Assembly: GCF_022814725.1 (NCBI RefSeq)
Contig: NZ_CP093442.1
Location: 992,001 to 1,056,000, forward strand
Direction of reading: 5' to 3'
DNA: 64,000 bases
DNA from: Bdellovibrio reynosensis
Lineage (GTDB): Bacteria > Bdellovibrionota > Bdellovibrionia > Bdellovibrionales > Bdellovibrionaceae
Below, piece after piece: positions 1 to 64,000 of this stretch. The position numbers and the translations under genes were made by a program. The notes under the pieces were generated by a model. The model was given only the letters and a program-made list of their open reading frames with translations. It ran no database searches and had not been told where the DNA came from. Position 1 is the stretch's first letter, and the number at the start of each line of letters is the position of its first letter.

Positions 1-731
1 CGCATGTTGAGGCAGGCCTTCGAAGCTTTAATATGACTATGCCTGAAGAAATCAACCGTGTTCTTACCGATAGGGTTTCAAAATACCTATTCTGCCCGTC
101 AGAATCCGCGATGAAAAATCTTGCAAAAGAAGGATATAATACGCTTGCGTGCAAGGTGCTGAACAGCGGCGACGTTATGATGGATGCTGCACTTTATTAT
201 TCAAAAATAAGCGAAAAAAGATCGAAAATTGTAGCGGATCTTAAGCTTTCTGATTACGGATTGTGCACTATTCACAGAGCCGAAAACACAGATTCAGCGG
301 AAAGATTGAACCAAATTTTTTCAGCTCTCACTGAAATAAGTCTGGAAAAGTCCATTGTTCTTCCGTTACATCCTCGTACTCGTAAATTTATCGAACAATA
401 TAAAATTGAAACTAAAAATATTAAGATCATAGACCCAGTGGGTTACTTCGATATGCTTGAATTGTTGAAAAATGCTTCATTCGTATTTACCGACAGTGGT
501 GGTCTGCAGAAGGAAGCGTATTTTTTTGATAAACCTTGCATAACAATGCGCGATGAAACGGAATGGACAGAGCTTGTAGAAATAGGGCAAAATGTTATTA
601 CAGGAGCAAACTCAGATCGAATACTGAAGGCCTATCATCAGGCCACTGATCAACGAGTTTGGCCTCAAGGTCTTTATGGTAACGGTGATGCGAGTAAAAA
701 AATCGTAGCGCATCTTATGGAGCAGATATAG
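1..731 (+). CDS. wbpI: UDP-GlcNAc3NAcA 2-epimerase, WbpI type (5'-truncated)
   Basis: Non-hydrolysing UDP-sugar 2-epimerase cut by the left window edge. The frame is open from base 3 and reads HVEAGLRSF then MPEEINR, so the methionine at 33 is internal and about a third of the protein (the N-terminal GARP/GTRP nucleotide-binding part) lies outside. The SFNxxMPEEINRxLTD signature and the later DSGGLQKEAYFF and RDETEW motifs match the WbpI branch, which epimerises UDP-2,3-diacetamido glucuronate to the manno form, rather than the WecB branch represented by the second epimerase at 21019. The stop codon overlaps the GTG start of the next gene by one base, so the two are translationally coupled. 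Family membership is clear; the exact substrate is inferred from subfamily motifs and from wbpA, wbpB and wbpD homologues in the window. Confidence 0.85.
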   Translation, partial: HVEAGLRSFNMTMPEEINRVLTDRVSKYLFCPSESAMKNLAKEGYNTLACKVLNSGDVMMDAALYYSKISEKRSKIVADLKLSDYGLCTIHRAENTDSAERLNQIFSALTEISLEKSIVLPLHPRTRKFIEQYKIETKNIKIIDPVGYFDMLELLKNASFVFTDSGGLQKEAYFFDKPCITMRDETEWTELVEIGQNVITGANSDRILKAYHQATDQRVWPQGLYGNGDASKKIVAHLMEQI

Positions 732-1972
732 TGAAAGTCCTGATCATTGCGCACGATGTGGGCTCTAAAGAAATGGGCATGCTGTTTCGCCCCTATCATA
801 TTGCGCAAGGTCTTAAATCCCGCGGGCATGAAGTCGAAATTATCACCGCAAGTTACTCTCGTGTACGTCGAGTAAATCCGTCAATTGAAAATGATTTGGA
901 ATGCAGTCAGGTCGAAGGAATCAAATATCACTGGCTAAAATCCCTTAAGTTTTCCGGAAACTCCCTGCAAAGGGCTTTAGGCATGTTTCTTTTTTCATTC
1001 AAATTATGGTGGTATTCATCGTATTTTGCGAAAATTCTTAAAGCCGACGCTGTCATTGCATCCAGTCCCCACCCTTTCATAATCTGGGGAGCGCACAAAA
1101 TAGCACGGAAAGCTGGCGGAAATTTGTTTTTTGAAGTTAGGGACATCTGGCCACTTTCCATGGGCGAAATTGGTGGCATGCATAAAAAGCACCCCTTTTA
1201 TATTTTATGCCAAATGGCTGAAGACTATGCTTACAAAAACTCGAAAAAGGTCATTTCTCTTTTGCCATATGCTTTTGAACATATGGAGAGTCGCGGACTA
1301 AAAAAAGAAAAATTCGTCTTTATACCTAATGGGTTTGATGATGATTTTATAAAAAATAGGCAGTCTCTAGCTCCAGAATTGCAAACTGACCTGGCTCATT
1401 TCAAAGAGAAGCACTGCTGCCTTGTGGGTTACGTCGGCGCACATGGGGCGGCTAATTCACTTGAATCAATCATCACCGCTTTTAGCCTCATTCCTAAAGA
1501 ATCAAAGATAGGATTAGTGCTAGTGGGTGATGGATCCGAGAAAAAAATGCTTATATCCAAAGCAGAAAAGCTAGGCTTGGATAACATTCTTTTTTTAAAT
1601 CCTGTATCCAAATATCAAATACCTTCAGTATTAGATTTTATTGATATCGCATATATCGGATTGAAAAAATCCACGGTTTTTAAATTTGGTGTAAGTCCGA
1701 ATAAGCTCATTGATTATATGGCCATGGGCAAACCCATCTTATATGCCATTGATACTGAGAGAGATCCCGTTTCTGAAAGCAATTGTGGCTATAAGGTTCC
1801 TTCGGATCAACCAGATGGACTAGCCAAAGCTATTATAGACGTTTGCTCAAAGCCTATTGATGAACTGCATTCTAAAGGCCAAAAAGGAAAAGATTGGGTA
1901 GAAAAAAATATTTCTTATTCGGTACTTCTAACAAGAATGGAAGATACTCTCGCCGGCAAACATTTGACTTAA
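731..1972 (+). CDS. Glycosyltransferase family 4 protein (WbuB/WcaI-like)
   Basis: A 413-aa GT-B fold glycosyltransferase, presumably cytoplasmic and peripheral to the inner membrane, adding a sugar from a nucleotide donor to a lipid-linked glycan. The N-terminus has the acceptor-side pattern of the family (RPYHIAQGLKSRGHEVEI near residues 20-40). The C-terminal half carries a donor-binding pattern with VGYVGAHG near 235, LVGDGSEK near 265 and the helix PNKLIDYMAMGKPIL near 325-340. It begins with GTG overlapping the wbpI stop, so the two form one transcript. WbuB-type enzymes often transfer an N-acetylated amino sugar, which would fit the diacetamido-uronate context, but donor and acceptor cannot be read from sequence. 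Confidence 0.8.
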   Translation: MKVLIIAHDVGSKEMGMLFRPYHIAQGLKSRGHEVEIITASYSRVRRVNPSIENDLECSQVEGIKYHWLKSLKFSGNSLQRALGMFLFSFKLWWYSSYFAKILKADAVIASSPHPFIIWGAHKIARKAGGNLFFEVRDIWPLSMGEIGGMHKKHPFYILCQMAEDYAYKNSKKVISLLPYAFEHMESRGLKKEKFVFIPNGFDDDFIKNRQSLAPELQTDLAHFKEKHCCLVGYVGAHGAANSLESIITAFSLIPKESKIGLVLVGDGSEKKMLISKAEKLGLDNILFLNPVSKYQIPSVLDFIDIAYIGLKKSTVFKFGVSPNKLIDYMAMGKPILYAIDTERDPVSESNCGYKVPSDQPDGLAKAIIDVCSKPIDELHSKGQKGKDWVEKNISYSVLLTRMEDTLAGKHLT

Positions 1973-2042
1973 TAGTTGAACAAATACAGCATAGAAATCT
2001 ACAATCCTACTGCAAAAAGTAAATCTTCAGCAAAGTTTGGAA

Positions 2043-3281
2043 ATGACGCCGACTAAAAAAAAGAAACATATAGTATTGGTGACATCTTTTTTTCCGCCAA
2101 TGCGTCACACGGCCGTTCAACGCAATGCTGCCCTGGTTAAATATTTAGATAAGTCCAAATTTGATATTAGTGTTGTAACTTCCACACATCATGAACGAAA
2201 TACTGCCGAGATCCAACAGAACCTCGATTGCAGGGTTATAGAAGTCTCGAACGCTTTCTGCTTGGGCTATTTCGACATGAAAAAGTCTTCTTCAAGAGTG
2301 ACACATCTTATGAAGGCTATTTTCAATAAGCTGCTTTCTAAATTAGCAGTTGATGAACAGTTAGGCTTTGGAAGAAAACTTAAAATAGAAATTGATAAGC
2401 TTCACAGACAAAAACCGATAGAAATCCTGATCACAAGTTACGCTCCCCTCGCCGTATTAAAATCTGGAATTGCTTTCAAAAAACAACATCCCGAAATCAC
2501 TTGGATTGCAGACATGCGGGACGAGATGAGCGACAATCCAAATCTTGATTCAATTTCAAAACGGAGATTGTTGAGTTGGGAAAACCAAACACTGGCTCAT
2601 GCTGACCTTCTAAGCACAGTGTCGACTCCGATTCTCAATGGCTATAGAACGAAATGTAAAAATCCTAAAACCAAATTTTTAGAGATTAAAAACGGTTTCG
2701 ATTTCGAATTGGATGCCAGTCCCTGTGAAGTTAAGTCTTCCTCAAAAATAAAAATTGGATATTTCGGAACACTTTACGGTGAAATAAATCCTAACAATTT
2801 CTTCAAGGCTTTAGATCACTATTCGAAAATGTATGGAGATCTTCCCTTTGAAATCCACTTCTACGGAAGATCGGGTTCATTAAAAGTTCCCGTTTCTTTA
2901 ACAAACTTGGTTTATCAACATGGTGTCGTGACCTACAAGGAATCTATCCAAAAAATGAAGGAAATGGATTCATTCCTGTTAATTCATCCAACGACACCGC
3001 AAAAAGGCAATACCACTTCAAAAATTTTCGATTATCTTGCAATCAATCGCCCTATCCTAGGGCTCGTCGATCCAAACGATGTCGCCGGTGAAATGATTAA
3101 ATTAACTGGGAGCGGTTATATAAGTGCTAATGAAGATATTGACGGAATTGTTAGGACTTTACGTTCCTTTTATTTAGATCGAGATGCAAACAGGCTTCCA
3201 CAAAAAAAATGGGAAATTATTAAAACATATCATCGGGAAGTACAAACGAACCTACTGCAAAAATGGATAGAACAACAATGA
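2043..3281 (+). CDS. Glycosyltransferase, GT4-like
   Basis: A predicted 412-aa GT-B glycosyltransferase. The N-terminal SFFPPMRHTAVQR segment resembles the first beta-alpha unit of GT4 enzymes, ADMRDEMSD near residue 160 corresponds to the DxRD segment seen in many O-antigen transferases, and TTSKIFDYLAINRPIL near 340 is the donor-binding helix. I chose the ATG at 2043 over a TTG six bases upstream; neither has a strong ribosome-binding site. The gene follows a 70-bp gap after the previous transferase and overlaps the next by the usual ATGA, so it probably belongs to the same operon. Substrate unknown. Confidence 0.75.
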   Translation: MTPTKKKKHIVLVTSFFPPMRHTAVQRNAALVKYLDKSKFDISVVTSTHHERNTAEIQQNLDCRVIEVSNAFCLGYFDMKKSSSRVTHLMKAIFNKLLSKLAVDEQLGFGRKLKIEIDKLHRQKPIEILITSYAPLAVLKSGIAFKKQHPEITWIADMRDEMSDNPNLDSISKRRLLSWENQTLAHADLLSTVSTPILNGYRTKCKNPKTKFLEIKNGFDFELDASPCEVKSSSKIKIGYFGTLYGEINPNNFFKALDHYSKMYGDLPFEIHFYGRSGSLKVPVSLTNLVYQHGVVTYKESIQKMKEMDSFLLIHPTTPQKGNTTSKIFDYLAINRPILGLVDPNDVAGEMIKLTGSGYISANEDIDGIVRTLRSFYLDRDANRLPQKKWEIIKTYHREVQTNLLQKWIEQQ

Positions 3282-4393
3282 CCATTCTTATACTTGCCGA
3301 GGCCTATCCTTCTATCAATAGCAAAGCTATGTCCTATGTGCATAGCAGATCTTTATATTATAAAAGCCTGGGCCATGATGTAACTGTCATTAATTTTAAA
3401 GCTCATCAAAAGTATACCTATGAAGGAATATTGGTAATTCCTGAAGCTGATTTTAGCAATAAGCAAAACTATGAAATTGTTTGCGCTCACGCCCCTAACT
3501 TAAAAAATCACATTCGTTTTTTAATTAGACATTCAAGGCTGTTTAAAAAAATAGTCTTCTTTTTTCATGGACATGAAGTTCTAAGAAAAAAGAACTATTA
3601 TAACGATAGGTTTAAATTTACTCCGAACCCAAACAACAAAACTTTTAATTTAAAAGGTCTAATAAATTCTTTGATTGGAGATCTTTATGACCTCCTAAAA
3701 TTAAAGTTTTTAAGGCTTTATTTTAAGAAATTGATTAATGGCGGTCAGGGATACTTCGTTTCAGTTAGCGATTGGATGTATTCTGAATTAAAAAACAACT
3801 TACGGGTTAACGATTCATTTTTTGGAAACAAACATAGAATCATACACAATTGCGCAAACTCCGTTTTTCAAGAGTTTACTTATAAAAAACCTGAACGTCC
3901 GGAGGCAGATTTCATTACTATCAGGCCTTTTGACAGCCCCAAATATTGTTTAGACATAGTATTTCGGTTGGCGCAAATATATCCTGAATATAAATTCCAT
4001 GTTTACGGCTCTGGAAATTTTTTCGAATTGAACAAACCTCCTCAAAATCTGAAATTCTTTATCAAAGATTTTAGTCAGAAAGAAATGCCAGAACTGCTGA
4101 ACAATTATCGTTTCGCTCTAATGCCCACCCGTCTGGATTCACAAGGCGTCATGGTGTGCGAAATGGCCACTTATGGAATGCCTGTTATCACTTCTAACAT
4201 ATCCATTGCTAAAGAAATGCTTTCTGATTTTAACCGGGTTTATTTTCTGGATAACGAAAGACCAAGGCTTGATGCTAATTTACTTTCACAGACAGAAAAT
4301 CAAGAAGCGAAATCAAATCAAAAATTCAGTCTCAAGTATACTATTGGCGCAGAACTAGATTTTTTCATGGAGCTGGTTCATGAAAAACCTTAG
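3278..4393 (+). CDS. Glycosyltransferase, GT4-like
   Basis: A predicted 371-aa glycosyltransferase. The N-terminus (ILILAEAYPSINSKAMSYVHSRS) fits a GT-B acceptor domain; further on HGHEVLRKK, SVSDWMYSEL near 165-175 and MVCEMATYGMPVITSN near 290-305 match the GT4 donor domain with its conserved glutamate. The ATG at 3278 shares ATGA with the stop of the previous gene; a start at 3263 would overlap by 19 bases. The coding sequence is notably A+T-rich. It overlaps the next transferase by 14 bases. The sugar transferred is not determinable. Confidence 0.75.
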   Translation: MTILILAEAYPSINSKAMSYVHSRSLYYKSLGHDVTVINFKAHQKYTYEGILVIPEADFSNKQNYEIVCAHAPNLKNHIRFLIRHSRLFKKIVFFFHGHEVLRKKNYYNDRFKFTPNPNNKTFNLKGLINSLIGDLYDLLKLKFLRLYFKKLINGGQGYFVSVSDWMYSELKNNLRVNDSFFGNKHRIIHNCANSVFQEFTYKKPERPEADFITIRPFDSPKYCLDIVFRLAQIYPEYKFHVYGSGNFFELNKPPQNLKFFIKDFSQKEMPELLNNYRFALMPTRLDSQGVMVCEMATYGMPVITSNISIAKEMLSDFNRVYFLDNERPRLDANLLSQTENQEAKSNQKFSLKYTIGAELDFFMELVHEKP

Positions 4394-5525
4394 GGTTTTA
4401 ATTGTTACGAACAGCATTGTTGAATCCGACCCTCGCGTTTTAAGGCAAATTCAATGGTTAAAGTCTTTTTCTACAATCAGTTTGTTAGAGTATGGAAAGT
4501 ATGCCGAAGATAATGTCCGATCAAATCTTCTAGAAAAGAAAGGTTTTACCCTTTTTTCTAAAATACTTTTTTTCATAATGAGCGTGGGAAATTTATTCGG
4601 GTTTTGCCTTCGTCATGATCCTAAATTTATTGCAGCCAAAAATGCTTTCAATTCATTAGCTGAAAAGAATTTTGATATTGTTATAGTTAATGATTTAGCA
4701 AATCTTCCTGCCGCAGTTATGCATTTCACCAACGCCAAAATAATTTTTGACTCCCACGAATATTATCCGGATCAGTTTAATACCTTTAAATTTAAGGTGA
4801 TATTTAAACCCTATTATAAATGGATAGCTAGGAAGTTCATTTCTCAGGCTGACATGTTTCTTACAGTATCCGAGGGTATCGCCGATGAATATTTCAAGGA
4901 CTGCCGTACCCGCGCGAAAGTTATATATAATGCTCCGGAATTTAAAAAAATTTCTTCAAGTATTCCCGTTGCGCAAGACCCAATAAAAATGGTTCATCAT
5001 GGCGCCGCCATTAGACTTAGAAAACTGGAAATTATGATCGAAGTCGGCAGAGAGCTCGGGGAACACTATTCGCTTGATCTTATGTTAACGGAAAACGAGC
5101 CGGAGTATTATCAGGAACTTAAGAAGCTTTGTTTGGACTTACCCAATGTAAATATTGTGCCTCCAGTCCCCACTAAATCTATTGTTGCGAATTTGGCTAA
5201 GTACGATTTGGGTATTTTTATTCTTCCACCGGTTACAAAAAATTATCTGTATACTTTGCCCAATAAGTTTTTTGAATTTATGCAAGCGGGCCTGGGAATA
5301 GTCATTGGGCCTTCGCCTGAGATGCAGAGGCTGGGTAAAAAAATAGGCAACACGATCGTAGCTGAAAGTTTTCAAGTTTTGACTGTAGTTAATGCGATCA
5401 AAACCTTAAATACGTCGAACATCCTTGAAATGAAAAAAGCCTCCCTCGTCGCAGCGCCTGAATACTGCGCCGAAAAGGAGGGCGAGAAATTCATTAGGCA
5501 GGTTCAGAGTCTTTTTGATAAGTGA
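4380..5525 (+). CDS. Glycosyltransferase, GT4-like
   Basis: A predicted 381-aa GT-B glycosyltransferase, last of four in a row on the plus strand. It opens with VLIVTNSIVESDPRVLRQ, a typical GT4 N-terminus in cell-surface loci, carries FDSHEYYPD near residue 120 and TVSEGIADEYF near 160, and ends with the donor-site helix NKFFEFMQAGLGIVIG near 305. A GGAG ribosome-binding site lies seven bases before the ATG, inside the preceding gene. The 3' end overlaps the 3' end of the convergent flippase gene by 32 bases. Substrate unknown. Confidence 0.77.
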   Translation: MKNLRVLIVTNSIVESDPRVLRQIQWLKSFSTISLLEYGKYAEDNVRSNLLEKKGFTLFSKILFFIMSVGNLFGFCLRHDPKFIAAKNAFNSLAEKNFDIVIVNDLANLPAAVMHFTNAKIIFDSHEYYPDQFNTFKFKVIFKPYYKWIARKFISQADMFLTVSEGIADEYFKDCRTRAKVIYNAPEFKKISSSIPVAQDPIKMVHHGAAIRLRKLEIMIEVGRELGEHYSLDLMLTENEPEYYQELKKLCLDLPNVNIVPPVPTKSIVANLAKYDLGIFILPPVTKNYLYTLPNKFFEFMQAGLGIVIGPSPEMQRLGKKIGNTIVAESFQVLTVVNAIKTLNTSNILEMKKASLVAAPEYCAEKEGEKFIRQVQSLFDK

Positions 5526-6744
5526 AAGACTTCACAGCATACAAAATTAATACGAAATAAACGACATAAGTCAGCGATTGAACAATGGATAAACCCCAAT
5601 AAAGAGCGATCGGGTTCTTTCCACTGGAAGCAAAGAAAAAAGCGGACAAAGTTATAAGGTTAAAAAGGTCGTAGATCATTTTAAGTCTGATCTTTTTAGT
5701 CAGGATCAAAATGTGTGAGAACGGCACCACCAGGTAAGCTCCAAACATCCAAATAGACAGAATCTGGACAACCTGTCCTCCACCGCTCCAAGCGCTGCCA
5801 AAAATAATTGGAAATGCATACGGAGAAACAATGGCTATTAAAAGGTATCCAGAAATTCCCAAAAGAAAATCTCTAAGAGCCCACTTTTTCAAAAATTGAA
5901 GCAACTCCTTCGGTTGACCATTTCGAATGAACTCTGAAATTTTTGAATTATAAAAGTCTGACTTAGCAGTTCCTAAATGGACAACGGGAAGAGATACAAT
6001 TCTATACGCAATTGCGAACAGGCCTAACTGAGCCACACCTAATCGAGAACTAATAATATAAGAAGGCAGGGCACTGCCTATAGAATTCAAAAATGTTGAA
6101 ACTTGAGAATCCCGAAGGAAAGCTTGGTTTTTGGTATAAAAGTCTTTGGCGGCCTTAAATGAAAATCCAAAACTGAGCTTTAAGTTTCTCCTTAGAAAAA
6201 AAAGAGTCACTAAGTTGCCCAGCGCATCCCCCGCTAGTAACCCTAATGAACCGATACCGGAAAAGCTTAACTTTCCAACAGCAGAAAATGCTGAGTTTAA
6301 AAACGAAGAAATTCCAACTTGTTTATAGAAAAAATTTCTTAACGCAAGAATGCGAATCAGTCTATAGCCACTTGCAATGGCCATAGCGGGAATCAAAAAA
6401 AGAAACAGACTGTAAGAAACAGATTCATACCTTAAGACTTCAAGATATCGCATTGAAATGGCAACGCCGAATCCTATTACTCCAATAACCAGCGCACTCA
6501 ACAGTGCAAATGAAAACAAACCTGTATAACTTTGTTCTGACTCAACTACAGCTAGTCTGTCCGCCTGAAAAAATGCTAACGATGAAACAATGCCAAGCAG
6601 AACGCTTATAAGTGCTACTTCCCCGAACTGACCAGGAGAGTATAACCGCGTGATAAAAGGCAAGGCGATCACAGAAATTATCTGACCGCCACCTGATCCA
6701 ACTACAAGTTTGAAAATTGGATGACTGGATATTTTTTTAAGCAT
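5494..6744 (-). CDS. Wzx-type polysaccharide flippase
   Basis: A 416-aa polytopic inner-membrane protein of the MOP/PST superfamily, expected to flip undecaprenyl-PP-linked oligosaccharide units to the periplasm. The N-terminus has the family pattern (VGSGGGQIISVIALPFITRLYSPGQFGEVALI, with RLYSPGQFG being the conserved loop after helix 1), followed by about 10 to 12 hydrophobic segments. It starts directly after the stop of the GT2 gene (TAG then ATG), so it is the last gene of the minus-strand amidation operon. Its tail overlaps the convergent glycosyltransferase by 32 bases. It is one of two flippases in the window; which glycan each handles is unknown. Confidence 0.82.
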   Translation of the reverse strand: MLKKISSHPIFKLVVGSGGGQIISVIALPFITRLYSPGQFGEVALISVLLGIVSSLAFFQADRLAVVESEQSYTGLFSFALLSALVIGVIGFGVAISMRYLEVLRYESVSYSLFLFLIPAMAIASGYRLIRILALRNFFYKQVGISSFLNSAFSAVGKLSFSGIGSLGLLAGDALGNLVTLFFLRRNLKLSFGFSFKAAKDFYTKNQAFLRDSQVSTFLNSIGSALPSYIISSRLGVAQLGLFAIAYRIVSLPVVHLGTAKSDFYNSKISEFIRNGQPKELLQFLKKWALRDFLLGISGYLLIAIVSPYAFPIIFGSAWSGGGQVVQILSIWMFGAYLVVPFSHILILTKKIRLKMIYDLFNLITLSAFFFASSGKNPIALYWGLSIVQSLTYVVYFVLILYAVKSFTYQKDSEPA

Positions 6745-7692
6745 CTATTTCAGATGTTTATTACTTTGCATATCAAACCACATCGCAAAAAACAGAGAGT
6801 TCAAGGTCGTTGTGATACAGAATAATAAAGTCAAAAATGAAATTTGAGGTATTGAACCTTGCTCAGCCCACAAATAAACGAGTCTGACAAAGAATGCTAT
6901 CGTGACAGGTATCATTCCCAAGCCCAGCGCATAGAAAAAGACCAGAGGATGGAAGTCCCGCAAGATATATTTTTCTTTAAGTCTATAGCAGAAAAGTTTT
7001 AACAGTAACCAGCTGATCGTAAAAACAGCGCGACGTATTTTAAGTTTGGATTTTTCACCTACGTTGTAAACTGGACGAGTGATTACATCACGTACTCTAA
7101 AATTGTGGATGTTAAGTTTTACGATCAGATCGTTTGGCTGACCATAGCGCTTATACATTGAATCCCAGTCAATGACCATTAGGGCTTCGCGATTGATAGC
7201 TGTATAGCCAGTTTGAGAGTCAGAAATATGCCAATAACCGGAAGCGATTTTGGTAAGCAATGATAAAACAGAATTACCAAAGAGACGAATAGTTGGGATT
7301 TCTTTTACCGCGCCAGGAGAAAGTAAACGGTTGGCTTTTGAATAATCGCATTCCCCGTTTACAACCGGATCTAAGATTGCAGGTAAATCTTTGGGATCCA
7401 TCTGACCGTCGCCGGCCATGACTACTGATACGTCAATATTATTATCCCGAGACCATTTATAACCACTCGCGATCGCGCCGCCCACACCCTGATTGACTTC
7501 ATGTCTTATAAGGACAACTTTGTCGGATTTTGCGACATATTCATTAACCACATCAGACATTCCGTCGCTGGAGCAATCGTCAATGATTATAATTTTGTCG
7601 ATGAATTCAGGCATCGTTTCGATGACTTTGCGAATCTGAACTCGTTCATTGAACGCTGGTACTACGACTGAAATGATTTTATTTTTATACAC
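6745..7692 (-). CDS. Glycosyltransferase family 2 with C-terminal membrane helices
   Basis: A 315-aa protein with a GT2 (DPM1/GtrB-like) catalytic domain in residues 5 to about 225: ISVVVPAFNER, the IIIDDCSSDGM nucleotide-sugar site with its DD pair, and VVMAGDGQMDP carrying the metal-binding DxD-like residues. Two hydrophobic segments follow near 245-270 and 280-305. Enzymes of this shape usually move a sugar from a nucleotide donor to polyprenyl phosphate at the inner membrane. It lies 26 bases after the amidotransferase gene and abuts the flippase, so it is part of that operon. Whether it makes a polyprenyl-P sugar or extends the repeat unit is not clear. Confidence 0.8.
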   Translation of the reverse strand: MYKNKIISVVVPAFNERVQIRKVIETMPEFIDKIIIIDDCSSDGMSDVVNEYVAKSDKVVLIRHEVNQGVGGAIASGYKWSRDNNIDVSVVMAGDGQMDPKDLPAILDPVVNGECDYSKANRLLSPGAVKEIPTIRLFGNSVLSLLTKIASGYWHISDSQTGYTAINREALMVIDWDSMYKRYGQPNDLIVKLNIHNFRVRDVITRPVYNVGEKSKLKIRRAVFTISWLLLKLFCYRLKEKYILRDFHPLVFFYALGLGMIPVTIAFFVRLVYLWAEQGSIPQISFLTLLFCITTTLNSLFFAMWFDMQSNKHLK

Positions 7693-7718
7693 TTTACACC
7701 ACTATATAGATAAAAAAT

Positions 7719-8858
7719 CTAACCTAAAAACTTAAAGTATAATAATCGTGGAACAAGACCTAATTGCGCAGCAATCCTGATTGGAACCTTTAAAAACCGA
7801 ACTAATGGATAATAAGTTCTGTAATCAAGGAAGCTTTTAGGCTTCATACTGAAGATGTTATCCCAATCAGTTTTAGTTATCTCAAGCTTAGGCAGAATAT
7901 AATCGATTAACGTTTTATCGAATTCGTATTCAGATTTGCTTAATGTAGCAATGGCTTCGTCTCGGGAAACTTGTCCTGAACGAATTAAAGCGGAAAGTTC
8001 TGTTTTTCTTTTATCAATATTGAACTTCTTTGGAAGCAAGTAAGATTGAATGAATTTGGTATAGTAGTTTTCATGGTGATGACCACCATAATACTTCCAA
8101 TCAAGCTTCTGCTCCAATTCCTTCATTGCGCTTTCATGCTCATATTCCAGCAAATTGATAATTGGATAAACTTTCACTCGCTTAACGTAAGAATAGTAAA
8201 AGTAGTCCCACATTTTAAAATTAGGGAAGGTTTCGAACTTAGCCGAACCAAACTTTTTATGAACAGACTCGATATAAAGCCCATCCATGTATGTCCATCC
8301 TCGCGGCGAAATACCTTCCGTGCGGAATGAATGCCCATTTAGCACAAATTTTATATTTTCTTTTGCAGCATAGTGATGCAGCACCGTGTGGATAGCGACA
8401 TCCGTGGGCACTTCAACGTCTGGCGTAGAACCTTTTAACATTGAAAGCTGTATATCCCTGAATTCATGCCAATCAACGACATAGGTCTCAAGGTCAACAT
8501 TCAATTTCTCACAAGTCTTTTTAATATTTGAAACTGCAATTTCACTATTCCAACCGTTGTCAAAATGGACAGCTAATGGACGTAAACCCAACTCAACAAC
8601 CTTAAGCAATAGCCAAGAACTATCCCGTCCGCCACTAACTCCACAGACGCAGTCGTACTTTTTACCTTTGCCAGTACGTTTTATTTCCTCTAACAATAGT
8701 TCGAGCTTTTCTTTGCGACTATTTCGATCATCGGGATAAATTTTTACCAGCTCATCATGAAGACCACAAAATTGGCAGACGCCTTTGTCATCAAATACTA
8801 TTTCTGGAACGGTTGTGTCCATGACACATCGACTGCAAACTTGATAATTTTTAACCAT
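7719..8858 (-). CDS. wbpG: N-acetyl sugar amidotransferase (WbpG/PseA type)
   Basis: A 379-aa ATP-dependent amidotransferase that, with HisH2/HisF2-type glutaminase partners, converts an acetamido group of a sugar into an acetamidino group. It has an N-terminal zinc-ribbon-like part (CSRCVMD and CQFCG, near 8-32), then the PP-loop ATP-binding motif VSGGRDSSW near 75-83, and the family core through residue 280. The length matches the WbpG/PseA family. It overlaps the upstream UPF0104-like gene by 8 bases and shares a run with hisF2 and hisH2, the known partner arrangement. The target could be ManNAc3NAcA (WbpG pathway, with wbpABDI homologues here) or pseudaminic acid (PseA pathway, with all other pse genes here). 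Confidence 0.88.
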   Translation of the reverse strand: MVKNYQVCSRCVMDTTVPEIVFDDKGVCQFCGLHDELVKIYPDDRNSRKEKLELLLEEIKRTGKGKKYDCVCGVSGGRDSSWLLLKVVELGLRPLAVHFDNGWNSEIAVSNIKKTCEKLNVDLETYVVDWHEFRDIQLSMLKGSTPDVEVPTDVAIHTVLHHYAAKENIKFVLNGHSFRTEGISPRGWTYMDGLYIESVHKKFGSAKFETFPNFKMWDYFYYSYVKRVKVYPIINLLEYEHESAMKELEQKLDWKYYGGHHHENYYTKFIQSYLLPKKFNIDKRKTELSALIRSGQVSRDEAIATLSKSEYEFDKTLIDYILPKLEITKTDWDNIFSMKPKSFLDYRTYYPLVRFLKVPIRIAAQLGLVPRLLYFKFLG

Positions 8859-9768
8859 TTAACACTTCACCCCTAGTGCGCCTAAAGAATTTGAACGCAT
8901 AGACACTACCAAATAAAAAAACAACACCCAAGCTAATAATGCGGGATAACAGAAGAATAGAGTAATGAGACTCAGAAGGCACATTAATTAACTTGAGTCC
9001 AAAAACAAGAGACGCATCAAATGTTCCAAGTGAAGCGGGCAACACTTTAAAGAAGAACGAAAAGTCGGTTAGAGAAGCTACAAATGTGGATCCAATGATA
9101 CTACTCGAAGAAAGTTGTGCGATCGTAAAGTAAACGAACAACACATAAACAACACCCTGCGCCAGGGTCCAATACAATAACTTTCTCATATTTTCATTCC
9201 GAGCACTAAAGTTCAAGCCATCAAAAACAATATCGAGCTTTTTGATCGGAATCAATTTGGGCAAATTTATTAAACGAGAAAGTACAAGGTAAACAGGCCA
9301 TCCCAAAATAAAAGTTAAGAAAATCACCATGAATACGGAGCGACCTGGAATCTCACCAAGAAGCAAAAGACTCACTACGCCCAAAATCGAAAAAACGTAA
9401 ATTTCCAAAGCATAAAGAGTAATAAGGACTGAAGTGAAGTTTGACCAATCAAAGCCATGTTTCTTTTTTAAATAGACAGCTCTTGCGCCTAATCCCGATA
9501 CCGGAATGAATGTATTAAAATAAAGAGTCAATACTTGAAGCGAAAAACATTCTTCCAGAGCAAGATCTAACCCTTTAGTACGTAGTGAAAACTGAAGAAT
9601 CTTTGCCTGCGTAAAAATATAGATTAAATAAACAGAGCACAGGGCGAGGGTGCTTTTTAAACCTACAAGTTTTAATGCATTAAATTCCCCTGTCCAGTCC
9701 CTACTTATACAGAACCAGGCAAGTCCGCAAATTAATAAAATACATAGGATCGGCTTAATATACTTCAA
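8851..9768 (-). CDS. UPF0104/AglD-like (LPG synthase TM-type) membrane protein
   Basis: A predicted 305-aa integral membrane protein with about eight hydrophobic segments, related to the flippase-like domain of lysyl-phosphatidylglycerol synthases and archaeal AglD. The segments FNTFIPVSGLGARAVYL and PASLGTFDASLVFG are the two conserved P-G containing motifs. I place the start at a TTG at 9768 because a strong GGAGG lies nine bases upstream, inside the end of hisF2, and the protein then begins directly with a membrane helix; ATG codons at 9798 and 9849 would overlap hisF2 and lack a good ribosome-binding site. It sits between hisF2 and wbpG in the operon. Function unknown; possibly transport of a lipid-linked intermediate. 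Confidence 0.7.
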   Translation of the reverse strand: MKYIKPILCILLICGLAWFCISRDWTGEFNALKLVGLKSTLALCSVYLIYIFTQAKILQFSLRTKGLDLALEECFSLQVLTLYFNTFIPVSGLGARAVYLKKKHGFDWSNFTSVLITLYALEIYVFSILGVVSLLLLGEIPGRSVFMVIFLTFILGWPVYLVLSRLINLPKLIPIKKLDIVFDGLNFSARNENMRKLLYWTLAQGVVYVLFVYFTIAQLSSSSIIGSTFVASLTDFSFFFKVLPASLGTFDASLVFGLKLINVPSESHYSILLLSRIISLGVVFLFGSVYAFKFFRRTRGEVLNG

Positions 9769-9769
9769 A

Positions 9770-10531
9770 CTAATTACCCTCCACAGATGCCAGTTCATCT
9801 TCGGTTGGATAGGAAATAAGAACAGCCTTTCTCGGGCCATGAAAAACAAAAAAACTTCCAGCTGCTACAGCATGGGCGCCAGCCTTCAAAGCCTCCGACA
9901 TATTTTGAATGCTGCCACAGCCTCCATTTGCAATAACAGGAATTTTTAAATCCACTGCGACTTTTGCAAGGACTGGAAGATCATAACCTTCACCAATCCC
10001 TTCATGCTCAATTGAAGTCAAAATAACTTCGCCTGCGCCGGCATTCTCAACGTTTTTTAAATGGGTCTGAAGATCAACCTTTTCTTTTTTGCTAGCGCTA
10101 TGACTAAAGAGCTCTAACTTACCCAGCCAGTTCTTTTTATAATCTAGGGAAACCACTATGGCCTGACTGCCAAACTTTGCTGCCGCCGACTCAATCAGAG
10201 CATAATCATATGAAGCTGAATTAATGATGACCTTTTCTGCACCACAGGAAAGCAAGGACTCAATATCTGAAACGGTTTTGATACCGCCGCCTACAGAAAA
10301 TGGCATCAAGCATTCCTCTGAAAACTGGGAAACCAATTTATTGGAAATCACTCTACCTTCACTTGTCGCATCAATATCGACAAGACAAAGTTCATCTACT
10401 TGTTTCTCATTAAAAATGCGAATGGCATTAAAAGGATCGCCGACGTACCTACGGTCTTTGAATTTAGCTCCTTTATAGAGGCCTTTATTTCCGCGAATCA
10501 GTAGGGTTGGAATTACACGTGTGAAGATCAT
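9770..10531 (-). CDS. hisF2: HisF2/WbuZ-type ammonia-channel subunit for sugar amidation
   Basis: A 253-aa TIM-barrel protein of the HisF family, of the WbuZ branch that partners sugar amidotransferases rather than histidine biosynthesis. In true HisF the first strand reads PCLDV with catalytic Asp11; here it reads PTLLI, so that aspartate is lost, while the equivalent of Asp130 remains in VVSLDYKK. The phosphate-binding glycines (VGGGIK near 80 and ANGGCG near 200) are retained. It overlaps hisH2 by four bases (ATGA). The inferred role is to pass ammonia from the HisH2 glutaminase to the WbpG enzyme encoded two genes downstream. Confidence 0.88.
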   Translation of the reverse strand: MIFTRVIPTLLIRGNKGLYKGAKFKDRRYVGDPFNAIRIFNEKQVDELCLVDIDATSEGRVISNKLVSQFSEECLMPFSVGGGIKTVSDIESLLSCGAEKVIINSASYDYALIESAAAKFGSQAIVVSLDYKKNWLGKLELFSHSASKKEKVDLQTHLKNVENAGAGEVILTSIEHEGIGEGYDLPVLAKVAVDLKIPVIANGGCGSIQNMSEALKAGAHAVAAGSFFVFHGPRKAVLISYPTEDELASVEGN

Positions 10532-11133
10532 TTCATCTCCCAGAAAGCCTTCATCAATTTCATTCCGAACACGTGACTTTTTTCCGGATGAAACTGAACG
10601 CCATAAACGTTGCCCGTTTGCACAGCGCTAGTGAACTCTATTCCATAATTGGTTGTCCCAAGAATATTCTGAGCATCAGTAGGAACACAAAAATAAGAAT
10701 GAGTGAAATAGAATTTATTATTAGAAACACTCTCTTCATCCATGAGCTTTGAGGACTTAAAATTAACCCTATTGAATCCAACATGAGGAACTTTCAACTT
10801 AGGCGGAAGATTGAATTTCTTCACTTCCCCCGAAATGATCCCTAGGCCTTCGGCATCACCCTCTTCGCTTCTGTCAAATAAAAGCTGCATCCCCAGGCAT
10901 ATTCCCAGAAGAGGTTTTCCTTCTTTTACGTATTCGCGAATAAGACCATCGCCATTGCGAGATTTAAGTTCTTTCATGGCGCTGGCAAAATGACCGACCC
11001 CAGGCAAAATCAACTTCTGTACATTTTTAAGATCCGCCAAATCTTTCACAAGAATTGTACTACCGCCTACTTTTCGGATGATATTGTCGATGGATCTTAT
11101 ATTTCCTACGCCATAATCTAGAATGCCGATCAT
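10528..11133 (-). CDS. hisH2: HisH2/WbuY-type glutamine amidotransferase subunit
   Basis: A 201-aa class I glutamine amidotransferase of the HisH family. It opens with GILDYGVGNIRSI, has the nucleophile elbow GICLGMQLLF (Cys near residue 82) and ends with the catalytic His-Glu in GVQFHPEKSH. I chose the ATG at 11133, which has AAGGAA just upstream; the frame stays open 57 bases further but that extension is unlike the family. It is the first gene of the minus-strand run hisH2, hisF2, UPF0104-like, wbpG, GT2, wzx. No other his genes are nearby, which supports a sugar-amidation role rather than histidine synthesis. Confidence 0.88.
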   Translation of the reverse strand: MIGILDYGVGNIRSIDNIIRKVGGSTILVKDLADLKNVQKLILPGVGHFASAMKELKSRNGDGLIREYVKEGKPLLGICLGMQLLFDRSEEGDAEGLGIISGEVKKFNLPPKLKVPHVGFNRVNFKSSKLMDEESVSNNKFYFTHSYFCVPTDAQNILGTTNYGIEFTSAVQTGNVYGVQFHPEKSHVFGMKLMKAFWEMK

Positions 11134-11249
11134 TGAGTTCCTTCCAAACAAGGCACAAATCTTCCAGTTGTTAGCGCATTTTTCCAGCAATTTTATTCTT
11201 ACAATGCGTCAATCTGGTATGAGTCTCTTTCTTATGATAACGATATTAA

Positions 11250-13634
11250 ATGTTATTTTTGTACCTCATATTTATACTAATTTTGCCTCTTGCATTTACG
11301 TTAGGTTTTTTCAAAACCTACTATAAAAAAAATTTAGTAGCTCTGTATCTCAGCCTACTTTGTGCACCAATTGTAAGCGCTCTTACGCTAAATATTCTGT
11401 TTAGCTTTCTTCCCGGCAGGATAAACCACTTTTATATAAGTATTTATGCAGCAATATACACCTTTTTTTACTGGAAGTTCCGAACTGAAATTAATCTAGC
11501 TCGTATTTTTATAATCAGAGCCACAAAACTTATTTGGCGAAAAAAACGAAAGACCTTTAGCCTTATTGCTACCGCAGCAATTGTTTACTTTACAATTTTA
11601 GCTATTATCGCGCTCAAAACACCGTTTTACGAAAATGATGGTCTTGAGTATGCAATCTCCGCACGTCAAATTTACAAAGAAAAAACTACCGAAAATTACC
11701 CTTTCATTGATTCTGAAAAAACGAATGGCTACTACGGCCCATGGAGTCATCCACCAGCATACCCGCTACTAATAACCTTCGACTTCCTTTTATCCAAAGA
11801 TGTTTATTCAAATAACTTCCGCATAATTTCAGTATATTTTTTGGCGACTTTAGCAATTTTCAATTTACTTTTCTTCCGAAAAAATAGCGTAGGTCTATTA
11901 AATTTCTTTCTGATGAGCACTACTGGCCTACTAATGCTTAAAGGAATTTCGGGACATATTGAACTTTTAAGAATCGTGGGTTTCTGTCTTCCTATAATGA
12001 ATTTTTTCTTCGATAGAACTTTCCTCAGAAACCCAAAATCTATACTCATTAATGGCATTATTAGCGGTCTTGCGCTATATACCCATTCACTGTCTTTAAT
12101 CGCGCCGACCCTGGTGGCTGTTTATTACTTAACAGTCGGCGAAAGGGGTTGGCGCTCTAAAATAAATAGAGCATGGGCTTTAATTATCACGAGTTCCATC
12201 GCACTGATTCCGATTACGCCCCAGTTAATAGCTAATCTCAAAAAGTTTAGGCTTCCAGTTGCAGACATTGGAGCGGTACCAATCTATAAAGTTTCTTCGC
12301 TAAATTATACATTTTACTTTGAATATATGAGGGGAATATTTTCAAGTTTCGACAAAGGAGTAAGTCTATTTCGAGGCTTCCTGAATTTTAATTTTTTTAG
12401 TCTCAGTCACTGGCTAAGTCTTTTTGTTTTATTTTTCATGTGGAAGTTTAAAATCAAGTTTAGATCAAAATTTCTTGAGATAGTTGTTATTTTTTATCTC
12501 ATAGTTCTTGGCTTTACCTTACTGGGCTCCAATAGCTTTATCAAAAATGATCGGTACATTTTCACGATTGTTCCTTTGTTATTTTTTTCCACGAGCGAAT
12601 TCTTCGATAAGCTCGAACGAAACCAACTTAAGAAACTTCATTATTTTATAATTTTTGGAATCTTCTTCAATCTGTGGTACCTGGAAAAACAGGTTAACTA
12701 TCACCTTTGGAGATATCCATCCGTATTTCAACATCACAGCAACAACATAGAGAGAATAAAAGATTCAACGATAGGCTCACATGAAATTATCAATTATATT
12801 TCGAGAAATATTCCCGTAAGCACTAAATTGCTATCTTTTCGCCAGGGTGATTTCGCTTATTACTCACCCCACTTTGTCTTCAGCCACCTTGACCATAAAC
12901 TACTTCAAGTGTTCACATCAAGCTCAACCGAAAAAGCATTGGCTCTCTTAAAAGAAAAAGGAATCGAATATCTGATCACTCCCTATTATCCCGAACCAGC
13001 TATTTATAACTCAATAATAGAGAAGATTACGTCAGATCCAAGATTATCAGAAATCACTTTTCAAAGTGGTGGATACACTCTATACCACATTCATACGCGG
13101 GACATTAAGACACATTTAATAAAGTATTATAATATTGATGATAAAACTAAGTTTTGGACATCCAAAAATGATACTGATTTCTTTCGCCTAAAAAAAGGTA
13201 TAGTGAAAATGATCAGGCCTCATTACGTAAAAAAAATGCAGCAATCACCGGAAACCAATCCCATCACGAGTGAGGCAGATAATATCTTTAATAAATCCAC
13301 TAGGCGATACACTAGAACTGTACTTGGTGCTGACTCCCCTAGTACTTTTGAGCAAAAAGACTATATTAACGTTGATGCCACCGGTGAATATCTTGTAAAA
13401 ATTTATTTTGATGGATTTGGACAACTAGCACCCCTTATTTATGAATATGCTTCGACCGAAATCGTCAGTCGTGAAATTATGTCTTCTAGTATTTTTTCAC
13501 CAGGGATCAATCATAACATCACTGGGCGTTTTATCATTTCACCTAATATTAAAAGAATTCGCGTGGGAATTCAGAGCGCTTTTCCTGCAAAGATAAATAT
13601 TCGAAAAATTGAGTTGGTGAGAATTAAACTCTAA
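11250..13634 (+). CDS. Large membrane protein, GT-C glycosyltransferase-like
   Basis: A 794-aa protein with about 12 hydrophobic segments in the first 490 residues followed by a soluble, presumably periplasmic, C-terminal region. The first large loop contains ENDGLEYAISARQI near residues 130-143, an acidic motif followed by Tyr in the position where GT-C enzymes (PMT, ArnT, oligosaccharyltransferase types) carry their catalytic acidic residue. Such proteins transfer sugars from polyprenyl-phosphate donors at the periplasmic face. It is a lone plus-strand gene between hisH2 and the convergent MBOAT gene, and is markedly A+T-rich. The start has no clear ribosome-binding site. The assignment rests on topology and the loop motif only. 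Confidence 0.6.
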   Translation: MLFLYLIFILILPLAFTLGFFKTYYKKNLVALYLSLLCAPIVSALTLNILFSFLPGRINHFYISIYAAIYTFFYWKFRTEINLARIFIIRATKLIWRKKRKTFSLIATAAIVYFTILAIIALKTPFYENDGLEYAISARQIYKEKTTENYPFIDSEKTNGYYGPWSHPPAYPLLITFDFLLSKDVYSNNFRIISVYFLATLAIFNLLFFRKNSVGLLNFFLMSTTGLLMLKGISGHIELLRIVGFCLPIMNFFFDRTFLRNPKSILINGIISGLALYTHSLSLIAPTLVAVYYLTVGERGWRSKINRAWALIITSSIALIPITPQLIANLKKFRLPVADIGAVPIYKVSSLNYTFYFEYMRGIFSSFDKGVSLFRGFLNFNFFSLSHWLSLFVLFFMWKFKIKFRSKFLEIVVIFYLIVLGFTLLGSNSFIKNDRYIFTIVPLLFFSTSEFFDKLERNQLKKLHYFIIFGIFFNLWYLEKQVNYHLWRYPSVFQHHSNNIERIKDSTIGSHEIINYISRNIPVSTKLLSFRQGDFAYYSPHFVFSHLDHKLLQVFTSSSTEKALALLKEKGIEYLITPYYPEPAIYNSIIEKITSDPRLSEITFQSGGYTLYHIHTRDIKTHLIKYYNIDDKTKFWTSKNDTDFFRLKKGIVKMIRPHYVKKMQQSPETNPITSEADNIFNKSTRRYTRTVLGADSPSTFEQKDYINVDATGEYLVKIYFDGFGQLAPLIYEYASTEIVSREIMSSSIFSPGINHNITGRFIISPNIKRIRVGIQSAFPAKINIRKIELVRIKL

Positions 13635-13653
13635 GTCTATACTTAGATGAATA

Positions 13654-14799
13654 TCAAATAACATTTTTAATGTTAGTAAAGAGCGAAGCAATAAGGTTTC
13701 TCAGAAATCGGTCGCTAGACATTGAATTTAATGACCAAGATATACCATAAATAAAAATAATAAAAATTTGTGTAACGGCCCATCCCAACATCTTAACAGA
13801 AAAATTATTTTTTCTTTTCAGGCTTCTACTGAAACTTCGCTTTGAATACTCGCTATATATTATTAAGGCGATCGCGTGACTCAATCCCCAAAAAATCCAC
13901 CCTGCACGGAAACCATGCCAAAGACCCATAAAAGACATCGATGCTAGAATACTGAGGTATGGTTTTTTGGTTTTGCCAAAAAACGGATAATATACGTTCT
14001 GAGTGCACCAGTTTGAAACTGTTATATGCCATCTTCCCCAGAAATCACTGATGTTGGTGGCCTTCCAAGGTGAGTTTAAATTCTCAGGTAATTTATATCC
14101 AGTCAGACTAGATAATGAGATTACGATGTCCGCATAGGCTTTTAAATCAAGATACGCAATCATATATGCCATTAGGCCAAGCATAAAGTAAGAAGGATCT
14201 TTTCCAAGAACAGGTTGCCAAAGCCCTTTTAACAATTGGTCAACAACGATGACCTTTAGAAAAATACCAAAACCGAGCCTCAAAAAATTTAGAGTATAGT
14301 CATATTGAGGATAAGGTTGAGTGACTATATCAGCAAAAGCCTTTCGGGTAATCAGAGGACCGGCAAAGAAAAGAGGTGGATAAGTATAAAACATCACCCA
14401 CTCTAAAACATCAAACCTTTTTTGCTTGGTCCGCAACATGAAAAAATAGCTTTCAATAAATTTAAAACATATAAAACTTAAACCCGGTAAAACGAATATA
14501 TTTTTTGTCAAACCAGAAGTCTCATAAAACCTAAGAACCAGAAAGATCACCAAAAAGAGAAGCAATAAACCAAAACTATACTTTTTTGAATTAGACTGAA
14601 CTGAGTGGTTAAGCCCAAACCAATTGGCCACTATAAATAAAATCACCACACATAGTAAAATTGGGGACACAGTGTAAACGAATAAAGGGCCAATTACGAA
14701 AAAAATATATTTGCGATAAAAGGTTATGCCTGGAGCAACTGACAAAAAAACAGAAAATAAAAAATATAACCCAATGTAGAAATAAAAATCATAATTCAC
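13654..14799 (-). CDS. MBOAT-family membrane O-acyltransferase (DltB-like)
   Basis: A 381-aa polytopic membrane protein of the DltB/AlgI/PatA MBOAT group. The family core is visible: SDFWGRWHITVSNW with His258, and FMGLWHGFRAGW with the likely catalytic His295, plus about ten hydrophobic segments. Known DltB takes an acyl group from a carrier protein in the cytoplasm and delivers it across the membrane. Some MBOATs end in an F-x-Y-x-x-F acyl-shuttle motif; this one ends in KNVI and lacks it, while a separate microprotein in the operon has it. It overlaps the DltD-like gene by 11 bases and is the last gene of the wbpB-to-MBOAT run. The acyl group is inferred to be sulfolactate from the comA and comB homologues upstream. 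Confidence 0.88.
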   Translation of the reverse strand: MNYDFYFYIGLYFLFSVFLSVAPGITFYRKYIFFVIGPLFVYTVSPILLCVVILFIVANWFGLNHSVQSNSKKYSFGLLLLFLVIFLVLRFYETSGLTKNIFVLPGLSFICFKFIESYFFMLRTKQKRFDVLEWVMFYTYPPLFFAGPLITRKAFADIVTQPYPQYDYTLNFLRLGFGIFLKVIVVDQLLKGLWQPVLGKDPSYFMLGLMAYMIAYLDLKAYADIVISLSSLTGYKLPENLNSPWKATNISDFWGRWHITVSNWCTQNVYYPFFGKTKKPYLSILASMSFMGLWHGFRAGWIFWGLSHAIALIIYSEYSKRSFSRSLKRKNNFSVKMLGWAVTQIFIIFIYGISWSLNSMSSDRFLRNLIASLFTNIKNVI

Positions 14800-15790
14800 T
14801 TGGGGTCCTCAGCTGCTGTATTAAAAAATTCTCAATGATAAACTGATATTTCGCGCGTCCGTCTTTATTTAAGTGTAAAAGGTCGTAAAAATCTGAGCCC
14901 TCAAGCTTGATATTCACATCTTTTATGTAGTTTGTGTAGACTACATTTAACCCTGTCGAAATATTTGCAATCTCAGTGGTATAATCTTGGTAAACTTTGT
15001 TCTGGTCGTTTGCTAATATAGGATTTGTCGGCATTTCGACAAAAAACAATTTTATTTTTTTACTCTCTGCACAGTCAACAATTTCCTTAAGGTAGGAATT
15101 GTTTAGCAACTCAGTATCATTAGTTCTATCAAGCCAAAGTCTTTCAACTTGATTCGCTTCAAACTTTATTTCATGTGCGGATTTTTTTACTTCAGTTTCA
15201 TAAGCATACTCAGGATTTAAATTAAGAACTGACTTATGCCCGGTAGTCAAATCACTCTTGAAAATCTCAAACTTTTTACGTAACTGTTCAGAGAATAGAA
15301 ACAAATCAAACATGCGAAATGAAAATATATTTCTTCCCCTAATTCCATAATAATCTCTAATAGGAGGTTTTGAGTTAGCAACGGCTAAGATTTTTTCTCT
15401 ATCTGAGGTTATTCGAGAAATATTAACACCTAATAAGATTGCCTGGTAATTTTGATGCGCATAGATTGTATGACAAAGATTAAGGCTATCCAGCAAACTT
15501 TGGCTACTAAACGAAGCTTTAACCATTTTATAGGCTGAGGCCAACTCCGGATTCATGAATTCGTCCAACAAGCCTTCCCTGAAAGAAGATGCACCAATGA
15601 ATACAATGGCTGGCTTCGAATTAACCTCACGTATTTTAATAGCTGCAAGAGCTATATCGTCAAATGATCCAGCAAGAATCAAATGCCTATTTAGGCGAAA
15701 GGGAGTTAAAACTTGCCCGACCGTAAAAAGCAGAAAAGTTATTAATCCGGCACCGATTATGAAAAAAAATCTTCTATAGTTAAGTCCCAT
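14789..15790 (-). CDS. DltD-like SGNH-fold acyl transferase, membrane-anchored
   Basis: A 333-aa protein with one N-terminal transmembrane helix (residues 7-30) and a predicted periplasmic SGNH/GDSL-like domain. The nucleophile block is FIGASSF near residues 64-70 (Ser68 or Ser69), and the C-terminal DLLHL (Asp303, His306) supplies the remaining triad residues, the layout seen in DltD. DltD accepts the acyl group from the Tyr of the DltX shuttle motif and places it on the envelope polymer; the same role is inferred here. It overlaps the carrier-protein gene by 11 bases upstream and the MBOAT gene by 11 downstream, so expression should be tightly coupled. Overall similarity to textbook DltD is low; the assignment rests on motifs and context. 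Confidence 0.78.
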   Translation of the reverse strand: MGLNYRRFFFIIGAGLITFLLFTVGQVLTPFRLNRHLILAGSFDDIALAAIKIREVNSKPAIVFIGASSFREGLLDEFMNPELASAYKMVKASFSSQSLLDSLNLCHTIYAHQNYQAILLGVNISRITSDREKILAVANSKPPIRDYYGIRGRNIFSFRMFDLFLFSEQLRKKFEIFKSDLTTGHKSVLNLNPEYAYETEVKKSAHEIKFEANQVERLWLDRTNDTELLNNSYLKEIVDCAESKKIKLFFVEMPTNPILANDQNKVYQDYTTEIANISTGLNVVYTNYIKDVNIKLEGSDFYDLLHLNKDGRAKYQFIIENFLIQQLRTPSEL

Positions 15791-16028
15791 TTATTTTTTC
15801 AGAAATATACTGCTCGAGATTTTCTACTGTATCGAAGTTATCGAACACCATCTCGAAAGGCTCTACTTGAATACTCCATTTTTTTTCAATCATTAAAATA
15901 AGTTCAGTAAAGGCTAAAGAGTCTAGCAGATGGTCTTTAAATAATGACGTGTTCTCATCAATATTTTGACCTTCGTTTGCCATACGTTCCATAATAAAAT
16001 GAAATAAAGTTATCTTAATGTCAGACAT
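15780..16028 (-). CDS. Acyl/peptidyl carrier protein (DltC-like)
   Basis: An 82-aa acidic four-helix carrier protein. The phosphopantetheine attachment site is DSLAF with Ser37 and the helix II pattern TELILMIEKKW follows, as in DltC-type proteins. It is expected to hold an acyl group as a thioester after activation by the adenylating enzyme encoded at 18006-19418 and to present it to the MBOAT. Its ATG shares one base with the TAA stop of the DltX-like microprotein (TAATG). A phosphopantetheinyl transferase is not in the window. Confidence 0.87.
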   Translation of the reverse strand: MSDIKITLFHFIMERMANEGQNIDENTSLFKDHLLDSLAFTELILMIEKKWSIQVEPFEMVFDNFDTVENLEQYISEKINGT

Positions 16029-16147
16029 TAAAACCCCATGTACCGAAAGGTTGTAAAATTAGAGGAAAAAGCAAACGCTAGAATAACTAAAGTTAAAGTT
16101 AAAGTTGCGACTAAAAGCTTCATCAGATCCTTAAAGACTATTTTCAT
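16028..16147 (-). CDS. DltX-like acyl-shuttle microprotein (39 aa)
   Basis: A 39-codon gene in the gap between the VOC gene and the carrier-protein gene. After a short basic N-terminus (MKIVFKDLMK) comes one hydrophobic helix of about 17 residues (LLVATLTLTLVILAFAF), a brief polar linker and the C-terminus FRYMGF. This fits DltX: a single-pass microprotein whose last six residues, F-x-Y-x-x-F, carry a tyrosine that the MBOAT acylates and DltD then unloads. The stop overlaps the carrier-protein ATG by one base, and the start lies 11 bases after the VOC stop. The topology (C-terminus outside, basic residues inside) agrees with the positive-inside rule. The ribosome-binding site is weak, so translational coupling to the VOC gene is likely. 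Confidence 0.82.
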   Translation of the reverse strand: MKIVFKDLMKLLVATLTLTLVILAFAFSSNFTTFRYMGF

Positions 16148-16158
16148 TCATCGCTCGC

Positions 16159-16566
16159 TTAATAAATAAAGCTGTTGTCTTTATAATGTTTAAATTCCAA
16201 TAAATTGTTGCTGGGATCCAGAATAACAAAGGTATTATGAACCTCTGGTAAATTTTTAAATCGCTCATTCATTTCCATGTAAAACTTTACGTCATTAGAT
16301 TTTAAATGTGCATGAAACGCTTCATAATCAAGCTGATCAACAAAGGTAAAGCCGATGTGAAAGGGATATAGTGACGTCGGATAATTTCGGAACGAATCAT
16401 CTAAATGACACACTACTTGATGTCCAAAAAAATTGAAAGTTACCCTGTCCTCATATCTTCTCGCTACCACCGCGCCTAACTTAGTGGAATAAAATGAATG
16501 TGCTTCATCTAAATTATTACAGGGGATTGCAATATGAATGATTCCCTTCATATTCTTTAATTCCAT
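16159..16566 (-). CDS. VOC-superfamily metalloenzyme (glyoxalase/dioxygenase fold)
   Basis: A 135-aa single-domain vicinal-oxygen-chelate protein made of two beta-alpha-beta-beta-beta units. Plausible metal ligands are His11 (IIHIAIP), His70 (YPFHIGF) and Glu124 (NLLEFKHY), the His/His/Glu set of this superfamily. It overlaps comA by 10 bases and precedes the DltX-like gene, so it belongs to the sulfolactate-acyl operon. Reactions in this family include isomerisation, epimerisation, glyoxalase chemistry and dioxygenation; none can be chosen from sequence. A second ATG at 16551 is an alternative start and would avoid overlap with comA. Confidence 0.75.
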   Translation of the reverse strand: MELKNMKGIIHIAIPCNNLDEAHSFYSTKLGAVVARRYEDRVTFNFFGHQVVCHLDDSFRNYPTSLYPFHIGFTFVDQLDYEAFHAHLKSNDVKFYMEMNERFKNLPEVHNTFVILDPSNNLLEFKHYKDNSFIY

Positions 16567-17324
16567 TCAAGTAAATCCATTGTGTCTGATCTTATACCTC
16601 TTCTTAATGTCTCTACGCCAACTACATCGTGGAATTGAATATTTGCGAGGTTAACAGTCTTACCGACTCTTTTGATAAAAAATGTTTGCAGTGTTTTAGT
16701 GGGTGCCTCGAATATAAGCTTGTTGGTTGGGATTCCAGCGTCCAATATTTCTTCAATCAATCCGAATCTCAGCTCGCCATTGGGACGACAGATTCCAGAA
16801 TTTCCAGCTTCGCGAGCTTCAGTTATTACAAAATCGCTCCCAGCCGAAAGCTCCGAGTTTATCTGTTCCACCCATAACTTAGGATGCATCATTTGCGATT
16901 CTTCTTGCCCCTTAAGCCCTACTTCGGACAAAACTGTGAATTGTTTTGCAGCAAGTTCGATAGCCTTTAATTTAACGTCATGAGGAATTTTGTATGTTCC
17001 ATCTGATACCTCAATATGTTTTAGCCCCATGTCTGCACACCACTTAAAGTATTGCTCAACTGCATCCATCTTCCAGGCAACCTCAAACAAAGATCCACCA
17101 AAAGAAAAGTCGATACCATGTTCGATGAGAATCTGAATTTTAAGCTTTATATCTTTAGTAACTAAACTTGTACCCCATCCAAATTTAACAAAATCAACGT
17201 GATCGGAGAATGACGATACGTAATCACGAAACAATCCTATTGGTAAACCTGAATCAATAACGCAGGTTTTACCAGTTCGATTTTTCTTCTCATGGGGACG
17301 TGATTTAACTTTAAGCGGAAACAT
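16557..17324 (-). CDS. comA: Phosphosulfolactate synthase (ComA-like)
   Basis: A 255-aa TIM-barrel enzyme of the ComA family, which adds sulfite to phosphoenolpyruvate to give (R)-2-phospho-3-sulfolactate, known from methanogen coenzyme M synthesis and from Bacillus YitD. The match is strong along the length: DFVKFGWGTS near residue 43, FGGSLFEVA near 75, EVSDGTYKIP near 100, TEAREAGNSG near 158, IFEAPTK near 200, NLANI and ETLRRGIRSDT near the end. It overlaps comB by 14 bases and the VOC gene by 10. The lone surface-glycan and dlt-like setting is unusual; there is no sulfolactate dehydrogenase or sulfopyruvate decarboxylase gene in the window, so coenzyme M is not the likely product. Confidence 0.9.
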   Translation of the reverse strand: MFPLKVKSRPHEKKNRTGKTCVIDSGLPIGLFRDYVSSFSDHVDFVKFGWGTSLVTKDIKLKIQILIEHGIDFSFGGSLFEVAWKMDAVEQYFKWCADMGLKHIEVSDGTYKIPHDVKLKAIELAAKQFTVLSEVGLKGQEESQMMHPKLWVEQINSELSAGSDFVITEAREAGNSGICRPNGELRFGLIEEILDAGIPTNKLIFEAPTKTLQTFFIKRVGKTVNLANIQFHDVVGVETLRRGIRSDTMDLLEWN

Positions 17325-17997
17325 CTTCTCTCCTTATGAAATAACCTTCTTCATCTTTATCAACAACCTGTAAAAATTTTTCCTCATCATTATCGAATGA
17401 GAGAAAAATATCTTCCTCGTCAACCTGAATATTACGAAGTCGTTCAGCAGCAGGTGAAGTTGATATAATTGATTTGCATACTGTTAAATCAATTCCGTGA
17501 CCATTAGTTAGCTGCTCTAACTGACTTGCAAAGAGAAAATCCTCGGGACCATCCGAAGATAATAAGACGCCAACTTGCGAGAATGGAATACTATTACATC
17601 TAAAATAAGTGAAAACAGATTTTAGGTCCAGAATTCCAGCTGCAAGAATTTTACGTCCACTCGGAACCGCCAAAATTGATTTCACGCCATTTGTAGTCAA
17701 CAGCCCGACTTCCGAAAATCCTTCGATTTTACTCGCTCGAAACGGTGAATTCCCAAAATCTGCTTGTTCAACCTTGCGTCCTTTATTTTCGGCAAAGATG
17801 CAAAAGCGCTCCTTTCTTTGCCGAAGAAATAGTAACTCATCTATTGAATTCGAAATGCGAATTCTTTTAACTTGATTTTTTAATAAAACCCGGGTGGTGG
17901 TAAAAGCACGCAAAACATCAACTACAATGATCCACTCTCTATCGGGAATTTCTGGATAAGTACTAACTTGAAATATACTGGGCACGAATACTCTCAT
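17311..17997 (-). CDS. comB: 2-phosphosulfolactate phosphatase (ComB-like)
   Basis: A 228-aa protein of the ComB family, Mg-dependent acid phosphatases that release sulfolactate from 2-phosphosulfolactate. Signature segments are present: VVDVLRAFTTTRVLL near residue 26, AENKGRK then DFGNSPF near 93-105 and LLTTNGVKSI near 118. Together with ComA next to it, this gives a two-step route from phosphoenolpyruvate and sulfite to 3-sulfolactate. Eight bases separate it from the adenylating-enzyme gene upstream and it overlaps comA by 14 bases. The pairing of comA and comB is itself strong support for both assignments. Confidence 0.88.
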   Translation of the reverse strand: MRVFVPSIFQVSTYPEIPDREWIIVVDVLRAFTTTRVLLKNQVKRIRISNSIDELLFLRQRKERFCIFAENKGRKVEQADFGNSPFRASKIEGFSEVGLLTTNGVKSILAVPSGRKILAAGILDLKSVFTYFRCNSIPFSQVGVLLSSDGPEDFLFASQLEQLTNGHGIDLTVCKSIISTSPAAERLRNIQVDEEDIFLSFDNDEEKFLQVVDKDEEGYFIRREDVSA

Positions 17998-18005
17998 AGC
18001 TAAAG

Positions 18006-19418
18006 TTATATTGTTAATTCACTTACGATCGCTTGCACTTCCCGGCGGATAACTTTACCACTTCCAGTGCGAGGAATATTCTCGAGACACTTGAATGCTC
18101 TTGGACGAGCCTGGGGATAAAGCTTACCAGTCAAAAATTGCTTTAACTTGATAAGATCAAAATTTTCGGCCTTGGGTGTGAACAGCAAACAGGGGACCGT
18201 ACCGAGCAACGGGTGTACCATAGGCGACACCCATGCATCTTTTAGCATACCAGAACTCATAGCAATATCAGAAACCATAGGGCCAGAAACTTTAATGCCC
18301 GAAACTTTAAAGACATCATCGTTTCTTCCCAATATTTCAAAACCATTATCGGACACTTTGGCCTGATCCCCCGTATTAAAGTAACTCTCAGAGCTTAAGA
18401 CTTCGCCGTTTTTTAAGTTATCGAGATATCCAAGCATCAAAGATTCTCCTTTCACCAGAAGACTTCCTTCGTTGCCCCCATCGTGATTGTCAACCTTAGC
18501 ACTCAAGCAAGAAATTGAATGGCCAATGGTATTTGAATTCACCTTAAGTTCACTTCTGTTTGCTATACAAACCCGCCCACCTACTTCTGTTAGGCCATAA
18601 ACTTGAAAAAGCTGAAACTCATATGTTTCTGAAATAATTTTTTCTGTAATGGAAGGGCCTAACTTATCGCCCGATGACATTAACCAATTGATCCCCTTAA
18701 GATGATAGCCTGATTCAACTAACCATTTAGCGTGAATCGGAGAACCACCGACACCGCTAATCTTGTATTCTTCGATAAGCCCTAAAAATGTTTGAGGAAA
18801 AGAGCAGGCATCATTAAAGTGAATAGTAGCACGGGATAATGCACAAACAAAAAAGTGGCTAATAGCTGATACAAAATGAAATGGAACTGGAATAAGAATT
18901 TTTGAACCATTTGGAATGTTCAGCTTATCTTTAGTAGAATACGCATTAACTAACAATGCGTCTTTACCGAGAACTACCCCTTTAGGCTTCCCGGTAGAAC
19001 CGGAAGTAAAAAGAATGGCGCCTACATTATAGGTATTCAATATAGCATCAACTTCACCTATATGGGTTTCGTTACTAATCAAGACAAAGTTATGGTTTTT
19101 AAAATACCCAACGAGACCAGCCGATTTTAAAATATGTGATTGATAATCATTGTCCGAACCTTTTGGAATTGGAACAGGGATATTATCTGAGAGCCAGCAG
19201 GCAAAAAATGATGCCCAAAAACTTTCAATATCATCAGCAAAAATACCGATTCTACACTTCTTATATTGGTCCAGACCTTCTGCCTTCACTTTCGCTTTTA
19301 GCAAAAGCTGCCCGTAAGTAATCGTTCCATTACTTGTAATCAACAACGGTAAGTTAAAATTTTCCTCTACAAAACGAAAAAATTGATTTATCAAACTCGC
19401 TCCTGCGTCCATACTCAC
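18006..19418 (-). CDS. AMP-forming acyl ligase, DltA-like adenylating enzyme
   Basis: A 470-aa member of the ANL superfamily (acyl-CoA synthetases, NRPS A domains, DltA). Core motifs are intact: ILFTSGSTGKPKGVV (residues 135-149), QVYGLTE near 275, NTGDQ near 350, GRNDDVFKVSG near 365 and the C-terminal TGSGKVIRRE with the catalytic lysine near 460. It should activate a carboxylic acid with ATP and load it on the carrier protein encoded at 15780-16028. Because comB and comA follow directly, the acid is inferred to be sulfolactate. It starts with GTG overlapping the wbpD stop by three bases (an ATG lies two codons later), so it is in the same operon as wbpB and wbpD. Confidence 0.88.
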   Translation of the reverse strand: MSMDAGASLINQFFRFVEENFNLPLLITSNGTITYGQLLLKAKVKAEGLDQYKKCRIGIFADDIESFWASFFACWLSDNIPVPIPKGSDNDYQSHILKSAGLVGYFKNHNFVLISNETHIGEVDAILNTYNVGAILFTSGSTGKPKGVVLGKDALLVNAYSTKDKLNIPNGSKILIPVPFHFVSAISHFFVCALSRATIHFNDACSFPQTFLGLIEEYKISGVGGSPIHAKWLVESGYHLKGINWLMSSGDKLGPSITEKIISETYEFQLFQVYGLTEVGGRVCIANRSELKVNSNTIGHSISCLSAKVDNHDGGNEGSLLVKGESLMLGYLDNLKNGEVLSSESYFNTGDQAKVSDNGFEILGRNDDVFKVSGIKVSGPMVSDIAMSSGMLKDAWVSPMVHPLLGTVPCLLFTPKAENFDLIKLKQFLTGKLYPQARPRAFKCLENIPRTGSGKVIRREVQAIVSELTI

Positions 19419-19996
19419 TATTCAACTGACAAGGCTTTGCCGGTCAAACGATACACATCCTTGGTGTAGGGACAGGTGTATTCACCGCTACCTTCCAGTT
19501 CAAGGGGTATCCTTTCACCATATCGACTCATCCAACCAATTTGTTTTGCCGGAACGCCTGCCATTAGTGCAAATTTCGGTACGTCCTTCGTGATGACAGC
19601 ACCAGCCGCAATGAATGCATATTCGTTCAGGGTGACGCCACAGACGATTGTAGCGTTAGCGCCAATGGTCGAACCCTTTTTAATAACAGTGTCTTTGTAT
19701 TCGCTTTTACGAATCACGCCCGAACGTGGATTAACTACGTTGGTAAAGACCATGCTGGGACCACAGAATACATCATCTTCCAAAAACACATTGTCATAAA
19801 TAGAAACGTTATTTTGAACTTTACAGTTATTCCCGATGACGACGTTGTTACCAACATAAACATTCTGTCCGAAAGAACACCCCGCACCAATTTTTGCTTT
19901 TGCAGAGATATGGACCCAGTGCCAAATTTTTGTGCCTTCGCCAATTTGCGCGCCTTCATCAACGATTGCAGTTTCATGTTTATAAAATGAAGCCAT
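19418..19996 (-). CDS. wbpD: UDP-sugar N-acetyltransferase, WbpD type
   Basis: A 192-aa left-handed beta-helix acetyltransferase with repeated hexapeptide turns through residues 10-160 (for example [34 protein letters not shown]). The length and the sequence around GTKIWHW match WbpD/WlbB, which uses acetyl-CoA to acetylate the 3-amino group of UDP-GlcNAc3N-uronate. It follows wbpB by 12 bases and is overlapped by the DltA-like gene. The needed 3-aminotransferase (WbpE) is not seen in this window. Confidence 0.88.
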
Positions 19997-20008
19997 GATA
20001 TTCCTTAA

Positions 20009-20899
20009 TTAAACCGTGCGAATTTTTTCGACGATACGAATGGCAGGGCGAGCCGCATCCAAGCCGTAACCTTTTCCAGAAAGAATATCGGTATAAACTC
20101 TTTTATGAAGCTCCGTAAACCCTTCAGAAAATTCAAACTCTTCGCCATTGATTTTGATTGAACGAAATGTCGTTTTATTTGCTTTCGCTGCCTCAGGCGG
20201 AAGATTTCCACGATCCACAGTTAAATACCAGTTCACATCGGCGTTCTTCAGCGCTACGAACCCGCTTTCAACTGTATTATTCTTTTCCTTCATTTCGATT
20301 TTGTCGGCGTCACCGAAAATCCACGTTAACATATCGAAAAAGTGCACGCCGATATTCGTAGATAAACCGCCAGACTTTCTTACATCACCCTTCCAAGACT
20401 CGTGATACCACTGCCCGCGAGAAGTCATATAAGTCATATCAATTTTGTATTTTTGTTTTGGCGCAGAATCCACTTTGTTTTTCAGTGCCAAAATTGCATC
20501 GTGAACGCGAAGCTGTAAAACCGTGTAAACGTTTTTACCAAACATTTTCTCATAGGCTGCTAGTTCGTCGATTTCTCTTTCATGCAATACTAATGGCTTT
20601 TCGCAGATAGCATGCGCCCCATGAGATAGAGCAAATTTAATGTGTGATGAGTGCATGTAATTCGGCGTGCAGATTGATACATACTCAACTTGCTTGGAAG
20701 TACTTTTACAAGAATCTACAAAAGACTCGAAACGTTCAAAGTCTGTAAAAAATTGGCAATCAGGAAAGTAACGATCCATGATGCCAACAGAGTCATTTTT
20801 ATCGTAAGCAGCAACAAGGGTGTGACCAAGTTCTTTGATTGCTTCAAGATGTCTAGGAGCGATGTATCCGCCGACTCCAATAATTGCGAAATTTGCCAT
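20009..20899 (-). CDS. wbpB: UDP-GlcNAc-uronate 3-dehydrogenase, WbpB/WlbA type
   Basis: A 296-aa Gfo/Idh/MocA oxidoreductase. The N-terminal Rossmann fold begins with ANFAIIGVGGYIAPRH, a hallmark of the WbpB/WlbA branch; CEKPLVL near residue 93 provides the conserved lysine; and GGLSTNIGVHFFDMLTWIFG near 172-190 has the catalytic histidine. WbpB oxidises C3 of UDP-GlcNAcA as the second step toward UDP-2,3-diacetamido uronates. It is the first gene after a 119-bp gap that contains a good promoter candidate, and leads into wbpD and the whole acyl-modification operon. Confidence 0.88.
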   Translation of the reverse strand: MANFAIIGVGGYIAPRHLEAIKELGHTLVAAYDKNDSVGIMDRYFPDCQFFTDFERFESFVDSCKSTSKQVEYVSICTPNYMHSSHIKFALSHGAHAICEKPLVLHEREIDELAAYEKMFGKNVYTVLQLRVHDAILALKNKVDSAPKQKYKIDMTYMTSRGQWYHESWKGDVRKSGGLSTNIGVHFFDMLTWIFGDADKIEMKEKNNTVESGFVALKNADVNWYLTVDRGNLPPEAAKANKTTFRSIKINGEEFEFSEGFTELHKRVYTDILSGKGYGLDAARPAIRIVEKIRTV

Positions 20900-20949
20900 G
20901 TCTAATACCTTTATTTGCGAAAACCAAATCTATTTGCGAGTCATAATAG

Positions 20950-20978
20950 ATAATAAAAAGGCATCTATGGCAATTCAA
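20950..20978 (-). promoter_or_regulatory. Candidate sigma-70 promoter upstream of wbpB
   Basis: On the minus strand TTGAAT (20973-20978) and TATTAT (20950-20955) are separated by exactly 17 bases, about 50 bases before the wbpB start. It would drive wbpB, wbpD and the downstream sulfolactate/dlt-like genes as one transcript of about 7.3 kb. Identified by eye only. Confidence 0.45.
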
Positions 20979-21018
20979 TTTTAGGAGCAAAAAGTATCAG
21001 TTTTCCGAGGGAAATTAG

Positions 21019-22146
21019 TTAATGGAGGGCACTTAAAATGCGCCCCGAGGCAGTGCCGTCACCATACGGATTTTCTGTCGTAGCCATTTTTTGATAGACC
21101 TTTAAATTTTCCAGAAGCTCTTTAGTTTCATTAAAAATGTTTTCAGCGGAAGCGCCAACCAACCTTACAGTACCCGCCTTAACAGCTTCAGAGCGCTCGG
21201 TATTGTTTCGTGTAACCAAAACGGGCTTTCCTAAGGAGGGTGCTTCTTCCTGTATTCCACCGGAATCAGAAATGATAAGGTAAGAATTCATCATCAGGAA
21301 AACAAAAGGAAGATACTCTTGAGGTTCAAGCAGATGTACTGAGTTTACGCCACTTAAGATCTCTAGGGCTGGCTTACGAACCTGGGGGTTTAAATGAACT
21401 GGATAAACCAGTTGTACGTCAGGAAAAGTGTCTGCAATCTTTTTAAGAGCTAAACAAATATTTTTAAAATTTTCACCGAAATTCTCGCGACGATGTCCTG
21501 TCACAAGAACCATTTTTCTTTCAGGATCAATAAAACTGAATCGCTCTTTGAGCGACTTATAGATGTCCTGCTGCTCTTTAATTGTCTTCTGAACAATTAA
21601 TAAAGCATCAATCACAGTGTTGCCCGTAACCTGAATTATTCCGGGTTGAACATTTTCAGCAAGTAAATTTAAGCGCCCAGATTCTGTAGGAACAAAATGA
21701 ATCGTTGCTAGTCGAGTAATCACCTGTCTGTTCATTTCTTCAGGAAATGGAGAGTGAAGATTGTTCGTTCTAAGGCCCGCTTCAATGTGTGCAACTGGAA
21801 CTTTGTGATGAAAGGCCGAAAGCGCCCCGGCCATCGCTGTAGAGGTATCCCCTTGAACTAAAACATAATCAAAGGCTTCCCTTTTTAAAATAGTATCGAC
21901 ACCCTGAATGACGCCGGAAACGATATCGTTCAAACTCTGATTTGATTTCATCAAATTCAAATCGTAGTCAGGAACAATGTTAAAAAGATTTAGAACCTGA
22001 TCAAGCATTAAACGGTGTTGACCAGTTACGAGCACCTTGACGCAAAAGCGTGGATCTTTTTTAGCTGCAAGTATAACGGGTGCAAGCTTAATGGCTTCTG
22101 GTCGAGTTCCGAAGACAAACAACAATTTCTTCAAATTTCTCTCCAT
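21019..22146 (-). CDS. wecB: UDP-N-acetylglucosamine 2-epimerase (WecB/MnaA type)
   Basis: A 375-aa non-hydrolysing epimerase that interconverts UDP-GlcNAc and UDP-ManNAc. It has the WecB/MnaA signature FGTRPEAIKLAP at the N-terminus, VTGQHR near residue 40, HIEAGLR near 120, PEEMNR near 136, GHRRENFG near 212 and SDSGGIQEEAP near 290. It differs from the WbpI-type epimerase at the left window edge. It follows wbpA after 47 bases containing a perfect hairpin and is followed by a gap and the wbpB operon. UDP-ManNAc made here could feed a ManNAc or ManNAcA residue in addition to the diacetamido sugar. Confidence 0.9.
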   Translation of the reverse strand: MERNLKKLLFVFGTRPEAIKLAPVILAAKKDPRFCVKVLVTGQHRLMLDQVLNLFNIVPDYDLNLMKSNQSLNDIVSGVIQGVDTILKREAFDYVLVQGDTSTAMAGALSAFHHKVPVAHIEAGLRTNNLHSPFPEEMNRQVITRLATIHFVPTESGRLNLLAENVQPGIIQVTGNTVIDALLIVQKTIKEQQDIYKSLKERFSFIDPERKMVLVTGHRRENFGENFKNICLALKKIADTFPDVQLVYPVHLNPQVRKPALEILSGVNSVHLLEPQEYLPFVFLMMNSYLIISDSGGIQEEAPSLGKPVLVTRNNTERSEAVKAGTVRLVGASAENIFNETKELLENLKVYQKMATTENPYGDGTASGRILSALH

Positions 22147-22155
22147 AAACCAAAA

Positions 22156-22185
22156 TTCAGGCGCAATTCATGTCCTGCGCCTGAA
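22156..22185 (-). promoter_or_regulatory. Perfect hairpin between wbpA and wecB
   Basis: Ten-base arms TTCAGGCGCA (22156-22165) and TGCGCCTGAA (22176-22185) surround a 10-base loop in the 47-bp gap, 10 bases before the wecB ATG. It has no U-tract after it in the direction of transcription, so it is not a classical terminator. It may stabilise, process or attenuate the message. Role unknown. Confidence 0.45.
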
Positions 22186-22193
22186 AAAGAAAA

Positions 22194-23498
22194 CTAGGCT
22201 TTAACCAGATTCGGCGCCTCTTGACGGAATTTCCCACGGGTATCGATCAAAAGTTTTGAATTTTGAACAATCAAATCATAATCAAATTTATCATGATCAG
22301 TGGCCAGTACTACGCAGTCATATTTTTGTAGCGACTCCGCAGTCAATTCAACACTCTTAAGGTCAAAATTATGTTCACGCATTTTTGGGAACACTGGCAC
22401 ATGGGGATCATGGTAATCTAATACCGCACCGTCATGACGAAGTTTTTCCATCAAGAAAACGGATGGGGATTCACGCATGTCGTCGATATTCTTTTTATAT
22501 GAAATACCTAGAACAAGAACCTTGGAACCCTTCACTGATTTTTCGCGATCATTCAAAGCAACCGCAATTTTCTTCATCACGAAATTAGGCATATAACTGT
22601 TAATTTCACCCGCAAGCTCGATGAAACGAGTGTGCATGCCGTATTCACGCGCTTTCCAAGTTAGGTAGAACGGATCGATAGGGATACAATGCCCACCGAT
22701 ACCCGGGCCTGGACGATATGCAACGAAACCAAATGGTTTCGTTGCCGCAGCATCGATAACTTCATGGATATCAATGCCCATTTTGTCACAAACCATTTTC
22801 ATTTCATTCACAAGACCGATATTAACTGAGCGATGAATATTCTCTAGCAACTTAGTCATTTCAGCAGCTTTTGTTGAAGTTACTGGAACAACTTTATCAA
22901 TAACACCATTATAAAGAGCGACACCTACTTCCAAACAGTTCTTAGAATAACCACCAACAACTTTTGGAATCGTTTTTGTGCTAAAATTTGGATTACCTGG
23001 ATCTTCTCTTTCCGGAGAGAATACTAAGAATACGTTTTCACCAATTTTAAGTCCTGAAGATTCAATGCGAGGCTTAAGCTCCTCATCCGTTGTTCCCGGG
23101 TACGTTGTACTTTCCAAGGAAACAACCTGTCCTGAGCGAAGATGAGGCACGATGCTATCCGTAGTATCAAGGACAAAGCTAAGATCAGGCTCTCTATACT
23201 TATTCAGAGGAGTCGGAACACAAAGGATAATTGCATCAACATCTTTAATGTTTTCAAAATGAGTCGTTGCTACGAAGCCATTTTTAACAGCTTTAGCGAT
23301 GCCCTCGCTTGGAATATGTTCGATATAACTTTTTCCTTCAGCGATCATTGCCACTTTTGAATTATCAATATCAAAACCGGTAACTTTAAAACCTTCATCG
23401 GCGTAGCGCAGTGCAAGAGGCAAACCAACATATCCCAATCCAACGATACCAATATTTGCATTCTTGGATTTAAGCTTCTGCACAAGATCATTTGTCAT
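22194..23498 (-). CDS. wbpA: UDP-N-acetyl-D-glucosamine 6-dehydrogenase (WbpA type)
   Basis: A 434-aa nucleotide-sugar dehydrogenase that oxidises UDP-GlcNAc to UDP-GlcNAcA with NAD. Motifs are [13 protein letters not shown] at the N-terminus, [16 protein letters not shown] near residue 100 (typical of WbpA rather than WecC or Ugd), ESTTYPGTT near 133, and the catalytic cysteine in [13 protein letters not shown] near 265. The ATG at 23498 has AAGGA eight bases upstream; the frame extends 45 bases further to a poorer start at 23543. It is the first gene of the minus-strand wbp group, opposite the divergent gene at 23912. Confidence 0.92.
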
Positions 23499-23911
23499 TT
23501 GTGTGTCCTTTTTTCTTTTCAAAAGATTAAGGATACTATTCATATCTTATTACTGTTGTAAATAACTTTCCATCCTAGAAATGAGCACTTTTTCCTCTCG
23601 TAGCGGCACTTTTAGAGTCTAAAAAGAAGGCTGCTAGTGAAATAATAATTTACTCTGAACCTAAGAAAAAAATGGCTGCAGCGGGGAATAAGTTTTTTAA
23701 AGATCTGACCTCAGCTACTCCACTTCGTCTGACGCGATGAGTTTGATATTCTTCGCGAAACAGCGAGAAATTTTCCCGGACTAACATCAAAAAAAGAGCC
23801 TGATTTCCTTGCAAACCATTCCTATGGGCATTAAATCAGACCATTATGACAAACATCTGCTATTTGGCACCCGGTACGCCGTAGCTTTTGATCTAACAGC
23901 AAAAAGAGATT
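23499..23911. other. 413-bp divergent intergenic region
   Basis: Lies between wbpA (minus) and the KpsS-like gene (plus) and must hold at least one promoter for each. On the minus strand TTTACA and TAGTAT spaced by 18 bases just upstream of wbpA are a weak candidate. A 22-codon ATG frame at 23672-23740 has no ribosome-binding site and no recognisable product. I see no repeat or RNA gene here. Confidence 0.5.
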
Positions 23912-25420
23912 TTGATGAAAATTGTTATTATCGATGCGAATTCCACAATGATTCCCCATATGGGAGTCATGATTGACGAGGCTATTGCTGCGTCAAAGGA
24001 AGGCCACGAAATAACGTACATCACCTGCGGAGCCTATCTCGATAACTGCTATGGCAGCCCTCTGAAAAACAACCTCTGCTGTCAAGTTTGCATTAAAGGT
24101 TACAGTCGCAACCTTGCTCCGCTTGAGAGCGACACCTTTCGCCATAAAGTTTTGGCGAATTACCATACTGCTGAAATTGACGCTGACATCACAGAATTCG
24201 ATTACGAATTTTCATCCACCGAGCAATTAAAGGAAAAATTCTTTAATGGCACCGATGTTGGGTACGCAGCCCTGTCTTCGTTTATCTCAAATACACGAAA
24301 TATGAATCCGCTGATGACTGGCTTCACGAAAAAGGTTCTTACAACAATGCTTAAAACAGCAGTAAGAATGAGCCGTGTTTGCGTTGAAATCGAAAAAGCA
24401 GAACGACCTGACAAAGTCATTATCTTCAATGGCAGAATGCCAGAGACAAGACCTATCTTAAGACATTTCCAAAAAAAGGGAATACCTGTCGATATCATGG
24501 AAGTTGTTCCCAAAGATCTTAATGGCGGGTTCCGTAAATTTGTCTTTAAAAATTCCCTACCCCATTCCATTGAGTATTTCAGAAAGCAAATTGATGACCT
24601 TTGGGACGCAGATCCCGTCAAAGCGCGGGAACGCGGCGAATCCTTCTTTCAAAACAGGAGAAAAGCGGAATTTGCAGGGGATAAGATTTATACCAAAGAT
24701 CAAACTCCTGACTTATTACCCAACAGTTGGAACAAAGAAGCGCGAAATATCGTTATCTTTAACAGTTCCGAAGATGAGTTCGCAGCTATTGGCGCAGAAT
24801 GGGAGAATAAACTTTTTGCCTCACAAATTGAAGGCATTGAGTACATATTCAACCTTGTCGATAAATATCCTAACAGCAACATCTATCTGCGTGTTCATCC
24901 GAACTTAAAAAAGATTCGTTATAAATATCACACCAATCTTTATGGTCTAAAAAACCACCCGCGTATCCACGTTATTCCCAGTGATTCTAAGGTGAGCACC
25001 TATGCCATGGTTGACGCTGCAAATGTGGTGGTCAGCTTTGGTACTTCTGTCGGTGTTGAGGCTGCATATGCGCACAAACCCGTGGTGCTTTTAGGCTCTT
25101 CTTTTTATAAAGGCCTTGGATTTTGCCACGAACCTAAGACTAAAACGCAAGCGGAAGATTTCATTTTTACGGAAGAATTAGAACCGCTTGTGAACGAAAA
25201 TATAGTGAAATACGGAAACTACATCATGTCTGATAAAGGCATGGATTATGCCCACTATAACTTCAACTGCAAAAGAATCGAGATCTTGGGCCGCAAAACT
25301 CCAAATGCTTATATGGAAGATCAGGAACTTGCTCCGTTTGAAAAATATTTGATCGTGGCTATGAGAGCTTGGCGATATCTACAGCGAGTTATCTTAAAGT
25401 GGAGAATTCCGGAAGCTTAA
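23912..25420 (+). CDS. Capsule-synthesis (KpsS/LipB)-like glycosyltransferase
   Basis: A 502-aa soluble protein that looks like a GT-B fold surface-polysaccharide transferase. The clearest part is the C-terminal half: RVHPNLKK near residue 330, VIPSDSKVSTYAMVDAANVVVSFGTSVGVEAAY near 350-380 and KPVVLLG, which corresponds to the donor domain of KpsS-like and related capsule enzymes. The N-terminus (MMKIVIIDANS) is a plain alpha/beta start. It stands alone on the plus strand between the wbp and pse groups and ends in a strong terminator shared with pseI. Proximity makes a pseudaminic acid transferase role possible, but nothing in the sequence proves it. Codon usage resembles the housekeeping genes more than the A+T-rich transferases. 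Confidence 0.6.
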   Translation: MMKIVIIDANSTMIPHMGVMIDEAIAASKEGHEITYITCGAYLDNCYGSPLKNNLCCQVCIKGYSRNLAPLESDTFRHKVLANYHTAEIDADITEFDYEFSSTEQLKEKFFNGTDVGYAALSSFISNTRNMNPLMTGFTKKVLTTMLKTAVRMSRVCVEIEKAERPDKVIIFNGRMPETRPILRHFQKKGIPVDIMEVVPKDLNGGFRKFVFKNSLPHSIEYFRKQIDDLWDADPVKARERGESFFQNRRKAEFAGDKIYTKDQTPDLLPNSWNKEARNIVIFNSSEDEFAAIGAEWENKLFASQIEGIEYIFNLVDKYPNSNIYLRVHPNLKKIRYKYHTNLYGLKNHPRIHVIPSDSKVSTYAMVDAANVVVSFGTSVGVEAAYAHKPVVLLGSSFYKGLGFCHEPKTKTQAEDFIFTEELEPLVNENIVKYGNYIMSDKGMDYAHYNFNCKRIEILGRKTPNAYMEDQELAPFEKYLIVAMRAWRYLQRVILKWRIPEA

Positions 25421-25429
25421 GTGCTAAAT

Positions 25430-25461
25430 AAAAAAAGCCTACTTTAAGTAGGCTTTTTTTT
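25430..25461. terminator. Bidirectional Rho-independent terminator
   Basis: The arms A-rich AAGCCTACTT and AAGTAGGCTT form a near-perfect hairpin flanked by an A-run on the left and a T-run on the right, so it can end transcription from the KpsS-like gene (plus) and from pseI (minus), whose stop codon it overlaps by two bases. Confidence 0.9.
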
Positions 25462-26527
25462 ATTCTCCAAGAAACTCCATTTTCATCGGCATTCCTCGTT
25501 TTAAATCCCGGGAAGCTTTAGAAGTTAATACTTTATCAATAAACTTAGGCGCTAATCCTAAGCCTGGACGAATGATCTTTGTGTTTTCAGTTGTAAACGC
25601 CTCGCCCTTTTTAATGTCTTTTGTGACATAAATAGAACGTCTAAAAACAAGGGACTTCTGTTCGTTACCCGTCGGCGCATAGTTCACTACACCCAAAGCT
25701 TGCATTGCCCGCTCAGTTTCAACAACTAAAGAAGCTAATTCGGCTGGCTCTAATGAAAACGTAGAATCAACTCCCCCGTCCGCACGATTTAAAGTGAAGT
25801 GTTTTTCGATAACCGTAGCACCTAATGCGACACTGGCTACTGATACGCCCACTCCCATCGTGTGGTCAGAAAGTCCCACCTGACAACCAAACATTTCACG
25901 CATGTGAGGGATAGTAAGAATATTACTGTCCTTAGGCGTCGCAGGGTATGTGCTGGTGCACTTAAGAAGTATCAAATCTTTACATCCCGCAGAACGAACA
26001 GTCGCGACGATATCTTGAAGATCAGAGAGTGTCGCCATTCCCGTTGAGACAATCATCGGCTTTCCCTTTGAAGCAATTTTTTTAATCAAAGGTAAATGGG
26101 TGTTTTCAAAAGAAGCGACTTTGAAACAAGGGACACCTAGGTCATCTAAGAAATCAACGGCACTATCATCAAACGGTGTACTAAAGCACAACATACCATG
26201 CTGTTTGCAACGATCAAAAATAGGCTTGTGCCATTCCCAAGGGGTGTATGCCTGCTTGTACAAATCGTAAAGCGAACTCCCCTTCCACAAACTTTTTTCG
26301 TCAGAGATAAAAAACTCGTCCGTTTTAATATCTAAAGTCATAGTATCTGCAGTATATGTTTGCAACTTAAGGGCGTGGGCGCCAGCTTTCGCCGCAGCAT
26401 CAACGATTTCTAATGCACGATCTAAGCTTTGATTATGATTGCCGGACATTTCCGCAATGATAAACGGAGTTTCACCAGGGCCGACATTACGATTGCCAAT
26501 TTTAATAGTTTGATTAAAAAACTTCAT
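25460..26527 (-). CDS. pseI: Pseudaminic acid synthase
   Basis: A 355-aa NeuB-family TIM-barrel enzyme with a C-terminal SAF (antifreeze-like) domain, condensing phosphoenolpyruvate with 6-deoxy-AltdiNAc to give pseudaminic acid. Motifs are FIIAEMSGNHNQ near residue 23, LKLQTYTADTMT near 55, FSTPFD near 115, STGMAT near 160, LKCTSTYPA near 190, GLSDHTMG near 218 and EKHFTL near 245, with the PseI-like SLYDLYKQAYTPWEWH segment. The SAF domain covers about 290-355. The other Pse genes next to it confirm the substrate. Only 30 bases separate its start from the divergent pseG start. Confidence 0.93.
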   Translation of the reverse strand: MKFFNQTIKIGNRNVGPGETPFIIAEMSGNHNQSLDRALEIVDAAAKAGAHALKLQTYTADTMTLDIKTDEFFISDEKSLWKGSSLYDLYKQAYTPWEWHKPIFDRCKQHGMLCFSTPFDDSAVDFLDDLGVPCFKVASFENTHLPLIKKIASKGKPMIVSTGMATLSDLQDIVATVRSAGCKDLILLKCTSTYPATPKDSNILTIPHMREMFGCQVGLSDHTMGVGVSVASVALGATVIEKHFTLNRADGGVDSTFSLEPAELASLVVETERAMQALGVVNYAPTGNEQKSLVFRRSIYVTKDIKKGEAFTTENTKIIRPGLGLAPKFIDKVLTSKASRDLKRGMPMKMEFLGE

Positions 26528-26557
26528 CCCGAAAGTCTAACATGCTAACCTTAGGAA

Positions 26558-27577
26558 ATGAATATACTTTTTCGCTGTGACACCAGCACAAAGATTGGCC
26601 TAGGCCACCTTATGCGCTGCCTTACCCTAGCTAATGCATTTAAAGAGGCGGGTCACACTTGCATTTTTGTATGCAAGGCTTTTCCCGAAAAGCTGCATTC
26701 CTTAATACCGAGTAGTTATACCATTATTACAATTAATTCTGAACTGAACCAGACGTTAGACGCTCAGGAGTGCGTGAACCTATGTCATCAACACGACATC
26801 AATCTGGTAGTTGTTGATAACTATTATTTAGATATTCTCTGGGAAAAAACTATTTCTGGCGTCGCTCCTGTCGTTTGTATAGATGATCTTGCCAACCGCA
26901 ACCACGACTGCAAAATACTAATCGACTCAAATTATTACCACAACGCGTATTCACGTTATAGTTCACTCGTACCGGAAAATTGCAAGTTACTTTTAGGTCC
27001 CCGCTATGCTCTTATTCGAAATGAATTCTATACGACTAAAAAAGTCACGATCCCGGACCATAGCGCTTTAAAAGTTTTTTGTTTTTTTGGAGGAACTGAT
27101 CCTAGCGGCGAAACATTAAAACTAATAAGAACTTTGCATGCTCAAGCCGCCTCAAGTTCTTTACAATTCGTGATTGTTTATACGAAGGCGAATAGCGAGT
27201 ATGCTGAAATTCAGAAGATGCCAGCTAGCGATCTATACATTCTTCATGAGTCACCGCCTTCGATGGCGGAATTGATGGCGCAATGTCATCTTTATTTCGG
27301 AAGCGGTGGGACTGTTACTTGGGAAAGAATGTGCCTGGGACTTACAGGTTTCGTCGTGGCGGTTGCAGATAATCAAATCCAGTCTGCGACTGATTTAGCC
27401 ACCCAGGGCTTTCACACCTATTGTGGTGAAGCTTCTAAAATTCAATACGAAGAAATATTAAAAAGGATTGAGCTTTTAACCACCGATAGAGTTGCATTAA
27501 AAACGAAAGCTGATAAATGCATGCATTTTATTGGCCGGCTTACAATTGACGATATCTTAAACAACCTTAGTAAATAA
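26558..27577 (+). CDS. pseG: UDP-2,4-diacetamido-2,4,6-trideoxy-altropyranose hydrolase
   Basis: A 339-aa GT-B-fold nucleotide-sugar hydrolase that removes UDP from UDP-6-deoxy-AltdiNAc before the PseI step. It begins with the PseG signature FRCDTSTKIGLGHLMRCLTLA, has VVDNYYLD near residue 88, IDDLANR near 110, LGPRYALIR near 145, FFGGTDPSG near 180 and GSGGTVTWERM near 250. It is the only plus-strand gene of the pathway, divergent from pseI by 30 bases and convergent with pseH, whose 3' end it overlaps by 21 bases. Confidence 0.92.
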   Translation: MNILFRCDTSTKIGLGHLMRCLTLANAFKEAGHTCIFVCKAFPEKLHSLIPSSYTIITINSELNQTLDAQECVNLCHQHDINLVVVDNYYLDILWEKTISGVAPVVCIDDLANRNHDCKILIDSNYYHNAYSRYSSLVPENCKLLLGPRYALIRNEFYTTKKVTIPDHSALKVFCFFGGTDPSGETLKLIRTLHAQAASSSLQFVIVYTKANSEYAEIQKMPASDLYILHESPPSMAELMAQCHLYFGSGGTVTWERMCLGLTGFVVAVADNQIQSATDLATQGFHTYCGEASKIQYEEILKRIELLTTDRVALKTKADKCMHFIGRLTIDDILNNLSK

Positions 27578-27988
27578 GGAAACATCACCTTCGGTTTTTA
27601 AGAAAGTAAAGCCAGCTTTTTCAGCCATTCTGATCGAGGCGCTGTTGCTTCCTTTTATACGGGCTATAAAACAAAAGCCACTTTCTAACTTTGTACCTTC
27701 TTGAAGAAGAACCGTCCCAATTCCCTTACCTCTGTGCGAGGGGGCTACGGTCCACGAAAGCTCGACATCTTTTTCACCGAAATCGAAGCGAAGGGTACCG
27801 ACAGGTTCTGAGTCAATTTCGGCAATGTATATTTTGCGGAATTTATTATTGAGAGAATCCTTGAACCACTTAAGATGGGTGGGCCAAGTGATCTCGTCTT
27901 GTTTAATAGATTGCGTTCGAGTTATTGGATCATTTCGCCATTGAAAAAGAAGTTCAGCATCATTGATAGTTGCTAAGCGGAAAATCAT
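27557..27988 (-). CDS. pseH: UDP-4-amino-4,6-dideoxy-AltNAc N-acetyltransferase (GNAT)
   Basis: A 143-aa GNAT-fold acetyltransferase. LFQWRNDP near residue 14 is the typical start of PseH-like and RimJ-like sugar acetyltransferases, and VAPSHRGKGIGTVLL near 80-95 is the acetyl-CoA binding motif. In the pathway it acetylates the 4-amino group of the PseC product. It follows pseF with a three-base gap. Its assignment depends on the flanking pse genes, since GNAT proteins are diverse. Confidence 0.85.
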   Translation of the reverse strand: MIFRLATINDAELLFQWRNDPITRTQSIKQDEITWPTHLKWFKDSLNNKFRKIYIAEIDSEPVGTLRFDFGEKDVELSWTVAPSHRGKGIGTVLLQEGTKLESGFCFIARIKGSNSASIRMAEKAGFTFLKTEGDVSLFTKVV

Positions 27989-27991
27989 CTT

Positions 27992-28720
27992 TTAAAGCTT
28001 CTTTTGTTCAATATGAGCATTGATAAGCTTAAGTTCAGGGTGCGTTTTTAAAACAACTTTAAGCTGATCAAACGTCATTTCATCACATCTAAAATCTTCG
28101 ATCATCTTTTTGATCAGCGCAAAGTCTGATTCTTCATCAACGGTCAATCTCCATGAGCTGTAATCATCGTCTGAAGTAAAATCGACCTGTTTTATCATGC
28201 CCGTCACATTTTGATTTATAAATGGAGTTACATGCTCTCTTTGAAATGCCTTATCCGCTTCATGAAATGCGGTTTTTAAATCAGCAAAAGAAAACACCTC
28301 AAAGTCCATTCCGCGCGGAAAAGATCTTTTTAGACAGTTTGATAAATAGATATTTTCACTATTCTTACTTTTAAAATCTTGAACTGCTTTAGAAATAAGA
28401 TGGCCGTCAATCAAAGGACAATCAGAAGTTACACGTACAATAATATCGAGCTTTTCTTGTTCAGCGGCGCCGTAGAATCTTCCTAGCACGTCCTGTTCAG
28501 AACCCCGGAAATAGGGAACTTTTAGATGCTGACACATTTGTACAATTGGATCATCTTCTCGGTTGATTGTTGTTGCTACAACAACGGGCAGTTGCGACCA
28601 ACTAAGTCTGTCGATGTGATATTTTAATAAAGGTACGCCGCGAACTTCCTTAAGTACTTTGCCAGGAAGGCGCGTACTTGTCATTCGCGCCTGAGTGATG
28701 ATCCCTGCTTTAACTGCCAT
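27992..28720 (-). CDS. pseF: CMP-pseudaminic acid cytidylyltransferase
   Basis: A 242-aa nucleotidyltransferase of the CMP-sugar synthetase / SpsF group, activating pseudaminic acid with CTP. It has GIITQARMTSTRLPGKVLKEV at the N-terminus (nucleotide-binding RxxSxRLPGK motif), VRVTSDCPLID near residue 93 with the metal-binding Asp, and RLTVDEESD near 185. I chose the ATG at 28720 because it starts the conserved strand; it overlaps the pseC end by 11 bases. An upstream in-frame start at 28759 would add 13 residues lying wholly inside pseC. Confidence 0.88.
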   Translation of the reverse strand: MAVKAGIITQARMTSTRLPGKVLKEVRGVPLLKYHIDRLSWSQLPVVVATTINREDDPIVQMCQHLKVPYFRGSEQDVLGRFYGAAEQEKLDIIVRVTSDCPLIDGHLISKAVQDFKSKNSENIYLSNCLKRSFPRGMDFEVFSFADLKTAFHEADKAFQREHVTPFINQNVTGMIKQVDFTSDDDYSSWRLTVDEESDFALIKKMIEDFRCDEMTFDQLKVVLKTHPELKLINAHIEQKKL

Positions 28721-29867
28721 AAAATTCTTTAACTGCCGCGATGGTATATTCCAAGTCACTGTCCGATAAACCGTGATACATCGGTAGACTTAAGGCACAA
28801 GCATAATAATATTCCACATTTTCTAATACCATTTTGCCATATAGATTTTGATAATAAGGCATCGTATGGATAGGAATATAGTGTACCTGACAATAAACGC
28901 CCTTAGATTTTAGAAAATCGTAAAGTTCCGCTCTTTTTTCGGTTTGAATCGTAAATAAGTGATAAGCGTTTTTCAGGTTCTTATCTTCATATTGCATCTT
29001 AATAGGAAGATTCTTAAACGCTTCGCGATACTTAACCGCTATTTGACGACGTTTAAGTAGGTTTTGCGGCATGCGCTGCAGCTGACTGACGCCTAGTGCA
29101 CAAAGGATATCTGAAATTCTATAATTAAAACCAAGTTCCTGCATCTCATAGTACCACGCACCGTCTTCACGAGTGAAACGAGTCTTGTCGCGGGTAATTC
29201 CATGAGTTCTTAAAGTTCTTAGTTTATCATTGAGTTCTGCACTGTTCGTGGTGATCATGCCGCCTTCGCCAGTCGCAAGATGTTTCACTGGATGAAAAGA
29301 GAAAACAGCGATATCCGCATACTTGCCATTGCCAGAAATGTTCCATTGGCCTTTTGAATCCAAAAACTCCGCACCGAGGGCATGACACGCATCCTCGATA
29401 ATCCATAGGCCATATTGGTCAGCAAGAAGTCTAAGCTTTTCAAAATCAACTGGAAACCCGGCAAAGTCCACTGCGACAATACCTTGATATGTACCTATAG
29501 GAGCCTTTTCTAATTTAGCTTTTAGTAAATTATAATCGATGCAGAAATTCTCAGGATTGATGTCGACAAATTCAACATCTCCACCACAATACCGAATGCA
29601 GTTTGCAGATGCGACGAATGAATTGGCAGTACAAAGAACTTTACTGCCTTCTTTAACCCCTAATGCCATTGCTGCCAAATGCAATGCTGCCGTCCCATTC
29701 GATACAGCAATCGAGTTTTCACAGCCAATGAATTCAGAAAATTTCTTTTCAAAAGTTTCAACCATAGGTCCTTGAGTCAAAAAATCTGACTTAAGGACCT
29801 GCACGACAGCATCTATATCTTCTTGTAAAATCGTCTGTCTGCCATAAGGGATCAAATGCTTGCTCAT
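28710..29867 (-). CDS. pseC: UDP-4-amino-4,6-dideoxy-AltNAc transaminase
   Basis: A 385-aa PLP-dependent aminotransferase of the DegT/DnrJ/EryC1 family. It begins HLIPYGRQTI, the PseC-type start, with VSNGTAALHLA near residue 55, VDFAGFPVD near 130, EDACHALGA near 158 and FSFHPVKHLATGEGG near 183, where Lys binds PLP. It forms the 4-amino sugar from the PseB product. The ATG at 29867 has GAGGTG five bases upstream and follows the pseB stop at once, so the two are coupled. Confidence 0.92.
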   Translation of the reverse strand: MSKHLIPYGRQTILQEDIDAVVQVLKSDFLTQGPMVETFEKKFSEFIGCENSIAVSNGTAALHLAAMALGVKEGSKVLCTANSFVASANCIRYCGGDVEFVDINPENFCIDYNLLKAKLEKAPIGTYQGIVAVDFAGFPVDFEKLRLLADQYGLWIIEDACHALGAEFLDSKGQWNISGNGKYADIAVFSFHPVKHLATGEGGMITTNSAELNDKLRTLRTHGITRDKTRFTREDGAWYYEMQELGFNYRISDILCALGVSQLQRMPQNLLKRRQIAVKYREAFKNLPIKMQYEDKNLKNAYHLFTIQTEKRAELYDFLKSKGVYCQVHYIPIHTMPYYQNLYGKMVLENVEYYYACALSLPMYHGLSDSDLEYTIAAVKEFYGS

Positions 29868-29868
29868 C

Positions 29869-30879
29869 TTACACCTCGAATTTTGGATCGACATGTATTT
29901 TAATCAATCTTCTAAGCTCCTCGACCGTAATCCAGTCGGCATTCTCTCCAGAGTTGTATCGGAAACCCATGGGAACTTTTTTAGCTGCGAAAGCTTTTGC
30001 CCACTCTTCTTCGTTCCAGATAGGAGCAGCAGGAACGATTACGTAGTACTTTCCACAATCATAAGTATTTAAGGAGTCTGTTTCAGTGATCATTTCTTCA
30101 TGAAGTTTTTCGCCAGGGCGAATTCCAACAACATCAATTTTGCAACTTGGGGCCACCGCTTTAGCAACGGTTTCGATTTTATAAGAAGGAATTTTTGGAA
30201 CGTAAAGCTCCCCACCCCAGGCATGTTCGACGGCGTGCATGACCATATCCACACCCTCTTGCAAAGTGATATTAAATCGAGTCATGTCCATATGAGTGAT
30301 CGGCAAAACCCCTTCCTTACGCTTCGACAAAAAGAAAGGTACAACCGATCCACGTGAGCCAAGCACGTTTCCATATCGTACAACTGAAAACTTAAGATCA
30401 CGCTTCCCTTTAAAGTTATTGGCCGCAATAAACAATTTGTCAGAACAAAGTTTTGTTGCCCCATACAAATTAATCGGAGCAGCTGCTTTGTCGGTAGAAA
30501 GCGCAACGACTTGTTTTACACCGCAATCCATAGCTGCGTTCACAATGTTCTCAGCACCAATTACATTAGTTTTGATACATTCAATAGGGTTGTATTCAGC
30601 AATAGGCACATGCTTTAAAGCTGCTGCATGAATAATAATATCGATGCCTTCACAAGCACGCTTGACCCGTTCTGCATCTCTCACATCCCCGATGAAGTAA
30701 CGAATTTGTGGAAACTTGGACGGAGAGAAAACTTGAGACATCTCGAACTGTTTTAATTCGTCACGAGAGAAAATGACCAAACGCTTTACTTCTGGATATT
30801 TGGTTAAAATATGCTCTGTAAATTTCTTACCAAAAGACCCAGTACCACCCGTAACTAATATTCTTTTACCGTTCAACAT
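29869..30879 (-). CDS. pseB: UDP-GlcNAc 4,6-dehydratase (inverting)
   Basis: A 336-aa extended SDR enzyme that starts the pseudaminic acid pathway by dehydrating and C5-inverting UDP-GlcNAc. It has the NADP-binding loop VTGGTGSFGKKF at residues 8-19, FSRDELKQFEM near 40, HAAALKHVP near 83, and the PseB-type LSTDKAAAPINLYGATK with catalytic Asp-Lys and Tyr-Lys. The ATG at 30879 follows AGGG at a good distance and gives the family length; the frame runs 78 bases further upstream without family similarity. First gene of pseB-pseC-pseF-pseH. Confidence 0.93.
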   Translation of the reverse strand: MLNGKRILVTGGTGSFGKKFTEHILTKYPEVKRLVIFSRDELKQFEMSQVFSPSKFPQIRYFIGDVRDAERVKRACEGIDIIIHAAALKHVPIAEYNPIECIKTNVIGAENIVNAAMDCGVKQVVALSTDKAAAPINLYGATKLCSDKLFIAANNFKGKRDLKFSVVRYGNVLGSRGSVVPFFLSKRKEGVLPITHMDMTRFNITLQEGVDMVMHAVEHAWGGELYVPKIPSYKIETVAKAVAPSCKIDVVGIRPGEKLHEEMITETDSLNTYDCGKYYVIVPAAPIWNEEEWAKAFAAKKVPMGFRYNSGENADWITVEELRRLIKIHVDPKFEV

Positions 30880-30986
30880 TTCTACCCTAACGTTACAAAA
30901 CTTCGACGCAAAATCAGATAGATGATTATCAGAAAAGCGTAATTTATCGCAAACCATTTTCAGCAGTTACGACGGTGGAGCTTAAG

Positions 30987-31009
30987 GAAATAACTCATTG
31001 AGTTATTTC
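30987..31009. promoter_or_regulatory. Perfect 11-bp inverted repeat upstream of pseB
   Basis: GAAATAACTCA (30987-30997) and TGAGTTATTTC (30999-31009) are perfect complements around a single base. It lies in the gap between the flippase stop and the pseB start, about 110 bases before pseB. There is no T-run on either side, and the one-base centre is a poor RNA loop, so a protein-binding operator seems at least as likely as a terminator. Confidence 0.5.
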
Positions 31010-31032
31010 TGGAGTTCTGACAGAAATTCTAA

Positions 31033-32259
31033 CTAAGTGTACTTAAAAAATTTCTTCAACCGACGATATGGAAAGCAAATTAGAACCGTGAACATAGGGA
31101 TAGCGACATTAAGACTTAGCGCCTCAAGGATAGAAACTCTTTCAAGTAGCATTATGACGCCAACGTACCCCGCGATCGACATACAGCATTTCCATACTGT
31201 ACGAGAGTAACTTAAGGTTAACATATCAAATTGGACGCTTAAGGAAAATAAAACATTCGCCGCCACGATGGCAGGACCTAACCACAAATGTTCTATTCCC
31301 GTTTTATAAGCAGAACCAAAGGCCTTTAAAAGTAAATCTTGAGGAAAGACGACTAAAGCTATAGACATAAGAAAGCTTGAAGCCATTGTAAGAAGTGAAA
31401 CTTTCATAAATCTAAACAAAAAATTTCTTTTATTTTCGGTAAAGGTCTTCGCTAGAAGTGTATAATTGGCACTGATTATAATAGTTCCGATGGAAGTTAC
31501 TGGCTCTATTAATTTTAATATTAGCTGTAGGCTACCGTATTCATCCAATGTCATTCTATTTGGCAACAAAACTCCAAATATTCGAAGTTGCGCCACAGTA
31601 AGGAAAGTCATGAATGTTAAGGGTAATCCTTGTTTTACTAAAAACCACGTGAAGCCTTTTTGGACCTTGCCTTTAAGCGCCAAATTGATTTTTTTTGAAG
31701 CCCAAACTTGATAAAGCATCGTTCCTAATCCTTGGAAGAACGACGCTGCTGCAACTAGGTTTAGATTCCCGCCTAGGATCGCTAAAATGCTTCTAGAAAT
31801 ATTAAAGGTGCTTGTAGATACCATTTGGCTTTTCTGATTAAGATCGCTTCGAAGCCTTGCATCCATTAAAACTTGGGGAAAATCGTAGACTCGGAAAAAA
31901 AGTCGTAACGATGAATATAAAAGTAAAACGTAAAAAGCTCTGTCGGAACCCCATAACCACATGACAGTTATGAAAATCATCACTGCAATTACAAGCAGCC
32001 AATTCACCACTTTCCAAGAGTGCACAACTTTGGCTTCATCATCAGGATTCGCGACCAAATGATTTTTTACATGGGATGGATTGATAAACGAAAGGGCATC
32101 AAATAAAGCCACGTAGGCTAATGCAAGCTGATAAACACCAAAGTCTTCTGGACCAAATTTTTTGGCAATAATAGCGGTCGCAAAAAATGAAAGGCCGTAT
32201 CTAAATAAAACATTCAGATTTCCCCACATGCTGTTGCTAAGAATTGCTTTTTTGCTCAA
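31033..32259 (-). CDS. Wzx-type oligosaccharide flippase (second copy)
   Basis: A 408-aa polytopic membrane protein of the MOP superfamily. The N-terminal segment after helix 1, ATAIIAKKFGPEDFGVYQLALAY, is the standard Wzx/RfbX loop (KFGPEDFG), and about 11 to 12 hydrophobic stretches follow. It shares only general family features with the flippase at 5494-6744. It is upstream of pseB on the same strand and may move the pseudaminic-acid-containing unit, but that is inference from position. An AGGAT ribosome-binding site precedes the ATG. Confidence 0.85.
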   Translation of the reverse strand: MSKKAILSNSMWGNLNVLFRYGLSFFATAIIAKKFGPEDFGVYQLALAYVALFDALSFINPSHVKNHLVANPDDEAKVVHSWKVVNWLLVIAVMIFITVMWLWGSDRAFYVLLLYSSLRLFFRVYDFPQVLMDARLRSDLNQKSQMVSTSTFNISRSILAILGGNLNLVAAASFFQGLGTMLYQVWASKKINLALKGKVQKGFTWFLVKQGLPLTFMTFLTVAQLRIFGVLLPNRMTLDEYGSLQLILKLIEPVTSIGTIIISANYTLLAKTFTENKRNFLFRFMKVSLLTMASSFLMSIALVVFPQDLLLKAFGSAYKTGIEHLWLGPAIVAANVLFSLSVQFDMLTLSYSRTVWKCCMSIAGYVGVIMLLERVSILEALSLNVAIPMFTVLICFPYRRLKKFFKYT

Positions 32260-32393
32260 GAATTTATCCTAAAATACGCTTATTACCGTCACCAAGAATG
32301 CTATTCCCGAATAAGGCAGAAAGAAACAAGAATTATCATTGAAATCATTCAGAAAAAAGCTAAAAATCCGTGAATAGATATTGGGGTACCGCT

Positions 32394-33617
32394 ATGACCA
32401 TTCATTCAGATCGAATTAGCCTTTTTACGTTCATATCTTTATTGATCCTTTCTGCTGCGGTATTTGTTTCAGTTTCGTTGATCGGACCTTTTCACATCTT
32501 CACCCTTATCGCCTTCTTATTATTTTTACGCAGATACAAAGTAAAGTTGGCTCCGAGCAGTATCGCGCTTTTGGGTTACGCAGCTGTGACTCTTCTTTCT
32601 AGCCTAGTAAACCTTGGACATCTTCAAGAGGCTTCGAAAAGTTTTGGAAGCGCAAAATATCCCATTATTGCCGTAATAAGTATTTTTCCTTTAGCAGTAT
32701 TGCTAAAAAATCAAAAATATCATGACCGGTTGAAATGGCCCATTTTCATTTTTATAGCGTCTATTTTCGCTGCATTTATTTACAGCATGATCCGAATTCA
32801 TTTGGGCTTTGATCTGAAATATTGGACTGCTGGCGATTATGGTAAACGCATCGGCGGATTCACGGATGTTATGCGCTACGGCTATGGTACAGCTATAGTC
32901 ATATTGGCGATACTTCCGTTAGTATTGAGAAAGCGTACGGACATACTTCGAGTTTCCTGGGTGACAGCTGGTTTGACTGTTGTAGTTGCCGTGGCCGGCG
33001 TTTATTTTTCATACACTCGTGGAGCTATGCTAGGCTTGTTGTTCGGAATACCTTTTTCTCTCTTTTTCTTTAAGAAAAATTTAGCCAAAGTTTTGCTGGC
33101 TGGATCCATCTTACTAGTTGCTGGCATCCTAGCCGTGGTTCTTAGTGGTGGTAGTGAAAAATCGCGTTTCTTAATGAGTGCAGACAACTCTTCAAATACG
33201 ATTCGCGTAAGTCAGTTTGAAGCTGCATGGAAATTATTTTTAGAAAATCCTATTCTTGGAGCAGGTCCGAATCAATTTAAGTTCCAAGTTGAGCGAGTGA
33301 AAAAACAGTATGATATTGCTCACCCTGAATTCAAAAACGAACACTCACATAATATTTTCTTAGAAATTCTCGCAAACACTGGAATCCTTGGCTTTGTTTT
33401 TTTTGTTGGATGGCTTTTGCTTTGGGCAAAAGAAGTTTACCGAGGCACAGAGTTTGAAAAACAAGTTTTCCTGCCTGTGATACTTTTTGTTTTTATAGCC
33501 GGACAATTTGAGATGATCATGATGGCGCAAACAGCGACAATCATTTATTTTATCTACGCACTAAAAATTGCTAGCGAAAATATTAAATTTGGATTGATAG
33601 AAAAAACAAGAAACTAG
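32394..33617 (+). CDS. O-antigen polymerase/ligase-family membrane protein (Wzy/WaaL)
   Basis: A 407-aa protein with about 11 hydrophobic segments and the Wzy_C-type region: YTRGAMLGLLFG near residue 208 and, in the large periplasmic loop, LENPILGAGPNQFKFQ near 285 followed by EHSHNIFLEILANTGILG near 315. The H-x-x-x-L-E/Q motif with NTGI is the hallmark of the WaaL and Wzy family. I chose the ATG at 32394 with GGGG upstream over a GTG at 32370. Its tail overlaps a second family member on the other strand by four bases. Ligase or polymerase cannot be told apart by sequence. Confidence 0.82.
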   Translation: MTIHSDRISLFTFISLLILSAAVFVSVSLIGPFHIFTLIAFLLFLRRYKVKLAPSSIALLGYAAVTLLSSLVNLGHLQEASKSFGSAKYPIIAVISIFPLAVLLKNQKYHDRLKWPIFIFIASIFAAFIYSMIRIHLGFDLKYWTAGDYGKRIGGFTDVMRYGYGTAIVILAILPLVLRKRTDILRVSWVTAGLTVVVAVAGVYFSYTRGAMLGLLFGIPFSLFFFKKNLAKVLLAGSILLVAGILAVVLSGGSEKSRFLMSADNSSNTIRVSQFEAAWKLFLENPILGAGPNQFKFQVERVKKQYDIAHPEFKNEHSHNIFLEILANTGILGFVFFVGWLLLWAKEVYRGTEFEKQVFLPVILFVFIAGQFEMIMMAQTATIIYFIYALKIASENIKFGLIEKTRN

Positions 33618-34801
33618 GATTTACGAAGACCTAAATTCTGTTTCATAAAGAATATAAGCGCCCATAGAAAAATAACAACCATGCGCACCTTTGCATGTTC
33701 AAAGTTCGATTCTGTCAAGCCACCCACTGCAAATCCAATAAGAGATCCAAAAATCCCTAACGAAACAGCTTTTTCCCAAGAGTTAGGCGGGGCTACCTTA
33801 AAAACCCCCCACGCCTTCACCACAAAGAAAAAATATAAAAACACATAACAAAGCAAACCCACAATCCCCGTCCCCGCCAGCATATGCAGAAACTGATTGT
33901 GCGCATGCCCCACGAATTGATCTGCGGGCAGACCCTGCATAGCGTAATACTTAGGAAGCAACGTATAGTTTTCGCCATACCCAGCGCCCAACCAAGGATG
34001 GTCCTTAAAAATCATCCAGTTGGTTTTCCATAAAATGATACGCTGACTGTCGTAGGTGTGTTCGTAATTAAAAATTAACAAAATGCGATCGTGAAACTTG
34101 GGCCAAAGAAAAAACATTCCCGTGACGATAGCGATACCTAAGCCAATGACGACGGAAGCTAATCTTAAACTTAATACAGCCGCGACAACAACAAGCCCCA
34201 CAAACATGCCCACCCAAACACCGCGGGTCATGGTTAAGATCAGCGTCGCCCCCATAACAGCTAAAGAAAACACCCAAAGATAAAATTCTTTACGATCTTC
34301 CTTCCACATCTGCTGCCAGCGCGACAAGAAAACCCCAGCCAAAGTTAGAAAAACCAACCCATAAGAGTGGGCCGTGGTCATAGCGTTATTTAAAATCCCA
34401 CCAACACGGGGCTCGCCTTTAACTGCTGAAACGATGATCGAACCGATACTGACTAAAAGTCCCACGATCAGACTGAACTTCATGGCTTTCTTTAAATCCA
34501 GATCCACATAGCGATAGCAAGAAACAGTGAAATAGAAAGATAAAATCCATAAAAGTTCCGTCATTCTTTTAAACAACGGGCCTTCATAATGACCGTTCAC
34601 CAAAAAACCTAAGATGATGGTTATTACAAAAACAGGCCAAAAATATTCTAGGCCCATTTTTTCAAAAAGCTTCCAGCCTGCAGGGCCTTTCTTGCGCAGA
34701 CCTTGCACCAATAATGTTAACGCATAAAGTGTCACGAACAGATCCATCGCCGATTGCGAAGTCAAAGTTCCAATAAACGCCAAAATTAAAAGATAAAGCA
34801 T
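33614..34801 (-). CDS. O-antigen polymerase/ligase-family membrane protein (Wzy/WaaL)
   Basis: A 395-aa polytopic protein with the same family hallmarks as its convergent neighbour: LTMTRGVWVGMFVG near residue 195, FKDHPWLGAGYGENY near 260 and GHAHNQFLHMLAGTGIVGLL near 300-318, with the conserved His and the GTGI turn. It overlaps the initiating phosphoglycosyltransferase gene by one base and is probably co-transcribed with it. A division of labour with the plus-strand copy (one WaaL ligase, one Wzy polymerase) is plausible. Confidence 0.83.
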   Translation of the reverse strand: MLYLLILAFIGTLTSQSAMDLFVTLYALTLLVQGLRKKGPAGWKLFEKMGLEYFWPVFVITIILGFLVNGHYEGPLFKRMTELLWILSFYFTVSCYRYVDLDLKKAMKFSLIVGLLVSIGSIIVSAVKGEPRVGGILNNAMTTAHSYGLVFLTLAGVFLSRWQQMWKEDRKEFYLWVFSLAVMGATLILTMTRGVWVGMFVGLVVVAAVLSLRLASVVIGLGIAIVTGMFFLWPKFHDRILLIFNYEHTYDSQRIILWKTNWMIFKDHPWLGAGYGENYTLLPKYYAMQGLPADQFVGHAHNQFLHMLAGTGIVGLLCYVFLYFFFVVKAWGVFKVAPPNSWEKAVSLGIFGSLIGFAVGGLTESNFEHAKVRMVVIFLWALIFFMKQNLGLRKS

Positions 34802-36147
34802 TAGCGACCCTGTCCGAAAAGGACAACACGAATGGTTTTTACGAAGATCAAAAGATCCATCAGAAGATTATAGTGTTTGGCATAATACAGCTCGTACTGA
34901 AGCTTTTCACGGGAATCATCAATACTAGCCCCATAAGGGTATAAAACCTGGGCCCAGCCAGTTAATCCCGGGCGCATCATGTGGCGCAAATTATAGTACG
35001 GAATTTCTTTTGCCAAAGTTTCGTTGAATTCAGGACGCTCAGGGCGAGGGCCGACAAAGCTCATATCCCCTTTTAGAACATTCCAAAGCTGCGGCAATTC
35101 ATCAATGCGGGTTAAACGGATAAACTTACCCACGCGAGTGATGCGCGAATCATTCTTTTGCGCCCACTGGGCACCCGCTTTTTCTGCATCCACGCGCATG
35201 GATCTAAATTTATAAATCACAAAACGGCGGTCGTCTTTGCCTGTACGTACCTGACTGTACACGACGGGCCCTGGGCTTTCTAATTTAATGATAATTGCTG
35301 CAAGAAGCATCACTGGTAATGCTGGGATAAAAATCAAAATAGAAAGTAAAATATCAAAAATGCGCTTAATTCTTAGGGCCATCGGATGAGTGATCGATTC
35401 AAAACCTTCAGAAGAAATAAACCATTCAGGATCTAAAAAAAACACAGGCACTTTTAGCCAATGTTTTTCATAAAATCTGCCAAGGTCAATCACACCGTGA
35501 CCAGCAAACTTTGCCTTTACCAATATACTTAAAAAGTCTTTTGGCATTTGCGAAGCGGGCACACCCACAACCACTGCAGACCACGCCTTGTTTAAACAGT
35601 CATCTAACTGCGCCACAGTCGAAGTCAGCGGATTGAAAAAATGAATTTTACCGGAAAAACCAAAACGCTTTAAATCTTGCTCAAAATACGCTTTTTCTTT
35701 TTCATCAATCAGGACAAGCCAGCTCAACTTACTGCGCAGGGAATCCACCATATTTAAAGCCAGGATTCGCGACAGCAAAGAAACAACGAAAAAGCCTGCG
35801 ACCGTACCAAACAAGATACCACGCCCAAAAATACCTGAACGATCGATATACAAAATGTAATTGATCACAACAACAGAGCTTAGCGCGACTAAGACCGCCC
35901 CCAACTGCTTCACCAACAACGATGACTTCGTTAAGCCCTGATCTAAGTTATAACTTCCAAAGATATAAAAAGATAAAACAACAAAGATACCCAATAGCCA
36001 GAACTGAGTTTGCGCTAAGACCTCTTGTGGTCCCAATCCCAAACGCAATTGATTAACCACGATTGAAACAAATGCTAAAACCATAAGGTCAAAGCAGATC
36101 AGTGCAAGTTTATATTTTCTGTCTAAAAAGGGCCCAATTGACTTCAT
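34801..36147 (-). CDS. Initiating polyprenyl-phosphate glycosyl-1-phosphate transferase (WcaJ/WbaP type)
   Basis: A 448-aa polyisoprenyl-phosphate hexose-1-phosphate transferase. Four or five N-terminal membrane helices (residues 12-140) and a Rossmann-like middle domain precede the catalytic C-terminal domain from about 255: [11 protein letters not shown] membrane hairpin, [48 protein letters not shown] and PGLTGWAQV, all typical of the family. It transfers sugar-1-phosphate to undecaprenyl phosphate, starting repeat-unit synthesis at the inner membrane. An AAGGGTG ribosome-binding site lies six bases before the ATG. Confidence 0.92.
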
Positions 36148-36246
36148 AAATCACACCCTTAGGGGTTTTACCTAATTTTCAAAAGCCTAACATTCACTCG
36201 CTTTTGCACCTAGCAGAATTCTTAGACGCAAAGCCAAAATAGCAGG

Positions 36247-37077
36247 CTATTCTTTAAGCAAAAGGTGCGCGAATTTATCTTGGTGGGCTTGGATGTAGGC
36301 CGGAAGTCTATCTATCGAAACCCTTTTAAAGGCCATCGGACGATTAAAAATATCTTTTCCCGTTCTTACTTGGGACTCAACCCACTCTGGCTTGAACATA
36401 TCTTCAGTCATATACTCGGTATGACTGTACGCCTTCATTTTCTTTAAGATCATTTGTGTCCCGCCCATAAAAGACAAATGCCAGCCACCATCCATGACCA
36501 TGGTTTGCACTTTATCTTTTTTCGAACGCAAAGTGCGTAAGTCATTTGGCGAGTATTTTTTAAAATAAGAAAAATCCGCCATCACCGTCCCATGCCATGG
36601 GATATAGTCCTTATAGGGCTTATTGGGTTCCGTGTGCTGGTAGGCCAAATAGTTCAGATAATAATAGTAAAGCTCTTGATAGAAAGTTTTAATACCTGGC
36701 TTATCGCTGTACTCTTTAACTTTTTGGGGCTCTGGGATTTCATCAACATCAGAGATCATAATGACGTCGCCAGGCTGGCAATCCACCAAGCCCCTTTTCA
36801 TTTCGTCCCTTTGATAATCTTCTCTGTCCCAATTGCTGAAGGGTCTTAGTTTTCTCCAGTTAATTTTTGGGAAATCTTCAACCACGATATGAATAATGCG
36901 CGAGTTGAATTCACTAAAACGCTGGCGGTTTTCGGCATAAAACAAAGGTTTATCAATGCCACGAAAAGTCTTCTTTGATTCGACCAGAACGAATTTATCT
37001 ACGACATCCTTTAAGGTGTTAAGGCGAATTTCAAGCAGATCAAGTTCATCGTAAAATACAAAACAATCGTAAATCAT
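36247..37077 (-). CDS. Glycosyltransferase family 17 protein
   Basis: A 276-aa GT17 enzyme, the family of eukaryotic beta-1,4-mannosyl-glycoprotein GlcNAc-transferase (bisecting GlcNAc) with many bacterial homologues in surface loci. It begins IYDCFVFYDELDLLEIRLNTL, the family opening, followed by FVLVESKKTFRG near residue 30, MISDVDEIPEP near 105 with the DxD motif, and WHLSFMGG near 200. It lies 29 bases after the SDR-like gene and 99 bases before the initiating transferase gene. The donor sugar is unknown. Confidence 0.85.
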   Translation of the reverse strand: MIYDCFVFYDELDLLEIRLNTLKDVVDKFVLVESKKTFRGIDKPLFYAENRQRFSEFNSRIIHIVVEDFPKINWRKLRPFSNWDREDYQRDEMKRGLVDCQPGDVIMISDVDEIPEPQKVKEYSDKPGIKTFYQELYYYYLNYLAYQHTEPNKPYKDYIPWHGTVMADFSYFKKYSPNDLRTLRSKKDKVQTMVMDGGWHLSFMGGTQMILKKMKAYSHTEYMTEDMFKPEWVESQVRTGKDIFNRPMAFKRVSIDRLPAYIQAHQDKFAHLLLKE

Positions 37078-37106
37078 ACGGTCCTATTTAAAATTGCAGG
37101 TCTAAG

Positions 37107-38177
37107 TTAATACAACGCAGAATCGCTAAAAGCAAAAATCTTTTCTAGAGTATTATTCATTTGCGCTGAAACCGGCATACCCGCCTGATGCGCCTTATAC
37201 CAGCGCGTGATGTCCTTCAGAGTCTGCTGCAAGTCTAACTGCGGCTGCCAGTTAAAATCTTTTTTTGCAAGCTCACTGTTTAATCGCCCATGCAACGAGG
37301 GACTCATATCAAGGGGAAGCTCGGATAACGGGGCTTGCCATACTTGCGCAAACTCATTCATGGTTTCGCCGACACTTTTATACAAGTTAGAACCTAAATT
37401 ATAGGTCGAAGCAGCCTTCGGACCGCGACCATAAAGGTGCGCCGCCAACAACAGAATTCCCGCCGCCTGATCCGCCACATGAATCCATGGCCTTTGCGAT
37501 TGGGGGTTGCGCAATTCTAGTTGGGCGTTTGAACTAAAGGCCTTTACCGCATCCGCAATTAAAGACCCCTCCCCAAATTCGCCCCCGCCGATACCTGCTT
37601 CAAGGCGCGCGGTCGCAATGGCAATTTTATGTTTATTATACTTTTCCGGATTAAAAAAACTGTGCCGATACGATAGAGCGATCATTTCAGAACATAGCCT
37701 TGCCGTTGGCAATATGTCGCCACTGGCTACGGGGTCAGATTCTAAAAAAGGTTCATTGTTTTTAACTTTATAAACTTTGTCAGAGCTAACCACTACCATG
37801 CTTCTTACCGTGGCCGTTTCACGCAAAAGTTCCATGATATTAATGGTGCTTAGGACGGATTCTGAAAAACAGTCGTGGGCAAAGGCCTTCGCGTCATTTA
37901 ATGATCTGCTTTCACCCAAGTGAATGAATATATCAGCTTGGGAAAATTCCACTGCCTGCTTTAGGCTTTGCAGGTCACGAAAGTCCCCATAGGTCATTGA
38001 GATTTCATTTCCTAGATTTGTCAGATCAAAAAGATTTGGCGAGACTGCGGCTTTGCTAGCAAAACCAAAAACTTCCGCGCCAAGATATTTTAAGGAATAA
38101 GCCGTCCACGCTCCTAAAAAGCTTGTCGGATAGGTTAGAAAAACTCTTTTCCCTTTATAAAATTCTTTTAGCGCCAC
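37107..38177 (-). CDS. CDP-glucose 4,6-dehydratase-like SDR protein, degenerate active site
   Basis: A 356-aa protein that aligns by eye with RfbG-type CDP-glucose dehydratases: SSDKVYKVKNNEPF near residue 129, SYRHSFFN near 165, ARLEAGIGGGEFGEGSLIADAVKAF near 188 and RPWIHVADQAAG near 228. Key residues are changed. The N-terminal nucleotide-binding glycines read YPTSFLGAW instead of GHTGFKGSW, and the catalytic YxxxK reads LPTAR, so both Tyr and Lys are replaced. It starts with GTG, nine bases after the GNAT-like gene. It is an intact reading frame, so a non-catalytic or altered function seems more likely than random decay. Confidence 0.75.
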   Translation of the reverse strand: MALKEFYKGKRVFLTYPTSFLGAWTAYSLKYLGAEVFGFASKAAVSPNLFDLTNLGNEISMTYGDFRDLQSLKQAVEFSQADIFIHLGESRSLNDAKAFAHDCFSESVLSTINIMELLRETATVRSMVVVSSDKVYKVKNNEPFLESDPVASGDILPTARLCSEMIALSYRHSFFNPEKYNKHKIAIATARLEAGIGGGEFGEGSLIADAVKAFSSNAQLELRNPQSQRPWIHVADQAAGILLLAAHLYGRGPKAASTYNLGSNLYKSVGETMNEFAQVWQAPLSELPLDMSPSLHGRLNSELAKKDFNWQPQLDLQQTLKDITRWYKAHQAGMPVSAQMNNTLEKIFAFSDSALY

Positions 38178-38186
38178 AGAAGTTTT

Positions 38187-38498
38187 TTATCTTGAGATGA
38201 GCGCATCTTCAACGCCTTGATTGCGATGTTCAGGATGCACCCAATGAGCAAGGACCTTACCGCCCACCTTCCAGTAAAAACCCACTGGATCTGCTTCATA
38301 AATAGCCACGCGAAGTTCGCCGGCATTTTCGGTTGCTTTCATTTTTAAAAGCGTTTGCGCTAAGGAATCCTTATTTAAATTTCCACTTTGCGCCGAGGGC
38401 GTGCAGTGCTCTTCATAAAGACGAGCTAGTAGTGACAATTCAACCAGGTTGAATAACGATTCGCGAACAAAATATTTATCGGCGTGAAGTGCTTTCAT
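38187..38498 (-). CDS. Short GNAT-like protein, probably truncated
   Basis: A 103-aa protein. Residues 62-103 resemble the beta4-alpha3 part of a GNAT acetyltransferase (LRVAIYEADPVGFYWKV, then VHPEHRNQG, the acetyl-CoA loop), but the protein stops seven residues after the loop and lacks the remaining half of the fold. It could be a 3'-truncated acetyltransferase gene or a small related protein. It directly precedes the SDR-like gene on the minus strand. Confidence 0.55.
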   Translation of the reverse strand: MKALHADKYFVRESLFNLVELSLLARLYEEHCTPSAQSGNLNKDSLAQTLLKMKATENAGELRVAIYEADPVGFYWKVGGKVLAHWVHPEHRNQGVEDALISR

Positions 38499-38596
38499 CC
38501 TTTAAGCCTAACAGAGCAGATAATCAGGTCATCACGCACGTGGTCAGCATCTTGCTATATCTTGCAGCCCCGGCTTTGCAAGTTCACAATCCCCCT

Positions 38597-38974
38597 ATGG
38601 AAAAGATCAAAATTCTTTCTAATGTCAGCGATGAGCGCCGTAACCCCGGCGAAGTTGAAGTCGAGTATTTTTCACCACGCCAGCGCACACAAGTGGCTTT
38701 AAAAAAATTGTTCCTATTTTGGGGAATCGCTTTAGTAAGCGTTTTGATTCCTATCTTCCACTTTGTCACAGTACCTTTGTTTTTCGGGCTTGGACTTTTC
38801 TTTGCTTATCGTAGTTACCAAAGCCAGGGACAGGTTTTATCTGGGGAAACACACTGCCCCCATTGCCAAAACAAAATCGTCGTTCAAAAAGCGGAACTGC
38901 AATGGCCTATTAGTGAAATTTGCCAAAACTGCGCCCGCGTCGTAAGAATCGAACCAGCCAATGAATCTAAATAA
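38597..38974 (+). CDS. Small membrane protein with C-terminal zinc ribbon
   Basis: A 125-aa protein with two adjacent hydrophobic segments (about residues 40-75) and a C-terminal zinc-ribbon formed by CPHC near 91 and CQNC near 116. I chose the ATG at 38597, since the upstream part of the open frame has no family-like content. The cysteines should face the cytoplasm. It overlaps the next gene by 14 bases. Function unknown; no homologue recognised. Confidence 0.65.
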   Translation: MEKIKILSNVSDERRNPGEVEVEYFSPRQRTQVALKKLFLFWGIALVSVLIPIFHFVTVPLFFGLGLFFAYRSYQSQGQVLSGETHCPHCQNKIVVQKAELQWPISEICQNCARVVRIEPANESK

Positions 38975-39911
38975 GTATCTCGCATTTTTCTTGTTGGTTT
39001 TTACTTTAAACGGTCAAGCTTTTGAACTGACTACGGGTCTCACGCCGCCAAAGCAGCAGAAAACTTTCTTGGGGCTTTCTGGAATTTTCTATGAAGCGTC
39101 TGATTTTCCGTTAGCAACAGCCCAGACAAAAATTGAATCTTTAGATCTTTCTGCACCGGTTTACAAAACGGATTTAGAATCTTACACAGTCACTGCTAAC
39201 TTTTCGCAGTTTTCAATTACGCCTCAACAAAGTTCTTTTGCGCATCTTTATGATGTAAAAATCGGCGCCGGCTATACGCGCGTCGTGGATGAACAAAGAA
39301 TGTGGTCCGTTTTTGCTCGCTACGGATCAGCCAGTGATCGTCCGTTTGAATCTGCTGATGTCAGTACCCTTGGAGTCACTGGCTTTTATTCTGTTCCGTC
39401 AGATGATCCTGCGGGTAAGTGGCTTTTGCTTGTGGACTATTCTAACAATCGTCCGATTTTAAATAATATTCCATTGCCAGGATTTGCCTACTTTTACACT
39501 CCGTCAAAAGAGTTTCGCGCAGTCCTTGGGATTCCGTTTGCTTCTATCAACTGGACTTACGCAGAAAAGTATTCTTTAGAAGTATTCACGCTGGTTCCGT
39601 GGATTTTAAAAGTTTCCACTAGTTATGCAGTAACTCCGTTTGCGAAGCTTTATACGGGCTTTAACTTTTCACAAAGCACGTATTACCTTTATGGTCGCGA
39701 AGATAAAGAAGAACGGCTTTTTTATGACGATAAAAAAGTCTTTGTTGGCTTAAAATCCCCAGTCAGCCAAACCATCTTTGCTGATCTAGAGTTAGGTTAC
39801 GCCTTTGATCGAGCGTTCTTTGAGGCTGAAAACTATGAAGTAAGCCCCGATGAGGAAACCAAAATCGGAAACGCTGCTTACGGCAGGCTTTCATTAAGAT
39901 TTATACTTTAA
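38961..39911 (+). CDS. Predicted outer-membrane beta-barrel protein
   Basis: A 316-aa protein with a signal peptide (residues 1-20, LAFFLLVFTLNGQA, cleavage near QAFEL) followed by repeated amphipathic strands with alternating aromatic residues (for example KIGAGYTRVV, WSVFARYGS, KLYTGFNFSQ, DLELGYAFDR). It ends in RLSLRFIL, with a penultimate-strand pattern like outer-membrane proteins. Overlap with the zinc-ribbon gene suggests co-translation. No specific family recognised. Confidence 0.65.
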   Translation: MNLNKYLAFFLLVFTLNGQAFELTTGLTPPKQQKTFLGLSGIFYEASDFPLATAQTKIESLDLSAPVYKTDLESYTVTANFSQFSITPQQSSFAHLYDVKIGAGYTRVVDEQRMWSVFARYGSASDRPFESADVSTLGVTGFYSVPSDDPAGKWLLLVDYSNNRPILNNIPLPGFAYFYTPSKEFRAVLGIPFASINWTYAEKYSLEVFTLVPWILKVSTSYAVTPFAKLYTGFNFSQSTYYLYGREDKEERLFYDDKKVFVGLKSPVSQTIFADLELGYAFDRAFFEAENYEVSPDEETKIGNAAYGRLSLRFIL

Positions 39912-39967
39912 GATTTTTATTTGATTGCCTAAGGAAAAGAACTTACCCTTTTTCTTGAGGTACATCC

Positions 39968-40450
39968 ATGCAAGTAAAGACTACTGGCAGCAAATACGAA
40001 TTTTTCCTTGAAGGCCCTATTAGCGAAAAAACCGGTCTTTACGATTACGTGATTAAAAACGCCACGGAAGTCGTTGTTGATATGGACAAAGTGACGTTCA
40101 TTAATTCTATCGGCGTAAAAAATTGGATTAGTTGGACGATGAAAATACCCGCGGGTTGCAAACTGCAACTATCCCGCTGCCCGTTTGTGATCATCAATCA
40201 AATCAATATGGTTCATGGATTTTTACCAAAGACTGCGACTGTTGAATCCTTCTATGCACCCTACGTGTGTGAATGCGGAACTGAAGCAAATCTTCTTTTA
40301 CAACGGGGAAAAGAATACGAATACCCACATAACGGCGAAAAAGAAAGATTAGACATCCCCGAAACGTCCCCGTGCAAAAAGTGCAGCAAAGACATGGAGC
40401 CTGATTTCATCGAAAAGAAAATTTCAGGCTTTATCAACCCGCCAGGCTAA
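39968..40450 (+). CDS. STAS-like domain protein with C-terminal zinc-binding cysteines
   Basis: A 160-aa protein. Residues 1-95 have a STAS-like pattern (FFLEGPISEKTGLYDYV, then VVVDMDKVTFINSIGVKNWISW near 34-56, where anti-sigma-factor antagonists carry a phosphorylatable Ser in the INSIG loop). The C-terminal part holds CECG near 98 and CKKC near 138, a likely zinc ribbon. The ATG has GAGGTA seven bases upstream. It may be a regulatory switch protein, but no kinase or anti-sigma factor gene lies next to it. Confidence 0.65.
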   Translation: MQVKTTGSKYEFFLEGPISEKTGLYDYVIKNATEVVVDMDKVTFINSIGVKNWISWTMKIPAGCKLQLSRCPFVIINQINMVHGFLPKTATVESFYAPYVCECGTEANLLLQRGKEYEYPHNGEKERLDIPETSPCKKCSKDMEPDFIEKKISGFINPPG

Positions 40451-40464
40451 AAAACTGAGAACGA

Positions 40465-40522
40465 GCTATCGATCAAAACCGCCCATAGGCAAGGCGGAGG
40501 ATGGGAGGTTTTCATCGATAGC
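40465..40522. repeat. 58-nt long hairpin between convergent genes
   Basis: Arms at 40465-40480 and 40507-40522 are complementary at 15 of 16 positions (GCTATCGAT and AAAACC on the left), and CCCAT (40482-40486) with ATGGG (40501-40505) extends the stem toward a 14-base loop. It lies between the STAS gene and the end of pstB. Read on the minus strand a T-run follows about 10 bases later, so it could end pstB transcription; it may also be a dispersed repeat. Confidence 0.6.
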
Positions 40523-40525
40523 GGG

Positions 40526-41293
40526 CTAGCCGAAGCGACCTGTGATGTAGTTTTCGGTTCGCTGATCCTTAGGATTGGTGAAGATCTGGTCACTGGCACC
40601 GAATTCAATCAAATCACCCAAATACATGAATGCAGTAAAATCAGAAACACGGGCTGCTTGATGCAGACTGTGGGTGACGATCGCAATTGTCACATCTTTA
40701 CGAAGATCTTGGATAAGCTCTTCAATATGACGAGTAGAAATAGGATCAAGGGCTGAAGTAGGTTCATCTAATAACAAGATTTCAGGCTCTGTCGCCAAAG
40801 CTCGGGCAATACAAAGACGTTGCTGCTGCCCACCTGATAATGCCGTCGCTGAAGAATGCAAACGGTCCTTCACTTCTGTCCAAAGACCTGCTTGTTGCAA
40901 AGAACGCTCAACACGTTCTTCGATAAAACTTTTCTTTTTCACCCCGCGCACGGTGAGGCCGTAAGCGACGTTTTCAAAAATGCTTTTTGGAAATGGATTT
41001 GGTTTTTGAAAAACCATTCCGATGCGCATACGCACTTCCATCGGATCAATATCTTTACTTAAGATATTTCGCTGATCTGGATGTAAAAGGATTTCACCTT
41101 TATAAATCGCATTAGCGTAAAGATCATGCATGCGATTAAAACAACGAAGAAGTGTCGTTTTACCGCAACCAGAAGGACCGATTAAAGCCGTCACACGGTG
41201 TTCGTAAATAGGCAAAGTAACGCCGTTAAGAACTTGTTTTTCTCCGTAAGAAAACACTAAATTTTTAACTTCTGCGCGCAGTTGTAATTCCAT
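40526..41293 (-). CDS. pstB: Phosphate ABC transporter ATP-binding protein
   Basis: A 255-aa ABC ATPase energising high-affinity phosphate uptake. It has the Walker A motif [12 protein letters not shown] near residue 36, the PstB-typical RCFNRMHDL after it, [11 protein letters not shown] near 84, the signature [10 protein letters not shown] near 147 and Walker [15 protein letters not shown] near 168. The ATG at 41293 overlaps pstA; a GTG four codons upstream is the alternative. Last gene of pstSCAB on the minus strand. No phoU follows. Confidence 0.95.
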
Positions 41294-41298
41294 AGCTA

Positions 41299-42258
41299 TT
41301 ACCACTTCATTTTCTTACGGAAACGGGAACGTAAGTAAATCGCCCCACCGTTCATAATTAGAGTCATCAACAACAAAACCACACCGGTAGCCGCCGCATT
41401 CACGTGGAATTCTGGTTGAGGTCGAGAAAGCCAGTTAAACATCTGAATAGGCATTACGGTGAAAGGATCCGAAAGCCAAGTAAAGTTAATATACGGGAAA
41501 TGCCCTTCCACCGGAGGTGTAGGTAAGAAAGCAATAAAGGTTAAAGCACCAATCGTAATGAGCGGGGCTGTTTCACCAATCGCGCGAGATAAAGAGATAA
41601 TCACACCCGTTAAAATCCCCCCGGAAGAATACGGAAGGATATGATAACGAATGGTCTGCCACTTACTTGCACCCAAAGCATAGCTCGCCTCGCGAATCGT
41701 ATTTGGAATCGTACGAATCGCCTCACGAGTTGTTACGATGATGATCGGTAATACCAGAAGGCCTAACGTCAGACCGGCCGTCAGAATACTTTGGCCTAAT
41801 TTTAATTTATAAACGAACAAACCTAATGCCATTAATCCGTAAGTGATCGACGGAATCCCCGCTAGATTAATGATGTTAAGTTCAATTAATTGGGACACCC
41901 AGTTTTTCTTTGAATACTCTTCTAAGTAAACTCCGGCGGCAACCCCTAAAGGAATCGCGCATAGAGCTGTCGTAATCATAATACAGAACGACCCCACCCA
42001 TGCTGATAAAATCCCTGCTCTTTCAGCAAAGCGCGACGGGAAGTTTGTAAAGAAAGCAGCATTGATACGAGGCACACCCGTTGACGCAAGATCCACGATC
42101 AAGGCAAGCAAGGTGACTAAAGCGAAAAGCAAAGAAAGCAGACCTAACATCGCAAACACAAAATCCCAGAATTTGCGCTTTTTGATACTCGCTAAAATAT
42201 CATCCACCGCAGGTTTGCTGTAGGCTTTTGGAGTTGAAATTTCTTGAGACAAATCCAC
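41299..42258 (-). CDS. pstA: Phosphate ABC transporter permease PstA
   Basis: A 319-aa inner-membrane permease with six main hydrophobic segments. The cytoplasmic EAA loop reads [21 protein letters not shown] near residue 188, and [14 protein letters not shown] near 222 is the PstA hallmark. It forms the phosphate channel with PstC. Its start overlaps the pstC stop by one base. Confidence 0.94.
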
Positions 42259-43196
42259 TACTCTTTCTCCTGAAATTTCTTACGCAGATAAAGACCAATG
42301 ATATTAAAACATAAAGTAAGAACTAAAAGGCTTAAACCCGCGACATAAATCGATTGATAGCCTATGGACCCATGGGGAAGATCGCCTAAGCTTACTTGCA
42401 CGATAAAAGCCGTGATCGTTGCCGCAGGTTCCGTGGGATTCAAAGTTAAATTAGGCTGCATACCAGCCGCAATCGCCACCACCATGGTTTCACCTAACGC
42501 CCGTGAAATACCTAAGATGTAAGCTGACGTGATCCCTGAAAAAGCCGCTGGGATAACAACTTTAAAAGCTGTCTGCATCCGCGAAGCACCTACTGCAAAC
42601 GAAGCTTCACGTAAATGGTTTGGCACTGAGCGCATAGCATCTTCACTAAGACTGCTAACATAGGGAACAATCATCACACCGATAACTAGTCCTGCACTTA
42701 AGACGTTAAATCCGCTCAGCTCTGGAATAACTTTTTGCAAAAGAGGCGTAACAAATAGCAAAGCAAAATAACCGTAAATCACAGTCGGTACGGCCGCTAA
42801 AAGTTCAAGCATGGGTTTTAGAACTTCCCTTGCTTTCGGTCCCACATACTCACTTAAAAAAGCTGCAGCCACCGTGCCTAGCGGGATTGCGACAATCAAT
42901 GCGATGATAGTCGACAAGAAGGTGCCAGCCAGCAAAGGCATGATCCCATACTTAGGATTTTCAAAAAGCGGAGTCCACTCTGTCCCCGTCAAAAATTCTT
43001 TGATCGAAACGTGCGAGAAAAAGGGCAAGCTTTCGGTCACTAAAATACCGACGATTCCCACTGTCACAAGAACAGAGGAAGCAGCCGCTAAAAAAAGAAC
43101 GGCTTCAATAGCGCGTTCTCTTAAACGACGCATCCGCCGAACAGGGTGGTCGGCGGATGTAAATTCAGAAAGTTTTTTAATTTGGTTTTTACTCAC
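42258..43196 (-). CDS. pstC: Phosphate ABC transporter permease PstC
   Basis: A 312-aa inner-membrane permease with six main hydrophobic segments. PstC features are SVPNHLREASFAVGASRMQTAFKVVIPAA around residue 190 (EAA loop) and ILGISRALGETMVVAIAAG near 225. It lies nine bases after pstS and overlaps pstA by one base. Confidence 0.94.
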   Translation of the reverse strand: MSKNQIKKLSEFTSADHPVRRMRRLRERAIEAVLFLAAASSVLVTVGIVGILVTESLPFFSHVSIKEFLTGTEWTPLFENPKYGIMPLLAGTFLSTIIALIVAIPLGTVAAAFLSEYVGPKAREVLKPMLELLAAVPTVIYGYFALLFVTPLLQKVIPELSGFNVLSAGLVIGVMIVPYVSSLSEDAMRSVPNHLREASFAVGASRMQTAFKVVIPAAFSGITSAYILGISRALGETMVVAIAAGMQPNLTLNPTEPAATITAFIVQVSLGDLPHGSIGYQSIYVAGLSLLVLTLCFNIIGLYLRKKFQEKE

Positions 43197-43205
43197 GAGA
43201 TTAAA

Positions 43206-44201
43206 CTACAACGAACCTTCGCGTTTCATCAACTGATCAATTTTAAGACCCACTTCAGAGTGACCACCGAAGACAGTGCCAAGCTTGTTGTTTTTAACAT
43301 GCGCTTTGCCAGTTTCGTATGCTTTAGCTGGAAGTGGAACGTACTTAACTTCTGGGACGATAGTCGCACAATTGCTTAAGTAGAAATTCACGAAATCTTT
43401 AATTTCCGCTTTCTTCATAGAAGCTTCACTGACATAGATGAATACCGGACGAGAAAGTGGGAAGTAAGTTCCAGCTTCAACCGTTTCACGAGAGGGCATG
43501 ATAGCTTCCTTTTTAGGCGCTTTATCACCACCAACAACTGGGACCACTTTTAGTTTTGCCTTGTTTTCAGCAGCATATGCTAGCGGCACATAACCTAAAG
43601 CATAAAGATCCGTTGAAACACCCGTTACAAGGGTATTGTCATCCTCACTTGCCGTGTAATCACCACGAGACGATTTTGATTTACCAACAACAGCTTCGGT
43701 GAAGTAATCAAAAGTTCCAGAGTCTGAACCTGCTCCGTAAAGTTTTAATTTTTCTTTTGGCCATGCTGGATTCACATCAGCCCAAGTCATAACTTTACCT
43801 TGTGCTGCTGGTTCCCACATTTTTTTAAGTTCAGCCACTGTGATTGATTTTAACCAAGTGTTTTTTGGATTTACGACAACCGCAGTTGCATCATAAGCGA
43901 TCGGAAGTTCGATAAATTTCACGCTTGTTTTACGGCAAGCCTCTAGCTCTGCCGTTTGAATGGGACGAGACGCATTTTGCACATCAATTTCGCCACGACA
44001 GAATTTTTTAAAGCCACCACCGGTACCAGAAATACCTACGGTAACGCGCACTTTTCCTTTTTGTGCTGTTTGAAATTCTTCAGCCATAGCTTCCGTGATT
44101 GGGAAGACTGTGCTGGATCCATCGATCTTAATGACTGGTACTTGCGCGTGAGCGGCAACACCTAAAAACAAAGCTGCAGATAGAATCATAGATTTAAACA
44201 T
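43206..44201 (-). CDS. pstS: Periplasmic phosphate-binding protein
   Basis: A 331-aa phosphate-binding protein with a signal peptide (residues 1-19, cleavage after AHA) and the family pattern [18 protein letters not shown] right after it, where the SST-type loop binds phosphate; [13 protein letters not shown] near 60 and [12 protein letters not shown] near 155 are further ligand loops. I chose the ATG at 44201, with GAGGTG six bases upstream, since it begins the signal peptide; the frame extends 93 bases further. It heads the pst operon. No clear Pho box could be made out in the 116 bases before it. Confidence 0.93.
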
Positions 44202-44317
44202 AGACACCTCATGTGATGGGCTAAGATCTAGCACCATTATGCCGCCGTGTATTGTCAGGGTTTTATTTAGATTTAGCTGTTTCGCGTCAGGCAAATTATG
44301 GGTAACATTTGGAAATT

Positions 44318-45820
44318 ATGGATAAAAACTCTCCCATTGCCCCAGAAGCGCTTATTGAAAAACTCAATAACGCCATCGCAAGCACGATTTATATCTATGA
44401 CCTAAACGAGGGTCTGCTTTCATGGATGAATCACTATGGTCAAGCAACCTACGGATACACCTTAGATGAAATCCGTAAGATGGGAAAAGAATATCAAATT
44501 CGCACCGTGCATCCAGAGGATCTTTTAGGCTTAGCGAACTTAATGGATCGCATTCGTGACCTTAAAGATGGCGAAGCTTTGACCTTGGAATATCGTTTAA
44601 AGAATCGCGAAGGCAACACGCATTGGGTGAGCGATCGCATCACCGTTTGTTCGCGCAATGACAAAGGGGAAGCCACGGCATTTTTAGGTGTCGCAAGCGA
44701 AATCGATCAGCGTAAAGCCCATGAAGAAACCTTGCAAAAAAGTATCGATAAATTAAATTTTTCTTTGTCAGCTGCCAACATGGGAATGTGGGAATGGAAG
44801 GTTGGTTCCACAGATGTCACGTGGGATAAACGTATGTACCAGATCCACGGGCTTAAAGAAGGCGAAAACATTGCCGCAACCCTACTAAAAGTCATGGCGC
44901 CCGAAGATTTAGAAAACGCTAGAACTAAAATCAAAGAATCATTAGCAGAGAAAAAAGATCTTTATCTTAGTTATAAAATCCGTCTTAAAAACGATGAAGT
45001 TCACCACATTCGTTGTTACGGGAAAATTATTAATGAAAATCAGATGTATGGCGTGGCTTGGGACTCAACAGAAGAGGTCATGACCGAACATCAAATTTCT
45101 GAGGCCCGTGCCAAACTTATTTCTGCCACAAAGATGGCTGCTTTAGGTGAAATGTCTGGCGGTATTGCCCATGAGATCAATAATCCCTTAACCGTAATTC
45201 AGGCGCGTTCGTTTCAGCTTTTACAAATGGTGGATTCCGGCAAAGTTGATAACGCCAAAGTTCGCCAAGCCGCCGACAGCATTAGTCGTACCGCTGATAA
45301 GATCGCAAGAATCATTAAATCGCTAAGATCCTTTGCACGTGAAGGAACTCACGATCCTTTTGAACTTGCACCGATTCGTCAGATCATCGAAGAAACCTTA
45401 GAGTTTTGCCGCCAGCGTTTTTACAATCACGGAATTGAAATTGAGTTATCAGAAATCGATCCTGATTTAGAAATCGAATGTCGTCTTATTCAGATTGAAC
45501 AAGTACTTTTGAATTTACTAAATAACTCTTTTGATGCGATTCAGGATTTAGAAGACAAATGGATTAAAATCTCGGTCAAAGATTTTGAAAAGAACATTGA
45601 AATTCATGTGACCGATTCGGGGCGTGGAATTGATCCTAAGATTGCAGAACAAATCATGATGCCGTTTTTTACGACGAAGGAAGTTGGTAAAGGAACGGGC
45701 TTGGGATTAAGTATTTCAGCCGGGATTTTACGCAGTCACGGTGGCCAGTTGATGCTTAAAAAAGACTCGCCCCATACGACGTTTGTGATGCAGCTTCCGA
45801 AATGGCAAAAGGAAAATTAA
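44318..45820 (+). CDS. PAS-domain sensor histidine kinase (cytoplasmic)
   Basis: A 500-aa kinase without membrane helices. Two PAS/PAC units cover roughly residues 15-135 and 145-265 (the first has HPEDLLGL and EYRLKNREG, typical PAS-3 features). The HisKA domain has GEMSGGIAHEINNPL with the phospho-acceptor His near 285, and the HATPase domain has NLLNNSFDAIQD near 400, DSGRGID near 430, PFFTTKEVGKGTGLGLS near 447. It is divergent from pstS and abuts the convergent fur-like gene with no gap. No response regulator is adjacent, so its partner is unknown. ATG at 44318 chosen over a TTG nine bases upstream. Confidence 0.88.
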   Translation: MDKNSPIAPEALIEKLNNAIASTIYIYDLNEGLLSWMNHYGQATYGYTLDEIRKMGKEYQIRTVHPEDLLGLANLMDRIRDLKDGEALTLEYRLKNREGNTHWVSDRITVCSRNDKGEATAFLGVASEIDQRKAHEETLQKSIDKLNFSLSAANMGMWEWKVGSTDVTWDKRMYQIHGLKEGENIAATLLKVMAPEDLENARTKIKESLAEKKDLYLSYKIRLKNDEVHHIRCYGKIINENQMYGVAWDSTEEVMTEHQISEARAKLISATKMAALGEMSGGIAHEINNPLTVIQARSFQLLQMVDSGKVDNAKVRQAADSISRTADKIARIIKSLRSFAREGTHDPFELAPIRQIIEETLEFCRQRFYNHGIEIELSEIDPDLEIECRLIQIEQVLLNLLNNSFDAIQDLEDKWIKISVKDFEKNIEIHVTDSGRGIDPKIAEQIMMPFFTTKEVGKGTGLGLSISAGILRSHGGQLMLKKDSPHTTFVMQLPKWQKEN

Positions 45821-46267
45821 TTACTGGCAGCGCGAACAAATCCCGAAAAAATCCAAGCGGTGGGACAGACTTTTATAACCCATCGCTTCGACAGTTTTGA
45901 TGTGTTCTTCTAAATCACAAAGATGAATCGGCTCTACCCGCTGGCATTGACGGCAGATCACGTGGTGGTGGTGATGGCCTGATTCTAAAGTCAGCTCAAA
46001 TCTTGCCACGCCATCACCGAACTCTAAACGTGAGACAATCAAGGATTCTTCAAATTTCTTTAGGATGCGATAGATCGTAACAAGATCCATGGCTTCAGAT
46101 CGGCCATCATATTTTTTAAAAATCTCGTCAGCAGAAATAGGCTCAGGATGATTTAAAAGGGTCTTTAATATCTGCGTGCGCTGGGAAGTCAGCTTCATCC
46201 CCGCCTTACGAACTCGTTCGTTTAAAGCCTCAATATTGATGTTTTTGCGCTCCTGACCACATTTCAT
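45821..46267 (-). CDS. Fur-family transcriptional regulator
   Basis: A 148-aa metal-responsive repressor. The N-terminal winged helix contains GMKLTSQRTQILKTL near residue 22 and DLVTIYRILKKFEE near 60. The metal and dimerisation region has ARFEL, GHHHHHVICRQC near 96-107, and the C-terminal CSRC, giving two CxxC pairs for the structural zinc. The five-histidine run adds possible ligands. Whether it senses iron, zinc or peroxide cannot be decided. Its stop abuts the histidine-kinase stop with no gap between them. Confidence 0.9.
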   Translation of the reverse strand: MKCGQERKNINIEALNERVRKAGMKLTSQRTQILKTLLNHPEPISADEIFKKYDGRSEAMDLVTIYRILKKFEESLIVSRLEFGDGVARFELTLESGHHHHHVICRQCQRVEPIHLCDLEEHIKTVEAMGYKSLSHRLDFFGICSRCQ

Positions 46268-46344
46268 AAGGGGAACTTATATCAGGTGCTTTTTATGAAA
46301 TCTAGCTTCCTTTAACCCCTGGCAAATGATTCAATAGGCCCTAT

Positions 46345-46944
46345 ATGCTTAAGACAATTCACCTATTTCGCCACGGACAAACTGACTGGAATATCAACCG
46401 CCGCATGCAGGGTCATTCTGACATTCCTTTAAACGAGGAAGGTCGCAAACAAGCCTTGGCCCTTCAGACTTATTTTGCAGAAAACCCGGTGGAGTTATTT
46501 ATTTCTAGTGACCTGATTCGCGCCCAACAAACGGCTGGAATTGCGAACGAAAAATTGGGTCTACCTTTAGAATATCATGCGGATTTTCGTGAAGTGTTTT
46601 TAGGCGAACTTGAGGGCATGACACAATCAGAAGCCCATGAAAAATTTGGGATTGAATCTTGGGATAAGTGGACTTCTTTAGATCCAATGCACTTTGGTTT
46701 TACATACCCTAAAGCAGAAAGTGCTTTGGTGGCCGTTGAGCGTTTTTCCCATGCTTTAAAACGTTTGTGTTCTGAGAGGTCATTTTTAAATGCGGGTCTT
46801 TGCACCCATGGTTTGATCATGCGCCGTTTTCTACACTCTCTGCGCCCGGAACTGCAGGAAGCCTTACCAATCCCTAACTGCGTGGTTTACAAGATCACTT
46901 GGGACGAGTTGAGCGGTAAATTCTTATTTGATTTCAATCCGTAA
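46345..46944 (+). CDS. Histidine phosphatase family protein (phosphoglycerate mutase-like)
   Basis: A 199-aa branch-1 histidine phosphatase. The RHG motif is LFRHGQTDWN (catalytic His10), with MQGHSDIPLNEEGR near 23, SSDLIRAQQTA near 53, the acid residue in FREVFLGELEGM near 80 and the second His in CTHGLIMR near 152. Family members include GpmB, CobC and broad-specificity phosphatases; context gives no substrate. It is divergent from the fur-like gene with a 77-bp gap. Confidence 0.87.
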   Translation: MLKTIHLFRHGQTDWNINRRMQGHSDIPLNEEGRKQALALQTYFAENPVELFISSDLIRAQQTAGIANEKLGLPLEYHADFREVFLGELEGMTQSEAHEKFGIESWDKWTSLDPMHFGFTYPKAESALVAVERFSHALKRLCSERSFLNAGLCTHGLIMRRFLHSLRPELQEALPIPNCVVYKITWDELSGKFLFDFNP

Positions 46945-47087
46945 AAGCTTTAGCTCTGCCGAACAACAATTATTCATATTTGAGACGCAACCGTCTAAAT
47001 CCGAGGTGCCCAGTCTTAATCCATTGCTTCAAGGGACTGCGGCAGCTATTCTAGTTATGTCTTTGAACCCTAAAAAAGGATTCATCC

Positions 47088-47606
47088 ATGGAAAAAATCC
47101 CGTTTCAAACAGTGCAAAATTCAATCGACACGATCTGTGGTATCGCGGAAGAAAGTGATCTAGAAAAAGCTTCTAGCCACCTTTTTGATGTGCAACCTGA
47201 TCTGGGTGGATTTTTAATGGAATTTATCGAAGACATGAGCGAAGGTGCGCAAGACCTTGGCTTTATGATGGCTTTGATTTTACAAAAATCTTTTGAAGAT
47301 CAATACAAAGTTCTTCGTAAAATGAACGAAGAAGAAGTTGTTGAGCGCTTTAATAAAGCAGAAGCTGAACTGCAAAACTTGCTTAAGATCGATGACGATG
47401 TGATCGCTGACCTTCAAGACAAAGCCGCCGCCAACGGCCAACCAGAAATCATGAACTACATCATCGAAGAACTTTTCATGTCGCCAGATCTAGAGCCAAC
47501 GCTTGAGGCGAATGAACAAGTTCATCTTTTCATCATTTGCAAATTCTTTGTTGATTGCTTAAACGAGCTTGCGATGGAAAAAGCTCCGGAGTTGGTTAGG
47601 CACTAA
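47088..47606 (+). CDS. Hypothetical acidic helical protein
   Basis: A 172-aa, strongly acidic, mostly helical protein with no signal peptide or membrane helix. An AAGGA ribosome-binding site lies seven bases before the ATG and a strong terminator follows, so it is a genuine single-gene unit. I recognise no family. The 143 bases before it show no clear promoter or RNA element. Confidence 0.7.
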   Translation: MEKIPFQTVQNSIDTICGIAEESDLEKASSHLFDVQPDLGGFLMEFIEDMSEGAQDLGFMMALILQKSFEDQYKVLRKMNEEEVVERFNKAEAELQNLLKIDDDVIADLQDKAAANGQPEIMNYIIEELFMSPDLEPTLEANEQVHLFIICKFFVDCLNELAMEKAPELVRH

Positions 47607-47651
47607 TACCTGTAGTCCTTGGGAATCTTCGGGTTTCCGAACTTGGTTAGA

Positions 47652-47687
47652 ATAAAAAAAGCCCATCTTACGGTGGGCTTTTTTTAT
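47652..47687. terminator. Bidirectional Rho-independent terminator
   Basis: AAAAAAAGCCCATC and GGTGGGCTTTTTTT pair across a four-base loop, with an A-run on the left and a T-run on the right. It can end the acidic-protein gene (plus) and the NHL lipoprotein gene (minus). Confidence 0.92.
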
Positions 47688-47706
47688 TCCTATTTTTCGT
47701 TAGATA

Positions 47707-49533
47707 CTATTCTGTGAGCGGTATTCCCAGCGGTGAGAATTTTTGAATGCGCTTTCCAAACGCCTCTGCCACGTATAAATTGCCATCACTGTCTGCGGCA
47801 ATGCCTGAGGGCCCGTTCATCTCTCCTAATAGGCGCCCCACTGTACCAAAAGACGTGAGCATGTTCCCACCACTGTCGTATTTGATAACCCTGCTTCCCA
47901 TCAAATCCGTCGCGAATATATTTCCAGTAGCATCAACATAAATGCCGTAACTTGGAGGATGAGCAAAATCAAACACGTAGTCTTCATCTTCGTCGTACTT
48001 ATAGATTTTCCCTGCCTGATCAATGACGTACAGATTGTGTTGAAGATCGACATAACAAGCTACCGGTGAACTAAGTTTGCCAGGACCTGCAGTTGCGCCA
48101 ATCACGCTGACAAAGTTACCATCTGTATCAAATTTCTGTACATTGCCGTTGAGGGTGTCCGTTGCATACAAAAAACCTTCACGAAAGCATAGACCAGCTA
48201 CACTTCCAAAGTCGCCATTGGATGTTCCTGCTACGCCCGTACCAATGAATTTGATATAGTTTCCATCTTTATCGTACTTCCAAACTTTATTAGCCAGCAT
48301 ATCAGAAGTATAGATGTTTCCTTGAGCATCCACGACTGAAGCTATCGCGAACTGCAGTTGACCTGGATTTGTTCCCGACTGTGAAAAGCGTCCAACCTGT
48401 TGCCCTGAAGAATTAAATTTAAAAATATACTGAGGTGATCCCGGAGCAAACCCTTGCGTGCTATAGATGTTATTAGTGGAATCTATGAACAACCCCATGA
48501 TGCCACCTAATGGCGATTCCTTTTCAAACGCCTTGATGAAATTCCCGTTCTTATCAAGAATCTGAATGTTTCCACCCATCAAAGAGGCGACATAGACATT
48601 ATCATTTTCATCAAACTGAAAATCATAGGGATCATTAAATGGATTTGCCGGGTTGCCAGTGTAGTAACCAATCAAAATTCCGGTCGGAGAGAACTTAATA
48701 AGCTCGCCACGAATTCGCTCGTTAACGAAAATATCCCCTTCTGAATTGACTCGAACTTTATAGGGCAAATTGAATTGGCCAGGACTATTACCTGGAGTGC
48801 CAAAAGTTGTAATAGTGTTGTTGGCTTTAAAAATCTGAACTCGCTTATTAGCGGCATCAAGCACGTAAACGTTTAGATTATCATCGACATCAATTCCCGT
48901 GGGCGCATTCAACTGGCCGACCAGAGCGCCAGGGCCTGAGCCAATGAAGCGGTTGTGGGACCCATCTGCATTGAACACTTGAATTCGACAATTCTGCCTT
49001 TCAGACACATACATGCGCCCATCCTTATCAAAGACAACATCCGTTGGCTCTTTAAATTGCCCCTGACCTACGCCTTCACTGCCAATGGACGAAAGATAGG
49101 TTCCATCCATATCAAAGACTTTGATTTTATGTTGGAATCTTTCGATAACTAGAATTTTTCCTGCGGGACTAATTACCAATCGTTCTGGAGCTTCAAACTG
49201 ATTGTTAGAGGTATTACCATAAGTTCCAAAGCCGAAAACAAAATCGCCCGTCGCGATATCGTATTGTTGCACACCCATTGCCATGTCTTGATAGGATGTC
49301 ACAAACAACTTTCCGTCATCTGTAAAAGTCATGCTAAGTGGAAATGAGTAGTAGTGTTTCGCACCACCAATAGGGAAAGTATTTTTTAATACTGGATCTG
49401 GAGTTGGTGTAGGATCATCGGGACTTTCAGAAAGTTGATCTGAGACACCTTTTAGAAGCTCAGCATCCATCGTGCAGCCTGCACTAAAGATGCTAAAAAA
49501 TATTGCAAGTGTCATACGAAAGATGAAGTTCAT
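47707..49533 (-). CDS. NHL-repeat beta-propeller lipoprotein
   Basis: A 608-aa exported lipoprotein. The signal peptide ends in a lipobox FSAGC with the lipidated Cys at 20, followed by a Pro/Asp-rich linker (residues 35-48). The rest consists of about a dozen NHL-type repeats of 40 to 50 residues with the pattern G-x-F-x-x-P-x-x-V/I plus D-x-x-G-x-x-Y/F-V-x-D/E, for example QFKEPTDVVFDKDGRMYVSE and QLNAPTGIDVDDNLNVYVLD. That is enough for two propellers. Such proteins usually bind other proteins or glycans at the surface. AAGGAA precedes the ATG. Single gene between two other units. Confidence 0.87.
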   Translation of the reverse strand: MNFIFRMTLAIFFSIFSAGCTMDAELLKGVSDQLSESPDDPTPTPDPVLKNTFPIGGAKHYYSFPLSMTFTDDGKLFVTSYQDMAMGVQQYDIATGDFVFGFGTYGNTSNNQFEAPERLVISPAGKILVIERFQHKIKVFDMDGTYLSSIGSEGVGQGQFKEPTDVVFDKDGRMYVSERQNCRIQVFNADGSHNRFIGSGPGALVGQLNAPTGIDVDDNLNVYVLDAANKRVQIFKANNTITTFGTPGNSPGQFNLPYKVRVNSEGDIFVNERIRGELIKFSPTGILIGYYTGNPANPFNDPYDFQFDENDNVYVASLMGGNIQILDKNGNFIKAFEKESPLGGIMGLFIDSTNNIYSTQGFAPGSPQYIFKFNSSGQQVGRFSQSGTNPGQLQFAIASVVDAQGNIYTSDMLANKVWKYDKDGNYIKFIGTGVAGTSNGDFGSVAGLCFREGFLYATDTLNGNVQKFDTDGNFVSVIGATAGPGKLSSPVACYVDLQHNLYVIDQAGKIYKYDEDEDYVFDFAHPPSYGIYVDATGNIFATDLMGSRVIKYDSGGNMLTSFGTVGRLLGEMNGPSGIAADSDGNLYVAEAFGKRIQKFSPLGIPLTE

Positions 49534-49717
49534 AAAAGTTCCTTTTGAACCTTAAGTACTTATCGGTCTGCTGCAGAACTTTGAACATTACATGAAAGCA
49601 AAACAAACGTATCTTTTTGAGAATAGACGCGAATGGGAGGTGAATTAGAACTTGCTACTCAAGATGATGTTGTCGTTGCCGCCGCTTTATGACTGCATAA
49701 GGAACGCTCGGAAAAAA

Positions 49718-50449
49718 CTAATGGGCCTGAGCTTTACTTTCATCTCTAATAATCAAAGCCTCATACCAGCTGCGCATGAAATTGAGATGTTTTGATTCAT
49801 TTATCTCAGCTTCGCGAAACTGTTCTGCCAATTCAGGCATTCCTACCTTTTCACAAAGCTGAATAAGAACTTTCCACGCATCATTATCTGCAAGCTCTGC
49901 GATAAGAATGGCTTCAATACACTGAGGTAAAGTCGTGCGCGGATCGGTTAAAACCTGCATAATACCCATCCCCAAAACGCCCGCCACGTCAGCTCCTGGA
50001 GTTACAGCTGTTGAATCACCACCAAGGTCTTCGATCGCATCGCGGATCAAATCAAAATGCCTTGCTTCTTCTTCTCTGAAGTCTCTAACCACATCAACTG
50101 TTTCAGTTTCACCAAAGGCCATGCACTTAGTTAAAAGGGCATCATATAAGCGCACGCCCGATCTTTCAAAAGCCAGGCGCTCGCCTAGTTGATCAATAAG
50201 TATTTTTGGATCATTGCCTTTAAGAACTTGCAGGCCTGCGCTTATCACCCCTTGCGGAGACATAGGCAACGGCACTGAGCCCACATCATCAGAGCCTTTA
50301 ATATATTCTTCGCGCATATCCATCGCGTCTTTACTTGAATCTTCTGGCTCTCGATTTAATTCTTCGTGTTCTAAAAGCATTTCTTTAGAAAGAAAGGGTG
50401 CTGCTTTCATTCCGGTTTTATTTAATCCAAAACTTAATTTTTCTTTCAT
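49718..50449 (-). CDS. Ferritin-like domain protein
   Basis: A 243-aa protein with a four-helix ferritin-like domain in residues 80-235. Candidate metal ligands are the Glu in GERLAFERSG near 90, EEEARHFD near 128, AELADND near 190 and EINESKHLNF near 222, giving two E-x-x-H units as in di-iron carboxylate proteins. The first 75 residues are charged and probably flexible. It overlaps the following family-related gene upstream by four bases (ATGA). Role may be iron storage, peroxide handling or an oxidase; unknown. Confidence 0.7.
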   Translation of the reverse strand: MKEKLSFGLNKTGMKAAPFLSKEMLLEHEELNREPEDSSKDAMDMREEYIKGSDDVGSVPLPMSPQGVISAGLQVLKGNDPKILIDQLGERLAFERSGVRLYDALLTKCMAFGETETVDVVRDFREEEARHFDLIRDAIEDLGGDSTAVTPGADVAGVLGMGIMQVLTDPRTTLPQCIEAILIAELADNDAWKVLIQLCEKVGMPELAEQFREAEINESKHLNFMRSWYEALIIRDESKAQAH

Positions 50450-51654
50450 AGAGAAGCTCCTCTATTAAATTCTTTTTGATAGTTTTTAGCAAAATTCGCG
50501 CGATGATTTAATTCCCCACCCGGTGTCCAAATATAATTTAAGGACACTATTTCCGAAGGCACACCGTCGCGGTGAACCTGTTGGCGGTACATTTTTGTTT
50601 CATTGCTTTCTTCACTGCGATCGACGAAGTCTTTACCTAGGGCACTCATATTCACTTCGTTCTTCAAAGTGTCGCGCACAAACTGGCGTTGGCTTGCAAA
50701 ATCAATGGGCTCTGGAAGTTCTGTAGGAATGATTTCCTGCGGGTCCCGACGTTCGGATTCCTTAAATAACTCTGCCACCATGTGGAATTGGCCAAATTCA
50801 TAATCTAGGAATCTTTCCCAGTACGCTCTCAGTCTTGCATTCTTTTCTGAAGCAACACAGCCATAGTAGTTGTAAACTTCGTTAGCCTTATGCAATAGCA
50901 TCTTTTCCATCCACGTTTCTTTGGTGTCGATGATGCTTTCATACTGCGTGACGTGCTGTTCTTCGATGGAAGCAATTTCAGCGTAAAGTTGTCGCGCTAA
51001 AGGATCTGCAAACAACGGTCCGATATTCATGTAGTAGTTCCACGTCTGCTGTTCAGCGGCCATGATGGTAAGCGCATGCATCTTAGAAATCGGTGCAGCA
51101 GTTTCTTTATCATAGGGATGGCGTAAATCATCACTTGGAGATCGATGTTCATCAATCGTTGGACGCCCAGGAAGAATGTCCGTATAAGACTGCAAAATAT
51201 TATTTGCATCTTTACCTTCTAGACGGTCCATCAAAGCGGCATAGCGATACATATGATCGAAGTCCTCAAGGAGCCCAAATCGATAGGTTTGCGCTAAATA
51301 AGGATCAGGTTCGTTTTGCGCCACTGCCGCCGTGATTTCAATAGCCACTTGTTCATAGGCAATGGTTGTTTCTAAAGGAGAATGATCCGCTCCAAGGAGC
51401 CAGTTAATTTTTGTGGCCTGCTGATGATCCACTCTGCGCATTAAAGCCAAAGGAAGTTGATATTTAGAATTCATGCGCGCAAAGCTGTGGGAAAACTTGA
51501 TAGATTCAAGTTCAATGCCGTTCATTAAAATGATTCGCACACGGCTAAAAGCATCGTCATCCATTTTGCTGATGGGTTCGGCGACCATCTCTTTCCAACT
51601 CATTATTTGTTTTTCTAAAGGAACACCTTTTTCTTCGTAAATCTTAAAGCCCAT
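50446..51654 (-). CDS. Ferritin-like superfamily protein (large)
   Basis: A 402-aa mostly helical protein. Pairs of E/Q-x-x-H motifs (LEDFDHMYRY near 128, SIEEQHVTQYES near 236, EFGQFHMVAE near 290) suggest two tandem four-helix metal-binding bundles. The ATG at 51654 has AAGGAG six bases upstream. It forms a two-gene operon with the smaller ferritin-like protein. I recognise this pair only as ferritin-like; no reaction can be named. Confidence 0.6.
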   Translation of the reverse strand: MGFKIYEEKGVPLEKQIMSWKEMVAEPISKMDDDAFSRVRIILMNGIELESIKFSHSFARMNSKYQLPLALMRRVDHQQATKINWLLGADHSPLETTIAYEQVAIEITAAVAQNEPDPYLAQTYRFGLLEDFDHMYRYAALMDRLEGKDANNILQSYTDILPGRPTIDEHRSPSDDLRHPYDKETAAPISKMHALTIMAAEQQTWNYYMNIGPLFADPLARQLYAEIASIEEQHVTQYESIIDTKETWMEKMLLHKANEVYNYYGCVASEKNARLRAYWERFLDYEFGQFHMVAELFKESERRDPQEIIPTELPEPIDFASQRQFVRDTLKNEVNMSALGKDFVDRSEESNETKMYRQQVHRDGVPSEIVSLNYIWTPGGELNHRANFAKNYQKEFNRGASL

Positions 51655-51823
51655 TATCAACTCCTTTTCATCACGCCCGATGACTGTGCGACTAAAAAAA
51701 AGGGCTTCAACGACAGACCAAAAACCCTGCCCAAATGCAGAAAAGTTGGAAAAAGAATCCTTCAGTCAACACAGAATGAAAATGTTGAAATAGAAAGCTA
51801 AGTCCTGCTGAAGAAATTTAGAC

Positions 51824-51850
51824 AAAAAAAAGCCCGGGAACACCGGGCTT
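51824..51850 (-). terminator. Rho-independent terminator after the merR-like gene
   Basis: AAAGCCCGG and CCGGGCTTT form a nine-base stem with a short loop; read on the minus strand it is followed by a run of eight T. It ends the pheS-pheT-ihfA-merR transcript directly after the merR-like stop. Confidence 0.9.
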
Positions 51851-51855
51851 TGGAT

Positions 51856-52383
51856 TTATTTGAAAAGTTGGCGAAGTCTTTGAATGTCGCCGACTAAAGC
51901 ATCAATAGAATCATGGATATTATCAATGCGTGTGTAAACTTGGTTCATGTCTTTTTCTTTTCTGACATGGGCTTTTAATTCTCTCATCGCGTTTCTTGCG
52001 CCTTCAATACTGAAGCGGTCGCGGTGAAGAAGTTTACGTATCAAAAGCGCGTTTTCAACGTCTTTACGAGTGTACATACGTTGATTGTTAGAAGCTTTTT
52101 TCGGGCGAAGAACTTCAAACTCAGTTTCCCAGTAACGAAGAACGTATTGTTTGATGCCAAGGATTTCAGCCACATCACCGATTTTAAAACCCATTTTATC
52201 TGGGATGGCTTTGATCTCTTCTAAAAGCTTATCATCACAAAGCATGGCAGGGATCGAGATCGGAGCTGACGCCATCACTGGCATACCCTCTTCCATCGCT
52301 TCAGACTCAGTAGCTAATTCGACGTGATTGTCACCTAGGGAAAGCTCCGAGCTTTCAAGCTCAAGAGCTTCGGCATCATTCAT
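51856..52383 (-). CDS. MerR-family transcriptional regulator
   Basis: A 175-aa regulator with an N-terminal acidic extension of about 60 residues, then the MerR winged helix FKIGDVAEILGIKQYVLRYWETEF near residues 65-88 with the wing KKASNNQRMYTRKDV, and a C-terminal helical stretch. This is the type often found after ihfA at the end of the pheST operon. The ATG at 52383 overlaps ihfA by eight bases; an open frame continues 30 bases further. No metal-binding cysteines are visible, so the signal is unknown. Confidence 0.88.
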   Translation of the reverse strand: MNDAEALELESSELSLGDNHVELATESEAMEEGMPVMASAPISIPAMLCDDKLLEEIKAIPDKMGFKIGDVAEILGIKQYVLRYWETEFEVLRPKKASNNQRMYTRKDVENALLIRKLLHRDRFSIEGARNAMRELKAHVRKEKDMNQVYTRIDNIHDSIDALVGDIQRLRQLFK

Positions 52384-52738
52384 TGTCATCGTAGTCATCA
52401 TCATCATCCTCATCAGTTAAGTGAGCATACTCTTCGCCATTAAGCATTGCTTTAAGCACTTGCGACGGACGGAAGGTAAGTACACGGCGGGCAGAAATTT
52501 TGATCTGCTCCCCTGTTTGCGGATTGCGACCGATGCGTTCGTTTTTGCCACGAACAACAAAGTTACCAAAACCGGAAATCTTAACTTTTTCACCGTTTTG
52601 CAAAACATCCTTCAAGGAGTCGAAAACAAGTTCCACAAGTTCAGACGCTTCTTTTTTCGAGAATCCGATTTTTTGATACACGTTCTCGACGATATCGGCC
52701 TTAGTCACCGTTGATTTACCTAAGTTCTGGCCAGCCAT
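52376..52738 (-). CDS. ihfA: Integration host factor alpha subunit with acidic tail
   Basis: A 120-aa HU/IHF-family DNA-bending protein. The core matches IhfA: VTKADIVENVYQKIGFSKKEA, GEKVKISGFGNFVVR near 50 and RIGRNPQTGEQIKISARRVLTFRPS with the minor-groove-intercalating Pro in GRNPQTG. IhfA is usually about 100 residues; here a C-terminal tail (about 107-120) is almost entirely Asp and Glu. It follows pheT by 73 bases, the common pheST-ihfA order. Confidence 0.92.
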   Translation of the reverse strand: MAGQNLGKSTVTKADIVENVYQKIGFSKKEASELVELVFDSLKDVLQNGEKVKISGFGNFVVRGKNERIGRNPQTGEQIKISARRVLTFRPSQVLKAMLNGEEYAHLTDEDDDDDYDDNE

Positions 52739-52811
52739 AGCGAAATACTTCTCCTAAAAAATTTAAAGCACAAAGAAATCGTAACAAGCTACTGAAAACA
52801 ATCAACAATTA

Positions 52812-55250
52812 TTATCTAACACTCAAATCAAAGTTCTTCTTGAGGCTTTCAAGAACCTTTGTTGTCGTCTCGTTGATTTGATTTTCTTGCAGCGTGCCAT
52901 TCTTATCTTGAAGCCACAAACGAATCGCTACGGATTTCTTGCCTGGCTCCATTTTTTCGCCTTCATAAAGATCGAAGACATCCACGTTCAATAATAAGCC
53001 ACCCGCTGCTTTGCGGATGTCTTTAAGAACATCGCCCACTTTAAGTGTCTTTGGCATCACAAAGGCAAAGTCACGCTCTACCACTGGGAATTTTGAAACA
53101 CTTGAAATGCGGTACGGGCGAGGTTGACCTTTATAAAGTAATTCTAAGTCAAACTCTGCTAAAGCCGCAGGAACACGGATCTTATTATCATCAAGCAGGA
53201 CTGGATGAAGAGTTCCGATGAAACCTACTTTTTTACCTTCAACTAAAAGTTGCGCGTACTGACCTTGATGCAAGAACGCGGGAACTTCTGCTTTATTGGC
53301 CGGAGTCACCCACGTGTAAGCAGAGATGTTGAGACTTTTAAGCAAAGCTTCAACCGTTCCTTTAAGTTCATACACCACTGGGAAATCTAAAGATTTGTTC
53401 CAAAGATTCTGTGTACGACCCCAAACTGCCATGCCTAGGCGGCTTGATTCACCGTAACCACCGTCTTCTTTGACGGCAAAGCTTGCGCCGATTTCAAAAA
53501 GTCTTCCGTTCATGTTGCCATAATGGAAGTTGGTGTTCAGGTTTTTGAAAAGTCCATAACTTAAAGTGGATCTCATCACGTCCATTTCTTCGTTTAATGG
53601 ATTCATGATGCGGATTTCTTTTTCAGAGCTTGCTAGACCTGCCGCTTTTAAAGCTTCCATTGGACCCAAGAAAGGCTTTTCACCTTTTGAGCCTACGAAG
53701 GCAAAGTTGAAGGCTTGTTGGTAACCTTCCGCACGCAAAAGTTCACTTGTTGAGCGGTTTAACATGAACGCTTTATCGTGGTGTGAAGGCATGTTTTTAA
53801 GAACTGGCAAAGATTCAGGGATGAATTCGTAACCGTTAAGGCGCGCGTATTCTTCCACTAAGTCCATGTCTTGTTCTAGGTCAAAACGGAAAGTCGGAGG
53901 AAGAATTTTGTAAGTCTCCCCTGTTTTTTCGATTTGGCAGCCTAGGCGTTTCATAAAATCAACGAACTTGTGTTCTTCAGCTTGGTAACCCAAACGATCC
54001 GTCACAGTTTGAATAGAAATTGAAACCGGGGATTTTTTAACTGGGTTTGGATAGAAGTCATGGTGATCACCATAAGCTTCGCCGCCCGCCACTTCTAAAA
54101 TTAAAGCCGTCGCACGATTTAAACCACGCAAAGTTCCATCTGGATCTACACCGCGAGAAAATCTGTAAGCTGAATCCGTATCAATACCATGAAGGCGAGA
54201 AGTTTTTCTTGCGCTCATTGGCAGGAAATAAGCTGCCTCTAGGAAGATCGTAGTAGTTGAATCAGATACACCTGAATTTTTACCACCCACAACACCTGCT
54301 AGGCAGGCTGGATGTTGAACGTCACGGATTGTTAGCTCTTCGCCCGTTAGTGTTTTTTCAGTGCCATCAAGTGTGATGAATTTTTCACCGTTTACAGCGC
54401 GATCAACGATCACTTTGTTGCCAGCAATAAAAGCCGCATCAAATGCGTGAAGAGGCTGACCCAATTCCATCATCACGTAGTTTGTCACGTCGACGATGTT
54501 GTTGATTGAGTTTAATCCTACTGATTCTAGACGATGCTTCAACCATTCTGGGGAAGGCCCTACTTTTACATTTTTAATGTAGCGACCTGTATAGCGTGGG
54601 CAAAGATCGAAAGCTTTTACTTCTAAACCGATTGCTGACTTCGTTGAGTCAGATGAAGTTTTTAGTTCTGCTTTTGGTGCTTTTAATTCTTTGCCAAATA
54701 GACAAGCTACTTCGCGCGCTAGCCCGAAATGACTTAAGCAGTCTGCTCTGTTTGGAGTTACTTTTAATTCAAAAGTAATATCGTCGTAGCCTGCGTATTC
54801 TGCGTAAGGTTTACCGATTGGAGCGTCTGTAGGAAGAATCGCGATACCTTCAGATTCTTTCGCTAAGCCCAGCTCTTTTAGCGAACAAAGCATACCTGCA
54901 GAATCGACGCCGCGAACTGCTGATTTTCTAATTGCGAAGTTGCCTGGCAAAACTGCGCCTGGCAAAGCCACGATCACGCGGTCACCCGCTTTGTGATTTT
55001 GCGCGCCGCAAACGATTTGATGAACCACGTCGCCCGTTGAAACACGGCAAAGGGAAAGTTTATCCGCGTTCGGGTGTTTATCTTTTTCTAAGATGTGACC
55101 AACAACGACGTTGTTAAAGTCTTTGGCGCGATTGGTGATTTCTTCAACCTCAAGTCCTGCGCGAGTCAAAGCCTCCGCAAGCTCTTCAGGTTTTTGAAAG
55201 AACTCGGTCACATCAACATAATCATGGAGCCATTTTAAACTGATCTTCAT
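52812..55250 (-). CDS. pheT: Phenylalanyl-tRNA synthetase beta subunit
   Basis: An 812-aa subunit of the tetrameric (alpha-beta)2 synthetase that charges tRNA-Phe and edits Tyr-tRNA-Phe. Domains in order: [13 protein letters not shown] start, an OB-fold tRNA-binding domain near 40-150 ([21 protein letters not shown]), B3/B4 editing region ([10 protein letters not shown] and [12 protein letters not shown] near 270), B5 region near 410-480, catalytic-like core and the C-terminal FDX-ACB anticodon domain ([13 protein letters not shown] near 720). It overlaps pheS by four bases. Confidence 0.97.
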
Positions 55251-56272
55251 TTTACAAACTGCCTTAAGAATCTGACGTCATTTTCAGGGAATAAACGAAT
55301 GTCTTCGATGCCGTATTTGATGATGGCCATACGCTCAACACCAAAACCGAATGCAAAGCCTTGCCATTTTGGATATTCGATTTTTGCTGCTTGGAAAACT
55401 TTTGGATTCACTAAGCCGCAACCACCGATTTCAATCCAACCTGATTGCTTACAAAGACTGCAGCCTTTGCCTTTACAAATCGGGCAAGAGCAATCCACTT
55501 CTGCAGAAGGCTCTGTGAATGGGAAAAAGCTTGGACGGAAACGAGTTTTTAAACCAGGGCCAAAGAACTCACGCACGAAAAAACTAATCGTGCCTTTAAG
55601 ATCCGCCATAGAGACTTTTTCATCTACGCACAAAGCTTCGATTTGGTGGAAGTTTGGCAAATGCGAAATATCGCTATCGCAACGGAAAACAGGACCCGTG
55701 CCGATCACTCTTAGTGGAAGCTGTTCAGTTTCCAAAGAATGAATTTGGATTGGCGACGTGTGCGTTCTTAGAACATGGGTTTTATCAATGAAGAAAGTAT
55801 CTTGCATATCACGAGCTGGGTGATCTGCAGGAATATTCAAAGCTTCAAAGTTATAATAATCTTTTTCAATCTGAGGACCGGTGCGCACGCTGTAACCAAG
55901 GCGGCTCATCACCGTAAAGATTTCATCGATTACGATGTGCACTGGATGTTGCGAACCCTTAGGCTGCGAAAACGCTGGCAAAGTAAGGTCGATTTCTTCA
56001 GCCGCCATTTTTGCGGAGATCTCTTTTTTCTTTAGACCCTCTTCCGCCTCAGAGTAAGCACCCTCAAGAAGTTGCTTCACCTCGTTGACCTTTTTACCAA
56101 ACAGAGGTTTTTCCTCTTTTGGCAAAGAAGCCATTTCTTTCATAATCTCAGTCAGCTGGCCGCTTTTACCGAGATACTGAACTTTCAGGTCATAGAGGTC
56201 TTTTGAGCTTGGCGCTGCCTTAAAGGCTGCCAAAGCCGCATCTTTAATTGAATCAAGTTTGGTCGTCGACAT
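55247..56272 (-). CDS. pheS: Phenylalanyl-tRNA synthetase alpha subunit
   Basis: A 341-aa class II catalytic subunit. An N-terminal coiled coil (residues 1-85) precedes motif 1 ([11 protein letters not shown] near 110), motif 2 ([20 protein letters not shown] near 200) and motif 3 ([14 protein letters not shown] near 312). A cysteine cluster near 262-280 ([18 protein letters not shown]) is an insertion found in many bacterial PheS. First gene of pheS-pheT-ihfA-merR; the 110-bp gap to rsmG is divergent and should hold the promoters. Confidence 0.97.
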
Positions 56273-56382
56273 AGGTACCCATAATCACCTCAGAGGCTCG
56301 TATTTTCAAGCATTTAGCTTTTACACACGGCGCAGAAAACACTTGAGGTTCTGGGCCTTTCCACCTATCGTGCAGGACCCCT

Positions 56383-57234
56383 ATGGCACATAAGAATAAA
56401 ACCAATTATAGCCCCTATAAAGCCCGTCAAGAAGCTCGCGGGTCCGCAGCACCCACTTCGAACATGGGTCGCCATAAAAAGCCTGAAGTTATTTATGAGC
56501 TGAATGAGGCCAATGATCGCTTGGCCGATGTCTTTCGCAATCACGGTTTTGACCTAGTTAGCCACGAACAACGTAAGCAGTTGGCGCATTTTTACCGTTT
56601 GCTTATGCAAAATCAGGAAAAAGAAAACTTCACTCGCTTGTTAAAGCTGCGTGATATTGCGATCAAACACTTTATCGATAGCATTATCATCATGAAGTAC
56701 ACGGATCTTAAGTTTCCTTTACTTGATGTCGGCACAGGCCCGGGCTTTCCGGGTATTCCTTTAAAAATCATGTTCCCGAAAGAAAAAGTCCTTCTTGGTG
56801 AAGGCGTGCAACGTCGCGTGGAGTTTTTAAAACACGTGCGTTCGGAAATGGGTCTTGAAAATTTAGATATCCTTGGTCGCAACATCAATCGCGACTGCGT
56901 TTATCCTGTGAACGGCGCTATCACTCGCGCGGTTGAAGATATTGGCAATACTTTGAATAACGTCATGAGCTGTTTGCAACTGGGTGGTCGCGTTTACTTC
57001 ATGAAAGGCCCCGGCGTGGGACCTGAAATTGAAGCCGCGAAATCTAAATGGGGCGAGTACTATAAGCTTGTTCAAGACGTAGCTTATTCACTACCTAACA
57101 CTCCTCACGAACGCCGTTTGGTAGTTTACGAAAAAATCAAACACATGCCTTTACCAGATCATGATGAAGGTGAAGAGTTATTGATGGACGAGTTATCTAG
57201 CGATGAAAAACGCCGTTGGGCTCAGTACAAATAA
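56383..57234 (+). CDS. rsmG: RsmG-like 16S rRNA guanine-N7 methyltransferase
   Basis: A 283-aa SAM-dependent methyltransferase. The RsmG signature is clear: ENFTRLLKLRDIAIKHFIDSI near 85 and LLDVGTGPGFPGIPLKIMFP near 115, then VEFLKHV. The N-terminal 55 residues (basic, KKPEVIYEL) and the C-terminal acidic tail are extra to the usual 210-residue enzyme. RsmG makes m7G527 in 16S rRNA. AGGA lies just before the ATG. It is coupled to the following methyltransferase gene. Confidence 0.87.
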   Translation: MAHKNKTNYSPYKARQEARGSAAPTSNMGRHKKPEVIYELNEANDRLADVFRNHGFDLVSHEQRKQLAHFYRLLMQNQEKENFTRLLKLRDIAIKHFIDSIIIMKYTDLKFPLLDVGTGPGFPGIPLKIMFPKEKVLLGEGVQRRVEFLKHVRSEMGLENLDILGRNINRDCVYPVNGAITRAVEDIGNTLNNVMSCLQLGGRVYFMKGPGVGPEIEAAKSKWGEYYKLVQDVAYSLPNTPHERRLVVYEKIKHMPLPDHDEGEELLMDELSSDEKRRWAQYK

Positions 57235-57245
57235 GCGAGGTTGTT

Positions 57246-57998
57246 GTGATTGATATTAGCTCTAAAACCAATGACCACTTCAGACGCTGGATGGATCTTT
57301 CTAGCGCCCGCGGAATTAAAAAACATAACGAATTTATTTTAATGGGTGAAAAGCTGATCGCTGAGTTTTTAGAAAACCCATCATTTAAAGTAAAAGGCGA
57401 AATCGTTCATGAAGAGTTAAAGTCATTAACGATGACAGCACCTTCTTTGCGTGGCCAGCGCATTCCTGTTTTTAAATTACCTAAAGCATTGTTCAATGAA
57501 GTTGATGTGGTTGGCACTCACTTTAATCTATTGGTGTTAGAACCAAAAGAGATTGCTCCGTTAACTGAAACTGCAGCAAAAGGTTTAGAAGTGGTATCCC
57601 CGCTTGGTGATCCTTCTAATCTTGGAGCACTCGCAAGATCCGCTTTGGCTTTTGGCGCATCAAAAATGATTCTGACCGAAGAAAGCTGCAATCCGTTTCA
57701 TCCAAAGGCGATCAAGTCTTCAGCGGGAGCTTTGTTGAAGTTGCCATTATTCAAAGTCGGAAAATTCGCAGACTTCGTAGCAGGTAACGAAGAAGTTTTC
57801 GCACTTGATATGAAAGGCGAAAACGTAGCAACTTTCAAATGGCCAAAGAACGTAAGACTCGCCATCGGCGAAGAAGGCCCTGGTTTCAGCGGACTTAAAG
57901 GATTAAAACGGTTATCCGTAGCCACTCAAGGTGTAGAATCACTGAACGCCACAGTAGCAGCCAGCATCGCGCTATTCAGCTACGCAAATTCAAAATAA
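57246..57998 (+). CDS. TrmH/SpoU-family RNA 2'-O-methyltransferase
   Basis: A 250-aa SPOUT methyltransferase. The N-terminal substrate-binding part covers about 1-95; the C-terminal trefoil-knot domain carries motif 1 near 118-130 (LGDPSNLGALARSA, where family enzymes have the catalytic N and R), RLAIGEEGPGFS near 200 and the motif 3 region SLNATVAASIALFSY near 230-245. I chose the GTG at 57246, which has GCGAGG six bases upstream; a TTG at 57216 would overlap rsmG. The target nucleotide is unknown. Confidence 0.85.
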   Translation: MIDISSKTNDHFRRWMDLSSARGIKKHNEFILMGEKLIAEFLENPSFKVKGEIVHEELKSLTMTAPSLRGQRIPVFKLPKALFNEVDVVGTHFNLLVLEPKEIAPLTETAAKGLEVVSPLGDPSNLGALARSALAFGASKMILTEESCNPFHPKAIKSSAGALLKLPLFKVGKFADFVAGNEEVFALDMKGENVATFKWPKNVRLAIGEEGPGFSGLKGLKRLSVATQGVESLNATVAASIALFSYANSK

Positions 57999-58112
57999 AA
58001 AAAAAGACACTTCTATACCGTAAAAAGCAAAAAATGCCAGGAAGGCATTTTTTCGCGTCAGCCCCGAAGGGGTTGAGGGCAGGAGCCTGAAACAACCAGG
58101 CACCTTTAGCAT
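57999..58112. terminator. Terminator region between convergent units
   Basis: AAAAAATGCC (58029-58038) and GGCATTTTTT (58044-58053) form a strong hairpin flanked by A and T runs, usable in both directions. Two more small stems follow: CCCC-GAA-GGGG (58062-58072) and GCCTG with CAGGC (58085-58101). They separate the SpoU-type gene from the mevalonate operon. Confidence 0.85.
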
Positions 58113-59000
58113 TTAGCAGGGGATTAGTTTTTGTTGGATTTCTTTTGGTGGTTCTTTGTCCCAGAGGGATAGGACGTAGCCGCCGCCGCCGGAGCCGGTT
58201 GTTTTAACGGCTTTTGCGCCGGAGTCTCTGAGCCACTGGATGTGTTGTGCTGGATCGCCTTCGTTGAGGTTCCATTGCTCAAAGCAGTTTCCGGCTTGTT
58301 CGATTGCTTTTACTAAAAGTGGGAAGCCTTCTTTATCATCAAGCTTTAGAGCTTGTTCTGATAAAGCCACTGCTTCTTTCATTTGATTGTCGATCTTTTC
58401 GCCCAATTCTGGGTTTTGTAAAATCAGATCTTTAACTTTGTTAACAGCGTCGACCGTGACACCACGCTTGCCAGAATAAGAAATATACCAGTTTGGTTTC
58501 CAGGCTGTGATTATGGGTTTTCTTTCGCCGTTACGAATGAATCTTAAGCCTTCACCAGAAAGTGCGACGGCGATATCTACGCCACTGCTTTCGCCGTGGA
58601 AGAGGTTTTCTAAGTCACGGGCAAATTCATAGTATTCACTTGCATCGACATAACCTAGGTAACCAAGCCAACGAGTCAGCGCCACGCAAAGAGCTGCGGA
58701 AGCACCCATGCCTGCGCCCACTGGAATGGAACTTTCTAAAAGCAAATGGCCTTTAAGATCGTGGCGAGAGATTTTTTTAAGCGCACAGGCTTTTTCTAAA
58801 ACTCCCCACACTAACAATTGCAAATCCTTACCGTGATCACCGATCAGGGTAAGTTGCAAATCTTGCGGACCTTTGGAGTAATTTAACTCTAAGTTTCTTG
58901 ATTGAATGGGAAAAACAATAGCAGGCACCCCACGCAATACCGCGTGTTCCCCTGCTAAAATCCACTTTCCAAAGGAACGACAAGAAAAATCAATGGACAT
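58113..59000 (-). CDS. mvk: Mevalonate kinase (GHMP family)
   Basis: A 295-aa GHMP kinase. It has GKWILAGEHAVLRGVPAI near residues 9-26, the mevalonate-kinase form of motif 1, then PVGAGMGASAALCVAL near 95 (ATP-binding motif 2), and KTTGSGGGGYVLSLW near 270 (motif 3). It phosphorylates mevalonate with ATP. The ATG at 59000 overlaps the end of mvaD by 11 bases; an upstream start at 59018 is possible. Last gene of the mevalonate operon. Confidence 0.88.
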   Translation of the reverse strand: MSIDFSCRSFGKWILAGEHAVLRGVPAIVFPIQSRNLELNYSKGPQDLQLTLIGDHGKDLQLLVWGVLEKACALKKISRHDLKGHLLLESSIPVGAGMGASAALCVALTRWLGYLGYVDASEYYEFARDLENLFHGESSGVDIAVALSGEGLRFIRNGERKPIITAWKPNWYISYSGKRGVTVDAVNKVKDLILQNPELGEKIDNQMKEAVALSEQALKLDDKEGFPLLVKAIEQAGNCFEQWNLNEGDPAQHIQWLRDSGAKAVKTTGSGGGGYVLSLWDKEPPKEIQQKLIPC

Positions 59001-59970
59001 TATCTTTGTAACCTTCAAACGCTAGAACTTTAAATTCTTGTTTAAAGTGTTCGCGATATTGTTCAAATGACTTCTTTTGATCATGGCGGAAAAGCATGTG
59101 CACGTTAGCGCCCGCATCCATAGTCACCAAAGGACCATCTTGCCACTTGCCCCAGAAGTTCTGGCAGTCCGCTAGAACTTTCTTAGAACCTTCTGTCATA
59201 TAGGTAAACGCGGGTTGGCTCGTTTCAAACAAACGATGCATGTCGATGAACTCATCCCAAACGATTTGGCGAGCCATGTGCCAGTCATTGAATCGTAAAG
59301 CGTGCACGAGGTCCTTTAAGCGAAGCTCCGCACGGTCCACACGACCATGGAATCTTGGGCTTGTTGTAACAAGCTTGTGGGCTTCAGAACTAGAAACTGC
59401 TTTTTTAGAATCTTCCACAACCACCACGATGTGATGCATGTTTGTGATTTCTAATCCCATTGGTTCAGCAAATTCGTTTTGCCATAAAGCCCATGGAGTA
59501 AATAAGGAACGACAAGAAGAGCCAGAGCCCTGACGAGATAATTCAGAAAGATATTTTTTGTCAGTGCCCCACGGCTGCGGAGAGATTTGTTGAAACATTT
59601 CAGCTGCTGCTAAAGTTAAAGCCGCGAAACTAGATGCGGAACTCGCAAGACCGCAGTCCGACGGGAAGTTATTAGCTGATTCAACTAGGAAGTTTTCTTT
59701 AACTCCCCATTTGTTTTTTAAATTTTGTAAGTGCTTTAAAAAACGCTCTTGGCCTTTTTCAGAAAGATCAATTTTTTCTAAATCTTCGCGCACCAAAGCC
59801 TGCCAGCGATCTTTAGGTTCACTGATTTCAGTTAAGCGCACATAGGTTCTTAGATTTTCTAAAGTATAGGATAAAGAACCATTAGTTGGTTTATTTCCCG
59901 TTCCTTCGATTTTTCCCATGTATTTGATAAGCGCGATATTAGACGGAGCCGAGACCAAAACTTGCTTCAT
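58990..59970 (-). CDS. mvaD: Diphosphomevalonate decarboxylase
   Basis: A 326-aa GHMP-fold decarboxylase that turns mevalonate diphosphate into isopentenyl diphosphate. APSNIALIKYMGK near residue 8, GLASSASSFAALTLAA near 110 and RQGSGSSCRSLF near 148 are family motifs; TMDAGANVHMLF near 280 holds the catalytic Asp. It overlaps the upstream kinase gene by four bases (ATGA) and mvk downstream. Confidence 0.92.
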   Translation of the reverse strand: MKQVLVSAPSNIALIKYMGKIEGTGNKPTNGSLSYTLENLRTYVRLTEISEPKDRWQALVREDLEKIDLSEKGQERFLKHLQNLKNKWGVKENFLVESANNFPSDCGLASSASSFAALTLAAAEMFQQISPQPWGTDKKYLSELSRQGSGSSCRSLFTPWALWQNEFAEPMGLEITNMHHIVVVVEDSKKAVSSSEAHKLVTTSPRFHGRVDRAELRLKDLVHALRFNDWHMARQIVWDEFIDMHRLFETSQPAFTYMTEGSKKVLADCQNFWGKWQDGPLVTMDAGANVHMLFRHDQKKSFEQYREHFKQEFKVLAFEGYKDNVH

Positions 59971-60866
59971 AGAGTTCCTCGAACTTGCAAACCTAAAGAG
60001 ATCTTATCCACCGATGATAGAATCGGCAAATGGCGAGCTGCACAGAATTTTCCGAATTCTTCGGTTTGATTTTTCTGTGTGACAGCTAAAATCACGTCAG
60101 CTCCTAAAGCACCACAGCCTTTCGCTGCTCTGACTCCAGGAACTTTGCGCATCTCTTCTAGAATTTGCAGAGTTTCTTTGCACGTAAAACCTAAATCTTT
60201 CAAGTCGTTGGCGTAAGAATCAATTCCTTGAATGAAATGTTCGCTATTGCCAATCTCAAAAGATTCTTTAATTAAATTAAAACTTTTTTCTAATGATGAA
60301 GCATCAAACTCTTTAATAGATTTTAAATGCTCATGGGTCGCCACTTTGTTTCCTGTGTGAAGCAGGAAAAATTCCAAATCATCAAACGGCCAGCTTTTTA
60401 CCGCAATCAAACCTTTGCGTTTTTCAAAAAAGGTCATGGACCCTTTAAACTGTCCTACTAAGTCAGCGCCACTAGGTCTTTGCCCTTCGCCGTTCCAAGC
60501 AACCTGATAATATTCTTCAAGCAGATGTTTTAGGTCTAAGACCTTTTCCATATCTTGTTGTTGGGAGGTTTTATAAAGCCACAATGCAAAGGCCGAAAGA
60601 AACTGCGCGGTTGATGCGCCAAAGCCACCTTTACCTTGGTAAGGATCACGGAAAGTTAAATCATAGTGAGAAAAATAATCCGTATGTTTACGGATAAATA
60701 ATCCCGCTGGAGAATCAGGATGAACTGCTTCGACATTTCCTTTTCCGGGTTTTGCTTCTAACTCAAAACAGGGTTGAGATAAAAACACCAAAGCAGGGCC
60801 CCCTTGAAGAGCTAAATACTCTCCAGCAAGGAAGGTTTTGCCTGGGACCGAAAAGATTAAAGACAA
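59967..60866 (-). CDS. Phosphomevalonate kinase-like GHMP kinase
   Basis: A 299-aa GHMP kinase. Motif 1 is PGKTFLAGEYLALQGGPALVF, motif 2 is GKGGFGASTAQFLSA near residue 78, and the C-terminal motif is AAKGCGALGADVILAV near 262. The other GHMP kinase in the operon fits mevalonate kinase better, so this one most likely phosphorylates 5-phosphomevalonate; the two roles could be swapped. It starts nine bases after HMG-CoA reductase and overlaps mvaD. Confidence 0.82.
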   Translation of the reverse strand: MSLIFSVPGKTFLAGEYLALQGGPALVFLSQPCFELEAKPGKGNVEAVHPDSPAGLFIRKHTDYFSHYDLTFRDPYQGKGGFGASTAQFLSAFALWLYKTSQQQDMEKVLDLKHLLEEYYQVAWNGEGQRPSGADLVGQFKGSMTFFEKRKGLIAVKSWPFDDLEFFLLHTGNKVATHEHLKSIKEFDASSLEKSFNLIKESFEIGNSEHFIQGIDSYANDLKDLGFTCKETLQILEEMRKVPGVRAAKGCGALGADVILAVTQKNQTEEFGKFCAARHLPILSSVDKISLGLQVRGTL

Positions 60867-60875
60867 GGCCGACTC

Positions 60876-62189
60876 CTAAGAAGGGTGTTGGGTTGTCGCA
60901 GCTACCTTTGAAGAGCGTAACTCTTTTAGTACGTCGATGGCATTACTTAAGGAAATGCGTTTTCGCACGGCCAAGATTTCCTCTAGTTTCTTTTGGACCA
61001 AAGGAATTTCTTTTTCTTCAGCTCCAGCACCAAGTGCTAGATTTTTAGTGTGAAGTTTCATGTGACCTTCAATGATACCCACTGTGGTCAAGGCTTTTAG
61101 AGCACCTAAGTTTTGCACAAGACCAACGGCCGCAATGACTCTTGAAAGTTCATTTGCGGAAGTTGTGCCAAGCATTTTCATGCACATCATTGCAGTTGGA
61201 TGAAGTGTTGTCACACCACCAACTGTTCCAACGATCAGCGGAGCTTCAAACACGCCCGTCAAGCCACCCTTGCCGTCTCTGAACCATCGAGTGATGGAGC
61301 GGTATTGACCATCGCGAGCTGCAAAAGCATGAATACCAGCTTCAACAGCGCGCCAGTCATTACCAGTTGCAATCAACACGGGATCAATGCCGTTAAGAAC
61401 ACCTTTGTTGTTCGTAGCTGCACGATAAGGATCTTGTTGCGCAAACAAAGAAGCTTCTTCGATCTTTTCAGCTAATGCCGGATCGATGTCGTTGATTTGC
61501 ACAGTTGCTCTTGTGATTTTTGAATCCACAAGATTTGAAAGAATACACATCGTAACTTTTTCGCCCGTGAATTGTTCGATAGGTTCTTTTAGATATTCAC
61601 AGACCTGGTTCATAATGTTTGCACCCATGGCATCACACGGATCCATAAGTACGTGAACAACCGCCATGTCTGAACCATCACCACGAGGCACACGACGAAC
61701 TTGAATATCACGAACCCCGCCGCCACGACGAACTAGGCCGAAAGCGACTTCACGGTTTGCAATTTCGATAAGATAATTTTTTTGCGCATGGATTTGTTTT
61801 TCAAAATCAGCGAAGTTTTTAATTTTTGCGCACTGGATTTGGCCGATGATTTCTGCACCGACAACTTCTGTAGTGATTGATCCAGATTCACGAATCCATT
61901 TAGCAGATTTACAAACGGCAGCAACGATAGAAGTTTCCTCTACCGCCATAGGAATAATAAAATCTTTGCCGTCGATGCGGAAGTTCGTCGCTACACCTAG
62001 AGGAAGTTGGAAATAACCAATCACGTTTTCGATGAACTTTTCACCTAAGGAAGTATCACGAAGTCCACCTTTAGCGATGTACTCCATATCGGTGTCGTTA
62101 AGAGCGCCGACTTCCATCAGGGCTTTCAATCTTTCTTCACGAGAAAGTTTAGAGAAACCTTTAAAGATATCTTGAAGCTGTTTGGTCAT
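60876..62189 (-). CDS. mvaA: Hydroxymethylglutaryl-CoA reductase (class II)
   Basis: A 437-aa class II HMG-CoA reductase, making mevalonate from HMG-CoA. It begins with FSKLSREERLKAL, has ENVIGYFQLPLGVATNFRIDG near residue 60 (substrate loop ENVIG), MGANIMNQVCE near 190, and GTVGGVTTLHPTAMMCMKML near 320. The ATG at 62189 shares ATGA with the idi stop. A GTG four codons upstream is less likely. HMG-CoA synthase is not in the window. Confidence 0.93.
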   Translation of the reverse strand: MTKQLQDIFKGFSKLSREERLKALMEVGALNDTDMEYIAKGGLRDTSLGEKFIENVIGYFQLPLGVATNFRIDGKDFIIPMAVEETSIVAAVCKSAKWIRESGSITTEVVGAEIIGQIQCAKIKNFADFEKQIHAQKNYLIEIANREVAFGLVRRGGGVRDIQVRRVPRGDGSDMAVVHVLMDPCDAMGANIMNQVCEYLKEPIEQFTGEKVTMCILSNLVDSKITRATVQINDIDPALAEKIEEASLFAQQDPYRAATNNKGVLNGIDPVLIATGNDWRAVEAGIHAFAARDGQYRSITRWFRDGKGGLTGVFEAPLIVGTVGGVTTLHPTAMMCMKMLGTTSANELSRVIAAVGLVQNLGALKALTTVGIIEGHMKLHTKNLALGAGAEEKEIPLVQKKLEEILAVRKRISLSNAIDVLKELRSSKVAATTQHPS

Positions 62190-63229
62190 GACATCACCCA
62201 CTTCGTTTGAAGGTCTTTAAGTGTTTTAGAACCCGTACAAAACATCGCAATCTTAAGCTCGAGTTCTAATTTTTGCAGCAGATTTTCTAAAGCTTCATCT
62301 CCTGCCAAAGCCGCTTCCAGGAATGGTTTTGCGATCCCCACCTGGCTTGCACCCAAAGCGCAAAGTTTAGCGACTTCTAAACCATTTCTTACCCCACCTG
62401 AAGCCCAAAGTTGATAATTAACTTGGGCTTCTTTGGCATTAAGCATGGATTGTAAAGTGCTTACACCCCAATTAGAAAAAGTTTGGGCTACCTTATAAAG
62501 TAAATCTGATTCTTCAGAACGGTACCCTTCGACACGGCCCCAGTGAGTTCCACCTTTGCCACTCACGTCGACTGCGAAAACTCCAGCATCTTGCAGACGC
62601 TTTAAAGTCAGAGTTGAAAAACCACACCCGACTTCTTTTACGATCACTGGAATTTGTACGGTTTTAACTAGATTTTCAATCGCCTGAAGACCTTTGCGGA
62701 AATCACGATCACCCTCGGGCTGCAAAGCTTCTTGCAAAGGATTTAAGTGAACGAACAAACCCACGGCTTCCGTGGATTCAATGAGGCGTTGAACTTTATC
62801 AATGGGAGTATGAATAAGCTGAGCGATTCCAATATTGCCGATGAGTTTTGCGTTCGGCGCTTGTTTGCGCACGGCCATCCACTCTTCAGCGGCATTGGAA
62901 TCTTCCAGTTCACGACGTTGCGACCCCACCCCCATTAAAATTTGGTGGCGATCACTGAGTCTTGCGAGAGCTTGATTGATTTCACGGCCTTTTTCGTGTC
63001 CAGCCGTCATCGAGGAAATAAAGATCGGAGAGGAAAGAAGAATTGTCTGTTTCTGAAAAACAAAAGAGGTCGAAATATCGACCTCTTTAAAATCCATTTC
63101 AGGCAAAGCCTCATGAACTAAATTGATCGAGTCCAATCCATTTTGACCGTCGGTCTGCGACCGGGGATCCAGCGCGATTCTGATGTGGTCGCGCTTTCTC
63201 TGTTCAAACTGCGAGTTGGACTCGTTCAT
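62186..63229 (-). CDS. fni: Type 2 isopentenyl-diphosphate delta-isomerase (FMN)
   Basis: A 347-aa FMN and NADPH-dependent TIM-barrel isomerase interconverting IPP and DMAPP. It has the start [12 protein letters not shown], the FMN-binding [11 protein letters not shown] near residue 72, [11 protein letters not shown] near 99, [14 protein letters not shown] near 160 and the ASGGVRNG phosphate loop near 265. It is the first gene of the mevalonate operon, 31 bases after rplT. Confidence 0.93.
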
Positions 63230-63259
63230 TGGGGTAACCCCTTCAAACTAGCTTAATGC

Positions 63260-63607
63260 CTATGGCAAAGCGTGTTTGCAAAGTGCAGAGAATGCTGCTG
63301 CATCAGTGATAGCAAGGTTAGCCAAGATTTTTCTGTCAACTTGGATACCAGCTTTGATCAAACCACCGATTAAACGAGAGTACGTAGTACCGTTCAAACG
63401 AGCAGCTGCATTGATACGTTGATTCCACAATGTACGGAAATTACGTTTGTTAACTTTACGATCGCGGTAAGCGAAAGCCATACCACGGTCATTTTTCTCT
63501 ACCGCGTGGATGTACGCGCGAGAACCTGCTGAATAATAACCTTTTGCTCTTTTAAGAACCTTTTTGTGACGAGCACGATTTGTTTTACCACTTTTTACAC
63601 GAGCCAT
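63260..63607 (-). CDS. rplT: 50S ribosomal protein L20
   Basis: A 115-aa, very basic, helical ribosomal protein that binds 23S rRNA early in assembly and can repress its own operon. ARVKSGKTNRARHKKVLKRAKGYY and RDRKVNKRNFRTLWNQRINAA are diagnostic. It follows rpmI by 42 bases and may be co-transcribed with the mevalonate genes just downstream. Confidence 0.97.
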   Translation of the reverse strand: MARVKSGKTNRARHKKVLKRAKGYYSAGSRAYIHAVEKNDRGMAFAYRDRKVNKRNFRTLWNQRINAAARLNGTTYSRLIGGLIKAGIQVDRKILANLAITDAAAFSALCKHALP

Positions 63608-63649
63608 TTTATACCTCTAAAATTTATACGAGAAAGACAATGTTAATAA

Positions 63650-63841
63650 TTAGAATACCAAGCAACGACGAGCTTGAAGCATGTTTGCATCTTCAACGTA
63701 TGATGTCTTACCTAGTTGTCTTTTCGTCTTAGAGCTCATGTGTGAGTTCAAGTGACGCATGCGAGTGCTTTTTTTCTTAACTTTACCGCTTGAAAGAACT
63801 TTCATGCGTTTTTTAGCGCCAGAATGAGTGCGCATTTTCAT
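63650..63841 (-). CDS. rpmI: 50S ribosomal protein L35
   Basis: A 63-aa basic ribosomal protein. MKMRTHSGAKKRMKVLSSGKVKKK is the L35 start, and RHLNSHMSSKTKRQL matches the conserved middle. It precedes rplT in the usual infC-rpmI-rplT order; infC would lie beyond the right edge. Confidence 0.96.
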   Translation of the reverse strand: MKMRTHSGAKKRMKVLSSGKVKKKSTRMRHLNSHMSSKTKRQLGKTSYVEDANMLQARRCLVF

Positions 63842-64000
63842 AGATCTTACCTTCCACCGATAAGGCGTTCTTCCCGATAGGGAAAACTCTTAACCATTGC
63901 CTTAGACAGTCATAAATACGGACTCATGGTTTTAGGCCGATTGATGTCTAAAGGCAAGCTTTTTTAAGGGCTTAGCGGGATTTCAGGGGAATTTGCTGAT
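63842..64000 (-). promoter_or_regulatory. rpmI leader region with inverted repeat
   Basis: The last 159 bases hold no open frame of infC type on the minus strand. An imperfect inverted repeat (GCCTTTAGACA and TGTCTAAGGC on the minus strand, one bulge) spans about 63900-63955. It could be part of an L20-type autoregulatory leader or a terminator of the upstream gene. Weak evidence. Confidence 0.3.

Follow-up and report, generated by a model that had tools for sequence, protein, structure and literature searches.

In a surface-polysaccharide locus of Bdellovibrio reynosensis, a frame of 39 codons that ends in the hexapeptide F-x-Y-x-x-F raises the question of whether a DltX-like microprotein serves as an acyl shuttle in this bacterium and, if it does, which acyl group it would carry. 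The frame is located in the 64,000-nucleotide stretch of DNA analyzed here (hereafter, the window), which belongs to a genome of a single contig (3.58 Mb), and its operon is flanked by genes for a UDP-GlcNAc 2-epimerase, a UDP-sugar dehydrogenase, a NeuB-family synthase, and other proteins of a surface-polysaccharide locus.

The small gene and its operon

When the frame at 16028-16147 was translated, it was found to be open on the minus strand (16147..16028), the strand being a detail that the initial annotation had left out, and to encode a protein of 39 residues, MKIVFKDLMKLLVATLTLTLVILAFAFSSNFTTFRYMGF*; the plus-strand reading of the same positions is full of stops and was rejected. This candidate DltX-like microprotein has one hydrophobic stretch (best 19-residue Kyte-Doolittle mean, 2.29), in agreement with the single transmembrane helix proposed earlier, and a Lys-bearing basic N-terminus, and its C-terminus would be placed outside by the positive-inside rule. 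The last six residues read FRYMGF (F34-R-Y36-M-G-F39; 16031..16048, minus strand), which is the F-x-Y-x-x-F end that had been noted, and the codon of the putative acyl-carrying Tyr36 occupies 16040-16042 on the same strand. In 1.6 Mb of DNA, furthermore, only four of the 11,739 ORFs with a length of 25-60 aa were found to have an FxYxxF end, and the window microprotein was the only one that also had a transmembrane stretch.

The microprotein gene is part of a tight run on the minus strand, in which most of the neighbors overlap or almost touch. The run starts with a MenE-like AMP-forming acid ligase, the likely cargo activator (19418-18006; PF00501, E 3.7e-40), and continues with ComB, a divergent 2-phosphosulfolactate phosphatase (17997-17311; PF04029, E 9.4e-23; PDB 2yyv, E 2.5e-9), ComA, a phosphosulfolactate synthase acting on PEP and sulfite (17324-16557; PF02679, E 6.4e-79), and a protein of the VOC/glyoxalase fold (16566-16159; PF00903, E 2.5e-11), and the microprotein is then followed by a carrier protein (16028-15780), a DltD-like protein (15790-14789), and an MBOAT (14799-13654). 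The TAA stop codon of the microprotein shares one base with the ATG of the carrier-protein gene (TTTTAATG), and the TAATG coupling described before is thus correct. The small gene had also been said to sit exactly where dltX would be; this holds for the adjoining carrier gene, but the upstream neighbor is the VOC gene and not directly the ligase, and the phrase is loose in any case, since dltX precedes dltA in Gram-positive operons (PMC5541007).

The carrier protein is an acyl/peptidyl carrier of 82 aa with a putative DltC-like role (PF00550, E 1.3e-6); its phosphopantetheine site is DSL with Ser37, and a phosphopantetheinyl transferase of the PF01648 (ACPS) type is encoded in the same genome. 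The DltD-like protein has no match in Pfam, but Ser68 within GASS and Asp303 and His306 within DLLH are, together with Gly66, invariant in an alignment of ten sequences. The top PDB match of its structure model, which is of modest confidence (pLDDT 63), was DltD (6pfx, E 2.6e-6), with further DltDs, SGNH hydrolases, and PatB ranking behind it, and we thus predict an SGNH-fold transferase of the DltD kind. No homologs of this protein were found among 119 relatives or in plasmids, and its conservation was hence sought via MBOAT and ComA. The MBOAT itself (381 aa; PF03062, E 3e-14) scored 110 bits against the DltB model TIGR04091, under the equivalog cut-off of 375, and was matched by DltB structures at E 1e-13, with its conserved His295 in MGLWHG aligned to MGFWHG of DltB. 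Its C-terminus is SLFTNIKNVI and therefore contains no shuttle motif, just as had been claimed. Given the fold, the His residue, and the absence of an own motif, the protein is predicted to be a short MBOAT of the DltB type.

Where the shuttle motif sits

DltB-family-like MBOATs were sampled from the window's own phylum, Bacteroidota, and Pseudomonadota, giving 91 readable loci that represent top-ranked matches and not a random sample. All 66 long MBOATs (454 aa or more) were found to have their own C-terminal xYxxF, and none of them was accompanied by a genuine microprotein; a microprotein-like ORF near one of them (L026) is distant from the MBOAT gene and was attributed to chance, and one chance match among 66 loci under the same search rule means a low false-positive rate. 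None of the 25 short MBOATs (372-445 aa) carried the motif at the C-terminus, and 24 were beside a transmembrane microprotein that ended in the motif or its close variant. Among these 24, L076 was read from a fuller contig, and L217 was read by eye, as its FRYAGF microprotein had been missed by the hydropathy cut-off and had made the locus a seeming exception at first. The sole exception (L034:2637-2760; L051) has a hydrophobic microprotein ending FQYVQ, an end that may be degenerate or reflect a sequencing error. In total, 25 microproteins adjoin short DltB-like MBOATs across three Gram-negative phyla.

The motif is thus carried either by a long MBOAT or by a microprotein, as one would expect of a microprotein that provides what the short MBOAT is missing; the initial annotation had made this very proposal, and it holds in silico. 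A relative whose MBOAT bears its own motif and lacks the small gene had been regarded as evidence to the contrary. Such MBOATs do exist, namely all of the long ones, but they constitute the other half of the same rule. From the comparison of these loci, the proposed shuttle role of the microprotein is well supported, and an overlooked small gene would be predicted beside every short MBOAT.

Several loci in this sample deserve separate mention. Between the MBOAT gene and the carrier gene of L039-L045, seven loci that belong to the same phylum as the window, microproteins of ~33-35 aa are encoded that end in GFQYEF, i.e., F-x-Y-x-F, which is one residue shorter than the canonical hexapeptide. 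A motif-bearing microprotein by a short MBOAT (L014:1275-1427, the same gene as L046:5157-5309) matches DUF5989 (PF19451, E 4.9e-7), a family of unknown function that has no mention in the literature searched and may represent a DltX-like acyl shuttle. In Pseudomonadota (L230:7937-14163), an FRYAGF microprotein is located between an uncharacterized 374-aa protein and a short MBOAT, and this locus also matches exosortase-A-associated ligase and decarboxylase models; a Dlt-like relay may operate in this exosortase-type polysaccharide locus. Carrier-sized ORFs, moreover, adjoin long MBOATs with their own motif (L015, L019, L020, L021, L023, L024, and L029; PF00550 was confirmed in L015 and weak in L023), so that dependence on a carrier does not always go together with a separate microprotein.

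A genome scan for ComA revealed a second copy of the window's cassette. Within 6 kb of a 7.4-kb metagenome contig (L076), which was binned as Bacteroidetes/Bacteroidota, a phylum assignment that could be wrong, genes for the microprotein, carrier, ligase, DltD-like protein, MBOAT, ComB, ComA, and VOC protein are arranged in another order. The L076 microprotein, whose gene adjoins that of the carrier protein, shares with the window microprotein 18 of 36 aligned residues in a forced alignment (14/38 by BLASTP, E 9e-6), and its last seven residues, TFRYMGF, are identical, while the larger proteins share 24-48% identity. In another locus (L089), ComA and a long, own-motif MBOAT are less than 5 kb apart, but this locus was rejected as the same system, having neither carrier nor microprotein.

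The ends of the FRYxG(F/L) type, namely FRYMGF (window and L076), FRYLGL (L197), FRYFGL (L199), and FRYAGF (L230), all occur beside a single MBOAT clade (98/95 support) that spans three phyla; none of 500 label shuffles gave a value as low, and the result was unchanged on removal of either long branch. The other short MBOATs are accompanied by FQYEF, F(V/E)YQ(E/Q/K)F, and further ends. The type of microprotein is hence predicted by the phylogeny of another gene, as expected for interacting partners, and conservation of the last six residues, a check suggested at the outset, is borne out within this clade.

Conservation of the frame itself was examined in other members of the class, with the window gene having no close relative for such a comparison, and the changes between close pairs were mostly synonymous: 16 synonymous versus 7 nonsynonymous codon differences with no second-position changes in L007/L011, and 12 versus 5 in L008/L009. 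A strong ribosome site is absent at the start codon of the window microprotein, which would be in line with an ORF that is untranslated or has a structural or assembly role only, with its Tyr not acylated. We consider this very improbable, however, in the face of the codon-level constraint, the heptapeptide that is identical in another phylum despite the divergence of its partners, and the complementarity with MBOAT-borne motifs. Judged from its sequence, the small ORF is a real gene.

The candidate cargo

While the shuttle part of the locus had been recognized by the initial annotation, the unusual genes for ComA, ComB, and the VOC protein had been missed. Of 54 near-invariant columns, 49 are kept in the window ComA, which also matches phosphosulfolactate synthases of solved structure (1u83/1qwg) and is predicted to be an intact enzyme.

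The overall plan of the operon (ligase, carrier, DltB-like MBOAT, DltD-like SGNH protein, and DltX-like microprotein) is that of D-alanylation, and true dlt operons do exist in Gram-negative bacteria (L231 and L048), with DltAs that score 363-410 bits against the DltA model and retain the Asp residue binding the amino group of D-alanine (PMC4176424, PMC8972799). That a Gram-negative bacterium has here acquired an ordinary Dlt system is nonetheless improbable. The DltA model was not among the best 25 NCBIfam models for the window ligase, with MenE models being preferred, and the amino-binding Asp is replaced with Val, a position assigned from the FDxS motif and not by direct alignment with a solved DltA. 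In the ligase tree, furthermore, the window and L076 ligases are sisters (100/99) apart from the DltA clade, and the window MBOAT falls outside the clade formed by the true DltB proteins of Gram-negative bacteria. The ligase is thus predicted not to be a D-alanine-activating DltA, and we set plain D-alanylation aside, which would also leave the ComA/ComB/VOC genes unexplained.

ComA-type enzymes participate in bacterial coenzyme M synthesis, and ComA and ComB might then belong to such a pathway and be adjacent to the acylation genes by chance. This possibility is similarly slight, given that neither ComC (PF02615) nor the alpha subunit of sulfopyruvate decarboxylase (ComD family, TIGR03845) was matched in the complete genome, although the bacterial route can bypass both, and that the adjacency recurs in L076. 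Coenzyme M is therefore not an evident end product. Sulfolactate has a free carboxylate, so that its loading onto the carrier is chemically plausible, and the gene company in the two loci points to sulfolactate, or its close derivative, as the cargo.

A stronger competitor retains the same shuttle machine but gives it another load, such as a different hydroxy acid or an acid that the VOC protein would make, with the products of ComA and ComB used elsewhere, for example, in a sugar or a soluble metabolite. Indeed, L037 has ComB-ComA-VOC but no Dlt-type genes, VOC-type neighbors (41-52% identical) accompany ComA in many phyla and in most of the ComA loci, and the ligase is matched best by MenE, an enzyme whose substrate is a different acid. 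ComA is also common in Bacteroidota without Dlt-type neighbors, none of which was found within ~1.5 kb on either side of the Bacteroidota ComA loci other than that of L076 itself; ComA alone is thus no marker of the cassette, and sulfolactate from the ComB-ComA-VOC module may be put to another use. On the other side, this ligase/MBOAT subtype occurs in two loci only, the window and L076, and both have ComB, ComA, and VOC directly adjoining and carry sister ligases. We regard another cargo as a possible but rather less probable explanation, to be kept in mind.

ComA and VOC genes have, as a separate observation, neighbors encoding AMP-forming ligases of a separate clade in Actinomycetota and Alicyclobacillus (L055, L057, L066, L083, L098, L103, L109, L117, L127, and others). 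L037 and L038, which come from genomes of different families (G106 and G069), share identical comB and ATP-grasp-like proteins, suggesting misbinning in one of the genomes.

Returning to sulfolactate, we propose that an envelope-acylation system of the Dlt type attaches sulfolactate, or a compound closely derived from it, to a surface glycan through ester bonds, with the microprotein acting as its acyl shuttle, a proposal to which we give an even chance. ComA and ComB would produce (R)-sulfolactate, which may be altered by the VOC protein, and the AMP ligase would load its carboxylate onto the carrier protein as a thioester. The short MBOAT would then pass the acyl group through the membrane to Tyr36 of the FRYMGF tail, and the tail would swing to the periplasmic SGNH protein, where Ser68 would take the acyl group and pass it, as an ester, to a hydroxyl of the polysaccharide that the genes around the operon produce for the cell surface. 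The Tyr relay is proposed here by analogy with Dlt and PatAB; a relay via acyl-Tyr has been demonstrated for PatAB, and one is described for DltX (PMC12148441). In the literature searched, which covered few subscription journals, we found no paper in which sulfolactate is connected with the acylation of polysaccharides.

Comparison with known systems

The DltX of Gram-positive dltXABCD operons resembles the window microprotein in being a short single-helix protein with a basic N-terminus and a C-terminal F-x-Y-x-x-F, and in having a carrier-dependent MBOAT and an SGNH protein as partners. The term "DltX-like" is accordingly apt for topology, C-terminal end, and shuttle logic but not for family membership: neither the window nor the L076 microprotein matched PF12459 (DltX) at E up to 10, a search in which the DltX of B. 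thuringiensis, as a control, gave 2e-21. NCBIfam also returned no DltX match, but the control was unmatched there as well. The window locus, with its DltB-like, DltD-like, and carrier genes, differs from dltXABCD in gene order, in its non-DltA ligase, and in the extra ComA/ComB/VOC genes, and its polymer is presumably a Gram-negative surface glycan instead of teichoic acid.

The presence of a DltX form in a Gram-negative locus, which had been presented as unusual, is found here but is not without precedent, since DltX of the same topology and with no sequence similarity was already reported in Dickeya and Pectobacterium (PMC5541007). L231 looks, from its sequence, like a dlt operon of that type; it shares with the window a motif-bearing microprotein by a short MBOAT, a carrier protein, and DltD, but has a true DltA, a microprotein ending HFEYQQF, and an MBOAT of another clade. 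In PatA/PatB and AlgI-type MBOAT-SGNH acetylation, the predicted relay of the acyl group from MBOAT via Tyr to the SGNH protein has its counterpart in PatAB (PMC12148441), but the motif is fused to the MBOAT C-terminus, the donor is acetyl-CoA, and there is neither carrier nor microprotein. It was stated in 2025 that MBOAT-SGNH pathways other than Dlt have neither a carrier protein nor a microprotein like DltX (PMC12148441); as far as gene content tells, this statement does not hold for the loci described here, which represent a broad Gram-negative class with both. Coenzyme M and spore sulfolactate syntheses share the same first two enzymes, ComA and ComB, and lead to ComC/ComDE or free sulfolactate, whereas ComA and ComB in the window are joined to a ligase, a carrier, and an envelope acyltransferase.

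Taken as a variant of the Dlt kind, the system is strong in its shuttle reading, and sulfolactate as the cargo is a good hypothesis that can be tested. That a Dlt-type relay with a dedicated microprotein puts sulfolactate on a Gram-negative surface polysaccharide and thereby adds sulfonate charge, as a mobile cassette of eight genes present in two phyla, is a tentative proposal that we hold at slightly below even probability. If it is true, bacteria would have, in this cassette, a way to employ sulfolactate for decorating surface glycan with charged groups, and the cell surface would become more negative, whereas classical Dlt, with D-alanine, removes negative charge.
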